A stretch of 50,582 nucleotides of DNA from Acidobacteriota bacterium (GTDB lineage: Bacteria > Acidobacteriota > Blastocatellia > Pyrinomonadales > Pyrinomonadaceae), in NCBI GenBank assembly GCA_021323895.1, contig JAJPKD010000125.1, positions 1 to 50,582 of the forward strand, written 5' to 3'. The position numbers were made by a program, and so were the translations under genes. Positions 1-50,582 of this stretch are shown here, piece after piece (positions within the stretch are counted from its first letter, which is position 1; each line of letters begins with the position of its first letter). The notes below the pieces were generated by a model. That model was not told where the DNA came from and searched no databases. It saw only the letters and a list, made by a program, of their open reading frames with translations.

Positions 1-573
1 CTTCTTGCCATAGACGCAACCCGTGTCGAGACCAATCGCAAACTCAGCGCGATGCGGTTTCTTCTTAGGCCAGTGGCCGAAGAGAATGGTCTTCGGTCCA
101 CGATAGACTTCGTACCACGGCACGCCTTTGCGTTTGGTTGGGTCGGCGCCCATCGTGCGAATCTCAGTCAAGTCGCTGGCCGTTTGTTCATCGAGGGGAA
201 CCCCGGGCCGAATGCCTGCATGAACAACCATATGGGTTCCGAGATCGATTGTGTAAGGAAGTGAGCGCAAATAATTTGCGTACCTATTGGCGTCTCCTTC
301 GAGTTGGCCCAGAGCCTCGCGCTGTTCCCTGGTTAGTCTCACCGGCTCACCGCGCAGCTTCTGGCGCAGCTTGCGATCGTGATTACCGACTACAGATGAG
401 AAGCGCTGGTCATCTATGAAGAGGTCGAGGACTTCACGGTTCTTTGGTCCTTTGGTTACGAGATCGCCGACAGCCACGACGCGATCATCTGATTGCAATT
501 CTGCGAAGCGCAGCAGGTCAGTCAGTTCATCGAAGCAGCCGTGAATATCACCGATGACGATGGTGCGGGTCAT
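1..573 (-). CDS. Metallophosphoesterase, PrpA/ApaH-like (3' end outside window)
   Basis: The frame reads from an ATG at 571-573 leftwards through the window edge, 191 codons without a stop, so the C-terminus is missing. It shows the full calcineurin-like metallophosphoesterase signature: GDIHG near residue 8, GDLVTKGP near residue 45, GNHD near residue 75, and a late VVHAG and FGHW. These give the Asp, His and Asn ligands of a di-metal centre. The order and spacing match the bacterial PrpA/PphA Ser/Thr phosphatases and the symmetrical Ap4A hydrolase ApaH; sequence alone does not separate them. Probably a soluble cytoplasmic phosphatase. It is followed on the same strand by nothing visible here; upstream lies a repeat-rich spacer (574-737). 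Confidence 0.85.
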   Translation of the reverse strand, partial: MTRTIVIGDIHGCFDELTDLLRFAELQSDDRVVAVGDLVTKGPKNREVLDLFIDDQRFSSVVGNHDRKLRQKLRGEPVRLTREQREALGQLEGDANRYANYLRSLPYTIDLGTHMVVHAGIRPGVPLDEQTASDLTEIRTMGADPTKRKGVPWYEVYRGPKTILFGHWPKKKPHRAEFAIGLDTGCVYGKK

Positions 574-581
574 GCGTTTCC

Positions 582-738
582 GTGTCAGTACCGGGAGCGT
601 ATGTGTCAGAACCGGGAGCGGTAGCGACCGGATCAAGCGAGCCTTACCATAGTTGCGAACTGTTCTTGAGCAGCCCGCCATCACTCGCGGACCTGACCCG
701 CCGCCTGATCCCGACGCTATCGCGCGCGGTACTGACAC
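582..738. repeat. REP-like palindromic repeats, two direct plus one inverted copy
   Basis: Two direct copies of a motif like GTGTCAGWACCGSGAGCG lie at 582-601 and 603-631. An inverted copy occupies 712-738 and reaches the stop codon of the HAD gene. The same motif occurs at 22171-22214, 27364-27388, 27451-27477 (inverted) and, degenerate, at 44393-44416. A GC-rich unit found repeatedly outside genes and in inverted pairs is the layout of REP doublets. Function is not known from the sequence. Confidence 0.65.
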
Positions 739-1430
739 TAATCAAACAAATGGTGTACCGCGTCAATGGTCCAATCGGAGAGGTTGGGCGTGACGACGTC
801 GGCGCCGGCCGCGCGCAAGAGGTCTGCTACAACCGTGGTGGTCACGCCAACAGTACGCATTCCCGCCGTGCGCGCTGACTCAATTCCGGGCGGCGAGTCT
901 TCGATAACCAGACATTCTTTGGCGAGGAGCGGCAACTTTCGATGCGCGCGCCGCGCTTCATTTAGCGTCTTGAGCGCATCGAGATAACAATCGGGAGCCG
1001 GCTTGTGATTGCGTCCTTCCTGGGCATGAATGATCAGTGGAAACTGGGCTTTCATACTCGCGAGTTCCAGCACGTACTCAATCTCACTGCGTTCGGCCAT
1101 GCTGACAATCCCCAAATCGTAATGACGCGACGCCTGCTTGATGAATGCAACAACGCCGCTTGGCACGGGGAGATCGTCCTTGATCAGCTTGCGATGCAGC
1201 TCGTGCTCGCGATCTATTAGCCGGCGCGCCTGTTCGTCGGTTAAGCCTTTTTTCGCTCGCTTGAAGGCCGCCCGCACAAACGCGACATCATCCATGCCGA
1301 GTGATGCGAAGTAATCTTTATCGGTAAGCTCGACCCCTTCCGCCGCCAAAACTTCGCGATACGCTTTCAGATGAATGCGCTCGTCATTGATGATGACGCC
1401 GTTGAAGTCGAAGAAGATTGCGTGAATCAT
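738..1430 (-). CDS. HAD-superfamily hydrolase, beta-phosphoglucomutase-like
   Basis: A 230-residue haloacid dehalogenase fold protein. Motif I is FDFNGVII at residues 7-14, motif II is the IVSMAE stretch near residue 110, the motif III Lys lies in NHKPAP near 145, and motif IV is VIEDSPPG near 180. The cap is helical, as in the beta-phosphoglucomutase/phosphatase subfamily, so a small-molecule phosphatase or phosphomutase acting on a sugar phosphate is likely. The usual second Asp of motif I (DxD) is Asn here, which removes the general acid/base. The open frame runs 48 codons further upstream from a TTG, but the family begins at this ATG, so the shorter start is chosen. Substrate unknown. Confidence 0.8.
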   Translation of the reverse strand: MIHAIFFDFNGVIINDERIHLKAYREVLAAEGVELTDKDYFASLGMDDVAFVRAAFKRAKKGLTDEQARRLIDREHELHRKLIKDDLPVPSGVVAFIKQASRHYDLGIVSMAERSEIEYVLELASMKAQFPLIIHAQEGRNHKPAPDCYLDALKTLNEARRAHRKLPLLAKECLVIEDSPPGIESARTAGMRTVGVTTTVVADLLRAAGADVVTPNLSDWTIDAVHHLFD

Positions 1431-1570
1431 TCGTGTTGGTAAGTGCGTCCTGAAGAAAGGAGACTGCGTATCGTTTGCGCAACGGGGCGGAGCATAACTG
1501 GACCGACTCAGCATCCGCTCCCAGTCAACAAGCGTCACCGTCAGCCCGGGTCCGAAGATCTTGCTGAGTT

Positions 1571-2464
1571 TCAATTCGCCGTACTCGAAACTTTGGCTTG
1601 TGCCTTCAACTCGCCAATCTTCTCATTCTGTTCCGCGAACAAAAGCGGCAACCGTTCGCTCTCCAAAACATCCAGGCGCCGCAGGACTTCGGTCAGCGCC
1701 AACTCGTTTTTCAGATTCACCTGAAAATCCAGGTCAGCGCGTAAGCGATCCTTCGAGCCTTGCCGATTCTGCGACATCATGATGATCGGCGCCTGCAATC
1801 CCGCGACGACAGCGAGCACGAGGTTCAGCATTTGATAGGGCAGCGGATCGAAGCCGCGCACCAGAATGTACGAGTTGAGCGCGATCCAAAAAAGGATGAG
1901 GCCAATCGCGAAACCGATGAATTTCCAACTGCCACCAAATTCTGCCAGCACATCAGCGGCCCGGTCCGCCAGGGTCAAGCGCTTGTCCTGCTCCTCGTTG
2001 ACGTTGCGCGACACGCGCTGCTGCAGCATCTTGTCTGTGCGGCGCAGGCGCGAAAAAGTCGCGCTCAACATTTCCAGAGCAACTGTCGGATTCGTCTGAA
2101 TGAATCTCAAAAAGTTGTCGCGTGAAAGAATGGCCAGCCGCGCGTCTTCGATCACAGCCGCATCCGCCGATCGATTCTTGCCGTCGATGATGGCCATCTC
2201 GCCAAAGAAATCCCCGCGGGCCAGCTCCGCCAGCACAATCTCTTTTTTGTCTTCATCGGAAACGGTGATGCGCACGCGCCCGTTTTCGATCAGGTACATT
2301 GCATCGCCAACGTCGCCGGCGCGAAATAAAGTGGTACCGGCCTTCGTGTCCTGCGTGCGCAAAAGGCTGCGCAGCTCCGCCGCCGCTTCATCGTCAAGCG
2401 AGGCAAACAGAGGCACCGAACGAATCGCGTCCAGCGTCATTTCCTGAGGGGTTGGTGTTGACAT
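1571..2464 (-). CDS. Cyclic nucleotide-binding domain + DUF1003 membrane protein
   Basis: A 297-residue protein. Residues 15-130 form a Crp/cNMP-binding domain with a phosphate-binding cassette at 87-100 (FGEM...NRSA) that keeps the Glu (89) and Arg (98) that contact cyclic nucleotide. Residues 165-265 match DUF1003, with two membrane spans (about 180-203 and 211-232). A C-terminal coiled-coil-like segment follows. There is no DNA-binding helix-turn-helix, so this is a membrane-linked sensor, not a transcription factor. Start: the ATG at 2462-2464 is preceded by GAGGTC at good spacing; the longer frame runs into a heptamer repeat and is rejected. An adenylate cyclase gene lies two genes upstream on the same strand, which supports cAMP as ligand (inference). 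Confidence 0.85.
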   Translation of the reverse strand: MSTPTPQEMTLDAIRSVPLFASLDDEAAAELRSLLRTQDTKAGTTLFRAGDVGDAMYLIENGRVRITVSDEDKKEIVLAELARGDFFGEMAIIDGKNRSADAAVIEDARLAILSRDNFLRFIQTNPTVALEMLSATFSRLRRTDKMLQQRVSRNVNEEQDKRLTLADRAADVLAEFGGSWKFIGFAIGLILFWIALNSYILVRGFDPLPYQMLNLVLAVVAGLQAPIIMMSQNRQGSKDRLRADLDFQVNLKNELALTEVLRRLDVLESERLPLLFAEQNEKIGELKAQAKVSSTAN

Positions 2465-2500
2465 AATTAAGACCTCGCGTCGTGCTTCGTTGGCCACTTT

Positions 2501-2576
2501 TGTCAGGGGGCAGTTGTCCGTCGTCCGTTGCCCGGACAGCAACTAACAACTGACTGTTGACTACTGACTACTGACC
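2501..2576. repeat. Inverted pair of 7-bp-period arrays (CTACTGA type)
   Basis: The right arm 2540-2574 is five consecutive heptamers: CAACTAA, CAACTGA, CTGTTGA, CTACTGA, CTACTGA. The left arm 2501-2530 is the same family on the other strand (units such as CAACGGA, CGACGGA). The arms face each other across about 9 bases and could fold into a long imperfect hairpin. The right arm runs into the 3' end of the ABC ATPase gene (stop at 2561-2563). Confidence 0.7.
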
Positions 2577-3235
2577 TTCCCGTCTTTCATCATGATGATC
2601 CGATTCGCGAAGCTGCTCGCCAGGTCGTGGTCGTGCGTCACCAACAACACAGTCAAGCGATCGCGATCGACCATCTCGCGCAACAGCGCCAGCAGTTCGC
2701 GCGCGCGCGTCGAGTCTAAGTTCCCGGTCGGTGCATCGGCAAGCAAAACCCGCGGCCGATTCGCCAGCGCGCGGGCAATTGCGACGCGTTGCTGCTCACC
2801 GCCCGACATTTCTGATGGCCGGTGGTCCATCCGATCACCCAGGCCGACGCGCTCAAGCAACGAAGCTGCGCGATCGCGGCGCTCAGTCCCGCGCATGCCG
2901 CCGAACGCCAGCGCCAGCTTTACGTTCTCGGCCGCGGTCATCGTCGGAATCAGGTTGAAGTTCTGAAAGATCATTCCGACTGAAAAGCGCCGGTAACGCG
3001 CCATCTGCTTTTTCGTAAACGGCCCAAGCGATTGCGAATCAAACAAGACTTCGCCGCTCGTTGGACGATCCAAACCACCCAGCAGATTCAGCAGAGTCGA
3101 TTTGCCCGAGCCGGACGTGCCTTGAATCGCGACGAATTCACCTTCGTTCGCGCCCATAGTGACGTGATCCAGCGCGGTCACTTCGGTCGTGCCCATCTGA
3201 TAGACGCGAGTGATGTCTCGAGTTTCGATGATCAT
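2561..3235 (-). CDS. ABC transporter ATP-binding protein, LolD/MacB-like, Walker B Glu replaced by Ala
   Basis: A 224-residue ATPase subunit of the LolD/MacB/FtsE type. Walker A GTSGSGKS at 39-46, Q-loop Gln in IFQNFN near 91, signature SGGEQQ near 144-149, Walker B VLLAD at 163-167, and switch His 201. The residue after the Walker B Asp is Ala 168 (codon GCA at 2732-2734) where the family has the catalytic Glu of ADEPTGNLD. Hydrolysis should be badly impaired. No permease gene is adjacent. The ATG at 3233-3235 lies 2 bases after the cyclase stop, suggesting coupled translation; a GTG nine codons upstream is an alternative. The last residues are encoded by a heptamer repeat array. Confidence 0.85.
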   Translation of the reverse strand: MIIETRDITRVYQMGTTEVTALDHVTMGANEGEFVAIQGTSGSGKSTLLNLLGGLDRPTSGEVLFDSQSLGPFTKKQMARYRRFSVGMIFQNFNLIPTMTAAENVKLALAFGGMRGTERRDRAASLLERVGLGDRMDHRPSEMSGGEQQRVAIARALANRPRVLLADAPTGNLDSTRARELLALLREMVDRDRLTVLLVTHDHDLASSFANRIIMMKDGKVSSQ

Positions 3236-3237
3236 CT

Positions 3238-5073
3238 TTAGCTGCGACGCGCCACCCGCCACAACTCAAACTTCTCTTCGTCGAATCCTTTCAGAGGGAT
3301 TTCGAATCGCGTCGCTGTGATGTTGTTTTGCGAATCGCTCAAGAGTTCGCGCACGGCGGGATCAGAGTAAACCGCGGCGGAAACTATGACGTCATCGCCG
3401 GTGGATTGCCCTTCGAGCCGCGCCGCGAGATTCACCGTCGATCCAAAATAATCGAGCCGCTCGTTCAGCGTCACCGCGATGCACGGGCCCGTGTGCAATC
3501 CAGCTTTCAAGGTCAACGGTTGCGATCCGTTCGCCGGCGCAGCCATAACTCGCTGCGCGTGCAGCATGGCCCGCAAAGCTGACGCTGGTTGGCGGAACAC
3601 GGCCATGACCGCATCGCCAATCGTTTTCACCAGGGCGCCGTCTTCTTCCGCGATGACTTTTCGCAGCACGTCGAAATGATTCATCACATGACCAAAAGCC
3701 GTCGCGTCACCAATTTCGCGATACAGCCGCGTCGAGTTTTTCAGATCAGTGAAAAGAACTGTAAGCGTGCCGACGGAGATTTGTTCCCCAGGTCGCAGCG
3801 CTTCGCTGGCAAACAGATCGCGGAAAACTTGCAGTGCTGTCACTTCAGCGGCGGTGGCCGCGTCGTCGCTCCACGCGGTCCGTTCGAGGATAAAAAGCTG
3901 CTCGTCGCCGGTCGCATTTTCAAACTGAAGCTGCGAACACTTTCCGATTTCGATCTCCTCGTTGGGCCAACCCTCCGGCGTGGCTCGCAGAGTTCTCACG
4001 CATGTCCCGTCGTCCGTCACGCGCAGATGTTGCCAACCAGGCAGCGCCATCGTGCGCAAACGATAGCGACCCAGCTCGAGTTCGACGTTGATCGATCGAC
4101 GCTCGCCGCCCGGAAGAAGTTGCTGGGCTGCGATGTGCGGCGTGACTTGTGGTCCACCGACGCAGAAGATTTCGGTTTCGGCATCGCGAATTGCCGGATT
4201 GGGTCGAAACGTAAGTTCGACTGACTGCTCAAAATTGATCGCGAAGTCGATATTGCAGCCAGGACAGTGAACAGTTGAAGCGATCTCTTTCAACGAGTCG
4301 GTGGAAGCGCCGCCGCGACACATCGGACAGATCAGATTCCATTGCAGATCGAGAATTCCCGCGCGCGTTGCGCACAGGCAAGTTTGCAGCACGTCACGTT
4401 TGGATCGATTCCATTGGCGCGCCAACTCGTACGGCCGGATGCGTCCCAAAGCGAACTCGTCGCCGTTTTCAAGGTAATCAACAAGCATTGCGACGATTTC
4501 GGTGTCGCTGCCCAGGCCTACCATCTTCTCGCTCAGCGACAGCAGGCGCTCGCGACCCCCAGGCGCAAATTCCGCGCTGGCTGATTCGCTCGCCGCAGTT
4601 TTCCCGTGCTTCGCCAGACGATCGTATTCGCGCAGCGTCCGCGCAAAGTTGCGCGCGCTGATGAAACCAATCTGAATCGGGATCGCGATCGAACCGAGGA
4701 GGTTCTTTGGCGTGGCCCAAACCTCGTAAGTCAATTTCGCCCCGGCTGGCGATTCAGCGTCCGTGGTTTCGCGCGGTTCCAACTCGACGCGCACGCGCAA
4801 TTCGCTCATCGGTCCTTTCGAATAGCGCCGCACGACGCCGAAACGATACGGCCGCACCCATTCGAACGGCTGCTCTTCCCATTCAACCGGAATTCCAAAC
4901 GCCGACAAGCGCAACTTCTTTCGCGCGTTCGTTGACTTGCCTTGGGCCACGGTCTCGACAGTCGGCACGCCCGTGTCGCGGTTGAAACGGTTGGTGTCGG
5001 CAACCAGCGGCCAGATTTGCGCCGGTGAAGATTCGAGATCGAATTGCCAGACGTAATGGAATTCCTTGGGCAT
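3238..5073 (-). CDS. Class III adenylate/guanylate cyclase with N-terminal SRPBCC-like domain
   Basis: A 611-residue protein. Residues 1-160 resemble an SRPBCC/polyketide-cyclase-like fold, and the middle region (to about 400) resembles the DUF5939 part found in front of such cyclases. Two CxxC pairs (249/252 and 270/273) form a likely zinc site. The C-terminal class III catalytic domain (about 433-605) has both metal Asp residues (FTDLKNS, Asp 443; IGDAV, Asp 487), Lys 483, and the DYFGxxVNLAAR segment with Asp 541, Asn 548 and Arg 552. All key residues are present, so it should make cAMP from ATP (Asp at the purine position favours ATP, but this is not decisive). No membrane span is evident. 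The ABC ATPase and the cNMP-binding DUF1003 genes follow it. Confidence 0.85.
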   Translation of the reverse strand: MPKEFHYVWQFDLESSPAQIWPLVADTNRFNRDTGVPTVETVAQGKSTNARKKLRLSAFGIPVEWEEQPFEWVRPYRFGVVRRYSKGPMSELRVRVELEPRETTDAESPAGAKLTYEVWATPKNLLGSIAIPIQIGFISARNFARTLREYDRLAKHGKTAASESASAEFAPGGRERLLSLSEKMVGLGSDTEIVAMLVDYLENGDEFALGRIRPYELARQWNRSKRDVLQTCLCATRAGILDLQWNLICPMCRGGASTDSLKEIASTVHCPGCNIDFAINFEQSVELTFRPNPAIRDAETEIFCVGGPQVTPHIAAQQLLPGGERRSINVELELGRYRLRTMALPGWQHLRVTDDGTCVRTLRATPEGWPNEEIEIGKCSQLQFENATGDEQLFILERTAWSDDAATAAEVTALQVFRDLFASEALRPGEQISVGTLTVLFTDLKNSTRLYREIGDATAFGHVMNHFDVLRKVIAEEDGALVKTIGDAVMAVFRQPASALRAMLHAQRVMAAPANGSQPLTLKAGLHTGPCIAVTLNERLDYFGSTVNLAARLEGQSTGDDVIVSAAVYSDPAVRELLSDSQNNITATRFEIPLKGFDEEKFELWRVARRS

Positions 5074-5083
5074 GGGCGGAAAG

Positions 5084-5196
5084 AGTTTCAGGTTTCAAGT
5101 TCCAAGTCTCAAGTTCTTAAGCCGCAGTGCGCGCAACCGCGCCAGGCAAAGAACACTCGAGACCAACTTGAAACCTGAAACCTGAAACTTGAAACT
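5084..5196. repeat. Inverted pair of 7-bp-period arrays (ACTTGAA type)
   Basis: The right arm 5166-5193 is ACTTGAA, ACCTGAA, ACCTGAA, ACTTGAA. The left arm 5084-5115 is the reverse complement family (TTTCAGG, TTTCAAG, TTCCAAG, TCTCAAG), with a 16-base perfect inverted match between the arms and about 50 bases between them. It fills the spacer between the cyclase start and the nuoI stop. Confidence 0.7.
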
Positions 5197-5200
5197 GCCT

Positions 5201-5722
5201 CTAGATCACTTTGTACTCTGAATCCACATCCTCGTCCGAAAAAGCCACGCGATAATTTTTCGACTGCACTTGTTTCGTGATCAGCAGATCGTCTTTCGTC
5301 TTCAGTAGATCGGCGCGGTTGTAAACGGAAAGCTCGAAGTTATAGCCGTGCGTAATCGCATCCTTCGGACAGGCCTCGACGCAAAAGCCGCAGAAGATGC
5401 AGCGGCCATAGTCGATGTTGTAAACCTTTGCGAACCGCTCATCGACGCCCGTGCGTTCGGTGGCCGGACGGGGATCGTCCGCCGCTTCGATGTATATGCA
5501 CTCGGACGGGCAAGCTGCGGCGCACAGAAAGCAGGCGACGCATTTCTCCCGACCCAACTCATCAACGTGCAGCAAGTGTTGGCCGCGATAGCGAGGCTGC
5601 ACCGTTACCGGTTCGTCCGGATACTCAACCGTCTGTTTGCGCTTCGGAATGTAAGACAATGTCACGCCCATCCCTTGAATGATGGTGCGCGTCGAATCGA
5701 TTACTTCTGAAATGATAGACAT
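5201..5722 (-). CDS. nuoI: NADH-quinone oxidoreductase subunit I (two [4Fe-4S])
   Basis: A 173-residue protein with two CxxCxxCxxxCP motifs (Cys 61/64/67/71 and 108/111/114/118), the pattern that binds clusters N6a and N6b in the peripheral arm of respiratory complex I. Length and the N-terminal region fit NuoI rather than a short ferredoxin. It would pass electrons from the NADH-oxidising module towards quinone. No other nuo gene is in the window, so here it stands apart from the usual nuoA-N operon. The ATG at 5720-5722 is the only sensible start. Confidence 0.88.
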   Translation of the reverse strand: MSIISEVIDSTRTIIQGMGVTLSYIPKRKQTVEYPDEPVTVQPRYRGQHLLHVDELGREKCVACFLCAAACPSECIYIEAADDPRPATERTGVDERFAKVYNIDYGRCIFCGFCVEACPKDAITHGYNFELSVYNRADLLKTKDDLLITKQVQSKNYRVAFSDEDVDSEYKVI

Positions 5723-5774
5723 CGTGAAGCTATTCTACCTTAAGCAGAATCCCGGCGCATTCTGTGAAGATGAA

Positions 5775-5809
5775 CTCGCAATTCGCAATCCGAAATTCGA
5801 AATTCTCAC
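5775..5809. repeat. Single 7-bp-period array (TTCGAAA type)
   Basis: Five consecutive heptamers: CTCGCAA, TTCGCAA, TCCGAAA, TTCGAAA, TTCTCAC. The array abuts and overlaps the stop codon of the zinc-ribbon/DUF4190 gene at 5806-5808. No clear inverted partner is seen. Confidence 0.6.
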
Positions 5810-6405
5810 TTGCCAAGACTGCCCATGAAGATCGCGGCGCCGTAAATCACGATGATGATCGCCAGCAACAGGAAATACGCAGAGGCGGTGGCAATGCCGA
5901 CAATCGCGAACGGCTTGCCCGTGTTCTCTTCCGGTTTGTTCTTGATCTGGATCAGTTGATAGACACCCAGTCCGATCGCTACCGGTCCGGAAATCACGCC
6001 GAGGTAACAGCACCAACCGATCGTCACCGTGAAGATGCCGCAGATCATCGACGCGATCGCCATTCCCTGCTTCGGCGCCTGAACCATCGGCGGCGGAGGG
6101 GGCTGCCATCCACCCTGCATTGGTTGCGGCTGCTGATATCCGCTCGGCGTCAGGCCGCCCGAAGACGGCGCGGGCGGAGAAGGCATCGGCGGTGGGCTCG
6201 GTTGGGGCTGAAATTGTCCTGAGCCCAGATCGCCAGACGGCGACTGCCAGCCACCCGGCGGTGGTTGAGGCGGCGCTGAAGAGAGAATCGTCGGGGGCGG
6301 CTCGGAACTTTTCGGCGAATCATCGACGAGGGTGGTTCCATCCTGGGTACAAAAAGCCAGCCAGTCTTCTTCGAAGGTGCGGTTGCAGGTTGGGCAGCGT
6401 TTCAT
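5806..6405 (-). CDS. Zinc-ribbon, Pro-rich linker, DUF4190-like membrane protein
   Basis: A 199-residue protein in three parts. Residues 1-25 are a short zinc ribbon (CPTC at the start, a later FC..DG turn). Residues 30-110 are a Pro/Gln/Gly-rich linker. Residues 115-199 carry two or three hydrophobic spans like DUF4190 (GMAIASMICGI start). Such proteins are frequent in Acidobacteriota and their role is unknown. The N-terminus is clearly related to that of the protein encoded at 6953-7702, on the other side of ndk. The start ATG is only 6 bases from a heptamer array (6412-6439), and no Shine-Dalgarno sequence is seen. Confidence 0.75.
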   Translation of the reverse strand: MKRCPTCNRTFEEDWLAFCTQDGTTLVDDSPKSSEPPPTILSSAPPQPPPGGWQSPSGDLGSGQFQPQPSPPPMPSPPAPSSGGLTPSGYQQPQPMQGGWQPPPPPMVQAPKQGMAIASMICGIFTVTIGWCCYLGVISGPVAIGLGVYQLIQIKNKPEENTGKPFAIVGIATASAYFLLLAIIIVIYGAAIFMGSLGK

Positions 6406-6411
6406 AATGTT

Positions 6412-6491
6412 GGTCAGTTGTCAGTTGTCAGTGGTCAGTTGCTCCGCTAAGTCAGCGCGCCTTCAACTGACTACTGACAACGGACAACTGA
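6412..6491. repeat. Inverted pair of 7-bp-period arrays (GTCAGTT type)
   Basis: The left arm 6412-6439 is GGTCAGT, TGTCAGT, TGTCAGT, GGTCAGT. The right arm 6464-6491 is CAACTGA, CTACTGA, CAACGGA, CAACTGA. The arms are inverted across 24 bases and belong to the same family as the array at 2501-2576. The pair fills the spacer between the ndk stop and the next start codon. Confidence 0.75.
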
Positions 6492-6496
6492 CGGTT

Positions 6497-6916
6497 TCAA
6501 ACCAATTCCAACTTACTGAAAAAGTAGGCGATTTCGATCGCAGCATTCTCGTCGGAATCGGATCCGTGCGTAGCGTTCTCGCCGACTGATCCGCCGAACT
6601 CTTTGCGAATCGTCCCGGAGTCGGCTTTCGCGGGATCGGTGGCGCCCATCAAATCGCGCCAGGCTTTCACCGCGCCATCCTTTTCGAGGACCATGACGAC
6701 GCATGGGCCGCTCGACATGAACTCGGTCAAGCTATCATAGAAAGGTTTGCCGCGGTGAACTTCGTAGAAACCTTCAGCTTGTGGGCGCGTCTGATGAATC
6801 ATCTTCAGTGCGCGAATGCGAAAGCCGCCGCTGATGATGCGATCGATAATCTTGCCCGTGTGACCGGCGCCAACGGCGTCCGGTTTGATAATTGCGAAAG
6901 TAAGATTACTTGCCAT
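6497..6916 (-). CDS. ndk: Nucleoside diphosphate kinase
   Basis: A 139-residue protein of normal NDK length. It has the nucleotide-binding start FAIIKPDAV (Lys 11) and the active-site segment NATHGSDS with the phospho-acceptor His 117. It transfers the gamma phosphate of ATP to NDPs through phospho-His. A strong AGGAG lies about 7 bases before the ATG at 6914-6916. It sits in a minus-strand row with sucD and the zinc-ribbon genes. NDK next to succinyl-CoA synthetase is a common arrangement, since the two enzymes share GDP/ADP phosphorylation. Confidence 0.95.
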   Translation of the reverse strand: MASNLTFAIIKPDAVGAGHTGKIIDRIISGGFRIRALKMIHQTRPQAEGFYEVHRGKPFYDSLTEFMSSGPCVVMVLEKDGAVKAWRDLMGATDPAKADSGTIRKEFGGSVGENATHGSDSDENAAIEIAYFFSKLELV

Positions 6917-6952
6917 TTCTCTCCTAATTGAATCGATTTACTCGAAGACTCT

Positions 6953-7702
6953 TTAATTCTTTACCCCTGAGATACAACACGGATGCGAAACTGGTCCACT
7001 GACGGACGCCATTATGTAACACATCGCTGAGTCCCCGGGGTTATACGCTCCCGGCCTGATCCATGTAAAAGCTCTGCACCTCGCATTGGCCGCACAATCG
7101 GCTTGACACAGCCCGACTGACGCCCTCGGATAATAAGTGATGCGTGAGCCGCCGCTGTAACTAATATTATTCATTAAGCTGAACGCTGGCTTAGGCCGTT
7201 GCGGGGGAGGCGTGGGCTTCGGCGTGACTTCCTTTTTTGGCGTATCAACCGTGGGCTCAGGCGATGACCGTGGCGACTGTGTCGGCTCGGGCGTAGGAAC
7301 GATCGGAGTCACTCTTGGATCCGGCGTTGGAGTTTTAGTCACTACAGTCGTCGCACCGCCGCGTGTAAGTATGTACGCGATGGCCACGGCCGAGATGCCG
7401 AGCACCAAAACGATCGCGAGTATCCACGGCAACGGATTGCGCTTGCTTGTCCCTTCCTCAACTTGATGTCGATATTGATACTGATCGGGTCGCGCGGTGA
7501 TCGTAGGCTGCGGACTTGGCACCGTCGGTCGCGACGGCATGATCGTGGGAGAAACTTCTGTCGGCAACGGCGTCTGCGGCAGGTGCCACGTCGCATTCGC
7601 ATCCGGCCGATCCGGCGCGCCGACCAAACGCGATCCATCATCCAGACAAAATACGAGCGTATCGTCTTCGTAGGATCGGCGACACCGGGGACAGGTCTTC
7701 AT
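6953..7702 (-). CDS. Zinc-ribbon, membrane span, PAN/Apple-like domain protein
   Basis: A 249-residue protein. Residues 1-25 are a zinc ribbon (CPRC, then FC..DG) like that of the 5806-6405 product. A single membrane span lies near 91-113, followed by a Thr/Pro-rich linker (about 120-175). A C-terminal Cys-rich domain (about 180-249) has a CQADC...C..FTW pattern typical of PAN/Apple domains. The layout predicts a cytoplasmic zinc ribbon and an exported carbohydrate- or protein-binding PAN domain. Function is unknown; the PAN call is by pattern only. Confidence 0.75.
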   Translation of the reverse strand: MKTCPRCRRSYEDDTLVFCLDDGSRLVGAPDRPDANATWHLPQTPLPTEVSPTIMPSRPTVPSPQPTITARPDQYQYRHQVEEGTSKRNPLPWILAIVLVLGISAVAIAYILTRGGATTVVTKTPTPDPRVTPIVPTPEPTQSPRSSPEPTVDTPKKEVTPKPTPPPQRPKPAFSLMNNISYSGGSRITYYPRASVGLCQADCAANARCRAFTWIRPGAYNPGDSAMCYIMASVSGPVSHPCCISGVKN

Positions 7703-7722
7703 TTAGAATTAGTTTGAGAAGA

Positions 7723-8595
7723 TTACGCGCTCAGGGCTTGCTGCATCGCCGCTCCAATATCCGCAGGCGAGTTCACCACATGAATTCCGGCGTCCGAGAG
7801 TGCTTTCATTTTTTCTGCGGCGGTTCCTTTTCCACCCGCGATGATTGCGCCCGCGTGACCCATGCGACGTCCAGGCGGCGCCGTCTGGCCGGCGATGAAT
7901 GCGACAATCGGTTTGGTGACATTCTCCTTCGCGAACGCCGCGGCTTCCTCTTCCGCTGTGCCGCCGATCTCACCAATCATCACGATGCCTTCGGTTTCAT
8001 CGTCATCTTGAAAAAGTCTAAGCGCATCAACGTGCGTCGTGCCCACGATCGGATCACCACCAATGCCACCGGCTGACGATTGACCGAGGCCTAGCGACGT
8101 AAGTTGGCCCACCGCTTCGTAGGTCAAGGTTCCCGAACGCGAGACGACCCCGACTCGTCCTTCTTTGTGAATATGGCCGGGCATGATTCCAATCTTGCAC
8201 CGGCCGGGACTGATGATTCCGGGACAGTTCGGACCAATCAGACGCGTCTGCTTGTCGCGCAGATATTCTTTCACCTTCACCATGTCGAGCGCGGGAATGC
8301 CTTCAGTAATGCACACGACAACCGGAATGCCTGCGTCGGCCGCTTCCATGATCGCGTCACCGGCAAACGCCGGCGGCACATAAATCACCGAGGCGTTCGC
8401 GCCGGCTTCTTTGACAGCATCAGCGACGGTATTGAAAACGGGAATGCCTTCGTGCGTAGTGCCGCCTTTGCCGGGCGTGACGCCGCCCACGACATTCGTT
8501 CCGTACTCAACCATCTGTTTGGTATGGAAAGTTCCTTCTTTGCCGGTCAAACCTTGCACGACCAGGCGTGTGTTCTTATCGACGAGTATGCTCAT
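7723..8595 (-). CDS. sucD: Succinate-CoA ligase, alpha subunit
   Basis: A 290-residue protein of normal length. The N-terminal CoA-binding Rossmann part begins [17 protein letters not shown]. The phospho-His loop GRRMGHAG carries His 247, and the SRSGTLTYE segment is typical of the family. With SucC it makes succinate from succinyl-CoA in the citric acid cycle and phosphorylates ADP or GDP. Unusually, the partner gene sucC lies about 15 kb away on the same strand (23702-24862). The leader has a weak GGTAGAGA and a small palindrome CTACCGCctGCGGTAG at 8602-8617. Confidence 0.95.
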
Positions 8596-8651
8596 GAGTC
8601 TCTACCGCCTGCGGTAGCGGGCGGGTAATCAATCAGATATTTAGATGTCAG

Positions 8652-8692
8652 CAAATGTAAAACGACGCCGCAGTATAGCAACGGCGTCGTTT
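8652..8692 (-). terminator. Rho-independent-type terminator after the 8730-9677 gene
   Basis: On the minus strand an 11-base perfect stem (AAACGACGCCG at 8660-8670 pairing with 8682-8692, 11-base loop) is followed by TTTTACATTT. It sits 38 bases past the stop of the gene that starts at 9677 and ahead of sucD. Confidence 0.7.
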
Positions 8693-8729
8693 AAGGCAAA
8701 ACTGGACGGCAGAACTTTTGCGGCAACTC

Positions 8730-9677
8730 TCAACCGCGTGTTCCGCGTTCGCGCAAACTGTGATCGGGAAGATTGTGCAGCTTGATTCCCTTGCCGGCGG
8801 GACCTTCTTCGTCACGTCGCGCGGCGATCCAGTCCCATCCACCCTTTCCTTTCAATAGAACGATCCCTTCGCCGCCCTTATCGACTCCGCCCATCTCTTC
8901 CGCCGTTGCGTTGCGCCACGAGCCTCGGACTATGCCCGACCCGGTGTCCCAAACGTATGTGCCGTTCGCGCTGATGGTCAACGCGCCGCCGCTCTTTGCA
9001 TACATCGGATTTCCGGGCGCGCCGACTTTCGAAAACAACCACTTGCCAAACAACTCATTTCGCTTCGCGGGCGCACCAAAGTTTTCATTGAGCGCCGCAG
9101 TGACATTCGAGAGCGCGCCGAACTTACCTAACTGGTTAACAAAGTCGCCAATCGAGACATAATGAAAGTTCACACCTCGCTTGAGAATGTCTTCGCGAAG
9201 CTGTTGCAGCACTTGTTCGCGTTTAGGATTCATGAACGGGTCGCCGTCGCCAAGCCGCTGTTTGAGAAATGAAAGGATGTCCTGTTGAGACATCGCCGGG
9301 CCGCCGGGAGCGTTCGCTGGTCCATTGTCGTTTGGTTCATCGAGCGGCTTTGCTTCGTCAGCACGATCGGGTTTGGCGCGATTATCATTTCTTGGAGGCT
9401 CCTCGGGCACGGTTCTGGCGGGTCGAACATCGGCTAATGCATAGGCGCGCTCAAAGCCTTCCGGATAAAACTGGCTGGGCTTCTCGCGAACCAGCACCTG
9501 TTTGCCGCCCGGCAGTTCTTTGACGCAGGTGCCGACTTCCCACTTCTCAGGCCAGCTTTGCGCTCGGTATTCGACCGGTTCACCGGGCTTGCATTGAGCA
9601 ACAGCGACGACTGCGGTCAGCAGCACCCATAGGGCAACCACGATCGAAACTTGGATCGAGACAAGAAGTTTCCTCAT
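8730..9677 (-). CDS. Exported protein of unknown function
   Basis: A 315-residue protein with a clear signal peptide (MRKLLVS start, hydrophobic core, cleavage near AVAQ at about 25-28). The middle is charged and Pro-rich (about 85-140). The C-terminal part (from about 195) is rich in Gly and aromatic residues and may form a small beta-barrel; I do not recognise the family. The ATG at 9675-9677 is preceded by GGAGA; a longer frame to 9749 has no such site and overlaps the previous gene. It lies 68 bases after the giant FG-GAP gene on the same strand and may share its transcript. Confidence 0.65.
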   Translation of the reverse strand: MRKLLVSIQVSIVVALWVLLTAVVAVAQCKPGEPVEYRAQSWPEKWEVGTCVKELPGGKQVLVREKPSQFYPEGFERAYALADVRPARTVPEEPPRNDNRAKPDRADEAKPLDEPNDNGPANAPGGPAMSQQDILSFLKQRLGDGDPFMNPKREQVLQQLREDILKRGVNFHYVSIGDFVNQLGKFGALSNVTAALNENFGAPAKRNELFGKWLFSKVGAPGNPMYAKSGGALTISANGTYVWDTGSGIVRGSWRNATAEEMGGVDKGGEGIVLLKGKGGWDWIAARRDEEGPAGKGIKLHNLPDHSLRERGTRG

Positions 9678-9745
9678 GGCAACTGATTCTCCTTCAGCGA
9701 CGAATTGTTGAGTATCCACTGTGAACGGATGACGCAAGTTAGTCA

Positions 9746-12700
9746 TCACGGCCCAAACCTCTGCCGATATTCGATTGACGAGATGAATGCTTTAACCATC
9801 TCGGCGCGACGAAAGTCTCCATTGAATGAGTTCAACTTGGTCAGCCAGAAGTTGAATCCATCGAGACCATAGTCCGGCGCGTCATACGCGTTGCGCCGCA
9901 GGTAACCAAAGTATTCGCTCAAGACAAACGCGCGATTGAATTCGCGTCGATTGAGCGCATCCGATTCAGCCACGCGCCGCAGAACACGCGCGCGGGCGCC
10001 CGTGGGATTGTTGAATTCGTTGATAGCCGCGATGCGCTCGCTTGAGGTGGGCGTCAGGCCCGCATGGGCATACAACGCGTCAACATAAGCCGCCGGCAAT
10101 ATGGTCTCTGGATACAAGTCCAGGAACTCTTGCCGATTAACAAAGTCCTCGGTAAACGCAATCTTGTTCGCCTCGAGTTTCTGCTCCCACAGCGGCTGCA
10201 GCACGACTACGCCGTTGCCCACCGCCTGCTGGTCCTGCGTGAACTCAGTGAAGCCAGGCAAACCATTTGGCCGGTCCAGCGCGGCATTGTAGATTCGGTA
10301 TACAAAGTAGCCGGTGTTCTGGAATTCAATCGACAGGAAGAATGAAGCGCTGGTATCGATGCGTTTCACTTCGCGGCATTGAACGTTCGCGCCACACGAT
10401 TCGATGTTGTTCGTCCAGAAATCCCAACCAGCTTGATCGGGTTCGCGCCCGAGCAGATCGCGATATTGTTGGCGCACGAAGTTGCGCGAATCATCGATCT
10501 CGTTAGTTGGCTGTCCAATCGAGCTGTCAGCCAGCAGGAACGGGCTCAGTGAAGGGGTGCTCGCGCAAATCGTGCGCGTGCCGAAGTCGTGGCTGATCGT
10601 TCGATCAACCATCACGTTGTTCTCGCGATGCAGGACCTTCAGCGCGAAGAACTGCGCTGACGTTTGTCCCGACACCGGCGGCACATTGAAGCACACCGTA
10701 ATCGGAGCCGTGTAAGCCGCGGTCGTCGTGATATCGAAAGCGAGACTTGCTCCGCTGATCGAGAACCCACCCGGCAGACTGCCGGTCGAACTCGGATTGA
10801 TTGGCGTCACCGTCGTCGTACCGCCAGTGGTGATGCCGCTGAAGGTCAGGTTCACGCTGCCTTGTTGGACGGGGACATTGCTGCCGGCCGGAGTAGTAGC
10901 GGGCGGCAAGTTGTCCATCAACACACTAATGGTGCCGTTGTTGTTGGCTTGATCATTTGATCCGGCAATGATGTCCAGTACGCCGTTGCGATTAAGATCG
11001 GCGAGGATGATCTGATTGGGGTCTTGCGTCATCGCCAGGAAGAAATTAACGGGCGTAGTAAACGTACCGTCACCATATCCGAGGAGCACATTGATACTGC
11101 GGTTCCCGGCAACGGCCATGTCCGCGCGGCCATCTCCGTTTAGGTCACCGATCGCTACTTGGCGAGGAGAAGATACAGAGTTGTTGAGCGGAGCCTTGAG
11201 GGTACCGTCACCCTTGTTGAGAAGAACCGAAATGCTTTGATTGCGACTGATGATAAGGTCTGCTTTTCCGTCGCCGTTCACGTCTCCGGAAACCACAAAG
11301 TTCCCGTCTGCCCCCACCGTATAGTTCACGGCCGGCAGGAAAGTGCCGTCACCTTTGCCGAACATCACACCCACGGAATTTCCCAACACGCCGGCGATTA
11401 CGGATGCGTCGAGTTTCCCATCACCGTTGTAATCGGCAAGGGCAAGGCTCTGATATCCGAAACTGGACGTCTGTCTCATTGCAGAGAAATCTCCCGCACC
11501 GTTTCCGATGTAAACCTGAATGAAGTTCTGTGAGGCGTTGTTGTTGATTGCCGTAATGACCACATCTAACTTGCCGTCACCGTTCACATCGCCAACCTTC
11601 AAGTCCTGAGGGAAGAGTCCCGTTCCTACGTTTCGGCTGGAACCGAAACCGAAGGTAACCGAGTTTCTGAGCCGGACAGTCAATGAGCCGACTGAAGTGT
11701 TGCCCCTCACCAGATCGGGACGGCCGTCGCCGTTGAAGTCGCCAACACCCAAGACACTTCCGTCTTCCGGATTAGGAACGGCTCCCAACTCCAGAAATCC
11801 TCCAAGGCCATTGAAGTACTGCACTTGTCCTCGGAAAGTGACATCGAGATTTCCATCGCCGTTGAAATCGGCTGCACCTAGTCCGCCGATTGCGTCTCCC
11901 ACAGCGAAGGATGCGAGCGGCTTGAACGTCACCGGCGACGGCGTTGCACGCAGCGACGGAGTTGGAGTCGGCGTTGGCGTCGGAGGTGGGGTCGGCGTGG
12001 GTGTCGGAGTCGGCGTTGGTGTTGGTGTCGCGTTCGACACGTCGAACCCTTGGTCCACCGGCGTCGCCGCGTTGTAGTTGGCGTCTCCTGACTGACTAGC
12101 GCGGACGACGACATGACCAGCGCCCGTCAAAGTCACCGTGTTGCCGCTAATCGTCGCGGGACCTGACTGAATGCCGAACGTGACCGTCAGCAGCGACGAC
12201 GCGGTGGCGCTAACGGGGAATGGCGGCGCGCCCAAGGTCTTGTTTTGCAAGACTCCGAAATTAATCGTCTGGTTGGCCTTCGCGATGTTAAAGCTGCGAG
12301 CAACATCACTCGCAGCGTTGTAGTTTTGGTTCCCGGCCTGCGACGCAGTCACCGTACAGGATCCGGCTCCAGTGATATGAACCGTGTTGCCGCTCAAGGT
12401 GCAGTTACCGGTAGCGGCAAAGCTTACGCTCAAGTTTGAATCAGCCGCCGCGCTAACCGGGAAATCGGCATCGCCGAATGTCTTGTCTGTGAGTGTGCCA
12501 AACGTGATGAGCTGGTTGGCCTTCGCAATATTGAAAGAGCGCGCGACGTTCGTGGCCGCATTGTAATTTGAATCGCCGGCTTGCGAAGCCGTGATGGTGC
12601 AGGCACCCGCGCCCGTCAGATGAACGACGTTGCTGCTCACTGTGCAATTGCCCGTCGCGCCAAAGCTCACATTCAACCCAGACGAAGCCGTGGCGCTGAC

Positions 12701-14740
12701 ATTGAAATCAGCTTCGCCAAACGTCTTGTCAGCCAAAGTTCCAAACGTGATCGTTTGATTGGCTTTGGCGATGCTGAAGGTTTGCGGGACGTCGGTCGCG
12801 GCGTTGTAGTTTGAATTGCCTGCTTGCGAAGCTGTGATGGTGCACGAACCGGCGCCGGTCAGGTGAACCGTGTTGCCACTGACAGTGCAATTGCCGCTCG
12901 CGCCAAAGCTTACGCTCAATCCGGAAGACGCAGTGGCGCTGACGTTGAAGTCGGCATTGCCGAAGGTCTTGCCAGCCAACGCTCCGAACGTGATTGACTG
13001 GTTCGCCTTGAGGACGTTAAGCGAAACGTTCTTCGAATTTGAGTTGAAGTGCGCCGTGTCGCTCGGCACGAAGTCCACGTGCAGATTCTGATTTGCACCG
13101 GCGTTGAGTTGCGTTCCTGACGGTGGCATATAGGTGAAAGTGCCGGCGACACTGGAACTATCATTCGGATTGATGGCCGTCGCATTAAGTTGCGTGGCGC
13201 TCAGCGCGGCGCCAAAAGTGATGTCGGCGGGATTGTTCCAAACAATCGTCGGCGTCACTTTTGCGTTAATAGTCAAAGTTCCATTCGCACTGCCTTGATA
13301 GTTCGCTTCGTTAATGACTGCCGAGACATCGTACGAGCCGACCGCGGTTGGTGACGTGACTGGCGAACCGCTCTGGCTGTAGGTGATCACGACGTTGAGT
13401 CCCGAGGGGTTCGTCGTCGCAGCCGCGAACTTCGGATTGCCGTCGAAAGTGTAGGTGAGGTTGCTCAGCGTGACGGTGGCTGACTGTTTCGCAATATTGA
13501 ATGAGCGTGCCACATCCGGCGCGGCATCGTAGTTTCCATTTCCGGCTTGAGACGCGGTGATTGTGCAGGAGCCGGCGCGGGTGATGTGCACCGTCTGACT
13601 CGCGATCGTGCAATTCCCGGCGGCGGCAAAAGCGACCGTCAGGGTTGAACTAGCGCTCGCACTCACACCGAAATCTGCATCGCCAAATGTTTTGTCGGTA
13701 AGTGGATTGAACGTAATTGTCTGCGACGCCTTTTGGGCTGTCACCGATTCAGTCACCTGAGTCGCGGCGTTGTAATTGTTGTCGCCGGCCTGATCGTATT
13801 TCACCGTGCAAGTTCCGGTGCCTGCGGTTATCTGGAAATTAGCAGCGGTGTTCGAGCAAGCGCCCGAACTGCTGTAAGCAACGGTCAAACCCGAACTGGC
13901 CGTAGCCGCAACGGTAAAACCAGCGTTGAAGGCTTTCGCGGATGGGGCATGGCTGGTAATCGAAATCGACTGGTTCGCTTTATTAACAGTCAGCGTTCCC
14001 GTTCCGCTGCTGCCGGCGTAATTTGCGTCTCCTGCAAAGGTCGCGCTTACGGCGCTTGCAAAAGTTCCGGCGTTGATGCTTGAGAGACTGACGTTCGCTA
14101 GTGAGGCCACTCCGTTCGAATCCGTAGTCGTGTTGCCGACGGCGTTTCCATTCAGCGTGAAACTGATCGTCGCGCCGCTAATCGGCGTGCTGTTGGAAGT
14201 GAGCGTCGCGGTTAACGTCGCGGTGCTTCCGTAAGTACCGCTGCCGGAAACTGAAGAGATGGTGGTGGCGGGCGCCCCTGTACACTCGCCTAAACGGATC
14301 GACACGTCGTTTGAGTTGTAATTGGCAATGGCGAGGTCTTGTTTTCCATCGTTATTGAAATCTCCCACCGCCGGTGAAATCGGGTACAGGTTGCCGGTAG
14401 TAGGCGTTGTCGTGGTGAACCCTCCAGTGCCGTTTCCTAAATTGATCGTAATGTCTGCGTAGTAGCCGTTGGCAATGGCCAGGTCCTGGTTGCCGTCGTG
14501 ATTGAAATCCCCAATCGCCAGTGAATTAGTGTACGTGTCACCGCTGGCGTTCGCTCCCGGCGTGAAGCCGACACTGCCATTCCCTAAACGGGTTACCGCG
14601 CACAAGCAGGCACCGCTGGTCACCGCGAAGTCCTGGTTGCCATCGTTATTGAAGTCTCCGATCGCCATGTACGCGGGGGTGAGGAAATCGGCAAGATAAA
14701 CATCAGTCGCGGCCGTGAATCCGCCAGTACCATTTCCCAA
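9746..14740 (-). CDS. C-terminal part of interrupted giant exported protein: FG-GAP, MBG, FG-GAP, DUF4214
   Basis: An open frame of 1664 codons in the same frame as the fragment at 14759-15838, separated only by a TAA. It opens with a rare TTG inside an FG-GAP repeat, so it is not a natural start. In this numbering: FG-GAP/VCBS repeats 1-155, an Ig-like module about 158-253, MBG-type repeats of about 82 residues at 337-417, 578-660, 660-740, 740-821 and 821-902, a Thr-Pro linker 904-930, a second FG-GAP block about 935-1275, and a C-terminal DUF4214 region from about 1415. FG-GAP repeats (DFNGDGK) form calcium-binding beta propellers. Likely a surface adhesin or matrix protein. Expression of this part needs readthrough or an internal start. 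Confidence 0.75.
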   Translation of the reverse strand: MGNGTGGFTAATDVYLADFLTPAYMAIGDFNNDGNQDFAVTSGACLCAVTRLGNGSVGFTPGANASGDTYTNSLAIGDFNHDGNQDLAIANGYYADITINLGNGTGGFTTTTPTTGNLYPISPAVGDFNNDGKQDLAIANYNSNDVSIRLGECTGAPATTISSVSGSGTYGSTATLTATLTSNSTPISGATISFTLNGNAVGNTTTDSNGVASLANVSLSSINAGTFASAVSATFAGDANYAGSSGTGTLTVNKANQSISITSHAPSAKAFNAGFTVAATASSGLTVAYSSSGACSNTAANFQITAGTGTCTVKYDQAGDNNYNAATQVTESVTAQKASQTITFNPLTDKTFGDADFGVSASASSTLTVAFAAAGNCTIASQTVHITRAGSCTITASQAGNGNYDAAPDVARSFNIAKQSATVTLSNLTYTFDGNPKFAAATTNPSGLNVVITYSQSGSPVTSPTAVGSYDVSAVINEANYQGSANGTLTINAKVTPTIVWNNPADITFGAALSATQLNATAINPNDSSSVAGTFTYMPPSGTQLNAGANQNLHVDFVPSDTAHFNSNSKNVSLNVLKANQSITFGALAGKTFGNADFNVSATASSGLSVSFGASGNCTVSGNTVHLTGAGSCTITASQAGNSNYNAATDVPQTFSIAKANQTITFGTLADKTFGEADFNVSATASSGLNVSFGATGNCTVSSNVVHLTGAGACTITASQAGDSNYNAATNVARSFNIAKANQLITFGTLTDKTFGDADFPVSAAADSNLSVSFAATGNCTLSGNTVHITGAGSCTVTASQAGNQNYNAASDVARSFNIAKANQTINFGVLQNKTLGAPPFPVSATASSLLTVTFGIQSGPATISGNTVTLTGAGHVVVRASQSGDANYNAATPVDQGFDVSNATPTPTPTPTPTPTPPPTPTPTPTPSLRATPSPVTFKPLASFAVGDAIGGLGAADFNGDGNLDVTFRGQVQYFNGLGGFLELGAVPNPEDGSVLGVGDFNGDGRPDLVRGNTSVGSLTVRLRNSVTFGFGSSRNVGTGLFPQDLKVGDVNGDGKLDVVITAINNNASQNFIQVYIGNGAGDFSAMRQTSSFGYQSLALADYNGDGKLDASVIAGVLGNSVGVMFGKGDGTFLPAVNYTVGADGNFVVSGDVNGDGKADLIISRNQSISVLLNKGDGTLKAPLNNSVSSPRQVAIGDLNGDGRADMAVAGNRSINVLLGYGDGTFTTPVNFFLAMTQDPNQIILADLNRNGVLDIIAGSNDQANNNGTISVLMDNLPPATTPAGSNVPVQQGSVNLTFSGITTGGTTTVTPINPSSTGSLPGGFSISGASLAFDITTTAAYTAPITVCFNVPPVSGQTSAQFFALKVLHRENNVMVDRTISHDFGTRTICASTPSLSPFLLADSSIGQPTNEIDDSRNFVRQQYRDLLGREPDQAGWDFWTNNIESCGANVQCREVKRIDTSASFFLSIEFQNTGYFVYRIYNAALDRPNGLPGFTEFTQDQQAVGNGVVVLQPLWEQKLEANKIAFTEDFVNRQEFLDLYPETILPAAYVDALYAHAGLTPTSSERIAAINEFNNPTGARARVLRRVAESDALNRREFNRAFVLSEYFGYLRRNAYDAPDYGLDGFNFWLTKLNSFNGDFRRAEMVKAFISSIEYRQRFGP
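12037..13009 (-). repeat. Four tandem MBG repeats (about 245 bp each)
   Basis: Four adjacent coding repeats, each starting near KANQ.I.FG and ending near FNIA, encode residues 578-902 of the C-terminal fragment. A fifth, separated copy is at about 13490-13732. The protein repeats are very similar, while the DNA differs at many third positions, so they are old duplications held by selection. Confidence 0.7.
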
Positions 14741-14758
14741 ACGGATCGAGACGTTCCA

Positions 14759-15838
14759 TTAGACGCCGTTGGCCACTGCGATGTCCTGCTTCCCATCATT
14801 GTTGAAATCTCCAATCGCCAGTGATTTCGGGCGAGTGCCGACGCTCACATCGGCGGCATTGGTGAAGCCGCCGCTGCCATTTCCCAAACGGATCGAAGCG
14901 TTTGCGCTGCCATCGTTGGCCACGGCAAAGTCCTGCTTGCCATCGTTATTGAAATCTCCAACCGCGAGTGAAATAGGATTATTGCCAACGCTGACATCGG
15001 TGAGAACATTGGTGAAAATACCATTACCATTTCCTAGAGCGATTGAAACTGTTGCGACGTCATTGTTGGCGACCGCGATATCCTGTTTCCCGTCGTTATT
15101 GAAATCCGCAACCGCCACCGACTGGGGACCACTGCCAACGCTGACATCCGCAGCGCTGCTGAAAGCGCCACTGCCATCGCCTAAACGGATGGAAACATTA
15201 GCTGAATAGTAGTTGGCGACCGCCAAGTCCTGCTTGCCATCGTTGTTGAAATCGCCAACAGCTACTGAATAAGGATGATTGCCGGCGCTGACATCCGCAC
15301 CATTCGTGAATCCGGATGTGAGACAGGCCGTCCCCTGCTGCACGGTTAGCGTGAACGTCTTGGTGGCAGTCCCTCCGCCCCCGAAAGCCGTCACGGTTAC
15401 CGTGTAGCTGCCCGCCGGATGCGCGTCGGTCACACGCACGACTCCCGTCGATGTGTTGGCGACCAACGTGCCCTTGAATTTTGTGGAGGTTGAGACGTTG
15501 ATGCTCGTCGCAGCCTCGGGCGTCGCGCTCGGCGTTACGGTTAGGTTGCCGCTCAACGCCACTGACGTATTCGAATAATTGCCGAGTGCCGGCGTGGGCG
15601 TCGGGCTTGCCGCGGTCGGGGGTTGCTCTGAGAACGAATCGAGAACACGCGACGTCGCCGCAGCACCCCGATTACCTGATGGCGTGCTGCTGAAAGAGCT
15701 AAAGGCATGTGTCTTTTGCGCGAGCCACATCACCGGCAGCGCTGCTAATAAAGCCAGGGCCAGTACCAGAACCCGTCCGTTTCCGGATTTGATCAGTGTC
15801 TGAATTCCTACGCGCGATTGACGAATGAATCGTGGCAT
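14759..15838 (-). CDS. N-terminal part of interrupted giant exported FG-GAP protein
   Basis: A 359-residue product ending at a TAA (14759-14761). It has a membrane/signal segment at about 23-44 (VLVLALALLAALPV), a short Ig-like section at about 85-160, then FG-GAP/VCBS repeats with repeated AVGDFNNDGKQD units. The ATG at 15836-15838 follows GGGGGA. The stop falls inside a repeat exactly where the other copies have a residue: copies read AVANYYSANVSIRLG, and here AVANGV-stop-WNVSIRLG. The reading frame continues unchanged into 9746-14740. Either a nonsense mutation, a sequence error, or readthrough of a roughly 2030-residue protein. Confidence 0.8.
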   Translation of the reverse strand: MPRFIRQSRVGIQTLIKSGNGRVLVLALALLAALPVMWLAQKTHAFSSFSSTPSGNRGAAATSRVLDSFSEQPPTAASPTPTPALGNYSNTSVALSGNLTVTPSATPEAATSINVSTSTKFKGTLVANTSTGVVRVTDAHPAGSYTVTVTAFGGGGTATKTFTLTVQQGTACLTSGFTNGADVSAGNHPYSVAVGDFNNDGKQDLAVANYYSANVSIRLGDGSGAFSSAADVSVGSGPQSVAVADFNNDGKQDIAVANNDVATVSIALGNGNGIFTNVLTDVSVGNNPISLAVGDFNNDGKQDFAVANDGSANASIRLGNGSGGFTNAADVSVGTRPKSLAIGDFNNDGKQDIAVANGV

Positions 15839-16009
15839 GTCGTCTCCCCCTGCAATCAAGAGCTTCGTGCGGAAACCAAATAAGAACGCGCAGCGCCGGT
15901 AGGTCTGGCCTCACGTCAATTACGGCTACATGGAAGTAAGGACACGTGCGGCGGAAGAATGTTTAGTTGACGGGTGCGAAAAATTTGCGGGTGGGTAATT
16001 GGTGTTGCC

Positions 16010-19000
16010 TTAGCGAGGCATTTGCAGCGATTCCGGATCGCCGATGACTACGAAACCGGCCCAATAAAATGGGTGACGAAACGGACCGCGACGAAGTTGG
16101 TTAAGAGAAGCTTGCTGAAGGGCGCGGGCCTTGGACATCGGCGCGGCGCGCGACGAGTATTTCCCGAGAAGGTTGCGATGAAAATCGAGCATCAGATCGG
16201 CTGTACTCTTGGACGGAACTTTCCACTGACTCGCCACAGTTGTGGGCGTGCCCGCGACGAACAACGCCCAACTCAATCCGATCACACCTTCGCCCTGGCT
16301 AATCTGGCCACGGGCCGTCTCGCACGCTGACAGCACAACCAAATCGGCATGCAGATCGAGGTCCATGATTTCTCTGGCTTCGAGCAGGCCATCCTCTTTG
16401 CTCTGATTTCCAGGACTAGCCAACACGACGTGGGAGTACATCGGACTGCTATTGTCCAAAATGCCATGCGTCGCAAAGTGCAGAATTCGAAATTGCCCAG
16501 CCGCGCTTTTGACTCGTTCCTCTTTGGCTTCAGCACCAATGAGAACACTGCTGTTTTGGGAGCCGTAGAGCCTTCCAATTTGCGCGGCCTCGGCTTCCGC
16601 CTCAGGGAGCGGCGGCAAGGCGGCATTAGCGTTGGCGCGCGGCGACTGCTCGACACTTCCTCCGGAGATCGCCGGATTCGCGAACGCCAACAAGTTCGGG
16701 CTACCGACTTTCATTTGCGCGCCTGCGCGCTTCATTTCGATGAGCGCCGTCAAGGAAGGCGCGTACGAAATGGCCGCGTCTTCCAGCATGAAGTGATTAG
16801 GCGCGGATTGCAGCGCCTGAAACGGAAGGCCCCAAAGCATCGTGCTCGGCACAATGACTAATGACGTCTTGCCGACAAGCGAAGTACGCGCCGGCTTAAG
16901 AAGTAATTCGTACAACTCGCGCGCATCCTTCTCGATGGGATCGCGTTGCGCGATGGCACGTCGGAATTGTTCGGCGCGATTCGAGAGCTCCTCGGTTGGC
17001 GACGCAAGCATGTAAGCTTTCGTCTGCAGGGTCGTACCCACCCTTTCAATTACAAAAAGGATTTCTTTGTCACCCGCAGCGGCAAATTCAAGTAGCGCCG
17101 TTTGTTGATTCGGAACCAGAGTCAGCAGTCGCTGCTCCGTCAATGCCTGCTCCTCGCCACGAAACACTTTGAGTTCGGGATGCGCCGCGTAGAGACTCGC
17201 GTGGAACTCTTCCAAATCCAGACGCGCTTGCTGCAGATTGCGCCGCAGGTTCGTCAGTTGCGCCTGATCGGGAGCCGGTCGCAGGTTCTCAAGGGCGAGC
17301 TGCGCATTCAGAGAGGTCAACGCGGCTTCCAGTTTCTGCTCATTCTCTTGCTCTGCCGGCGTCATCGATTTAGAAATCGCGTTGCGCCCCCGGCTGAGCA
17401 CGTCGATCAAGACTCGCGCTTTGGCCCGCTCCGCAAAACGGAGAGCTTCCATCGGCTGGTTCGAGGCCACTGAAAGTTTGATCATCTCCTGATAAGGAAC
17501 GACTTTGTTTTCAAAGAACATTTGCCGCTCGCGCTCGCCGCCGCTGACGTGCTGTCGCAGGCCCTCGATTATGCGAATCGCTTCCTGGAAATCTTCGGCG
17601 GCCTTGGCGCGATCCCCTAGCGCGCCGTGTATCTGGCCCGACAGCAATCTCACCTGCCAATACAATTCGGGATTGCCAATTTGCGAGGCGATCGCGCTCG
17701 CCCGCGTGAGCATCTCCATCGCGCCGTCGTTCTGGCGCTGGTTCCTCAGGGCCCGCGCGCTATACAGAAGGGCTTCGGTCATGCCTCGACGATCGCCAAT
17801 CTCTTCGGCAACTTTGAGACTGCGGGTCAGATTCGTGAGCGCCAGGTCGAAGTCACCACGCGCCAGATGAATCGCACCAATCAGTGAAAGCGTGGTCGTG
17901 ATCGCGCTTTTTGTTTTGATGGCTTCCCGAATCTCCAGAGCTTTTTGCAGATGCTCCAGCGCTCGATCTTGGTCACCCATTAAGAAATAAACGCGGCCGA
18001 TGTTGTTGTGGTTGGTGGCGATGCCCGATCGATCGCCAAGCTCTTCGCGCAGCTTCAAGCTGCGGTTGTAGTAGTCAAGCGCCAGCGCGTAATTGCCTTG
18101 CCAGCGATAGACAACACCGATGAGGTTGTAAGCGGTGGCGATACCGACCTTGTCGTCGGTGTGCTCGATTATCGAAAGGCCTCGACTGAGATACGTGTGC
18201 GCATTCCGGTAATCACCCTGATCCATGTAGGCGGTACCAATATTTCGCAAATAGATCGACGCGCCCACAGGATCTTTGGCAGTGCGCGGATGATTCAGTG
18301 CCTGGTTGTAGTAATCGATGGCCTTAGAGTAGTCACCCAAGTTCCGATACGTCGCTCCCATGTTGTTATAGATAGTTAACAGGATATCGGGATCATTAAT
18401 TGCCTCGCGCAAAGCCAGCGCGCGCTGGTGATACGCGATGGCCTGCGAGTAATCTCCACGGGCGTCAAGCGCCACGCCCATGCTGGTCAGCGTCGTCGCC
18501 ATGCCTTCGCGATCGCCAAGTTGCTCTCGCAGCGCGAGACTGCGCGCATAGTATTCAAGCGCCACTTCATAATTACTCTGACGCCGATACGACACGCCGA
18601 TGTCATTAAGCACTTCCGCTACCGCTGCTTTGTCATCGAGCTTTTCGTAAATCGATAGCGCCCGCTGCCTGAGTTCGAGCGACTTCGCGTGTTGGCCCTG
18701 TTGTGAATAGACTCGACCCATCGCGTTGAGGACCGCGGCCGTCGATCCTTCATCGTGAAGCTGCTCGCTGACTCTTTCCGCAAGATCGTACGCCGTGAGT
18801 GCTTTCGTGTACTCCGCTCGAGTCGAACTCTCATCACCGAACCGCATTAATTCTGCACTCAGATCGTGGGTCACAAGATCTTTCTGAGACGAAAGCAGCA
18901 CGGCCCGTTCGTCCACCGTCTTCGCACTAACTAAATCACTCGCGAGTTTTCTTACCGATGGATTGTCTGTGGGTTTCGTTTCAATCTGCGCCGCGAGCGG

Positions 19001-19048
19001 AGAGGTAACGAGCAACGCAAGGCAAAGCGAGACAAAGAAGTGTTTCAT
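16010..19048 (-). CDS. Exported TPR-CHAT protein (caspase-like peptidase)
   Basis: A 1012-residue protein. A signal peptide (KHFFVSLCLALL, cleavage near LAAQ) is followed by about ten 40-residue TPR units (about 70-495) of the kind with G.YQQG.Y..A...Y..L. A helical connector follows. The C-terminal CHAT domain (about 705-1010) has both catalytic residues: His 861 in HFATHG and Cys 909 in LSACETA. CHAT domains are caspase/gingipain-clan peptidases. The signal peptide places it outside the cytoplasm. It follows an ECF sigma factor and its anti-sigma factor on the same strand, so it is likely part of their regulon or their signalling path. The ATG at 19046-19048 is preferred to a GTG at 19061-19063 because the signal peptide starts there. 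Confidence 0.85.
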   Translation of the reverse strand: MKHFFVSLCLALLVTSPLAAQIETKPTDNPSVRKLASDLVSAKTVDERAVLLSSQKDLVTHDLSAELMRFGDESSTRAEYTKALTAYDLAERVSEQLHDEGSTAAVLNAMGRVYSQQGQHAKSLELRQRALSIYEKLDDKAAVAEVLNDIGVSYRRQSNYEVALEYYARSLALREQLGDREGMATTLTSMGVALDARGDYSQAIAYHQRALALREAINDPDILLTIYNNMGATYRNLGDYSKAIDYYNQALNHPRTAKDPVGASIYLRNIGTAYMDQGDYRNAHTYLSRGLSIIEHTDDKVGIATAYNLIGVVYRWQGNYALALDYYNRSLKLREELGDRSGIATNHNNIGRVYFLMGDQDRALEHLQKALEIREAIKTKSAITTTLSLIGAIHLARGDFDLALTNLTRSLKVAEEIGDRRGMTEALLYSARALRNQRQNDGAMEMLTRASAIASQIGNPELYWQVRLLSGQIHGALGDRAKAAEDFQEAIRIIEGLRQHVSGGERERQMFFENKVVPYQEMIKLSVASNQPMEALRFAERAKARVLIDVLSRGRNAISKSMTPAEQENEQKLEAALTSLNAQLALENLRPAPDQAQLTNLRRNLQQARLDLEEFHASLYAAHPELKVFRGEEQALTEQRLLTLVPNQQTALLEFAAAGDKEILFVIERVGTTLQTKAYMLASPTEELSNRAEQFRRAIAQRDPIEKDARELYELLLKPARTSLVGKTSLVIVPSTMLWGLPFQALQSAPNHFMLEDAAISYAPSLTALIEMKRAGAQMKVGSPNLLAFANPAISGGSVEQSPRANANAALPPLPEAEAEAAQIGRLYGSQNSSVLIGAEAKEERVKSAAGQFRILHFATHGILDNSSPMYSHVVLASPGNQSKEDGLLEAREIMDLDLHADLVVLSACETARGQISQGEGVIGLSWALFVAGTPTTVASQWKVPSKSTADLMLDFHRNLLGKYSSRAAPMSKARALQQASLNQLRRGPFRHPFYWAGFVVIGDPESLQMPR

Positions 19049-19139
19049 TTGGGGGAACACCACGCGGTTTCACTAACGCCGGGATTTTAGGAGTAGGTCG
19101 CGCCGCTGTAAAGCCTGTTGTGGTGAACTTATGGCGTGG

Positions 19140-20075
19140 TTATTTCACGAAGCGGACGGTGTATTCCGCGATGGTCGTTTGGGCGTCTTTGCCGGTCTCT
19201 GCGATCGCGATTTGATAGGTTCCGCCTCGCAACTTCTCAGCGGCCAGTTGCAAATGGAAAGTCTTTGTCTTTGATTGGAGCCGTGCAGGCCCCGACCAGA
19301 CTGTGCTTTCGGTCTCGTCCCTTACGAGGACGGCGTAGCTGAGAGAGGGCTGCGCGTTGGCCACGTGCAAAGTTAGAGAAATTACTCGAGTGCCTGGCGG
19401 CACGGTAATGGTTTTGAGGTCTTCCGTTCCGCGTAACGCTTCATTCGGATAAAGCTCAACGGGAACGACGTTCTTTGCAATCACGTCACTGGGTGGCGTC
19501 GCTTGGGGCGTAGCGACCTTCCCGGGCGTTGGTTGGTTGGCGGGTGAAGGTGATGCATTCTGCTTCGCCGGCGAAGTGATCGGTTGCGGACTGGAATTCG
19601 GCGTTGGCGACGGCTGCGTGAATGTCTGCTCGTGCCGTTGTGCAACTTCTGAGTCGGAGCCGCGGCGCATCATCATCCAGATCCCACCGGCAATTACCGC
19701 GAAAGCTACCGTGGCGGCGATGGCCAGTCCTATCGTCAGCGACGAAGTGCGCCGCAGTCGATGCGATTCAAACTCGACGACGTTCGATGATGCCTGCGCA
19801 CGCGGGCCCACTGCGTCCTTGAATGCCGCGTAACGATGCGCAAGTTCAGCGTCGGACACAGTCTCGCCGCTCTCGTCGGCAAACGTAGCCAGGTCGAGCA
19901 GCAACGAGGTGCAGTCTCGACACGCCGCCAGATGATCCTGAATGCGGGCTTCCTCCGCTGGCGACTTCTCACCGGCGTGATACGCGCAGATATCTTCCGG
20001 GCTCAGATGTTCGACCTCATCCGTCGACGCGACAATTGTCGAACTCAATGATTCTTTGAAAGAGTTGGCTTCCAC
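19140..20075 (-). CDS. Membrane anti-sigma factor with zinc-finger (zf-HC2 type)
   Basis: A 311-residue protein. The N-terminal anti-sigma domain has the His 48-x3-Cys 52-x2-Cys 55 zinc motif (HLAACRDC). One membrane span lies at about 113-136. A Ser/Thr/Pro-rich linker (about 145-200) and a C-terminal beta-rich domain (about 205-311) lie on the outside. It would hold the ECF sigma factor encoded just upstream and release it on an envelope signal. The GTG start at 20073-20075 is forced: an in-frame TAA lies directly before it. It is 40 bases after the sigma gene and 91 bases before the CHAT gene. Confidence 0.85.
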   Translation of the reverse strand: MEANSFKESLSSTIVASTDEVEHLSPEDICAYHAGEKSPAEEARIQDHLAACRDCTSLLLDLATFADESGETVSDAELAHRYAAFKDAVGPRAQASSNVVEFESHRLRRTSSLTIGLAIAATVAFAVIAGGIWMMMRRGSDSEVAQRHEQTFTQPSPTPNSSPQPITSPAKQNASPSPANQPTPGKVATPQATPPSDVIAKNVVPVELYPNEALRGTEDLKTITVPPGTRVISLTLHVANAQPSLSYAVLVRDETESTVWSGPARLQSKTKTFHLQLAAEKLRGGTYQIAIAETGKDAQTTIAEYTVRFVK

Positions 20076-20115
20076 TTAGTCGTCTCTGCAAATCGCAACT
20101 TGTGAGTTGCGTCGT

Positions 20116-20715
20116 TCAAAACTCTACGTGCTCGAAATACGGCGCCAGTTTCATCTTCAACTGTTTGCGTCCTTGAAACAGGTGCGCTTTCACCGTCTCA
20201 ATCGATAAACGCATCACCGTCGCGATCTCCTGATACGAGAGTTCCTGATAAACCCGCAGCACGATGCAACGCCGCATCTGATCCGGCAGCGACGTGACCG
20301 CCTCGCGCAACGCGTCCAGGCGTTCGGCCTCTACCACTGCCGCCAGCGGATCAACGCCGCGACGGTCAACGAGATGAACGGCGGTTGGCTGCTGTTCGGC
20401 TACGACCTCCAGTTGCATATCGTGTCCGGCGCGTTTTTGCGTCGCGTGACTCCGCAAAGCGTTGCGATAAATATTCGCGGCAATCTGGAACAACCAGGCT
20501 TCGAAGGGCGCTTCGCCGCGAAACTCGTCCAACCCTTTATAGACACGGATAAATGCTTCCTGGGTTAGTTCCTGCGCTTCATGAGTTGAAAATCCTCGCT
20601 TGGAGAAGAAACCAAAGACGGTGCGATAGTATCGCTCAAAGATCGCCTGAAAGGCCTGTTCGCCATCGACGCCGGTTCGCCACCTAGCCACGAGGGACGC
20701 GCCATCGGCTTTCAT
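20116..20715 (-). CDS. ECF RNA polymerase sigma factor
   Basis: A 199-residue sigma-70 family protein with only regions 2 and 4. Region 2 (about 20-90) contains ELTQEAFIRVYKGLDEF and AWLFQIAANIYRN; region 4 (about 130-185) contains LPDQMRRCIVLRVYQELSYQEIA and the helix TVKAHLFQGRKQL. It directs RNA polymerase to its own regulon. The ATG at 20713-20715 has AAGAGG 5 to 6 bases upstream; an ATG six codons earlier lacks a ribosome site. The anti-sigma gene follows directly. An MBL hydrolase gene ends 36 bases before it on the same strand. Confidence 0.9.
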   Translation of the reverse strand: MKADGASLVARWRTGVDGEQAFQAIFERYYRTVFGFFSKRGFSTHEAQELTQEAFIRVYKGLDEFRGEAPFEAWLFQIAANIYRNALRSHATQKRAGHDMQLEVVAEQQPTAVHLVDRRGVDPLAAVVEAERLDALREAVTSLPDQMRRCIVLRVYQELSYQEIATVMRLSIETVKAHLFQGRKQLKMKLAPYFEHVEF

Positions 20716-20751
20716 GGGGGCCTCTTCTACCATTTCAATAGCAGTAAATTT

Positions 20752-22146
20752 CTAATGCAGCTCAAACCGCTCGCCATATTGCGGCACTTCGATCGCCCAA
20801 CCAAAGCGTTCACGAATGTGGTTGGCCATCGCTTGTGCGGCGTCAGGCTCGCCATGCGTGACAAAGGCCCTCTTTGGCGGCGCAGGCATTCCTTCCAGCC
20901 AGCGCACAACTTCTTTCCAGGCCGCATGCGCCGAGAAGCCGCCAATCTTTTCGATCCGGCAACGCACCGGAACCCATTGGCCCAGCACCTTCACTTGCTT
21001 CTCGCCATCAGCTACGCGCCGGCCCAAAGTTCCGCCGGCCTGATAGCCCACAAAAACAACCGTCGCATTTTCATCAGGCAACAATCGCAGGGCATGATGC
21101 AGTACGCGGCCGCCGTTCATCATTCCCGAAGCCGCAATGATAATGCGCGCACCCTCCATCGAGTTAATCTTTTTCGAATCCTCGCGCGTCACGCAGGCAA
21201 GCATCGAATGCGTGCGCAAAGGCGTCGGCGTAGTCTTCAAAGCCGCGGCGTAGTCTTCATCCTGCTCTTCGGTGCGACGGGCGTAGATTTGCGTCGCCGC
21301 CGCGGCCATCGGTGAATCGACGCAGATCGGCAAAATCGGAATGCGCTTTTCGTCTTCCAACTCGCGAATGAAATAGACGATCTCCTGCGCGCGGCCGACG
21401 GCGAATGCGGGAAGCAGGATTGCGCCGCCCCGCGCCGCGGCCTCTTTGATGATCCGCTCGAGCGCGTCTTTCGGATGTTCTAAATCGTGCAGGCGATCTC
21501 CGTAGGTCGATTCAATCAAGAGATAATCACAAGCCGGTGGCGCTACGGGATCGCGAATGATCGGCTGATCGTACTTGCCGAGATCGCCCGAGAAGAGCAC
21601 CCTCTTTTCGTCGCCGTTGCCGTTTACGTGGACCAGGACCTGACTCGATCCGAGGATATGACCGGCGATGCGAAACTCAGCCTTGATGCCTTTGACGATC
21701 CGCATTTCTTCGCCCGTGTTGGGCACGACTTGCAGCAGCTTCAACGCTTCGCGCGCATCTGCTTCTGTGTAGAGCGGCAGCGCCGGCAAATGCTTCGTGA
21801 TTTTGTGGCGATTGCGATAATCAGCTTCTTCTTCCTGCAAACGCGCCGAATCCGGCAGCAGAATCTTCATCAAGTCCGATGTTCCGCGCGAACAATAAAC
21901 CGGCCCGCGAAATCCGTGACGCACAAAGCGCGGCAAGTAGCCCGTGTGATCGATGTGCGCGTGAGTAATGATCACCGCGTCAACCGAAGCCGCATTGAAC
22001 GGTGGCTCTTGCCAATTGCGATCGCGCAAGTCGTGCCCACCCTGAAACAAACAGCAGTCGATAAGCACCCGCGCCTGGTCGGATTCGATCAAATACTTCG
22101 AGCCGGTAACGGTTCCGGCGGCACCCCAGAATGAAAGTGTCTGCAT
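20752..22146 (-). CDS. MBL-fold beta-CASP hydrolase with RMMBL domain (RNA-processing type)
   Basis: A 464-residue protein. The metallo-beta-lactamase motif HAHIDHTG lies at 62-69, a further ligand in GHILGSSQ near 170, an Asp in SGDLGKYDQP, and beta-CASP motifs in the middle (ESTYGDRLH, PAFAVGRAQE). The C-terminal RNA-specificity part has FSAHA and THGEPDAA. This is the CPSF-73/Ysh1-like bacterial family, whose members act as RNA endo- or exonucleases. The substrate is unknown. The ATG at 22144-22146 is chosen because the longer frame to 22236 only translates REP repeats. It is transcribed towards the ECF sigma operon. Confidence 0.87.
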   Translation of the reverse strand: MQTLSFWGAAGTVTGSKYLIESDQARVLIDCCLFQGGHDLRDRNWQEPPFNAASVDAVIITHAHIDHTGYLPRFVRHGFRGPVYCSRGTSDLMKILLPDSARLQEEEADYRNRHKITKHLPALPLYTEADAREALKLLQVVPNTGEEMRIVKGIKAEFRIAGHILGSSQVLVHVNGNGDEKRVLFSGDLGKYDQPIIRDPVAPPACDYLLIESTYGDRLHDLEHPKDALERIIKEAAARGGAILLPAFAVGRAQEIVYFIRELEDEKRIPILPICVDSPMAAAATQIYARRTEEQDEDYAAALKTTPTPLRTHSMLACVTREDSKKINSMEGARIIIAASGMMNGGRVLHHALRLLPDENATVVFVGYQAGGTLGRRVADGEKQVKVLGQWVPVRCRIEKIGGFSAHAAWKEVVRWLEGMPAPPKRAFVTHGEPDAAQAMANHIRERFGWAIEVPQYGERFELH

Positions 22147-22170
22147 GCGCGAGATGGTAACTGATGTAGT

Positions 22171-22214
22171 GGCGGTACCGCGAGCGGGCGAGTCAGTACC
22201 GCGAGCGGTACCGA
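22171..22214. repeat. REP-like repeats in a divergent promoter region
   Basis: Two direct copies of GTACCGCGAGCGG (22171-22190 and 22192-22214) belong to the family at 582-738 and 27364-27477. They lie between the starts of the MBL and M48 genes, which point away from each other. Confidence 0.6.
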
Positions 22215-22287
22215 GACATGCGGACGCGACTTCCATCTTCTCGGCTGACTCGCTTATGATGCGCTCGAAAGGTTCACCGACGAATCA

Positions 22288-23115
22288 ATGAACAGTCTCA
22301 TTCGGATTTCCCTCTTCGCCATAATTCTAAGCGCGCTGACTATCAGCATCGCTCAACCGATTGATCACAGTTACGCCGCGGCGTCACCGGCTCCGCGAAC
22401 GCAATACGACGACCCATCCTCAGACTTTCGCAACGCGAAATATTCGAACGCGGGATTGCTGAACGAGCGCGACGAGGTCAAGCTCGGCACCCAGCTTCAT
22501 CGCGAAGTCACGAAGAAGTACAACCTGACCGACACCGGGTTAGCGCGAACGGATCGCTTGGGCCAACGCTGCGCGCAAGCCAGCCTGCGTCCGAGTCTGA
22601 TCTACAAATTTCATGTGATTCAGAGCCGCGAAATCAACGGCTTCTCGCTTCCCGGCGGCCATATTTACGTGACCACCGCGCTGCTGCGATTAGCGAATGA
22701 CAACGAACTTGGCGCCGTGTTGTGTCATGAAGTGGGCCATATCGTAGCGCGTCACAGTTTGAAGACGCTTAAGAAATCGAAAGAGTACGACGACATCGCG
22801 AACTCGATCGGCGATGTCACCGGCGTGGCGGGCAGCATCGCGCGCGACCTCGGCGTGGCTCTGGGCAACATCGTCGGGGCAGGAATGTTGACGATTCACT
22901 CGCGCGACGAAGAACGCGAAGCAGATTTTCTGGGAGTCCGCGCCATGCCCGGGGCGGGCTTTGATCCGCAGGGAATGATTACGATGTTCCAGAAGCTGGA
23001 GCGAATTGAAGAGCAGGATTCAGACTTGCTCGGCTCGTTGTTTTCAGATCATCCCGCCGCCACCGAGCGCATCGAGAACACGCGTTATGAGATTTCGCGG
23101 ATGAAGAGAAGATAG
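22288..23115 (+). CDS. Exported M48-family zinc metallopeptidase
   Basis: A 275-residue protein with an N-terminal signal peptide (about 1-31, AIILSALTISIAQ) and the zinc motif HEVGH (His 147, Glu 148, His 151). The third ligand is Glu 211 in EREAD. The ELG..LCHEVGHIVARH context and the late SDHPAATERI segment fit the BepA/LoiP-like branch of M48 that works on outer-membrane or envelope proteins. There are no TPRs. The ATG at 22288-22290 is the only start before the signal peptide. A likely terminator follows at 23142-23167. Confidence 0.88.
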   Translation: MNSLIRISLFAIILSALTISIAQPIDHSYAAASPAPRTQYDDPSSDFRNAKYSNAGLLNERDEVKLGTQLHREVTKKYNLTDTGLARTDRLGQRCAQASLRPSLIYKFHVIQSREINGFSLPGGHIYVTTALLRLANDNELGAVLCHEVGHIVARHSLKTLKKSKEYDDIANSIGDVTGVAGSIARDLGVALGNIVGAGMLTIHSRDEEREADFLGVRAMPGAGFDPQGMITMFQKLERIEEQDSDLLGSLFSDHPAATERIENTRYEISRMKRR

Positions 23116-23141
23116 GAACGCGGGCATCCTGCCTGCGGGTC

Positions 23142-23167
23142 GCGCGCATGTTTGCGCGCTCTTATTT
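23142..23167 (+). terminator. Rho-independent-type terminator after the M48 gene
   Basis: A perfect 7-base stem GCGCGCA/TGCGCGC with loop TGTT is followed by TCTTATTT, 27 bases after the M48 stop and just before the stop of the convergent MauE-like gene. A GGAACGCGGGC motif precedes it at 23115-23125 and recurs at 24871-24881. Confidence 0.6.
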
Positions 23168-23174
23168 GTCGCGA

Positions 23175-23702
23175 CTAGCCCTGCCTCACGGTCGGGCTTC
23201 TGACACTCCCAAAGAAAACAATCACCGCCGGAATCAACAACGCTAGATTTCGCAGCGCAGTCTTAACTCCTAACTGACTCGCGATGATTCCACCGAAGCA
23301 TCCGCATTCCAGCGGCTCCCCGTGCAAGGCATAAACGTAATACAGCGCGAACGCGCTAAAGCCAATCAGCATGATCGCGGAGAGCACCGCGCCCGCACGG
23401 ACAGTCCGCGGAACAATCAAGAGGATCGCGGTAATGATCTCGAAAGTGATAACGGCGATCGTCGCCGGCCACTGCCAACGCTCATAGCTGATGTTTAGGG
23501 CACTGAGTAATTCGGCGACGTTAACGGCGAACTTTTTGAGGATTGCCAGCTTGGCAGCGGCCGTAAAAAGAAAAAGCGCCGCCAGCCCGAAGCGGCAGAT
23601 GTGAACGAGCCACTTAAGAATTGACGCGGAGGCGCGGGGACGTGGCGACACGGCGAAGTTCCCCGCGTCTCCCGCTCTCCCAATCTCCGCGTCAGCTTCC
23701 AT
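23175..23702 (-). CDS. MauE/DoxX-like four-span membrane protein
   Basis: A 175-residue protein with four hydrophobic spans between about 30 and 168. A central ECGCFGG Cys pair near 132-134 is typical of the MauE-like branch of the DoxX family, often involved in disulphide or redox chemistry in the envelope. Its ATG (23700-23702) shares one base with the sucC stop (TAATG), so translation is probably coupled to sucC. Residues 3-27 are encoded by an inverted pair of 8-bp-period arrays (23623-23693), so the N-terminus looks like repeat translated in frame. No internal start rescues a shorter form. Confidence 0.75.
   Translation of the reverse strand: MEADAEIGRAGDAGNFAVSPRPRASASILKWLVHICRFGLAALFLFTAAAKLAILKKFAVNVAELLSALNISYERWQWPATIAVITFEIITAILLIVPRTVRAGAVLSAIMLIGFSAFALYYVYALHGEPLECGCFGGIIASQLGVKTALRNLALLIPAVIVFFGSVRSPTVRQG
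23623..23693. repeat. Inverted pair of 8-bp-period arrays (TCTCCGCG type) inside a CDS
   Basis: The left arm 23623-23654 is GACGCGGA, GGCGCGGG, GACGTGGC, GACACGGC. The right arm 23660-23691 is TCCCCGCG, TCTCCCGC, TCTCCCAA, TCTCCGCG. The arms face each other across about 5 bases. The pair sits within the first 27 codons of the MauE-like gene. Confidence 0.65.
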
Positions 23703-24862
23703 TATCCCGCCAGCGCCACAACTTTTTCGGCCGCGTCCTTCATTCCGTTCGCGACGGTGAAATTCATTCCCGAATCGCGAATTACGCGCTGACCCTCTTC
23801 GACGTTTGTTCCTTCCAATCGAACGACGACAGGAACTTTGATTCCGAGGTTATTCGCCGCGCCGACCACCCCGCGCGCCACCATGTCGCAACGTACGATG
23901 CCGCCGAAGATGTTGATGAGCACCGCTTTCACGTTTGGGTCAGCCAGCAGAATTCGAAACGCAGCTTCGACGCGTTCCTGCGACGCACCGCCGCCTACGT
24001 CCAGAAAGTTTGCAGGTTCGCCGCCCGCCAATTTGATGATGTCCATCGTCGCCATCGCGAGACCAGCGCCGTTCACCATGCAGGCGATGTTGCCGTCAAG
24101 CTTGATGTAATTCAGATCGTACTTCGACGCCTCAATCTCCAGTGGCTCTTCTTCATTCAAGTCACGCAAGTCTTTGAAATCAGGATGACGAAACAGCGCG
24201 TTGTCGTCGAAATTCACTTTCGCATCCAGCGCGATCAGCCGGTTGTCCTTCGTCAGCAGGAATGGATTGATTTCCATGAGCGACGCGTCGAGCGACTCGT
24301 AAGCCTGATAAAGCGACTGCATGAACTTCGCGGCTTGCGAAATCAAATCGTTCGGCAGCCCGAGCGCGAAGGCGAGCTTGCGCGCCTGAAATGGACGAAA
24401 GCCCACGGCCGGATCGATCGTCTCTTTGAAAATCTTCTCGGGAGTCTTGGCCGCGACTTCCTCGATGTCCATGCCGCCAGCCGCCGAAGCCATGAACACA
24501 GGCCGGCCGCTCGCGCGATCCAAAACGATGCCGAGGTAAAACTCTTTGTCGATCGGCAGACCTTCTTCAATCAGCAGCACGCGCACTTCCCTACCCTCGG
24601 GCCCGGTCTGATGCGTCACGAGCTTCATGCCGAGCATCTGTCGCGCGATCTCCTGCGCTTCGTCGGCGCTTTTCGCCAGCTTCACGCCGCCGCCTTTGCC
24701 ACGACCGCCTGCGTGTATCTGCGCCTTGACGACGACGGGCGTAGTCGCCAACTCCTTCGCCGCCTGGTAGGCCTCTTCCGGCGAGCGCGCCACGATGCCG
24801 CGCGGCACGGGCACATTAAACTTTTTCAGTAACTCTTTCCCTTGGTATTCATGTATCTTCAT
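23702..24862 (-). CDS. sucC: Succinate-CoA ligase, beta subunit
   Basis: A 386-residue protein of normal length starting [12 protein letters not shown]. It has the ATP-grasp domain ([14 protein letters not shown] near 46-59, MEINPF near 200) and the C-terminal CoA-ligase part with [12 protein letters not shown] and [10 protein letters not shown]. With SucD it forms succinyl-CoA synthetase. The ATG at 24860-24862 is the family start; the frame extends 38 codons upstream through hairpin repeats and is rejected. No Shine-Dalgarno sequence is evident. The normal neighbour sucD is about 15 kb away at 7723-8595. Confidence 0.95.
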
Positions 24863-24870
24863 CGTGTTTT

Positions 24871-24910
24871 GGAACGCGGGCTCTTGCCCGATCTGTCCAC
24901 CAGTCGGTGG
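24871..24910. repeat. Two adjacent small hairpins just upstream of sucC
   Basis: CGGGC-TCTT-GCCCG (24877-24890) and CCACC-AGTC-GGTGG (24897-24910) are two perfect short hairpins within 48 bases of the sucC ATG. The leading GGAACGCGGGC is shared with 23115-23125. They may be a dispersed repeat or a leader structure. Confidence 0.45.
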
Positions 24911-24998
24911 CGTTGAATTTTCAGAATTAACTACGAGCGAAGTGCTGAGTGTACTCAGACCGTGATCGCGCCGCAACCGCAGGCGTCAACTCACATCG

Positions 24999-25937
24999 AT
25001 GTCACGCGATCGATTCATCACGAACCGCCGATCGTTCATTAAGTCAGCCGCGCCAATTTTGCTCTCGCTGGCAACCTTCACCCGGGCGCAAACTCCACTG
25101 GAGCGCGGGGGCTTTGACGAAAAGCAGTTCCCTCTCCTGCGAGAGAAATTGTTGAAGCTCGTAAACGAAGAGCGCACCGCCGCGGGCTTGAATCAACTTG
25201 GACTCGATGAGCTGGCCTGTAAGGTCGGCGACGCGCACGCCGGCGACATGGTGCGCGGACAGTTTCTGGCCCATTGGGGCAGCGACGGGCGCAACGCCTA
25301 CCAACGATATTCATTTGCGGGCGGCATCGATGCCGTGCAGGAAAATGTTGGCTCCGCCGAAAACATTCATTCGTTCGCGCCGAATTCAGTAATTCAGGAT
25401 TTTCTCGACATGCATCAGGCGATGCTCAACGAAGTTCCGCCGAACGATGGGCATCGCCGCGCGATTCTGAACCCGCATCACACGCACGTAGGTTTTGGAT
25501 TAGCCTACCAGGGACGTAGCTTGCGGCTCGATGAACTTTATCTCGCGCGTTATGTTCAGCTCGATCCGGTGCCGCAAAAGGCGAAGCCAAAATCGACGAT
25601 CACCTTGACCGGAAAATTGCTCAACCCACAGGATTTTATTCACGAGGTCGATGTGTTCTACGAGCCCTTGCCGGCGCCGCCACAAATGTCGTGGCTGCGG
25701 ACTCCGCGTTCGCTTTCGCTGCCGAGTGATTATGTGGTGTTGCGTCCGAAAGCGCCGGCTGGGACGACATACGTCGATGGCAGGTTGGGAGATTACGATT
25801 GGGGTGGGGGGAAATTTCGAGTGCCCGCGAAACTGTCCCACGACGCGCCCGGCATCTACACGATTGAGTTTTGGATCCATCGCGGCCGGACCGAGAAACC
25901 TTTCCCTTGCGCTCAGGTTTGTATTCGTGCCGAATGA
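24999..25937 (+). CDS. Tat-exported CAP/SCP-domain protein
   Basis: A 312-residue protein. The N-terminus has a twin-arginine motif (NRRSFIK at 9-15) followed by a hydrophobic stretch ending near TRAQ. Residues about 48-190 form a CAP domain: LVNEERTAAGL start, AHAGDM, LAHWGSDG, and ENV and GHRRAIL. It carries the His/Glu pattern of secreted CAP proteins. The C-terminal 110 residues are a beta-rich part that I do not recognise. Exported; the activity of bacterial CAP proteins is poorly known. The next gene starts 4 bases after its stop. Confidence 0.82.
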   Translation: MSRDRFITNRRSFIKSAAPILLSLATFTRAQTPLERGGFDEKQFPLLREKLLKLVNEERTAAGLNQLGLDELACKVGDAHAGDMVRGQFLAHWGSDGRNAYQRYSFAGGIDAVQENVGSAENIHSFAPNSVIQDFLDMHQAMLNEVPPNDGHRRAILNPHHTHVGFGLAYQGRSLRLDELYLARYVQLDPVPQKAKPKSTITLTGKLLNPQDFIHEVDVFYEPLPAPPQMSWLRTPRSLSLPSDYVVLRPKAPAGTTYVDGRLGDYDWGGGKFRVPAKLSHDAPGIYTIEFWIHRGRTEKPFPCAQVCIRAE

Positions 25938-25941
25938 CCAC

Positions 25942-27381
25942 ATGAACATCTTCAAATCAATCGCCGCAATTTGTTTGATCGGGATCGCGATCGGAACTGC
26001 CGATGCCCAAGTCCGGGTGAACACGGCCCAGCGCGCGGTCGAAGTTCGCGCGGAATTTCTCCACGCGTGGAACGGCTACAAGAAGTATTGCTGGGGACAT
26101 GATGACTTAAAGCCTTTGAGCAAGACCTGCCACGACTGGTACGCCGAACCTTTGCTGATGACGCCGGTCGATGCGCTCGACACGATGATGTTGATGGGAT
26201 TGAAAGCCGAAGCGCGAACCACGCGCGAGTACATCGCCACGCACCTCACCTTCGACAAAGATATCGACGTGCAAAATTTCGAGATCACGATTCGACTGCT
26301 CGGTGGTTTGCTTTCAAGTTATGAAATGACCGGCGATAAGCGCTTGCTGAAGCTCGCCGAAGACTTGGGCAATCGACTGCTGCCGGTTTTCGAATCGCCG
26401 ACCGGGATTCCCTATCGCTACGTCAATTTGAAAACCGGCAAGGTACGCGGCAACGTCACAAATCCGGCGGAAGCAGGAACTTTATTGATCGAGTTCGGCA
26501 CGCTGGCGCGTCTAACCCATCGTCAGATTTTCTACGATAAAGCGAAGCGCGCGCTGGTTGAAATTTACAACCGACGCTCGCCAATTGGATTAGTAGGAAC
26601 TTGGATCAACGTAGAGTCCGGCCAATGGACCGACACCGACAGCCACATCAGCGGCGCGATTGACAGTTACTACGAATATCTTTTGAAGAGCGCGATTGTG
26701 TTTGACGATCCGGATTGCCGGAAGATGTGGGAAGGCAGCGTCGCGGCAATCAATCAATACCTGCGCGACGAAACGAAAGGACGCCAGGCCCCGGAACTCT
26801 GGTACGGTCATGCCGACATGAAATCCGGTAAGCGAAGCGCGACGACGTACGGCGCGCTCGACGCGTTCTTTCCGGCAGTGCTTGCTTTATCGGGGGATTT
26901 GAATAAAGCGAGGCTGCTTCAGGAATCGTCGTTGAAGATGTGGACAAAAGAAGGCATAGAGCCCGAAGAGTTCGATTATCAAACGAGCCAAGTCGTCTCA
27001 GCCGGTTATCCATTGAGACCTGAAATCATCGAATCAACATATTACTTGCATCATTACGCTTTGATCAGATCTCCAGGCCTTCCTACTCTCATGAAGCGCG
27101 CGGGCGGGCCTTCAACATCATCGATTGCACTATACGAGCAAATGGGCGACACAATGTGGCGCGACTTTGTGAAGTACTGCCGCACTGACGAAGGCTATGC
27201 CGCTCTGAAGAGTGTCATCACCAAAGAGAAATCCGATTCAATGCAGAGCTTTCTGTTCGCCGAAACCTTTAAGTACTTCTATCTGCTCTTCGCCCCACCC
27301 AATACGCTCGACTTCGATCGCTTGATCTTCAATACTGAGGCGCACCCGATGCGCAGGAAATTACAGAACCGCGAACGGTAG
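25942..27381 (+). CDS. Glycoside hydrolase family 47 (alpha-1,2-mannosidase class I)
   Basis: A 479-residue exported protein with signal peptide MNIFKSIAAICLIGIAIGTADA. It shows the GH47 landmarks in order: EFLHAWNGYKKYCWGHDDLKPLS near 38-60, LDTMMLMGL near 80, FEITIRLLGGLLSSY near 110-126, NPAEAGTLLIEFG near 175, and at the end SFLFAETFKYFYLLF and FNTEAHP, the last giving the calcium-binding Thr. GH47 is best known from the eukaryotic ER and Golgi and is uncommon in bacteria. Likely trims alpha-1,2-mannose from external glycans. The ATG at 25942 follows the CAP gene by 4 bases. The last five residues are encoded by a REP-like repeat. Confidence 0.88.
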   Translation: MNIFKSIAAICLIGIAIGTADAQVRVNTAQRAVEVRAEFLHAWNGYKKYCWGHDDLKPLSKTCHDWYAEPLLMTPVDALDTMMLMGLKAEARTTREYIATHLTFDKDIDVQNFEITIRLLGGLLSSYEMTGDKRLLKLAEDLGNRLLPVFESPTGIPYRYVNLKTGKVRGNVTNPAEAGTLLIEFGTLARLTHRQIFYDKAKRALVEIYNRRSPIGLVGTWINVESGQWTDTDSHISGAIDSYYEYLLKSAIVFDDPDCRKMWEGSVAAINQYLRDETKGRQAPELWYGHADMKSGKRSATTYGALDAFFPAVLALSGDLNKARLLQESSLKMWTKEGIEPEEFDYQTSQVVSAGYPLRPEIIESTYYLHHYALIRSPGLPTLMKRAGGPSTSSIALYEQMGDTMWRDFVKYCRTDEGYAALKSVITKEKSDSMQSFLFAETFKYFYLLFAPPNTLDFDRLIFNTEAHPMRRKLQNRER

Positions 27382-27477
27382 TGAGCGGAACAAACATGAA
27401 TCTTTGCAGAATTCACGTGCGACGAATTTTCGATAGAACATTACATCATCCCGCTCGCTACCGCTCGCGGTTCTGTA
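27364..27477. repeat. REP doublet (REPIN-like), 114 bp
   Basis: CAGAACCGCGAACGGTAGTG... at 27364-27388 and its inverted partner at 27451-27477 (CCGCTCGCTACCGCTCGCGG...) flank 62 bases. The left copy overlaps the GH47 stop codon. Related copies are at 582-738 and 22171-22214. Confidence 0.65.
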
Positions 27478-27509
27478 ACCTTAACGCGACCGCATCCAAA
27501 TCAAGGCGA

Positions 27510-28052
27510 ATGCGCCGTCTCATTTGGCCAATCGCTCTGCTCGCGCTAATTTCGAGCGCGCCGTTGATTAGCGCGCAAAACGCTAACAAGCAGACTCGCG
27601 ATCAACTCATCTCCGCCGCTCGCGAAATAATGACCACGACCCGCTACTGCGCGCTGATCACCACCGATGCGCGCGGCGTGACCCATGCGCGAACCATGGA
27701 TGCGTTTGCGCCAGACGACCAGATGATTGTCTGGCTGGCCACGAATCCGCGCAGCCGCAAAGTCGCCGAGATTCGCCGCCACCCGCGCGTCACGCTTTAC
27801 TATTTCGATCGAGAGAACCAGGCCTATGTCACGCTTAGTGGAATCGCACAATTGGTAAACGATACGAACGAGAAGACACGGCATTGGAAGGAAGAATGGA
27901 AGGCGTTTTATCCAAATCGCGATCGTGACTATCTATTGATCAGAGTGACGCCGCTCAAGCTTGAGGTGGTGAACACCAAAACCGGCATCGTTGGCGACGC
28001 GCGCATGTGGCAAGCACCAACCGTGACCTTTCCGCGCCGCCGGCAACATTGA
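27510..28052 (+). CDS. Exported pyridoxamine-5'-phosphate-oxidase-like (split-barrel) protein
   Basis: A 180-residue protein with a signal peptide (RLIWPIALLALISSAPLISAQ). It is followed by a flavin/heme split-barrel domain of the PPOX/general-stress-protein-26 type: ARTMDAFAPDDQMIVWLATNPRS near 55-77 and RVTLYYFD near 90. The family binds FMN, F420 or heme. Export of such a domain is unusual. The ATG at 27510 has AAGG just upstream; the longer frame back to 27381 only covers the REP repeats. It follows the GH47 gene and probably shares its transcript. Confidence 0.75.
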   Translation: MRRLIWPIALLALISSAPLISAQNANKQTRDQLISAAREIMTTTRYCALITTDARGVTHARTMDAFAPDDQMIVWLATNPRSRKVAEIRRHPRVTLYYFDRENQAYVTLSGIAQLVNDTNEKTRHWKEEWKAFYPNRDRDYLLIRVTPLKLEVVNTKTGIVGDARMWQAPTVTFPRRRQH

Positions 28053-28250
28053 TCTAACGCGTCGTTAACATTCCGCAGCCGTGAAACGTCTTTTGACCGT
28101 GAGCAATTCTGCGGGATAAGGGCAGGCAAGGATGCCGCGGCGCCGCACGCAGGATACACGCTCGCAGTAATGCGTACGCTTCAACAGTACGCGATGAAAC
28201 CCGCGCGACGGCTGACGCGTAGAAATCAGCAAGCACTCTCCCGGAAAAAT

Positions 28251-28278
28251 AGAAGGCAGTAAGCAGCGGGCAGCAAAG
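28251..28278. repeat. Single 7-bp-period array (AGNNGGC type)
   Basis: Four heptamers: AGAAGGC, AGTAAGC, AGCGGGC, AGCAAAG. A possible degenerate inverted arm follows at 28278-28310. The rest of the 275-base spacer 28053-28327 holds imperfect palindromes (28117-28175) and no gene that I can support. Confidence 0.5.
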
Positions 28279-28327
28279 CCGTCTGACTGCGAGTCGCCTC
28301 GCTGTCTGAGAACCGAGGAGAGAGCTT

Positions 28328-29410
28328 ATGACTCACCAATACCCGACGCTCCGATTCCTGATCGCGCTTATCGCGCTCATTCCGCTCTTCCTGCTTCAAT
28401 CACATAACTCAGTCACGTCGCAGACACGCGAGCGGCGAGCCAATGCGAACGTCAGCACGTCGCCATCAGAGAACGCAAACAACGGAGCCAAGACCCCCGC
28501 CGCCCGCGATGAAGTCGTCAAAGTCGATGTCGATCTCGTGACTCTCGATGCGCTGGTTCTGCAGAAGAACACTGCGCGCATTGTGGGCGGACTGAAGAAG
28601 GAAGACTTCCTGCTTTACGAAGATGGCGCGAAGCAAGCAATCACGCACTTCAGCCAGGACAGTCTGCCGCTTTCAGTTCTCTTCCTTATCGATCGCGGTG
28701 GCTGTCTCGATCCCTTCAGCGAAAAAGTTCATCGCGCTGCCGTCGATGCCGTCGCGCGACTCAAACCTGTGGATGAAGTCGCGGTGATGAGTTATCACGA
28801 CAGGACCGAGTTGTTGCAGGGCTTCACGCGTGATCGTTCGCTGATAGAACGAGCGCTGGATCGCATTCCCGGACACGACGAACAGGCGGATCATTGCTTG
28901 AACATACTCTTCGCGGATGCGGCCGATTACATGATTCGCGCCGGCAATCCCGTCGGCCGCCGCGTCATCGTGATGATTACCGGCGTGACACGCAACTTCG
29001 ATTGTCCCGGCGGCCCGAGTGGGAAATCTGCGGCGCAGGCCGTTTACGAATCTGGCAGCGTCGTGTGCGGCATCATTCCGAAAGAGCCCGGCCAGGGATT
29101 GGAAAACGGCATCATGATTTGGGCCACGCGCATGGGCAAACTCGGCGGCGCGCCTTATCTCGACATTGAAACGTTGGCGAACGAAACCGGCGGCGAATTG
29201 CTTAGCGACAAGCCTGAAAACCTCGACACGACGTTTCAGACACTGATGGATCATCTGCGCAGTCGCTACAACCTGGCGTTCGTCTCGACCAACAAGAAGC
29301 GCGACGGCACAACGCGCAAGTTGAAGCTTGAACTGACGCCGAATCTGCAGAAGTCGAAGGACAAACTGGTCGTGAAATCGCGCCGTAGTTATGTCGCGCC
29401 AATCTCTTAG
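28328..29410 (+). CDS. VWFA-related exported protein (acidobacterial type), degenerate MIDAS
   Basis: A 360-residue protein with a signal peptide (FLIALIALIPLFLLQ). The LVTLDALVLQKN....GLKKEDFLLYEDG section (about 70-100) precedes a von Willebrand A-like domain (about 115-335). This layout is typical of the VWFA-related proteins very abundant in Acidobacteriota. The metal site motif is DRGGC (122-126) in place of DxSxS, so the usual MIDAS serines are missing. The ATG is well supported by GAGGAGA at 28316-28322. Probably an exported binding protein. Confidence 0.82.
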   Translation: MTHQYPTLRFLIALIALIPLFLLQSHNSVTSQTRERRANANVSTSPSENANNGAKTPAARDEVVKVDVDLVTLDALVLQKNTARIVGGLKKEDFLLYEDGAKQAITHFSQDSLPLSVLFLIDRGGCLDPFSEKVHRAAVDAVARLKPVDEVAVMSYHDRTELLQGFTRDRSLIERALDRIPGHDEQADHCLNILFADAADYMIRAGNPVGRRVIVMITGVTRNFDCPGGPSGKSAAQAVYESGSVVCGIIPKEPGQGLENGIMIWATRMGKLGGAPYLDIETLANETGGELLSDKPENLDTTFQTLMDHLRSRYNLAFVSTNKKRDGTTRKLKLELTPNLQKSKDKLVVKSRRSYVAPIS

Positions 29411-29500
29411 CTATTGACGACCAGGTTCTTTTCCCGTAAAAAGCGTCTGCGCAAACCAATCCGAAAGACAACTTTGCTCATTCAACTCAGGAGAAGAACC

Positions 29501-30085
29501 ATGCCCCGAAACTATTCAACCCCGAAATCGATCGTCGTGTCTCTTCTCGTCGTAGCGTGCGCTTTGTTCGCGTTCGCGTGCGGCAAGAGCGGCGGCGGTG
29601 GATTGCACGTCAAGTCGGCCGCGACCGGCGAAAAAGATATCGCGAACAAATCGAGCTTTTCGTTTCCCGTTACGAAGAGCTTCACCGATGCGACTGGCAA
29701 GATGAGCACCGCATCGAGCTATCGCACATACGTTGCGAACTACGATCTCGACGGCGGGAACTTCGCGTTGACTCTGGACAAGCCGCTGACGTCGGACGAT
29801 CAAGTTCGTGTCACTTTCAGCCTGGTCGGTGAAGAAGGCACGAAAGAAGCCTCGCCACCGAAAGCCGGTACCTACTCAGCAAAGGCCGACAAGTTCATGA
29901 AAGTCGAAGACGTCGGAATCATTTCGCGCAAGGGTGGCACCGACAACAAGAACTGGTTCGATCGCAGCACGTTGACGGGCCAGGTGAAAGTCAACTCAGC
30001 TACCGCCGACGAGATTGACGGCGATTTCGATCTGAGCGCGGGCGATAATAACGTCAAGGGATCGTTTACCGCGAAGGTTTTGTAA
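29501..30085 (+). CDS. Putative lipoprotein of unknown function
   Basis: A 194-residue protein. The N-terminus (SIVVSLLVVACALFAFAC) is a lipoprotein-like signal with Cys 27 as the likely lipidated residue. The mature part has regularly spaced beta-strand-like segments and no family I recognise. GGAG lies about 8 bases before the ATG at 29501. It follows the VWFA gene by 90 bases on the same strand. Confidence 0.65.
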   Translation: MPRNYSTPKSIVVSLLVVACALFAFACGKSGGGGLHVKSAATGEKDIANKSSFSFPVTKSFTDATGKMSTASSYRTYVANYDLDGGNFALTLDKPLTSDDQVRVTFSLVGEEGTKEASPPKAGTYSAKADKFMKVEDVGIISRKGGTDNKNWFDRSTLTGQVKVNSATADEIDGDFDLSAGDNNVKGSFTAKVL

Positions 30086-30203
30086 CGGAAGTAGCTGAAT
30101 GGGCCAAGCAGCTTAGCCGCCCGATGTGCGAAAGGTCTTTCGCCCTCCGGGGCCATTGAGATTTTGGCTGTGGGCTCACTCGCAGGTCGTGTACAATGCC
30201 CGA

Positions 30204-30842
30204 ATGAGCGACGAGCAAAAGCCCACATTGGGAGAAGAGATCGCGAATAGCATTAGCCATGGTGCAGGCCTGGCCTTTGCCATCACCGCCACGCCGATTT
30301 TGATTATCGCCGCGGTCCGGTACGGCACCGCGTGGAATACAGTCGGCGTGAGCGTGTTTGCAGCGTCGATGATTTCGCTCTATCTCGCATCGACTCTTTA
30401 CCACGCGCTAACCCACGACAAAGCAAAGCGTTTCTTTCGCCTTCTTGATCACAGCGCGATCTTCATTCTGATCGCGGGAACCTACACGCCCTTCACGCTG
30501 GGAATCATGCGCGGCCCGATGGGATGGACGCTGTTTGGACTGGTCTGGGGCTTGGCGCTGATCGGTTTGGTTAAGAAGGCTTTGTTCGGTGCGCGCTTTG
30601 TCTGGTTGTCAGTCGTGCTGTATCTCGTCATGGGATGGCTGGTAGTGATTGCCGCGCCGCAGATTCTGCAACGCATGCCGCTTACTGGTCTCGCGTGGTT
30701 ACTGGCCGGGGGAATAGCGTACACGGCGGGCGTCGGCTTCTTCGCCGCGCACCGAGTCCGCTACGCTCACTTCGCCTGGCACCTCTTCGTCATCGCCGGG
30801 ACTGTCTGCCATTTCTTTGCCGTGCTTTGGTATTCGGCTTGA
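30204..30842 (+). CDS. Hemolysin III / PAQR-family membrane protein
   Basis: A 212-residue integral membrane protein with about seven spans. It has the family pattern EEIANSISHGAG near the start, ASTLYHAL near 60, FRLLDHSAIFILIAGTYTPF near 75-95, and HLFVIAGTVCHFFAV near the end. The conserved Asp and His residues form the predicted metal site of the PAQR/CREST hydrolase fold. The family is named hemolysin III, though its members are mostly not toxins. The ATG at 30204 is chosen because the family starts there. Confidence 0.88.
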   Translation: MSDEQKPTLGEEIANSISHGAGLAFAITATPILIIAAVRYGTAWNTVGVSVFAASMISLYLASTLYHALTHDKAKRFFRLLDHSAIFILIAGTYTPFTLGIMRGPMGWTLFGLVWGLALIGLVKKALFGARFVWLSVVLYLVMGWLVVIAAPQILQRMPLTGLAWLLAGGIAYTAGVGFFAAHRVRYAHFAWHLFVIAGTVCHFFAVLWYSA

Positions 30843-31050
30843 GTCACTTCTTCGACTGGCACTGCCTCACTACGTGGTGCTATCATCCCCTCACTTGATG
30901 GCCATGTTCGCGCTTTACGAATTACATCTCAGGCCTCTCGACGACCGCGCTAATCTTTTCGCGGACTAATCATCCTTCATCAAAGATCGCTTCTAAAGTC
31001 GACACAATCCGAACGTGTCGTGGCATTGGTTTCAAACAAGGAGCAAGAAG

Positions 31051-32406
31051 ATGATGGCAACCGCAACTGCATTACGAAGACCTGAAATTAAGACCGAGCT
31101 TCCCGGACCGAAGGGCCGCGCGATTGTCGCCGCGGACGCGCAGTTCGTTAACCCGGCCTACCCGCGACCTGATTTCAAATTAGTAGCCGAGCGCGGCGAA
31201 GGCGTCTGGGTCACCGACGTTGACGGCAACGTGTTTCTCGATTGCAACGCCGGCGTCGCCGTCTGCTCGACGGGACATTGTCATCCGGAAGTCGTCCGCG
31301 CAATTCAGGATCAGACCGCGCAGCTGATTCACATGTGCGGAACCGATTATTACTACCAAGGCATGCCTGACCTTGCTCGCAAGCTCGACGAGATTGTGCC
31401 GATCGAAGGTCCGACCCGCACGCACTTCGGCAACAGCGGCACCGAAGCCGTCGAGATGGCTTTGAAACTCGCGATGCACGCTACGGGCCGCGAAAAATTC
31501 ATTTCGTTCTTCCGCAGCTTTCACGGGCGAACGCTTGGGTCGCTCTCGTTGACTTCATCGAAGGCTGCCCAACGACTTGGGTTCAAGCGTCAGGTGCTCG
31601 ACGTCGTGCACATGCCCTTTCCGAACGAGTATCGAAATCCATTCGGTGACGATGATTGCGGCAACGGCGGCGTCGTTGAAGGTGCAGTCAATTGGATTGA
31701 AAAGCGTCTGTTCCACACGACCACTCCGCCCGAAGAAGTTGCCGCGATCGTAATCGAGCCGGTGCAGGGCGAAGGCGGCTATGTTCCGGCGCCCGCAGCT
31801 TTTCTGAGGGAGTTGCGCCGCATTTGTGACGAGCACGGCATTCTTCTGATCGCCGACGAAGTGCAAAGCGGCATGGGCCGCACGGGCAAGATGTTCGCGA
31901 TTGATCATTCGGGCGTGAAGGCCGATGTCGTGTGCATTGCGAAAGGCATCGCCTCGGGTTTGCCGCTCGGCGCCTGCGTCGCGCGTGCGGACCTCATGGA
32001 CTGGAAAAAAGGCGCACACGCTTCGACGTTTGGCGGAAACCCGGTGGCTATTGCCGCGGCTTTGAAAACGATCGAGTTATTGCAGCGCGAGCTGGTTGCG
32101 AATGCCGCTGAGGTTGGCGCGTATCTCAAGAGCGGCTTGCAAGAGCTGATGGCAAAGTACGATTGCATCGGCGATGTTCGCGGCATGGGTCTGATGATCG
32201 GTGTTGAGTTCATCACGGATCGAGCGTCGAAGCAGCGCAATCCTGAATTACGCGATCGAGTCGAGATGGCGGCTTTCAATCGCGGTTTGATTCTGCTCGG
32301 CTGCGGCGAGAATTCAATTCGCTGGTCACCGCCGTTGATCCTGGAACGAGATCATGTGGATGTAGCGCTGGAAATTTTTGATGAAGCAATTACTGAGTCG
32401 AGATAG
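31051..32406 (+). CDS. Class III PLP-dependent aminotransferase (acetylornithine/GABA type)
   Basis: A 451-residue fold-type I aminotransferase. The PLP-binding segment is LLIADEVQSGMGRTG (about 265-279, Asp 269), the internal aldimine Lys is 298 in VCIAKGIASGLPLGA, and the STFGGNPVA segment is typical of the ornithine/GABA/lysine transaminase group. It moves an amino group from a terminal-amine substrate to 2-oxoglutarate; the exact substrate (GABA, acetylornithine, ornithine or lysine) cannot be told. AAGGAG lies 8 bases before the ATG at 31051. A MOSC-domain gene follows. Confidence 0.87.
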   Translation: MMATATALRRPEIKTELPGPKGRAIVAADAQFVNPAYPRPDFKLVAERGEGVWVTDVDGNVFLDCNAGVAVCSTGHCHPEVVRAIQDQTAQLIHMCGTDYYYQGMPDLARKLDEIVPIEGPTRTHFGNSGTEAVEMALKLAMHATGREKFISFFRSFHGRTLGSLSLTSSKAAQRLGFKRQVLDVVHMPFPNEYRNPFGDDDCGNGGVVEGAVNWIEKRLFHTTTPPEEVAAIVIEPVQGEGGYVPAPAAFLRELRRICDEHGILLIADEVQSGMGRTGKMFAIDHSGVKADVVCIAKGIASGLPLGACVARADLMDWKKGAHASTFGGNPVAIAAALKTIELLQRELVANAAEVGAYLKSGLQELMAKYDCIGDVRGMGLMIGVEFITDRASKQRNPELRDRVEMAAFNRGLILLGCGENSIRWSPPLILERDHVDVALEIFDEAITESR

Positions 32407-32410
32407 ATAC

Positions 32411-32445
32411 GCACGCCGCTGGCGTGCAGCACGCGAGACGCGTGC
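32411..32445. repeat. Two back-to-back perfect hairpins
   Basis: GCACGCC-gct-GGCGTGC (32411-32427) and GCACGCG-aga-CGCGTGC (32429-32445), 7-base stems each, fill the 57-base spacer after the aminotransferase. No T-run follows, so they are more like a palindromic repeat than a terminator. Confidence 0.55.
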
Positions 32446-32463
32446 GTACCAAAGGGAGTATCA

Positions 32464-32910
32464 ATGTTCGAAGGAGCCGTAGTCTCAATCCACATTACGC
32501 CTGTCTCCGAAGGCCACTTACAGTCAGTTGAAGAAGTGCGCGCGATTCCCGGTCGTGGCTTGGAAGGCGATCGCTATTTTGATGATCCCAGGTCAGAGCC
32601 GCGTCGCGAACTTACGCTGGTCGAAGCGGAAGCTATCGAAGCGTTTCGTTCGGAATTCCAGATCGATTTTGGTCTCGATGGCACTCGCCGCAATGTCGTC
32701 ACGCGTGGCGTGCCGTTGAATGATTTGGTCGGTAAGGAATTCTGGATTGGGGAAGTTAAGGCGCGCGGCCTGCAACTGTGTGAACCGTGCGCAACGCTTC
32801 AGCGGCTTTCACATCCAAAGGTGCTCCCCGGTCTCGTGCACCGCGGCGGCTTACGTGCGCAGATTCTGACTGAAGGAACGATCCGCGTCGGCGAGACCAT
32901 CAAAGAATAG
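32464..32910 (+). CDS. MOSC-domain protein
   Basis: A 148-residue single-domain protein. It has the MOSC pattern GLEGDRYF (about 33-40), LTLVEAEAIEAF, RRNVVTRGVPLNDLVG (about 80-95), and the conserved Cys in LCEPCATL near 108. Stand-alone MOSC proteins are sulphur carriers or molybdopterin-dependent hydroxylamine-type reductases (YiiM/YuaD group). GGGAG lies before the ATG. No molybdenum-cofactor genes are nearby. Confidence 0.87.
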   Translation: MFEGAVVSIHITPVSEGHLQSVEEVRAIPGRGLEGDRYFDDPRSEPRRELTLVEAEAIEAFRSEFQIDFGLDGTRRNVVTRGVPLNDLVGKEFWIGEVKARGLQLCEPCATLQRLSHPKVLPGLVHRGGLRAQILTEGTIRVGETIKE

Positions 32911-32913
32911 CAA

Positions 32914-33795
32914 TCAGTTTGCCGAGGCGGCGACCATTTGCGCCTCAATCGTTCCCTTGCCCGAGTAACCATCCGGAACCGTTACCACGCCTGTCGTCAG
33001 ATCGATCAGCAGGCGGTTCTCAACGAACTTCGCGTTCGCGCTCAAGTCACCGCTTGGCGTATCGACTAACGATCCGTGGCTCAATCTACTAAGAGCGACG
33101 CCTTCCGTCGTCGCCAATCCCGTTGCGATGTCCCGCAGGGCACGTTCACGCGCGGTGCCATCGCTGACAATCGCAAAACCGATCGTTACCAGGCTACTGA
33201 GCCTCATCACCTGAAGTTTGCCCGCGACCTTGTACTGTTCAGTGCGGCCGGCGAATCCGCCAGAGATACTGAACGAGCCGTTGCTGATTCTGTAGAGTTG
33301 CCCGGTCTGCCGAAATCTCTCGTCGAATGAAAGCTGCACTGGCCGCGTTCCGTTCGTCGCCATCGAAACAATCTTGAAAGGCGACGTGATCATCTGCGCG
33401 ACGATGGCATCTTTGCGCGGCGCTTTTTCCGCCACGCGAATCTGGCCGTTCGGCTCGCGAGTTATCGCGATGCTGTAGCCGCCGGTGTTTCGCTCGCCGA
33501 GAAACGCCGCGATGACCAGACTTGATTGAAAAAATTGCGGATTCAACTCGGGCAGGTTTGGCGACATCGCGCGCAACGCCGCATAGGTCGCCCCATCGCG
33601 AACAACTGCGACGAATGGAGTTTTGACCTGAGAAACTGATCCTTCCGCGATCACTTTCAACTCAGCCATAGAACTATCGGTTTGATCCATTGAGTTTGGT
33701 TGCGAATTCGTTTTGCCCGACTTGCAGGAACTCGAGCCGCCGGTGATTACCGAAGCTAAGAAGAAAACTGCTGCGAGAATCTTAACGCCAAACAT
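32914..33795 (-). CDS. Exported/lipoprotein-like protein with PrcB-type domain
   Basis: A 293-residue protein. A hydrophobic leader (VKILAAVFFLASVITGG) ends before SSSCKSG, a possible but non-standard lipidation site. Residues about 45-140 resemble the PrcB C-terminal domain (FLGERNTGGYSIAI, VAEKAP), named for a subunit of a Treponema protease complex. The rest is beta-rich and unknown. The gene lies 69 bases after tsaD on the same strand. Confidence 0.7.
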   Translation of the reverse strand: MFGVKILAAVFFLASVITGGSSSCKSGKTNSQPNSMDQTDSSMAELKVIAEGSVSQVKTPFVAVVRDGATYAALRAMSPNLPELNPQFFQSSLVIAAFLGERNTGGYSIAITREPNGQIRVAEKAPRKDAIVAQMITSPFKIVSMATNGTRPVQLSFDERFRQTGQLYRISNGSFSISGGFAGRTEQYKVAGKLQVMRLSSLVTIGFAIVSDGTARERALRDIATGLATTEGVALSRLSHGSLVDTPSGDLSANAKFVENRLLIDLTTGVVTVPDGYSGKGTIEAQMVAASAN

Positions 33796-33864
33796 TCTGA
33801 ATTGCTCCTGATCGAATTTCCTGTCCGTTCCTTGAACGGCGCGCTCCTGAGAACTTGCGGCAGT

Positions 33865-34938
33865 TCACAGTCGGTAGCGCACATGCTTGCGCAGTTCCGC
33901 GTCCTCGACTTCGAGGTTCTGCAAGCGCAGCATCACGTCGGCATTCAAGTCCCAACCGGCGCGCTCGCCGGCTTGCAGCTTCACCGTTCCCGCTGCGGCG
34001 ATCATCGCGGCGTTGTCCGTCGATAGATGCGGCGAGGGAAAATAAACCGGCACGCCAAGTCGTTCTGCCGCCATGCGCGATGCTTCGCGCAAGGCGCCGT
34101 TGCACGCGACGCCGCCGGCGACGATCAAAGTCTGCGGATGGTATTCCTTCGCAACTCGCTCCATAGTCGTCACCAGCGAACGCACGACCGTGCTCTGAAA
34201 ACTCGCGGCCAGGTCTTTGATTCCCTGCGACGGCTCCTCGCCGTTGCTCGCGGGTTGCAAACCGGATTCGCGCACATACTTGGTGACGGCAGTCTTCAAT
34301 CCGCTGAAACTAAAATCGGGACGATTGTCACCCATGCGCGGCAACGCGAACTTCACCGCTTTCGAATTCCCTTCGCGCGCCAGCCGCTCAATGATGGGGC
34401 CGCCCGGATAACCAAGGCCGAGCATCTTCGCGACCTTGTCGACGGCTTCGCCCGCAGCATCGTCGCGGGTGCGGCTGACAACTTTGTACTGGCCGGGCGT
34501 CGGCACATAGAAAATATTTGTGTGCCCGCCGGAAACAATCAGCGCCAAGGCTGGATGCTCCACCGGAGGATTCTCGAAACAGACTGAGTAGATGTGACCT
34601 TCGATGTGATTCACGCCGACCAGCGGCTTGTTCAAAGCGAACGCCATCGCCTTCGCATACGAAACGCCCACGAGGAGCGAACCGACCAGCCCCGGCCCAA
34701 TCGTCACCGCAATGCCATCGATGTCGTTTTGGGTGACGTTTGCGCGGGTAAAGGCCTCATCAACTATCGGAACGATCTTGTCGAGGTGTTCCCGCGAAGC
34801 GAGTTCCGGCACAACGCCGCCGAAACGTGCGTGCGTTTTGATTTGCGAAGAGATAACAGACGAAACGATCTCGCGGCCGTCGCGGATGACCGCAGCCGCA
34901 GTTTCATCGCAAGAGGTTTCGATTCCGAGAGCCAACAT
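33865..34938 (-). CDS. tsaD: tRNA N6-adenosine threonylcarbamoyltransferase
   Basis: A 357-residue Kae1/TsaD family protein. It begins [17 protein letters not shown], has the metal-binding HIEGH (His 111, His 115), the GGHTN turn and the late STDNAAMIA Asp. It transfers the threonylcarbamoyl group to A37 of ANN-reading tRNAs together with TsaB and TsaE. tsaE is in this window (41323-41769); tsaB is not seen. Length is close to the normal 335-345. Confidence 0.94.
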
Positions 34939-34974
34939 GTTTTGAACGATTCTACCCGGAGTATGAAGTCAGTA

Positions 34975-34994
34975 CCACCTGCATGAGCAGGTGG
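34975..34994. repeat. Perfect 8-bp hairpin upstream of tsaD
   Basis: CCACCTGC-atga-GCAGGTGG lies 37 bases upstream of the tsaD ATG, in the 118-base spacer to the VOC gene. There is no T-run on either side. It resembles the short palindromes at 8602-8617 and may be a dispersed repeat. Confidence 0.5.
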
Positions 34995-35056
34995 CACAAG
35001 GAGGGAAGATTGAGTTGCACACTTGCCTTAGGCCTTCGCCCGCGGTCTCAGCGCTA

Positions 35057-35452
35057 TCACGCCTGATCCGCGCCGCCTGCCGCGTCAGCTTGCATCATGC
35101 CAAAGATGTTGCCTTCGGTGTCTTTGCAATAGACCAGCCAGCCAACACCGGGAATCGGCATCTTGGGCACGACGATCGTCGCACCGTTGGCCTCAGCCGT
35201 GGCGATTGAGACGTCGATTGAATCAACATCAACCGTGCAGACGTAAGCGATCACGGCCTGACCGTCAATCTCGCCGCGTCGCGGCACCAGCCCGCCGTTG
35301 ATGCCCGGCTTGTCGTCCGAACCTGTTGTGATCATCCAGTAGGGCATCGGGCCATCCCACTTCTGGAACGTCCAACCAAAAAGCTTCTGATAAAAATTGA
35401 TTGCACGTTCGGGATTGCCCGCGTGAATTTCGAAGTGAACAACTCTTGGCAT
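35057..35452 (-). CDS. VOC-family (glyoxalase/bleomycin-resistance fold) protein
   Basis: A 131-residue protein with paired beta-alpha-beta-beta-beta units: VVHFEIHAGNPERAINFYQKLFGW at the start and the matching second half around DSIDVSIATAEANGA and DTEGNIFGMMQ. This is the short form of the VOC superfamily often annotated as a glyoxalase-like or bleomycin-resistance-like protein. The substrate is unknown. AAGGAG lies 7 bases before the ATG at 35450-35452. Confidence 0.85.
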   Translation of the reverse strand: MPRVVHFEIHAGNPERAINFYQKLFGWTFQKWDGPMPYWMITTGSDDKPGINGGLVPRRGEIDGQAVIAYVCTVDVDSIDVSIATAEANGATIVVPKMPIPGVGWLVYCKDTEGNIFGMMQADAAGGADQA

Positions 35453-35484
35453 GTAATTACTCCTTTTGAAAATGTCGGATTGAT

Positions 35485-35838
35485 TTAGCTGTGCGCCGGC
35501 GCCGGACTGCGGCCGTACTTCTGCGTTGCGAAGCCAACGATTAATCCGACCATGCTGCCCGGCAACATGATCTGAAAGTAGTAGCCGTGTTGCATGAACG
35601 CGACCAGGAAAGCCAGGATTGCGCCCACGATTAACCCGAACAAGAGACCGAGCGGCAGCGAATTGAACTTTCTCGCAAAGAAGCCAATCGCGATGCCGGC
35701 AATAATGCCTTTGACCGTTGAGCCAACAACAATGCCGGCAATTTGCTCCCGCACTGCCGGCGTAAACCAGGCAGTCAGGCCGTCAAACGCGCCCAGGATC
35801 GCACCCAGGGTGATTCCGATTAGAGGTTTTGACATCAT
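35485..35838 (-). CDS. Small multi-span membrane protein, function unknown
   Basis: A 117-residue protein made almost wholly of hydrophobic, Gly-rich segments (about four spans). Its start is at tandem ATGs (35836-35838, 35833-35835) with AAGGAG 7 bases upstream. The frame extends 13 codons further but has no ribosome site there. I do not recognise the family; the Gly-rich spans resemble small membrane proteins of the glycine-zipper sort. Confidence 0.6.
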   Translation of the reverse strand: MMSKPLIGITLGAILGAFDGLTAWFTPAVREQIAGIVVGSTVKGIIAGIAIGFFARKFNSLPLGLLFGLIVGAILAFLVAFMQHGYYFQIMLPGSMVGLIVGFATQKYGRSPAPAHS

Positions 35839-35937
35839 TCTCGCTCCTTCTCTTTCTTCGCATTTTCCGCCGAACAAAGCCCATTGAGCTTGGTTACGTC
35901 GGACTCACAGTTCTATTACACGTGATGAAGGATTTCT

Positions 35938-37005
35938 TTAACGCCGTTCCGCCAAAATGTAGAAGATTCTCATCAGGAGGTGGGCCAGCACGAGAAATAC
36001 CAGGAAGCGGTTCTTCCCAACCCAGCGGCCGAGCTGCTCAAAAACATTTTCCCGATGTGCGGTGACGGGTTCATCATCGATCAAGGCCACGATGTCGATC
36101 GCCAGCTCGCGCGCACTTGCGTACCGCTCGCCAGGTGCCGCCGCCAACGCTTTCATGCAAACCGCTTCCGCACGCCTGCTGACTTTCGCGTTCAGTTCTC
36201 GCGGTCTGGGCAAGCCGCCGGTGGGGCTTGACGATAGGTCCGATTGATTCGCTGCAGCGGGCGATTTGCCCGTGAGCAGAAAATAAAGGACAGCGCCAAG
36301 CGAGTAGACGTCCGAGCGCTCGTCGAGTTGAGCGATCTCGCCGCGAGCTTGTTCTGGCGACATGTAACCGGGCGTGCCGACGATCGTGCCATGCGCCGTG
36401 TCTTCATCGTTTTGTGTCGCAGGTGAGTCAGATTCATCCTCGGGCGGCAGCTTGAGCGTGTCGGCTTCCGAAACATTCGGCTTGGCTCGCAGAATCCTGG
36501 CGACGCCCCAATCCAGTACCAGCCCCTCGCCAAACGATCCGATCATGATGTTCTCCGGTTTCAAATCGCGATGGATGACTCCATGAGCGTGCGCAAACGC
36601 AACCGCTTCGCAGATGGCCTGAAACTTTCTCAGCCGATCCTTAAGTGCGCTGCCGTTCGCGGCATACTCATCAAGCCGTGCACCGCGGACGAGCTTCATT
36701 GCATAGAACACACGTCGATCTTCCAGCACGCCCAGGTCGTGAACCGGCGCGATTCCCGGATGTTCCAGGCGGGCGATGATGCGCGCCTCACGAACCATGC
36801 GCTGGGCCAGATCGTGACTTGCTTCGCTGCTGTTGAGAACTTTGACCGCCACCTGCCGACCCAACTCAGTGTCTTCCGCGCGATAGACAGTTCCCATGCC
36901 ACCCCGCGCAATCTCTTCAATGATGCGGTACTTCGTCCCGCCAAAGTCGGGATCGTTCGCGACGGCGAGCAGATGCTTCAGGCCTTTGTCCGAAAGCCAC
37001 TTCAT
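35938..37005 (-). CDS. Ser/Thr protein kinase, membrane-anchored, paired with ECF sigma factor
   Basis: A 355-residue Hanks-type kinase. The glycine loop is IARGGMGTVY (about 32-41), the ATP Lys is 55 in VAVKVL, the catalytic loop HRDLKPENIM starts at 145, and the metal-binding motif is DWG at 165-167 (not DFG, a variant common in Planctomycetes and Acidobacteriota). GTPGYMSPEQ is the P+1 region. A membrane span lies near 332-352 at the very C-terminus, with no outside sensor domain. Its ATG overlaps the sigma factor stop (ATGA), so both proteins are made together. Confidence 0.9.
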   Translation of the reverse strand: MKWLSDKGLKHLLAVANDPDFGGTKYRIIEEIARGGMGTVYRAEDTELGRQVAVKVLNSSEASHDLAQRMVREARIIARLEHPGIAPVHDLGVLEDRRVFYAMKLVRGARLDEYAANGSALKDRLRKFQAICEAVAFAHAHGVIHRDLKPENIMIGSFGEGLVLDWGVARILRAKPNVSEADTLKLPPEDESDSPATQNDEDTAHGTIVGTPGYMSPEQARGEIAQLDERSDVYSLGAVLYFLLTGKSPAAANQSDLSSSPTGGLPRPRELNAKVSRRAEAVCMKALAAAPGERYASARELAIDIVALIDDEPVTAHRENVFEQLGRWVGKNRFLVFLVLAHLLMRIFYILAERR

Positions 37006-37751
37006 TTGATCTCAACTCCCAGGAGCGAACGCGCCTCAGTGCGAAACTCTTCTTCGGTAGCCGTCATCTCCTGCAGTTTTCCGAGCACTCGCTTGCGAAA
37101 CTCGCGACGCGTGGCCGCCAAATAATTGGTCACCTCAGTCGTCGCGAGGTCATAGTGCTTCGCCAGTGAAGCATAGGATACTCTCGTTTCGTCCTCGCTC
37201 AGATCGTATCGCTCGAACAACTCGTAATGGACTGCACTTCCCTTCTCGGCATAGTGCTTTTGCAACTCTTCGATTGCCATCGAGAACACACTCCGCACCC
37301 ACTCGCGATGGAACAATTCTTCCGGCGTAATTCCTGAAACGTTCACTTGCAAAGAAAGTTCGCTCTCGGCCGCGCTGAAGTCGAGCGAAAGGTGTTCGAG
37401 GCCGCCGCCTCGCTTCTGACGCTGAGCAGATTTTCTTTGATTCGCGACGAATCCATCCAGACAGGTGCGCAGGAAGGTTTGAAAGCTGGCTTTGCTTCGG
37501 TCGTAGCTCGCGAAGTAGTTCTTCTCGATGGCGGTAGTGAAAAAGCCTTGTGTCAAATCCTTGGCGTCTTCGTTTGACGACTGCCATTTGATGCGAATGT
37601 ATTTGTAAGCAGGTTTCCAATAGCCGGCGACGATCGTTTCAAAGGCGCGCTGCCGCACCTCGGGATCTTCGCTGCGCGCGGCGATGATTGCCGAATGACG
37701 TGTGGGCGGAAAGCGTTGCACGGGTCCGCCGATGTCGGTATCTCGATCCAT
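37002..37751 (-). CDS. ECF-type sigma factor, kinase-linked group
   Basis: A 249-residue protein with sigma region 2-like segments (YKYIRIKWQSSNEDAKDLTQGFF near 52-74) and a region 4 near 165-215 (YDLSEDETRVSYASLAKHYDLATTEVTNYLAATRREFR). It is longer than a standard ECF factor and lacks a zinc-finger anti-sigma gene. Instead a Ser/Thr kinase gene overlaps its 3' end by 4 bases. Such pairs are known, for example a Vibrio ECF factor that must be phosphorylated by its kinase. Activation by phosphorylation is likely here (inference). Confidence 0.8.
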   Translation of the reverse strand: MDRDTDIGGPVQRFPPTRHSAIIAARSEDPEVRQRAFETIVAGYWKPAYKYIRIKWQSSNEDAKDLTQGFFTTAIEKNYFASYDRSKASFQTFLRTCLDGFVANQRKSAQRQKRGGGLEHLSLDFSAAESELSLQVNVSGITPEELFHREWVRSVFSMAIEELQKHYAEKGSAVHYELFERYDLSEDETRVSYASLAKHYDLATTEVTNYLAATRREFRKRVLGKLQEMTATEEEFRTEARSLLGVEIK

Positions 37752-37892
37752 AGCTCGAGTTTCGTAGGGACGAAATATTCATAGACCGAGCCAGCCCACC
37801 ATGCCCGCCCAGCCCAATTATGGGCGGCAGGATCACTTCACTCCCACGGAGCTGAAAAGGTTCATAGGTCGATGACTATGTATGTTTCGCCG

Positions 37893-38459
37893 CTACGCGG
37901 CTTTCCCCTCATAAAAGCTCAGGCTTGAATCGCCCTGCTTGAGCACGCGATAGCGTTGCAGCGCGCCGAATTTCTCTTTCAGATCTTTCTTCCGATCATG
38001 CTCGACGATCATGACGCCGCCTTCGGTTAACATCTGCGTCGCATGTTCGCCGACGAAATCCAACACGTCATCATAGTCCATCGCATACGGCGGATCGAAG
38101 AAGATGATCTCGAAGGCGACCGCTTCCTTCTTCGTGCGCCTTCTCAGGAAATCCAACGCTTCCTGACTCACGACTTCAACCTCATCGTCCCGAACGTTCA
38201 GCAGCTTAAGATTCGTTTCAATCAATGCATACATCTTCCGTGAACGATCGACAAAGGTAACATGTGCCGCGCCACGCGAGAGCGCTTCCATGCCGACCGC
38301 GCCCGAACCAGCGCATAGATCAAGAAAGCGCGCGCCCTCGATCCGCGGCGCGAGAATATTGAATAGCGTCTCGCGCAAGCGATCGGAAGTAGGTTGCGTT
38401 TGCAACGAGGGCGGACTCTTCAGCCGTCGTCCACGATATTTTCCGGCAATGATACGCAT
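37893..38459 (-). CDS. rsmD: 16S rRNA (guanine-N2)-methyltransferase RsmD
   Basis: A 188-residue protein with the RsmD pattern: MRIIAGKYRGRRL at the start, SDRLRETLFNIL near 25-35, the SAM-binding FLDLCAGSGAVGMEALSRGA (about 45-64), and the catalytic DPPY at 122-125. It methylates N2 of G966 (E. coli numbering) in 16S rRNA. It lies after recG on the same strand. The 122-base spacer between them holds a 9-bp-period inverted array. Confidence 0.92.
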   Translation of the reverse strand: MRIIAGKYRGRRLKSPPSLQTQPTSDRLRETLFNILAPRIEGARFLDLCAGSGAVGMEALSRGAAHVTFVDRSRKMYALIETNLKLLNVRDDEVEVVSQEALDFLRRRTKKEAVAFEIIFFDPPYAMDYDDVLDFVGEHATQMLTEGGVMIVEHDRKKDLKEKFGALQRYRVLKQGDSSLSFYEGKAA

Positions 38460-38467
38460 CAGAACAT

Positions 38468-38576
38468 CATCCGGAGATTACACAGATTATGAAAAAGCGC
38501 CTGCCCGGCGCTACCAAGCATTTACGATTTGGTTTTTCTTGGTTTGTTATCTGCGGAATCTGTGTAATCCGCCGAT
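38468..38576. repeat. Inverted pair of 9-bp-period arrays
   Basis: The right arm 38549-38575 is ATCTGCGGA, ATCTGTGTA, ATCCGCCGA. The left arm 38470-38490 is TCCGGAGAT, TACACAGAT, TAT, on the opposite strand sense. The GATTACACAGATT/AATCTGTGTAATC match is perfect, with about 60 bases between the arms. Confidence 0.6.
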
Positions 38577-38581
38577 GAGTC

Positions 38582-40798
38582 CTACCCCACTGCCGCCAAC
38601 TTCATGCGCGCGTCATCCTGCACGCGCCTGATTAGCTTCGCAGCTTCAGGGGATTTATTTGATTGATTGAAATAGAACTCCGCTTCTTTGCGCGCGGCTT
38701 GTAGAATGTCGAGGTCGCGAACGAGGTTCGCGACGCGAAACTCCGGCACGCCGGCCTGGCGCGTGCCCATGATTTCGCCTGGGCCGCGAATTTCCAAATC
38801 CTTCTCGGCGATCTTGAATCCGTCGTTCGTCTCTTCCATGATGCCGAGTCGCTCACGCGCCACATCCGTCTGTTTATCCGAAGCCAGTAGGACGCAGTAG
38901 CTCTGTTTGGCGCCGCGTCCAACTCGTCCGCGCAACTGATGAAGCTGCGACAAGCCGAACCGTTCAGCGTGTTCGATCACCATGACGGACGCGTTCGGCA
39001 CATCGACCCCGACTTCGATCACCGTCGTCGAAACCAGAATTTGAATCTCGCCAGAGACGAAATGCCGCATCACTTCATCCTTCTCTTCCGGTTTCATGCG
39101 GCCATGCAACAGGCCGACCGAAAATCTCGGGAAGACCTTGTCGCGAAGATATTCGTAGCGCCGCGTCGCATCGCGCAGGTCCATCTTCTCTGATTCTTCA
39201 ACCAGCGGATAGACAACATAGACCTGGCGGCCGGCACGAACTTCGTTCGCGAGCAGTTGCTTGACTTGTTTGCGATCGTCGGCGTTGTCCGCGTAAATCT
39301 TCGTCACGATCGGTGTCCGGCCAGGCGGCATCTCATCGATGATGGAAACATCGAGATCGCCATAGACAGTCATCGCCAGCGAACGAGGAATGGGCGTCGC
39401 CGTCATCACCAGCACGTCGGGGTTCATTCCGCGCGAGCGCAACTCCGCTCGTTGCATGACCCCGAATCGGTGCTGTTCGTCGATGACTACCAAGCCGAGC
39501 TTCTCGAACTTCACCGCCTCTTGAATCAGCGCGTGCGTGCCAACCACGGCATGGACTTCACCGGCGGCGATCGCCTGATGCAGACGCTTCTTATCGCCTG
39601 ACTTCATCGATCCTGAAAGCAATTCAATTCGGTAAGGCGACTTCGCCAGAATCCGTTTGAGGTTGCGCGCATGCTGTTCAGCGAGAATTTCTGTCGGGAC
39701 CATCAACGCGGTTTGGTAACCGTTCTCCATCGCCGTCAACATGGCGATCAAGGCAACGATAGTTTTACCGCTGCCGACGTCGCCCTGCAGGAGACGGTTC
39801 ATCAGCGCATCGGACTTCATGTCACGGAAAATTTCCTTGACGACACGGCGTTGAGCCTCGGTAAGCTTGAATGGCAGGACCGACGCGATTCGCTTTTTGA
39901 GGGCATCGTCGATTTTAATCTTCGCGCTCTTGCTCTCTTTGATTCGCTTGCCACGCTTGGCTGATAACCCCAACGCCAGCCAAAACAACTCCTCGAAAAT
40001 CAGACGACGATGAGCTGGGCTCCGCGCATTCTCGTAATCGCTTAACGAAACTTCGTCTGAGGGAAAGTGAATTTCATTCAGCGCAGTCGGCCGAGGGATC
40101 AGCTTCTGCCGCTGACGCAGATCGACGGTCAAGGTTTCCGCAATCGCCGAATCAGGAAGCTCTTTCAACACACGATGCAGAATTTCGCGGAGTTGCTTAG
40201 GCCGAATGTCGCTGGTCTTGCGATAGACGGGAACACAGCGGCCGACGTGAATGGCAGAAAGCGCTGGATCACCGTTCCCCTCGGTGTCCGAGATAACTTC
40301 AAGCTCGTCAGGTTTGTTTATCTTGAGGGAATAGATGCCGAGTTTCCCGAGCTGCCATTTGCCGAACGCGATGAACCGCGTGCCGCGGACGAATCTATTC
40401 GTGTGATATTCGATGATTTGTTTGGCGCGTGAACCGGAAACGAACCACTCGATCAGCACCTGAGGCCCGGTGTCGTTTTGATCGCTGGCCGAAACACTGA
40501 AAATGAATCGACTTCGACCAATGTACCGCGGCTTGGCAAAACGCACAGTCAGGTCGAGCGACGCCAGTTGGCCATCCTGCAAGTCGCGAATGCTCGCGAA
40601 GCTGGAACGATCCTCGTAGCGCATCGGCAAGTACAGCAGGAGATCTTCGACGGTGACGCTATTGAGATCCTTGCCCGTTGATATTTCCGCAATACCGCCG
40701 GCGAGTTTGCGCGCGAGCAGCGGTCCCAACCCGAACGAACCGCGATTTGGAAGATCCAGAATGCGAGTTTCAAGTGAGATGGAGGAAGTTACCGCCAT
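38582..40798 (-). CDS. recG: ATP-dependent DNA helicase RecG
   Basis: A 738-residue superfamily 2 helicase, slightly longer than E. coli RecG (693). An N-terminal wedge/OB domain (about 40-200) is followed by the Walker A GDVGSGKT at 339-346, the DEQH box (VVIDEQHRFGV) near 440, TATPIPRSL, and the RecG motif with VIEHAERFGLSQLHQLRGRVGR near 650. It unwinds and regresses stalled replication forks and Holliday junctions. The ATG at 40796-40798 is taken because the N-terminal residues lead directly into the wedge domain. Confidence 0.93.
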   Translation of the reverse strand: MAVTSSISLETRILDLPNRGSFGLGPLLARKLAGGIAEISTGKDLNSVTVEDLLLYLPMRYEDRSSFASIRDLQDGQLASLDLTVRFAKPRYIGRSRFIFSVSASDQNDTGPQVLIEWFVSGSRAKQIIEYHTNRFVRGTRFIAFGKWQLGKLGIYSLKINKPDELEVISDTEGNGDPALSAIHVGRCVPVYRKTSDIRPKQLREILHRVLKELPDSAIAETLTVDLRQRQKLIPRPTALNEIHFPSDEVSLSDYENARSPAHRRLIFEELFWLALGLSAKRGKRIKESKSAKIKIDDALKKRIASVLPFKLTEAQRRVVKEIFRDMKSDALMNRLLQGDVGSGKTIVALIAMLTAMENGYQTALMVPTEILAEQHARNLKRILAKSPYRIELLSGSMKSGDKKRLHQAIAAGEVHAVVGTHALIQEAVKFEKLGLVVIDEQHRFGVMQRAELRSRGMNPDVLVMTATPIPRSLAMTVYGDLDVSIIDEMPPGRTPIVTKIYADNADDRKQVKQLLANEVRAGRQVYVVYPLVEESEKMDLRDATRRYEYLRDKVFPRFSVGLLHGRMKPEEKDEVMRHFVSGEIQILVSTTVIEVGVDVPNASVMVIEHAERFGLSQLHQLRGRVGRGAKQSYCVLLASDKQTDVARERLGIMEETNDGFKIAEKDLEIRGPGEIMGTRQAGVPEFRVANLVRDLDILQAARKEAEFYFNQSNKSPEAAKLIRRVQDDARMKLAAVG

Positions 40799-40849
40799 TT
40801 GCCGAAAATCATAACACGTGGGCCAAACGGGGAGTGCCTGACAGCGGGA

Positions 40850-41290
40850 CTAAATTGTTGCCACCGTTGAGGCGGCGCAATGTTCATCGAACGCGCGCTT
40901 CATCTCTGCGGCAATTTCCTCCGGCCCGCGTCCTTCAATTTGATAACGCTCCATCATGTAAACCAACTCGCCGTCTCTCAAAATTCCAATTGACGGCGAT
41001 GAAGGGCGATAACCTGTGAAGTATCCACGCGCTCGGTCTGTCGCTTCGAGGTCTGCGCCGGCGAACACAGTTGCGAGTCGATCTGGCCGCACCTGATTTT
41101 GCAGCGCGAGAGCTACACCGGGACGCGCCTTGCCCGCAGCGCATCCGCAGATCGAATTCACCACGATCATCAAAGTGCCCGACGTGTTCTTCACGGCATC
41201 ATCGACCGCGTCGGCAGTTTTCAATTCTTCAAAGCCGAGGCGCACCAAATCTTCGCGCATCGGACGAATCATAATTTCTGGATATTGCAT
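40850..41290 (-). CDS. Bacilliredoxin, BrxA/BrxB family
   Basis: A 146-residue thioredoxin-like protein with the active-site CGC (Cys 48, Cys 50) in VVNSICGCAAGKARPG. This is the CxC signature of BrxA/BrxB (YphP/YqiW), which remove bacillithiol from proteins; length matches. Whether this organism makes bacillithiol is not shown here. The ATG at 41288-41290 has GGGGGAA about 10 bases upstream; the longer frame from a TTG is rejected. It ends 51 bases before the recG start. Confidence 0.87.
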   Translation of the reverse strand: MQYPEIMIRPMREDLVRLGFEELKTADAVDDAVKNTSGTLMIVVNSICGCAAGKARPGVALALQNQVRPDRLATVFAGADLEATDRARGYFTGYRPSSPSIGILRDGELVYMMERYQIEGRGPEEIAAEMKRAFDEHCAASTVATI

Positions 41291-41322
41291 AGTTAACTTT
41301 CCCCCTGCATTAGTATTTAAAC

Positions 41323-41769
41323 TCAAGTGCCAGCAGATCTCGAAATTGAAATCTCGCGCGGCGCTTCACCATCGCCGGTTATCGAAATCCTGATCACGTT
41401 ATCGGGCAACGGATAGTGACCCAATCGCTCTGCCCATTCGATCACGACCACGGCCTTTTCATCCGTGAGAATCTCATCAAGATCGACCGCGTGGGCCGCC
41501 TTTGCCCCTTCATCCAATCGATAGAGATCGATGTGGTAAAGCAGAAGCTTCCCCGGATGTGGATTCACGAGCGTGAACGATGGACTGGTCACTTCTTGTT
41601 TATCGATGCTGAGCCCATGCGCAATCCCCTTCACCAGCATAGTCTTGCCTGCACCCAAAGCACCATCGAGCAGGATGATTTCACCACCGGACAGTTGCGA
41701 ACCAATGCGCACGCCCAGGTTGAAAGTGTCATCTTCGCTTTGGGAAGTAACTTGCGCGGGAAGCGTCAC
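41323..41769 (-). CDS. tsaE: tRNA threonylcarbamoyladenosine biosynthesis ATPase TsaE
   Basis: A 148-residue P-loop protein with Walker A GALGAGKT (36-43), TSPSFTLVN near 61-69, HIDLYRL near 80 and VVVIEWAERLG near 110-118, as in YjeE/TsaE. It energises the TsaB-TsaD complex for t6A37 formation. The GTG start (41767-41769) overlaps the stop of the upstream gene (GTGA), and an in-frame TAA lies seven codons upstream, so GTG is well supported. Confidence 0.92.
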   Translation of the reverse strand: MTLPAQVTSQSEDDTFNLGVRIGSQLSGGEIILLDGALGAGKTMLVKGIAHGLSIDKQEVTSPSFTLVNPHPGKLLLYHIDLYRLDEGAKAAHAVDLDEILTDEKAVVVIEWAERLGHYPLPDNVIRISITGDGEAPREISISRSAGT

Positions 41770-42287
41770 GGCTTTGGATGTTCCTGATTAGTCGAGAAGC
41801 TGAATGAAGCGAAGAAGCGATTCATGCCGTCGGGATCATCCTGTCCTTTGAACACGGCCACGGCAATTTGATGCACGCGATTACCGAAAAGATAAACGCG
41901 ACTCTTGAACGAGGCCTGGTCGCTCTCGCCGGTGAATTCCAACGCCGCACGTCCGTCCAGATTGATCTTATGACTCTCGATCAACTTAGCATTAACGCCT
42001 TTGAGAAAGTTGTCGCGGTTCGCAAGCAATTCGCCCTCAGGATCGAGTTTGATGCTCGGCGCGTAGTCGCCGTAACTGGCGAGATAGATCGCCTTGCTGG
42101 TCGTCACGGTGAACAAATGAAAAGTGAATTGGTCGGACGGCTCAACTTTCTCTTCAGGCTTGGCGGGCATCATAACTGAGAAGCCACCACCTAAAGGCTC
42201 AACTCTGACCCAGTCGGCTTGATAAGTGCGGGCCGTCGTACTTACGGCGCAAATCAATATCGCAAAGACGAGCAAACTTTTCAGCAT
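41766..42287 (-). CDS. Exported protein of unknown function
   Basis: A 173-residue protein with a signal peptide (SLLVFAILICAVSTTA). The mature part begins with a GGGFSVMMPAKPEE segment and alternates strands and helices, somewhat like PsbP/DUF1795-type exported proteins, though I do not claim this. It sits between nnrDE (9 bases) and tsaE (4-base overlap), so it is part of the same transcript. Confidence 0.65.
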   Translation of the reverse strand: MLKSLLVFAILICAVSTTARTYQADWVRVEPLGGGFSVMMPAKPEEKVEPSDQFTFHLFTVTTSKAIYLASYGDYAPSIKLDPEGELLANRDNFLKGVNAKLIESHKINLDGRAALEFTGESDQASFKSRVYLFGNRVHQIAVAVFKGQDDPDGMNRFFASFSFSTNQEHPKP

Positions 42288-42296
42288 GATCCGAGT

Positions 42297-44000
42297 TCAG
42301 CACAAAAACTGGTGTGGCGCAACGGCGGGAATCTCACCGGATGGATCGAGCGAGCGAAACGCTTCGCTGAGATGCTCGCGAATGTCCGAGGCTGTCATCG
42401 CGCGCATCCCCAGCTTCGACGCCGCAAGATCGCCGGCGAGGCCGCTGGTGTAAACCGCCGCGATCACGGTCTGCAACGCGTCGGCGTTTTCTCTCAAAGT
42501 ACCGTAGGCCTGCGCCAGGAATCCTGTGATGACTCCCGTGAGAGTGTCGCCGGCTCCGGCCGTGCCCAAACCGGCATTGCCCGTCGGATTAACAAAGACA
42601 CGGCCGTCATGCGCGGCAATCAACGCGCGCGAGCCTTTCAAAACCAGAATCACGTTGTGAGCGGATGCGAATTCTCGTGCTGCGGCCACGCGATCATCCA
42701 GAGCGCCTTTATCATCCTTTCCCATCAGGCGAAGCATCTCGCCCGGATGTGGCGTCAGGATGATCGGCTTCTCATCCGTACCCCGCAGAGCTGAGGGCCA
42801 CGGAGACAAGCAATTTAGTCCATCCGCGTCGATGACTGTCGCGGTCTGCCGCTTTTCCATAATGGACCTGACAAACGTTCGAGTCCGTTCATCCTCTGAC
42901 GACAGACCGGGGCCGATCGCGACGACGTTGGCACGTTCGGCGAATTTCAAAACGTAATTCACAGTTTCATCGCTGACCGCGCCGCGATCGGTTTCAGCGA
43001 GTGCCGTCGTCATTACTTCGGGCATCGCCTGCGTCGCAATCAACGGTTGGACTGACACAGGCGAGGCCACAGTCACAAGGCCGGCGCCGGCTTTCATCGC
43101 GGCGTTTCCGCATAATGCGGCTGCGCCCGTGAAGCCGCGTGAGCCGGCGATGATTAGCGCATGACCATGCGTGTTCTTGTAAGACTCTGGTGTGTAGCGC
43201 GTCTCCCTTAACCAGTGACGCGCATCTTCAGCTTCAATCAAGAACAATTGCGATTTTGCTTCATCGATCAATTCGCGCGGAGAACCTATTTCTGCCACCA
43301 CTAAGCGGCCATTGAAGTGAACTGCCGGAGGGACTGCGTTGGCGCGCTTCGGCGCCGTCATCGTAACTGTGGCATTCGCTTGAACGACTTCGCCAATCGG
43401 ATTTTCAGAATCGGAATCTGACCCCGAAGGAATATCGACTGCCACAACCGGAACGCCCGCTTCATTCAATCGATTCAAAAGGATGATCGCTTCACGATAG
43501 AGCCCTTCCGCCGGTCGCGTGAGTCCCGTCCCCAACATTGCGTCGATGCAATTATTTTGAGGAGCTGCCAGCACGCGCTCCAGTAGTTGCTGCCAGCCTG
43601 CCTCGGACTCGCACTCGAAGATATTCAGCCGACCAACGTTGACGCTCGCGCCGGACTTCGACTCGCGCGCGGCGCGTTCATCGTTCCACGAATGCAATCT
43701 GTCGAAGTTAATTCGCGCATCGCCTTTGGTCGATTCAATTTTCCCGAGCAACACCACATCGACACGCGCTCCAGCCATCGCCAGTAAACGCGCCGTCGCC
43801 GCACCGTCGCCTCCGTTGTTGCCCTTTCCGCAACTAACCAGAATCGATTTGTCGATCACGCTGTCGTTGAGAAGTTCAGTCGCGAGTTTCGCGGTGGCAA
43901 TCGCCGCATTCTCCATCAGCGTCAGCGAAGGAACCTCGTATCGCTCAGTCGTCAAGCGATCGATCTCACGCATCTGGGCTGCCGAAATTATCGGGTGCAC
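42297..44000 (-). CDS. nnr: Bifunctional NAD(P)H-hydrate epimerase / ADP-dependent dehydratase
   Basis: A 567-residue fusion. The N-terminal YjeF_N epimerase half (to about 215) has AAQMREID, PSLTLMENA and GKGNNGGDG. The C-terminal ribokinase-like half (about 230-565) has the ATP/ADP-binding GTAGAGDTLTGVITGFL near 490 and HPGEMLRL near 425. Together they repair hydrated NADH and NADPH. The GTG at 43998-44000 (MHPIISAAQMREID) is the likely start because the family begins there; the open frame reaches a TTG twelve codons earlier. nnr next to tsaE is a common bacterial arrangement. Confidence 0.9.
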   Translation of the reverse strand: MHPIISAAQMREIDRLTTERYEVPSLTLMENAAIATAKLATELLNDSVIDKSILVSCGKGNNGGDGAATARLLAMAGARVDVVLLGKIESTKGDARINFDRLHSWNDERAARESKSGASVNVGRLNIFECESEAGWQQLLERVLAAPQNNCIDAMLGTGLTRPAEGLYREAIILLNRLNEAGVPVVAVDIPSGSDSDSENPIGEVVQANATVTMTAPKRANAVPPAVHFNGRLVVAEIGSPRELIDEAKSQLFLIEAEDARHWLRETRYTPESYKNTHGHALIIAGSRGFTGAAALCGNAAMKAGAGLVTVASPVSVQPLIATQAMPEVMTTALAETDRGAVSDETVNYVLKFAERANVVAIGPGLSSEDERTRTFVRSIMEKRQTATVIDADGLNCLSPWPSALRGTDEKPIILTPHPGEMLRLMGKDDKGALDDRVAAAREFASAHNVILVLKGSRALIAAHDGRVFVNPTGNAGLGTAGAGDTLTGVITGFLAQAYGTLRENADALQTVIAAVYTSGLAGDLAASKLGMRAMTASDIREHLSEAFRSLDPSGEIPAVAPHQFLC

Positions 44001-44087
44001 GTCGCGATGATAAGTAGAACTTCGCGAGATGGTCAATCAAGGGGTTGTGAGCGAGCGGAATTTTGGAAGTGAAGCGAGCCGATTCCA

Positions 44088-44136
44088 GAATTCAAAACAG
44101 AAAAAGCGGCTGAGGCTTTCCCCGCCGCCAGCCGCT
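44088..44136 (-). terminator. Leftward terminator or attenuator-like hairpin upstream of nnr
   Basis: On the minus strand AGCGGCTG (44136-44129) pairs with CAGCCGCT (44112-44105), a 16-base loop lies between them, and TTTTTCTGTTTT follows directly. It lies 88 bases upstream of the nnr start, with no leftward gene before it, so it may end a leader RNA. Confidence 0.5.
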
Positions 44137-44187
44137 GCACCATCCGATCCGTCTTTTCGGGATAGTTGTGTAAATTGCGAATTGCAT
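44092..44187 (-). CDS. Possible 31-residue leader peptide upstream of nnr
   Basis: A small frame of 31 codons with GGAG 5 bases before its ATG (44185-44187). Its last codons run through the terminator-like hairpin at 44088-44136, and its stop is in the T-run. This is the layout of a transcription attenuator. Coding status is unproven; a different frame overlaps it. Confidence 0.25.
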   Translation of the reverse strand: MQFAIYTTIPKRRIGWCSGWRRGKPQPLFLF

Positions 44188-44268
44188 CCCTTCTCCAAAT
44201 TTTCTTCAAAGAATATTTCTGGAATTTCCTGCGTCACATTTCAGAAAAAATCGATCACGAGTTTTCTC

Positions 44269-44297
44269 AATCAGACTGATTGATCGCACTGTCAGTG
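44269..44297. promoter_or_regulatory. Two adjacent palindromes, possible activator sites
   Basis: AATCAG-a-CTGATT (44269-44281) and CACTG-t-CAGTG (44287-44297) are perfect palindromes with centres 17 bases apart. They lie about 75-100 bases upstream of the sigma-54-like promoter, the usual place for enhancer-binding-protein sites. Confidence 0.35.
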
Positions 44298-44366
44298 TGA
44301 CCTTCTGATAGCTCGGTCCGTTTGGCACACTCTTCGAAAAATCGCCTAAAAACCGCAATTTCGTCA

Positions 44367-44383
44367 CTGGCACAGCCATTGTA
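44367..44383 (+). promoter_or_regulatory. Sigma-54-like promoter for the S8 peptidase
   Basis: CTGGCACagccaTTGTA matches the -24 TGGCAC exactly and the -12 TTGC partly (GT for GC). It ends 60 bases before the peptidase ATG. A sigma-54 activator gene follows the peptidase gene. Confidence 0.35.
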
Positions 44384-44443
44384 AATCGCTGAGTGGCGGT
44401 ACCTGTGAGTACCGAACCTGGAACCGAGAGAAGAGACCTCCTA

Positions 44444-46951
44444 ATGAAGAGACAAACGCAAACGAAGAAGCAAGTTTGGCGAGCACTTACGGCAACGACA
44501 ATCGCGTTGTCGCTGGTTGCCGGCATTCTTATCGGCGAAAGCGCCAAGGCGGAGAGCATCAAAGCTCCCCGCGCGCAGACCGCATTAGCGAAGTATGCCA
44601 GCGACCTGACTGCCGCAGCCGAGCAGGGCAAATTCAACTCAATCGACGAGAACACCGCCGAGACGGATCAAGCGATCCAGATTCTGTCGGGCGAGCACAA
44701 GAACAATCCGGTCGTCATCAGCGATTCACAGGCCGTCCGTGACATCGTTGCGGTTAGCGTCGCGCGGCGTATCGCTCGCGGCGAAGTCCCAGCAGCACTC
44801 AGCGGCAAACGTTTCTTCAAACTCAACCTCGATACTCTTTTCCACGATTCCAAGGATGCCCAGCAACTCAACTCACATCTCTCGCAAATACTTTCAGACA
44901 TAGCCCAACTGGACAACAACGCCATTCTCTTAATTGATCCGATTCAGGCCCTCGTCGGTCCCGAAGGGGCTTTCGAAGGCGCCGCCTCAGCGCTATTGCG
45001 CGAAGCGATCAAGAGCGGCACGGTCCAATGCTTCGGTGCTTCGAGCCAGGTCGCCTTCCAGAAAAATGTTGCGAGCGAGGAATCGCTCGCGCCGCTGTTT
45101 GCAGCGATCGAGGCTGATCAAACCTTCGGCGCCGACACTGAGTCGGGTCAAAGCGCGAAAGCTGAGCGCATCAACAAAGAATCTTTCGTTGGCGACAACG
45201 TTTCGCCGGATTTGCGCGAGCTGATGCGCAATAACAATGCGCCCTCGCATGTCAAAGCGATTCTCCAGGTCAACGATGTCAACAATCCGAAGGTCCGCGA
45301 ACTGCTGAGCGCTAACGGCGTTGCGATCGATGCGCAAATGCCGCAGCTTGGATCGTTGGCGGTCGATGTTCCGACTAAAGTCATCGACAAGCTCGCTGCC
45401 AGTTCGCAAACGAACTACTTGTCTTTGGATCGAAAAGTCGCCGCCGCAGGACACATCGAGAACACTATCGGCGAAACCGCAATGTGGGCCCAGGGCGGGA
45501 ACTCCGGTTTTGACGGCAGCAACATTGGCATTGCGATCATTGATTCCGGCATCACCAAGATGGGTGGTCTAGACAGGATCACTTACAGTCAGGACTTTAC
45601 CGGTGAAGGAAGCACGAACGATTCGTTCGGCCACGGAACCTTTGTAGCTTCGACCGCCGCCAACAACAAAGGTTCGTACGGAGGTATTGCGCCAGCCGCA
45701 AAAATCATCAACCTCCGCGCGCTGAACTCGCAGGGCACCGGAAACGTTTCGTCGGTGCTGGCCGCGCTCAATGCGGTTGTTGTCAATCGCACGAAGTACA
45801 ACATTCGCGTAGTCAATATGAGCCTGGGAATGCCCGCGGTTGACTCTTATCAAAACGACGCGCTTTGCCGGGCCGTTCGCGCGTTAGTTAACTCGGGTGT
45901 CGTGGTCGTCGCCGCCGCAGGGAACGACGGCAAGGACGCAACCAACGCCAAAGTTTATGGCCGGATCCACTCACCTGGTAACGAACCCTCGGCAATCACT
46001 GTCGGCGCCGTGAACACCCTCGGCACTGACATTCGCAGCGATGACTCGGTCGCCACCTTCAGTTCCCGTGGCCCAACCCGCAGCTATTGGACCGATGCGT
46101 CGAAAGTCAAACACTACGACAACTTGATCAAACCGGACGTGGTCGCGCCGGGAAACAAGATCATCAACAATGCCGCACCTAATAACCAGTTGGTGTCGCG
46201 GAATCCCAACCTTTCCATCCCGGGCAGGGGAAATCTGATGCGCATGAGTGGCAGTTCTGTCTCAGCTCCCGTCATAGCGGGTGCCGCGGCTGTGTTGCTC
46301 GAAGCCAATCCCAATCTGACTCCCAACCTCGTCAAGATGATTCTGATGTACACCGCTCAACCGTTGGCGGGCTACAACATGCTTGAGCAAGGCGCTGGCG
46401 AAGTAAATATCGAAGGCGCCATGCGATTGGCGAAGCTGATTCGCAAGGATCTCTCATCGAGCACCGCGGTTGGCTCGCCGTTGCTCACCTCTTCATTGCC
46501 GACTCCGCAAAGCACCATCGCCGGCCAAACATTCACCTGGTCGCAGGGAGTGTTGTTCCATTACGGCTGGGGCTACGGATCAGATTTGATTTCGAAGTAT
46601 CAAGGCATCTACGGCTTGGGCGTTTTGGTTAGCGATGGCGTTCTCGTTAGCGACGGCGTCCTGGTTAGCGACGTGAAAATGCTAACTAACGGAGTCTTGG
46701 TTAGCGATCAGATTCTCAAAAGCAACGGCATCACCATGTCAGACGGAGTGCTGGTTGCTGATGGAGTTTTGATCGGCGATGGCACACTCCTCGCGGATGG
46801 CACGCTTCTCGCTGACGGCACGCTTCTCGCCGATGGTACGCTTTTGGCGGACGGCACGCTCTTAGCCGACGGAACAATTTTGGCGGACGGCACCATTCTC
46901 GCCGACTCCGCCTTGCGCGGTGATAACACGGCCTGCATGTCAGTTGAATAA
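44444..46951 (+). CDS. Secreted subtilisin (S8) with inactive ClpB-like AAA+ domain and hexapeptide-repeat tail
   Basis: An 835-residue protein. The signal peptide (TATTIALSLVAGILI) ends near residue 35. Residues 45-228 align in order with the first AAA+ domain of ClpB/ClpC (KYASDLT, EQGK, KNNPV at 86-90, RGEVPAALSGKR, ILLID....LVG at 161-172, then GASSQVAFQK), but the Walker A GxxGxGKT is lost and the Walker B Glu is Pro. Residues 268-333 look like an inhibitor-I9-type propeptide. The S8 domain follows with Asp 367 (IIDSG), His 397 (GHGTFVAS), oxyanion Asn 494 and Ser 605 (SGSSVSAP). Residues 726-827 are 17 hexapeptides (GVLVSD to GTLLAD). The ATG at 44444 begins the signal peptide. Likely an active secreted protease. 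Confidence 0.88.
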   Translation: MKRQTQTKKQVWRALTATTIALSLVAGILIGESAKAESIKAPRAQTALAKYASDLTAAAEQGKFNSIDENTAETDQAIQILSGEHKNNPVVISDSQAVRDIVAVSVARRIARGEVPAALSGKRFFKLNLDTLFHDSKDAQQLNSHLSQILSDIAQLDNNAILLIDPIQALVGPEGAFEGAASALLREAIKSGTVQCFGASSQVAFQKNVASEESLAPLFAAIEADQTFGADTESGQSAKAERINKESFVGDNVSPDLRELMRNNNAPSHVKAILQVNDVNNPKVRELLSANGVAIDAQMPQLGSLAVDVPTKVIDKLAASSQTNYLSLDRKVAAAGHIENTIGETAMWAQGGNSGFDGSNIGIAIIDSGITKMGGLDRITYSQDFTGEGSTNDSFGHGTFVASTAANNKGSYGGIAPAAKIINLRALNSQGTGNVSSVLAALNAVVVNRTKYNIRVVNMSLGMPAVDSYQNDALCRAVRALVNSGVVVVAAAGNDGKDATNAKVYGRIHSPGNEPSAITVGAVNTLGTDIRSDDSVATFSSRGPTRSYWTDASKVKHYDNLIKPDVVAPGNKIINNAAPNNQLVSRNPNLSIPGRGNLMRMSGSSVSAPVIAGAAAVLLEANPNLTPNLVKMILMYTAQPLAGYNMLEQGAGEVNIEGAMRLAKLIRKDLSSSTAVGSPLLTSSLPTPQSTIAGQTFTWSQGVLFHYGWGYGSDLISKYQGIYGLGVLVSDGVLVSDGVLVSDVKMLTNGVLVSDQILKSNGITMSDGVLVADGVLIGDGTLLADGTLLADGTLLADGTLLADGTLLADGTILADGTILADSALRGDNTACMSVE
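46619..46924 (+). repeat. Seventeen coding hexapeptide repeats (18 bp each)
   Basis: Units run from GVLVSD (early) through GVLVAD and GVLIGD to GTLLAD (five identical in protein) and GTILAD, ending SALRGD. The DNA of the identical GTLLAD units differs at most third positions, so the protein sequence, not recent slippage, is conserved. A regular 6-residue period with hydrophobic and Asp/Gly positions suggests a solenoid. Confidence 0.75.
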
Positions 46952-46983
46952 ACGAAACCTTTAGTCCCGTTCTCCCGGACTCT

Positions 46984-47018
46984 ATGCGGTCATTTGTTAA
47001 GAATGGCCGCATTTTTTT
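46984..47018 (+). terminator. Rho-independent terminator after the S8 peptidase
   Basis: An 11-base stem (ATGCGGTCATT at 46984-46994 with AATGGCCGCAT at 47002-47012, one G-T pair, 7-base loop) is followed by seven T residues. It lies 33 bases after the stop codon. Confidence 0.85.
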
Positions 47019-47053
47019 GTTCGTCGCCGCGTGTGATTCTTCTCGGAATTTTC

Positions 47054-47083
47054 TTGATCGACGACCTAATCAAGCTGTGATAC
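47054..47083 (+). promoter_or_regulatory. Possible sigma-70-type promoter before the activator gene
   Basis: TTGATC and TGATAC are separated by 18 bases, just after the terminator and before the mini-frame at 47109 and the activator gene. Moderate match only. Confidence 0.3.
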
Positions 47084-47108
47084 CTTGAGCCTTCGCGAGG
47101 GAAATGAA

Positions 47109-47195
47109 ATGAATTCGCTGATTCACTGTCCTCACGATGAAACCTCAGCCGGATTCGCAATTTCCATATTTTGCACTGTGCGGATAAAGGCTTGA
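47109..47195 (+). CDS. Possible 28-residue upstream frame in the leader of the activator gene
   Basis: ATG at 47109-47111 with GAGG 8 bases upstream, 28 codons to a TGA at 47193-47195. It is in the same frame as the activator gene that starts at 47232 and has a much better ribosome site than that TTG. It may be a leader peptide, or a remnant of the true N-terminus cut by a stop. Confidence 0.3.
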   Translation: MNSLIHCPHDETSAGFAISIFCTVRIKA

Positions 47196-47231
47196 GGCTG
47201 CGCGGGTACTTCGTACGCCTCGAATAGATCG

Positions 47232-50200
47232 TTGAGCGATAAGAATCCGATCACTGATGAGTCAGTTGTGGACCTGGCGCAGGCGCGCGTGCGCCGCGCT
47301 CGCGCCGCGAAAGCCGGTCGTGAATCTCTAGCCCTTCAGCTTGAAGCCGTCGAGGATTTGCTCGACAAGGGCCAATCCGTGGAAGCGCAATCGCGCCTCA
47401 CTTCCCTAATTGCCGCCGCCCGAAACGATCCTCAAAGTCTGGCTCGCGCTCGTCTCGCGCTGGCGCTGACTGAAGAGATGCACGGCAACTTTGCCGAATC
47501 GCTAGCGGCGGTTTCCATGTATGAGCCGGCGGAGTCACGCTCAGGGTTTCCCATCGATCTCTCCGTGAAACTCATCGTGCAGATGAGCCTCGCCTCGAAT
47601 TACACCGGCGATCACCCGAAGGCGATCTCGATGCTCAAAGCTGCCCTGCGCGATCTTCCCGACGGCGACTCTAACCCTGAATCCGGCGCCATCTTCGCGG
47701 CGCTAGCGCGCGTGTATCGCAGCATCAACGAGTACCCGATTGCGCGCGATTATTCCGAAAAGGCTCTGGAGATTTATCGCCAGCGCGGCGATTGGCGCGG
47801 CCTGGCGGAGGCATACTTCGGAATTGCGTTAGCCGTTCATCAGGAAGGCCAAGTCGAGGCTGCGCTTGAGAACTTTGAACAAGCACTGAAGCTAATCGGC
47901 GATCATCCCGCAACTTACCTGCTCGGGAAAATCTACGCCAACATGGCGTCGGCCGCGTGGTGGCTGAAACGTCCGCAGGAAGGCATCCAATATTTAGAAA
48001 AGGCGATCGGCTATTACGAGAGTACGGATCACAAATCAAACGCGGCGATCGGCTACAACAACCTCGGCGTCAACCTGACGCTAATCGGCCAATGGGAGCG
48101 CGCGCAGAGTGCGCTTGAACGAGCACTCGAAATTGCAGAGACAGTCGGCTCGAATGTTGTTCAGACCCCAATGATTCTGGATTCGCTGGGTGAGCTTTGC
48201 ATGCTCCGCGGCGAACTTGAAGCAGCCAATAATTACTTGGAGCGCGCCGTCGAGTTAGCCACAGAACACGGTAACAAATGGTACGAGTGCCAGGCGTTGC
48301 GCACGCTCGCGCGTTGTCAGATCGCGTTGGGGGCTAGCAAGGCGGCCTTTGACACGGCGAGTCGCGCGCGTGAGCTTGCCGACCGCATGGGCGATCGACA
48401 AGCCACGTACGAATCTCAACTGTTACTGGCTGAGAGCGCGCTCAACACAGGTGACATCGAATACTGCGCCGCGCATGTCGCCCCCGTAGCCGAGCACACC
48501 TCCGATTCTGCCGCTGATCTCGGCCTGGCGGGTGAAGCTCAGAGACTGCTGGGCTTACTGGCGATGGCCCAAAGTGATCCAGCATTAGCTGCGCAACACT
48601 TTGGTCGTTGCGCCTCGATTTTCGATCTGCTGGGCGATCGATATCGTACGGGACGAGCACAGTTCGATCTCGGTCGCGCCTACATGAGCGCACAGCCTGA
48701 GCTGGCGACTGAGCATCTTTTGCGCGCGGCCAACATCTTTCGCGAACTCGGCGCGAAGCTAGATCTCGAACGCGCTGACGCTGCTCTGCGCGAACACGAT
48801 CAGACACCGCCACAGCAGGAGCGAAAGCGCGAAGCCGCAGTTCAATTGATCACGTTGCGCCTGGCTGAAGCTGTTGCTTCGCGCGCACTGTTGTTGCGGG
48901 AGCTGGCCGCCGTGGTGCGCCAGGAAACAACTGCCGATCGAGTGATGGTGCTTGAGCCGGATGAAGAGCAGAAGATTCGCGTCGTTGCGTCGCACGGATT
49001 CGATTCGGATCGCGCGACGACGATCGCTGACGAGTTTGCCTCGCTGGAAAACAACACAGCCCGCGAACGGTTTGCTAAGAAGCATGATGCAAAGTTAATC
49101 ACGCTGAAATCGACCAACTCCCTGCCCGCAACGCTGCTCATCTCGCCGAAAAGCGCCGCACAGCTCGCCGGAGGTTTGCCGCTCGAACCATTGTTGCGGG
49201 TCGTCGAATTGGGCATGGACGTTTGCGCTTTGCGCGCGCGCGCATCAGCCGGGCATGCCGCGGAAAATCAGGATGGCAGCGTGGGCACGGACCTGATGCC
49301 CGGCTTTATTCACTCAAGTCCGGCGATGACGCGGCTGGTCGAAGAGGTGCACAAAATTCGCTCGTCGGATGTGACGGTGCTGGTTACCGGCGAATCGGGC
49401 ACTGGCAAGGAATTAGTGGCGCGCGCGATTCACGCCCTGTCGTCGCGTCGCGACAAAGTCTTTGTGCCGTTCAATTGCACCGCCGTACCGAAAGAGCTCT
49501 CGGAAAGTTATCTGTTCGGTCATCGGCGCGGCGCTTTTACGGGCGCGGTTTCGGATTCGCCGGGTGTGATTCGATCGGCCTCAGGTGGAACACTTTTTAT
49601 CGATGAAGTCGGCGATTTGCCGCTCGACGTGCAGCCGAAGCTTCTCCGCTTTCTCCAGGAAGGCGAGATTCAGCCGCTCGGAGAGCAGCAGCCGATCAAG
49701 ATCGATGTCCGCATCATCGCCGCCACGAATACCGATCTCGAAGATTTGGTCGCGCAGAATCGCTTTCGCGAAGATCTCTATTACCGCCTGAACGTGATTC
49801 GTTTGCGCGTGCCGCCATTGCGCGAGCGCCGTTCAGAGATTCCGACGATCGTTAACTACTACATTAATCACTACTCGGTAAAGTTTGGACGCCACGATAT
49901 TCAGATGACGCCGCAAGCAGTCGATCTTTTGATGGTTGGTGATTGGCCGGGAAATGTGCGGCAGCTCTGCAACGAGATTCAGCGCATCGTCGCCCGCGCC
50001 GAAAACGGAACCGTTATTACGCCGGAACACTTGTCGGCAGAATTGCGTCACATGGGAGTGCCTACCGCGCCCCACGCGAACGTGAGTCCGTTCGGAGTCC
50101 CACAAACCGGCCGCTCCGAAACGATCAATCTGGACAACGTGACGCTGGCTGGTGCGCTCGAGGAAGTCGAGCGGCGCATGATTACTGAGTCGCTGCGTCG

Positions 50201-50321
50201 TCACAAAGGAAACATTTCGCGCGCGGCCCGCGAACTCGGACTGACGCGGCGTGGCTTATATTTGAAGATCGAACGCTATCAAATCGAGATGCAGCCGAAA
50301 GCCGGCGGCGCGAATGCTTAG
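47232..50321 (+). CDS. Sigma-54-dependent transcriptional activator with TPR sensor region
   Basis: A 1029-residue protein. Residues about 40-520 are TPR-like helical pairs. About 535-670 is a weak GAF-like region. The AAA+ sigma-54 domain (about 690-925) has Walker A GESGTGK at 720-726, GAFTGA at 767-772 (the sigma-54 contact loop, intact), Walker B GGTLFIDEVG at 785-794 and the RLNVIRLRVPPLRER segment. A Fis-type helix-turn-helix lies near 990-1015 (NISRAARELGLTRRGLYLKI). There is no response-regulator receiver domain; the TPRs probably sense a protein or peptide. The start is uncertain: TTG at 47232 has no ribosome site, and an in-frame TGA lies at 47193-47195. It follows the S8 peptidase. 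Confidence 0.88.
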   Translation: MSDKNPITDESVVDLAQARVRRARAAKAGRESLALQLEAVEDLLDKGQSVEAQSRLTSLIAAARNDPQSLARARLALALTEEMHGNFAESLAAVSMYEPAESRSGFPIDLSVKLIVQMSLASNYTGDHPKAISMLKAALRDLPDGDSNPESGAIFAALARVYRSINEYPIARDYSEKALEIYRQRGDWRGLAEAYFGIALAVHQEGQVEAALENFEQALKLIGDHPATYLLGKIYANMASAAWWLKRPQEGIQYLEKAIGYYESTDHKSNAAIGYNNLGVNLTLIGQWERAQSALERALEIAETVGSNVVQTPMILDSLGELCMLRGELEAANNYLERAVELATEHGNKWYECQALRTLARCQIALGASKAAFDTASRARELADRMGDRQATYESQLLLAESALNTGDIEYCAAHVAPVAEHTSDSAADLGLAGEAQRLLGLLAMAQSDPALAAQHFGRCASIFDLLGDRYRTGRAQFDLGRAYMSAQPELATEHLLRAANIFRELGAKLDLERADAALREHDQTPPQQERKREAAVQLITLRLAEAVASRALLLRELAAVVRQETTADRVMVLEPDEEQKIRVVASHGFDSDRATTIADEFASLENNTARERFAKKHDAKLITLKSTNSLPATLLISPKSAAQLAGGLPLEPLLRVVELGMDVCALRARASAGHAAENQDGSVGTDLMPGFIHSSPAMTRLVEEVHKIRSSDVTVLVTGESGTGKELVARAIHALSSRRDKVFVPFNCTAVPKELSESYLFGHRRGAFTGAVSDSPGVIRSASGGTLFIDEVGDLPLDVQPKLLRFLQEGEIQPLGEQQPIKIDVRIIAATNTDLEDLVAQNRFREDLYYRLNVIRLRVPPLRERRSEIPTIVNYYINHYSVKFGRHDIQMTPQAVDLLMVGDWPGNVRQLCNEIQRIVARAENGTVITPEHLSAELRHMGVPTAPHANVSPFGVPQTGRSETINLDNVTLAGALEEVERRMITESLRRHKGNISRAARELGLTRRGLYLKIERYQIEMQPKAGGANA

Positions 50322-50374
50322 CTTCAGCGTCGGCCTCGCAAGAGCCGCATAGCTCTCTTGACTACCGCACTCGA

Positions 50375-50582
50375 TTAAGAAATTCCCACGAGAGAAGTTA
50401 CCGCAAAGTAGCAGAGCCCATACGGCACAAGAACCAATCCCGCGACGATGATCGGATGGAGCGCGGGAATCACCAACTTGATCACCCAGCCCAACGCCGC
50501 TCCAACAACCGCGCCTAACCAAAGCTTCCCAATGTACGATGGCGCTAACCCCGTCCGACCGATTCGTTTATTCAGCGAACGC
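50375..50582 (-). CDS. C-terminal end of a MurJ-like membrane protein (5' end outside window)
   Basis: A frame open from the window edge to a TAA at 50375-50377, 68 codons. The sequence (LNKRIGRTGLAPSYIGKLW, then two hydrophobic spans, VPYGLCYFAVT) reads like the last helices of the lipid II flippase MurJ/MviN. Only the tail is present, so the call is tentative. It converges with the activator gene across 53 bases (50322-50374), where a weak 5- to 6-base stem is the only structure seen. Confidence 0.5.
   Translation of the reverse strand, partial: RSLNKRIGRTGLAPSYIGKLWLGAVVGAALGWVIKLVIPALHPIIVAGLVLVPYGLCYFAVTSLVGIS

Follow-up and report, generated by a model that had tools for sequence, protein, structure and literature searches.

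A ClpB NBD1-like domain with lost nucleotide-binding residues in putatively exported S8 proteases of the Pyrinomonadaceae, a candidate pro-module

Described systems and the domain order of the window protein

NBD1 of ClpB/Hsp100 (1JBK, 4HSE, 2P65) is an AAA+ domain with a related NBD in SMAX1 proteins (NBD_SMAX1, PF23569), which take part in nuclear signalling in plants. Subtilisins cleave behind the I9 propeptide and remove it. In pro-Tk-subtilisin (2E1P), ProN-Tk-SP (3AFG) and fervidolysin (1R6V), an I9-like prodomain is followed by an S8 domain with an intact triad. An AAA+ fold outside the cytosol has been described for LAP1 and LULL1, pseudo-AAA+ activators of Torsin in the ER/nuclear-envelope lumen; the lumenal AAA+ fold of LAP1 is without Walker A and without the C-terminal domain, and LAP1 has been proposed to act through a conserved Arg finger (PMC4358337).

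The protein described here is an S8 peptidase encoded in the window, the whole stretch of 50,582 nucleotides that was analysed, by the ORF 44393-46951 (+). The best start is the ATG at 44444, which gives 835 residues. Residues 1-36 (44444..44551, +) read as a Sec signal peptide, MKRQTQTKKQVWRALTATTIALSLVAGILIGESAKA, with cleavage predicted between AKA and ES after residue 36. The basic n-region, the hydrophobic core and the AxA motif were recognized by inspection, in agreement with the first-pass annotation, and the N-termini of other family members resemble this one. Export of the protease is therefore suggested by a signal peptide read by eye.

The signal peptide is followed by the ClpB NBD1-like large AAA+ subdomain with lost nucleotide-binding residues (residues 45-228; 44576..45127, +), a linker (45119..45178, +), an I9/subtilisin-prodomain-like inhibitor propeptide (45179..45445, +), the peptidase S8 catalytic domain (45515..46390, +) and C-terminal hexapeptide repeats of the form G[VT]L[VL]xD (46661..46948, +). 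The same order is found in the fusion family, and the position of the ClpB-like domain in front of the propeptide is as had been proposed. The S8 domain matches PF00082 (E=1.1e-42) and has the Asp, His, Ser and oxyanion-hole Asn motifs; the DSG, GHG and Ser motif columns are invariant in the S8 alignment. Like the pro-subtilisins named above, the protein thus has an I9-like prodomain before an S8 domain with an intact triad. Unlike them, it carries an extra dead AAA+ domain of 185 residues before the propeptide, as well as the C-terminal repeats. These repeats are common to relatives without the ClpB-like domain and might be a surface-retention stalk. Their units (GVLVSD / GTLLAD) resemble left-handed beta-helix or LED repeats.

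The propeptide had been called I9-type from its letters. This assignment holds at the level of fold and less so at the level of the profile: the Pfam I9 family (PF05922) gave no match above cut-off in the window protein. In a model of the ClpB-like domain, propeptide and S8 domain (pLDDT 86), the prodomain before S8 has a beta-alpha-beta-beta-alpha-beta fold by DSSP, and the top PDB matches of the I9-S8 part in Foldseek are ProN-Tk-SP, unprocessed pro-subtilisin E and pro-Tk-subtilisin. The relatives L098 and L132 show weak propeptide matches, that of L132 being above the Fervidolysin_NPro-like cut-off. An invariant GH[VI] follows the propeptide. It is likely to be a processing landmark, with autocleavage at or near it. 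The linker between the ClpB-like domain and the propeptide is the low-confidence part of the model (residues 226-245) and is probably flexible; it is conserved poorly, with 37% identity to the nearest orthologue.

The gene lies downstream of nnr and upstream of a gene for a large protein with TPR, sigma-54 activator and Fis-type HTH parts (47232-50321, directly downstream on the same strand). Both neighbours are conserved with close orthologues only, and the neighbourhood therefore gives no hint of function.

Homology to ClpB NBD1 and loss of the active-site residues

When residues 45-228 were searched with phmmer against all PDB sequences, E. coli ClpB NBD1 (1JBK) was matched with E=9.5e-25. 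The remaining significant matches, down to E ~4e-10, are ClpB, ClpC, ClpE, ClpA, Hsp104 and Hsp101 chains; 8xon_S has an odd molecule name, yet it is part of a Streptomyces ClpC1 complex entry. In NCBIfam, the same segment matches ClpB (TIGR03346, E=3.6e-28, profile 153-336), and ClpB is matched independently by 53 of 56 family members (E<=1e-5). The domain is identical to the ClpB of the same genome at 59 of 186 positions. In Pfam, NBD_SMAX1 alone was obtained, with E=7.7e-5 and below the cut-off, so that routine annotation would miss the domain. SMAX1 differs from the fusion domain in being a plant protein with neither export nor a protease.

An AlphaFold2 model of residues 45-228, built from an alignment of 56 family members with no templates, has a pLDDT of 90.2 and a pTM of 0.83. 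Its top PDB match in Foldseek is again 1JBK (E=1.1e-14). By VIA-align it superposes on 1JBK with Z=26.2 (183 residues, rmsd 2.4) and on Hsp104 with Z=26.3. The likeness to ClpB/Hsp100 NBD1 extends over 175-185 residues in sequence and, with Z about 26, to the fold, including the N-terminal KYxxDLT helix and the succession of strands and helices. Only the large alpha/beta subdomain is represented in the segment: the ClpB match ends near ClpB residue 336-347, and the protein has neither the lid nor the middle domain nor NBD2, the I9-like propeptide and S8 domain standing in their place. Residues 45-228 are a true homologue of the ClpB NBD1 large subdomain. This homology, suspected in the first-pass annotation, came out of the sequence search, Foldseek and the superposition alike, and the sequence evidence stands alone, independent of the model. 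Chance resemblance, or independent convergence towards a widespread alpha/beta fold, has a negligible probability. No support for it was found, and the E-values obtained from sequence alone, the restriction of the matches to Clp/Hsp104-type proteins and the independent family matches rule out chance similarity.

The residues for binding and hydrolysis of ATP and for threading are lost, as are the Arg fingers, in which the domain, fused to a protease and putatively exported, further differs from ClpB/Hsp100 NBD1. The former Walker A (residues 93-100; 44720..44743, +) reads SDSQAVRD against GEPGVGKT. The former Walker B (ILLIDP, residues 161-166; 44924..44941, +) aligns as ILLIDPI with ILFIDEL, the catalytic Glu being replaced by Pro; the alignment thus reproduces both losses that had been noticed by eye. 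At the Arg-finger positions, PL is found in place of RR, and at the pore loop, D in place of Y.

Among 61 non-redundant fusion members, none has an intact Walker A (GxxGxGK[ST]) and none retains the pore-loop Tyr. The Walker A Lys is retained in three (L073, L069 and L071), the Walker B Asp in 44 and the Walker B Glu in 22, and one Arg finger in 4/61, the other in 6/61. In true Clp proteins of the same class, each of the scored active-site residues is present in 28/28, except the pore Tyr (27/28). The least degraded members are L073 (4001-4588; GETGVGKA) and L069 (207-806; GETPYGKA). L073 is closest to an intact P-loop, with just the last Thr lost.

An enzymatic role of the domain seems very unlikely, since the residues for ATP binding, hydrolysis and threading are all lost. 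A ligand other than a nucleotide may be compatible with these losses. Conservation reaches at least 70% at 25 positions of the fusion family, and at 23 of these the residue is that of the Clp consensus, which is consistent with the fold being the selected trait. The comparison of conserved positions with the Clp consensus revealed no family-wide novel conserved site in the domain. Core positions are retained and surface positions are variable.

These losses bear on a possible role like that of LAP1, in which a dead AAA+ subunit joins and modulates an active AAA+ partner that is itself exported. The closest parallel in function is LAP1, whose lumenal AAA+ fold likewise lacks the Walker motifs and the C-terminal domain (PMC4358337). 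LAP1 and LULL1 are, unlike the fusion proteases, eukaryotic membrane proteins that keep the Arg finger, regulate an active AAA+ partner and are not fused to a protease. Most members of the fusion family have lost the Arg positions, and for this reason a LAP1-like role is not favoured. We also know of no exported Clp ATPase in these bacteria, and the LAP1-like role seems highly improbable.

Distribution, origin and selection

At least 60 non-redundant fusions of a ClpB-like domain with an S8 protease were collected in the search for further cases in Acidobacteriota that had been proposed, and they belong to Pyrinomonadaceae. In a survey of 162 genomes of the class, 119 of them Pyrinomonadaceae, the fusion was counted by hand in about 72 of these 119 and in no genome of another family among the matches listed, where weaker cases could escape. 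Matches at E<=1e-66 occur in 21 of 396 genomes from the phylum, every one of them from Pyrinomonadaceae. Of 80 loci that a contig scan yielded in MAGs of Acidobacteriota, Blastocatellia or Pyrinomonadaceae, 55 have the fusion. The family sample consists mostly of metagenome-assembled genomes; an assembly or binning artefact is ruled out by the identical architecture in about 70 genomes. Five further genomes of the genus have fusion orthologues that are 47-79% identical in the ClpB-like domain; between distant members, identity is ~20-30%. The domain is thus an old family-wide module and no peculiarity of one protein.

ClpB-less paralogues share the I9-like propeptide, the S8 domain and the hexapeptide repeats. 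This means that the ClpB-like domain is an optional module, an added specialisation that the protease class does not need. Tandem copies of S8 proteases were observed at L084 (386-6235), L123, L127 and L132; of two adjoining copies at L084, a single one has the ClpB-like domain.

The window genome also encodes a true ClpB, a true ClpC and a second fusion gene, which sits at a contig end (G000:C49). This second paralogue adjoins a true clpC in divergent orientation in five genomes of the genus: G000:C49 (L035), G004:C167 (L036), G003:C73 (L037), G006:C2 (L038) and G005:C744 (L039). The adjacency may be a coincidence or may reflect co-regulation.

In a tree of Clp and pseudo-domains (a short search with long branches and no bootstrap), the pseudo-domains fall on one side of a branch (SH-aLRT 99), set apart from all true Clp, and this branch attaches next to Pyrinomonadaceae ClpB, away from ClpC. 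The fusion-family profile scores ClpB NBD1 at about 200-220 bits and ClpC at about 162-170. An origin from ClpC is ruled out by these scores and by the place of the clade beside ClpB. Sequence comparison thus gives the domain a single origin, in the ClpB of the lineage itself. Most of the ClpB-less paralogues fall into a single clade of the S8 tree (97), and two more are placed among fusion carriers; L075, also ClpB-less there, was left out of the count, being cut by a contig end. Depending on its root, this tree may fit one gain and a few losses.

For the nearest orthologue pair, omega was 0.08 in the ClpB-like domain, 0.17 in the I9-like propeptide, 0.35 in the linker and 0.06 in the S8 domain, rough values since dS is >1. 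At omega about 0.1, the ClpB-like domain is under purifying selection and is not decaying freely. The degradation of every catalytic motif and the low identity of distant members might suggest a decaying, functionless relic carried by the protease. However, the fusion is retained in about 70 genomes across many genera without frame breaks, and the predicted fold (pLDDT 90) and the low omega also speak against a relic, which has a slender probability.

Proposed role of the ClpB-like domain

The explanation considered here, which we hold to be somewhat more probable than its negation, is that the exported dead ClpB domain is a non-enzymatic pro-module of the S8 protease. In a single event, an exported S8 protease would have acquired the large subdomain of ClpB NBD1 between its signal peptide and I9-like propeptide, the source being the ClpB of the lineage itself; the residues for nucleotide binding, hydrolysis and threading would have been lost with the fold kept. 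A flexible linker would tie it to the I9-like propeptide. Most likely it belongs to the removable pro-region, because it is N-terminal to I9 and subtilisins cut behind I9; cleavage there would release the dead ClpB domain and I9 as one extended pro-region. We infer that, before this joint release, the pro-module would bind the nascent or folding protease, or an outside partner, and so would aid folding, solubility or latency until activation. In favour of this explanation are the homology, the loss of active-site residues with the Clp consensus kept at conserved positions, the low omega, the place of the clade beside Pyrinomonadaceae ClpB, the match of the I9-S8 part to pro-subtilisins and the I9, S8 and repeats shared with ClpB-less paralogues. 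Weighing against it, these paralogues show that the protease class can mature without the domain, the linker to I9 is of low confidence in the model, the omega values are rough, and the lost residues may leave room for another ligand. A narrower form is possible though doubtful, namely that the ClpB fold with ATP binding lost is an ATP-independent intramolecular chaperone for the exported protease, holding or assisting its folding chain beyond the cytosol, and defines a new propeptide class.

Partner binding is the main rival. The ClpB-like domain might be a targeting or partner-binding module, the AAA+ fold serving merely as a scaffold, that stays attached, or bound via I9, and docks the protease to a surface, to a substrate or to another protein. 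The variable surface over a retained core, the flexible linker and the optional presence among paralogues are in line with this reading, but the domain is N-terminal to a propeptide that subtilisins remove, and no new residue conserved throughout the family came to light. Targeting is therefore considered rather unlikely, and a part as pro-module in folding, solubility or latency is favoured.

In the open-access literature, no published description of a fusion of a ClpB domain with a subtilisin was found. The claim that such reuse had no described example is upheld, within this literature, for a bacterial protease; it is too wide for dead AAA+ domains outside the cytosol in general, which have a precedent in LAP1/LULL1 (PMC4358337). 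Of the proposal that a cytosolic chaperone domain was reused as a pseudo-enzyme prodomain, the homology, the residue loss, the export signal and the place before an I9-like propeptide stand, and its use as a prodomain is probable to the degree given above; the suggested work as folding helper or substrate binder is hypothetical.

In this family, nature provides a clear example of how the domain of a chaperone motor left the cytosol, shed its enzyme function and kept its fold for a new role. The Pyrinomonadaceae show the whole path, from true ClpB through near-intact P-loops to fully lost ones, together with sister proteases without the domain. Because of this, tests can ask which feature of the AAA+ fold besides ATP hydrolysis was worth keeping.
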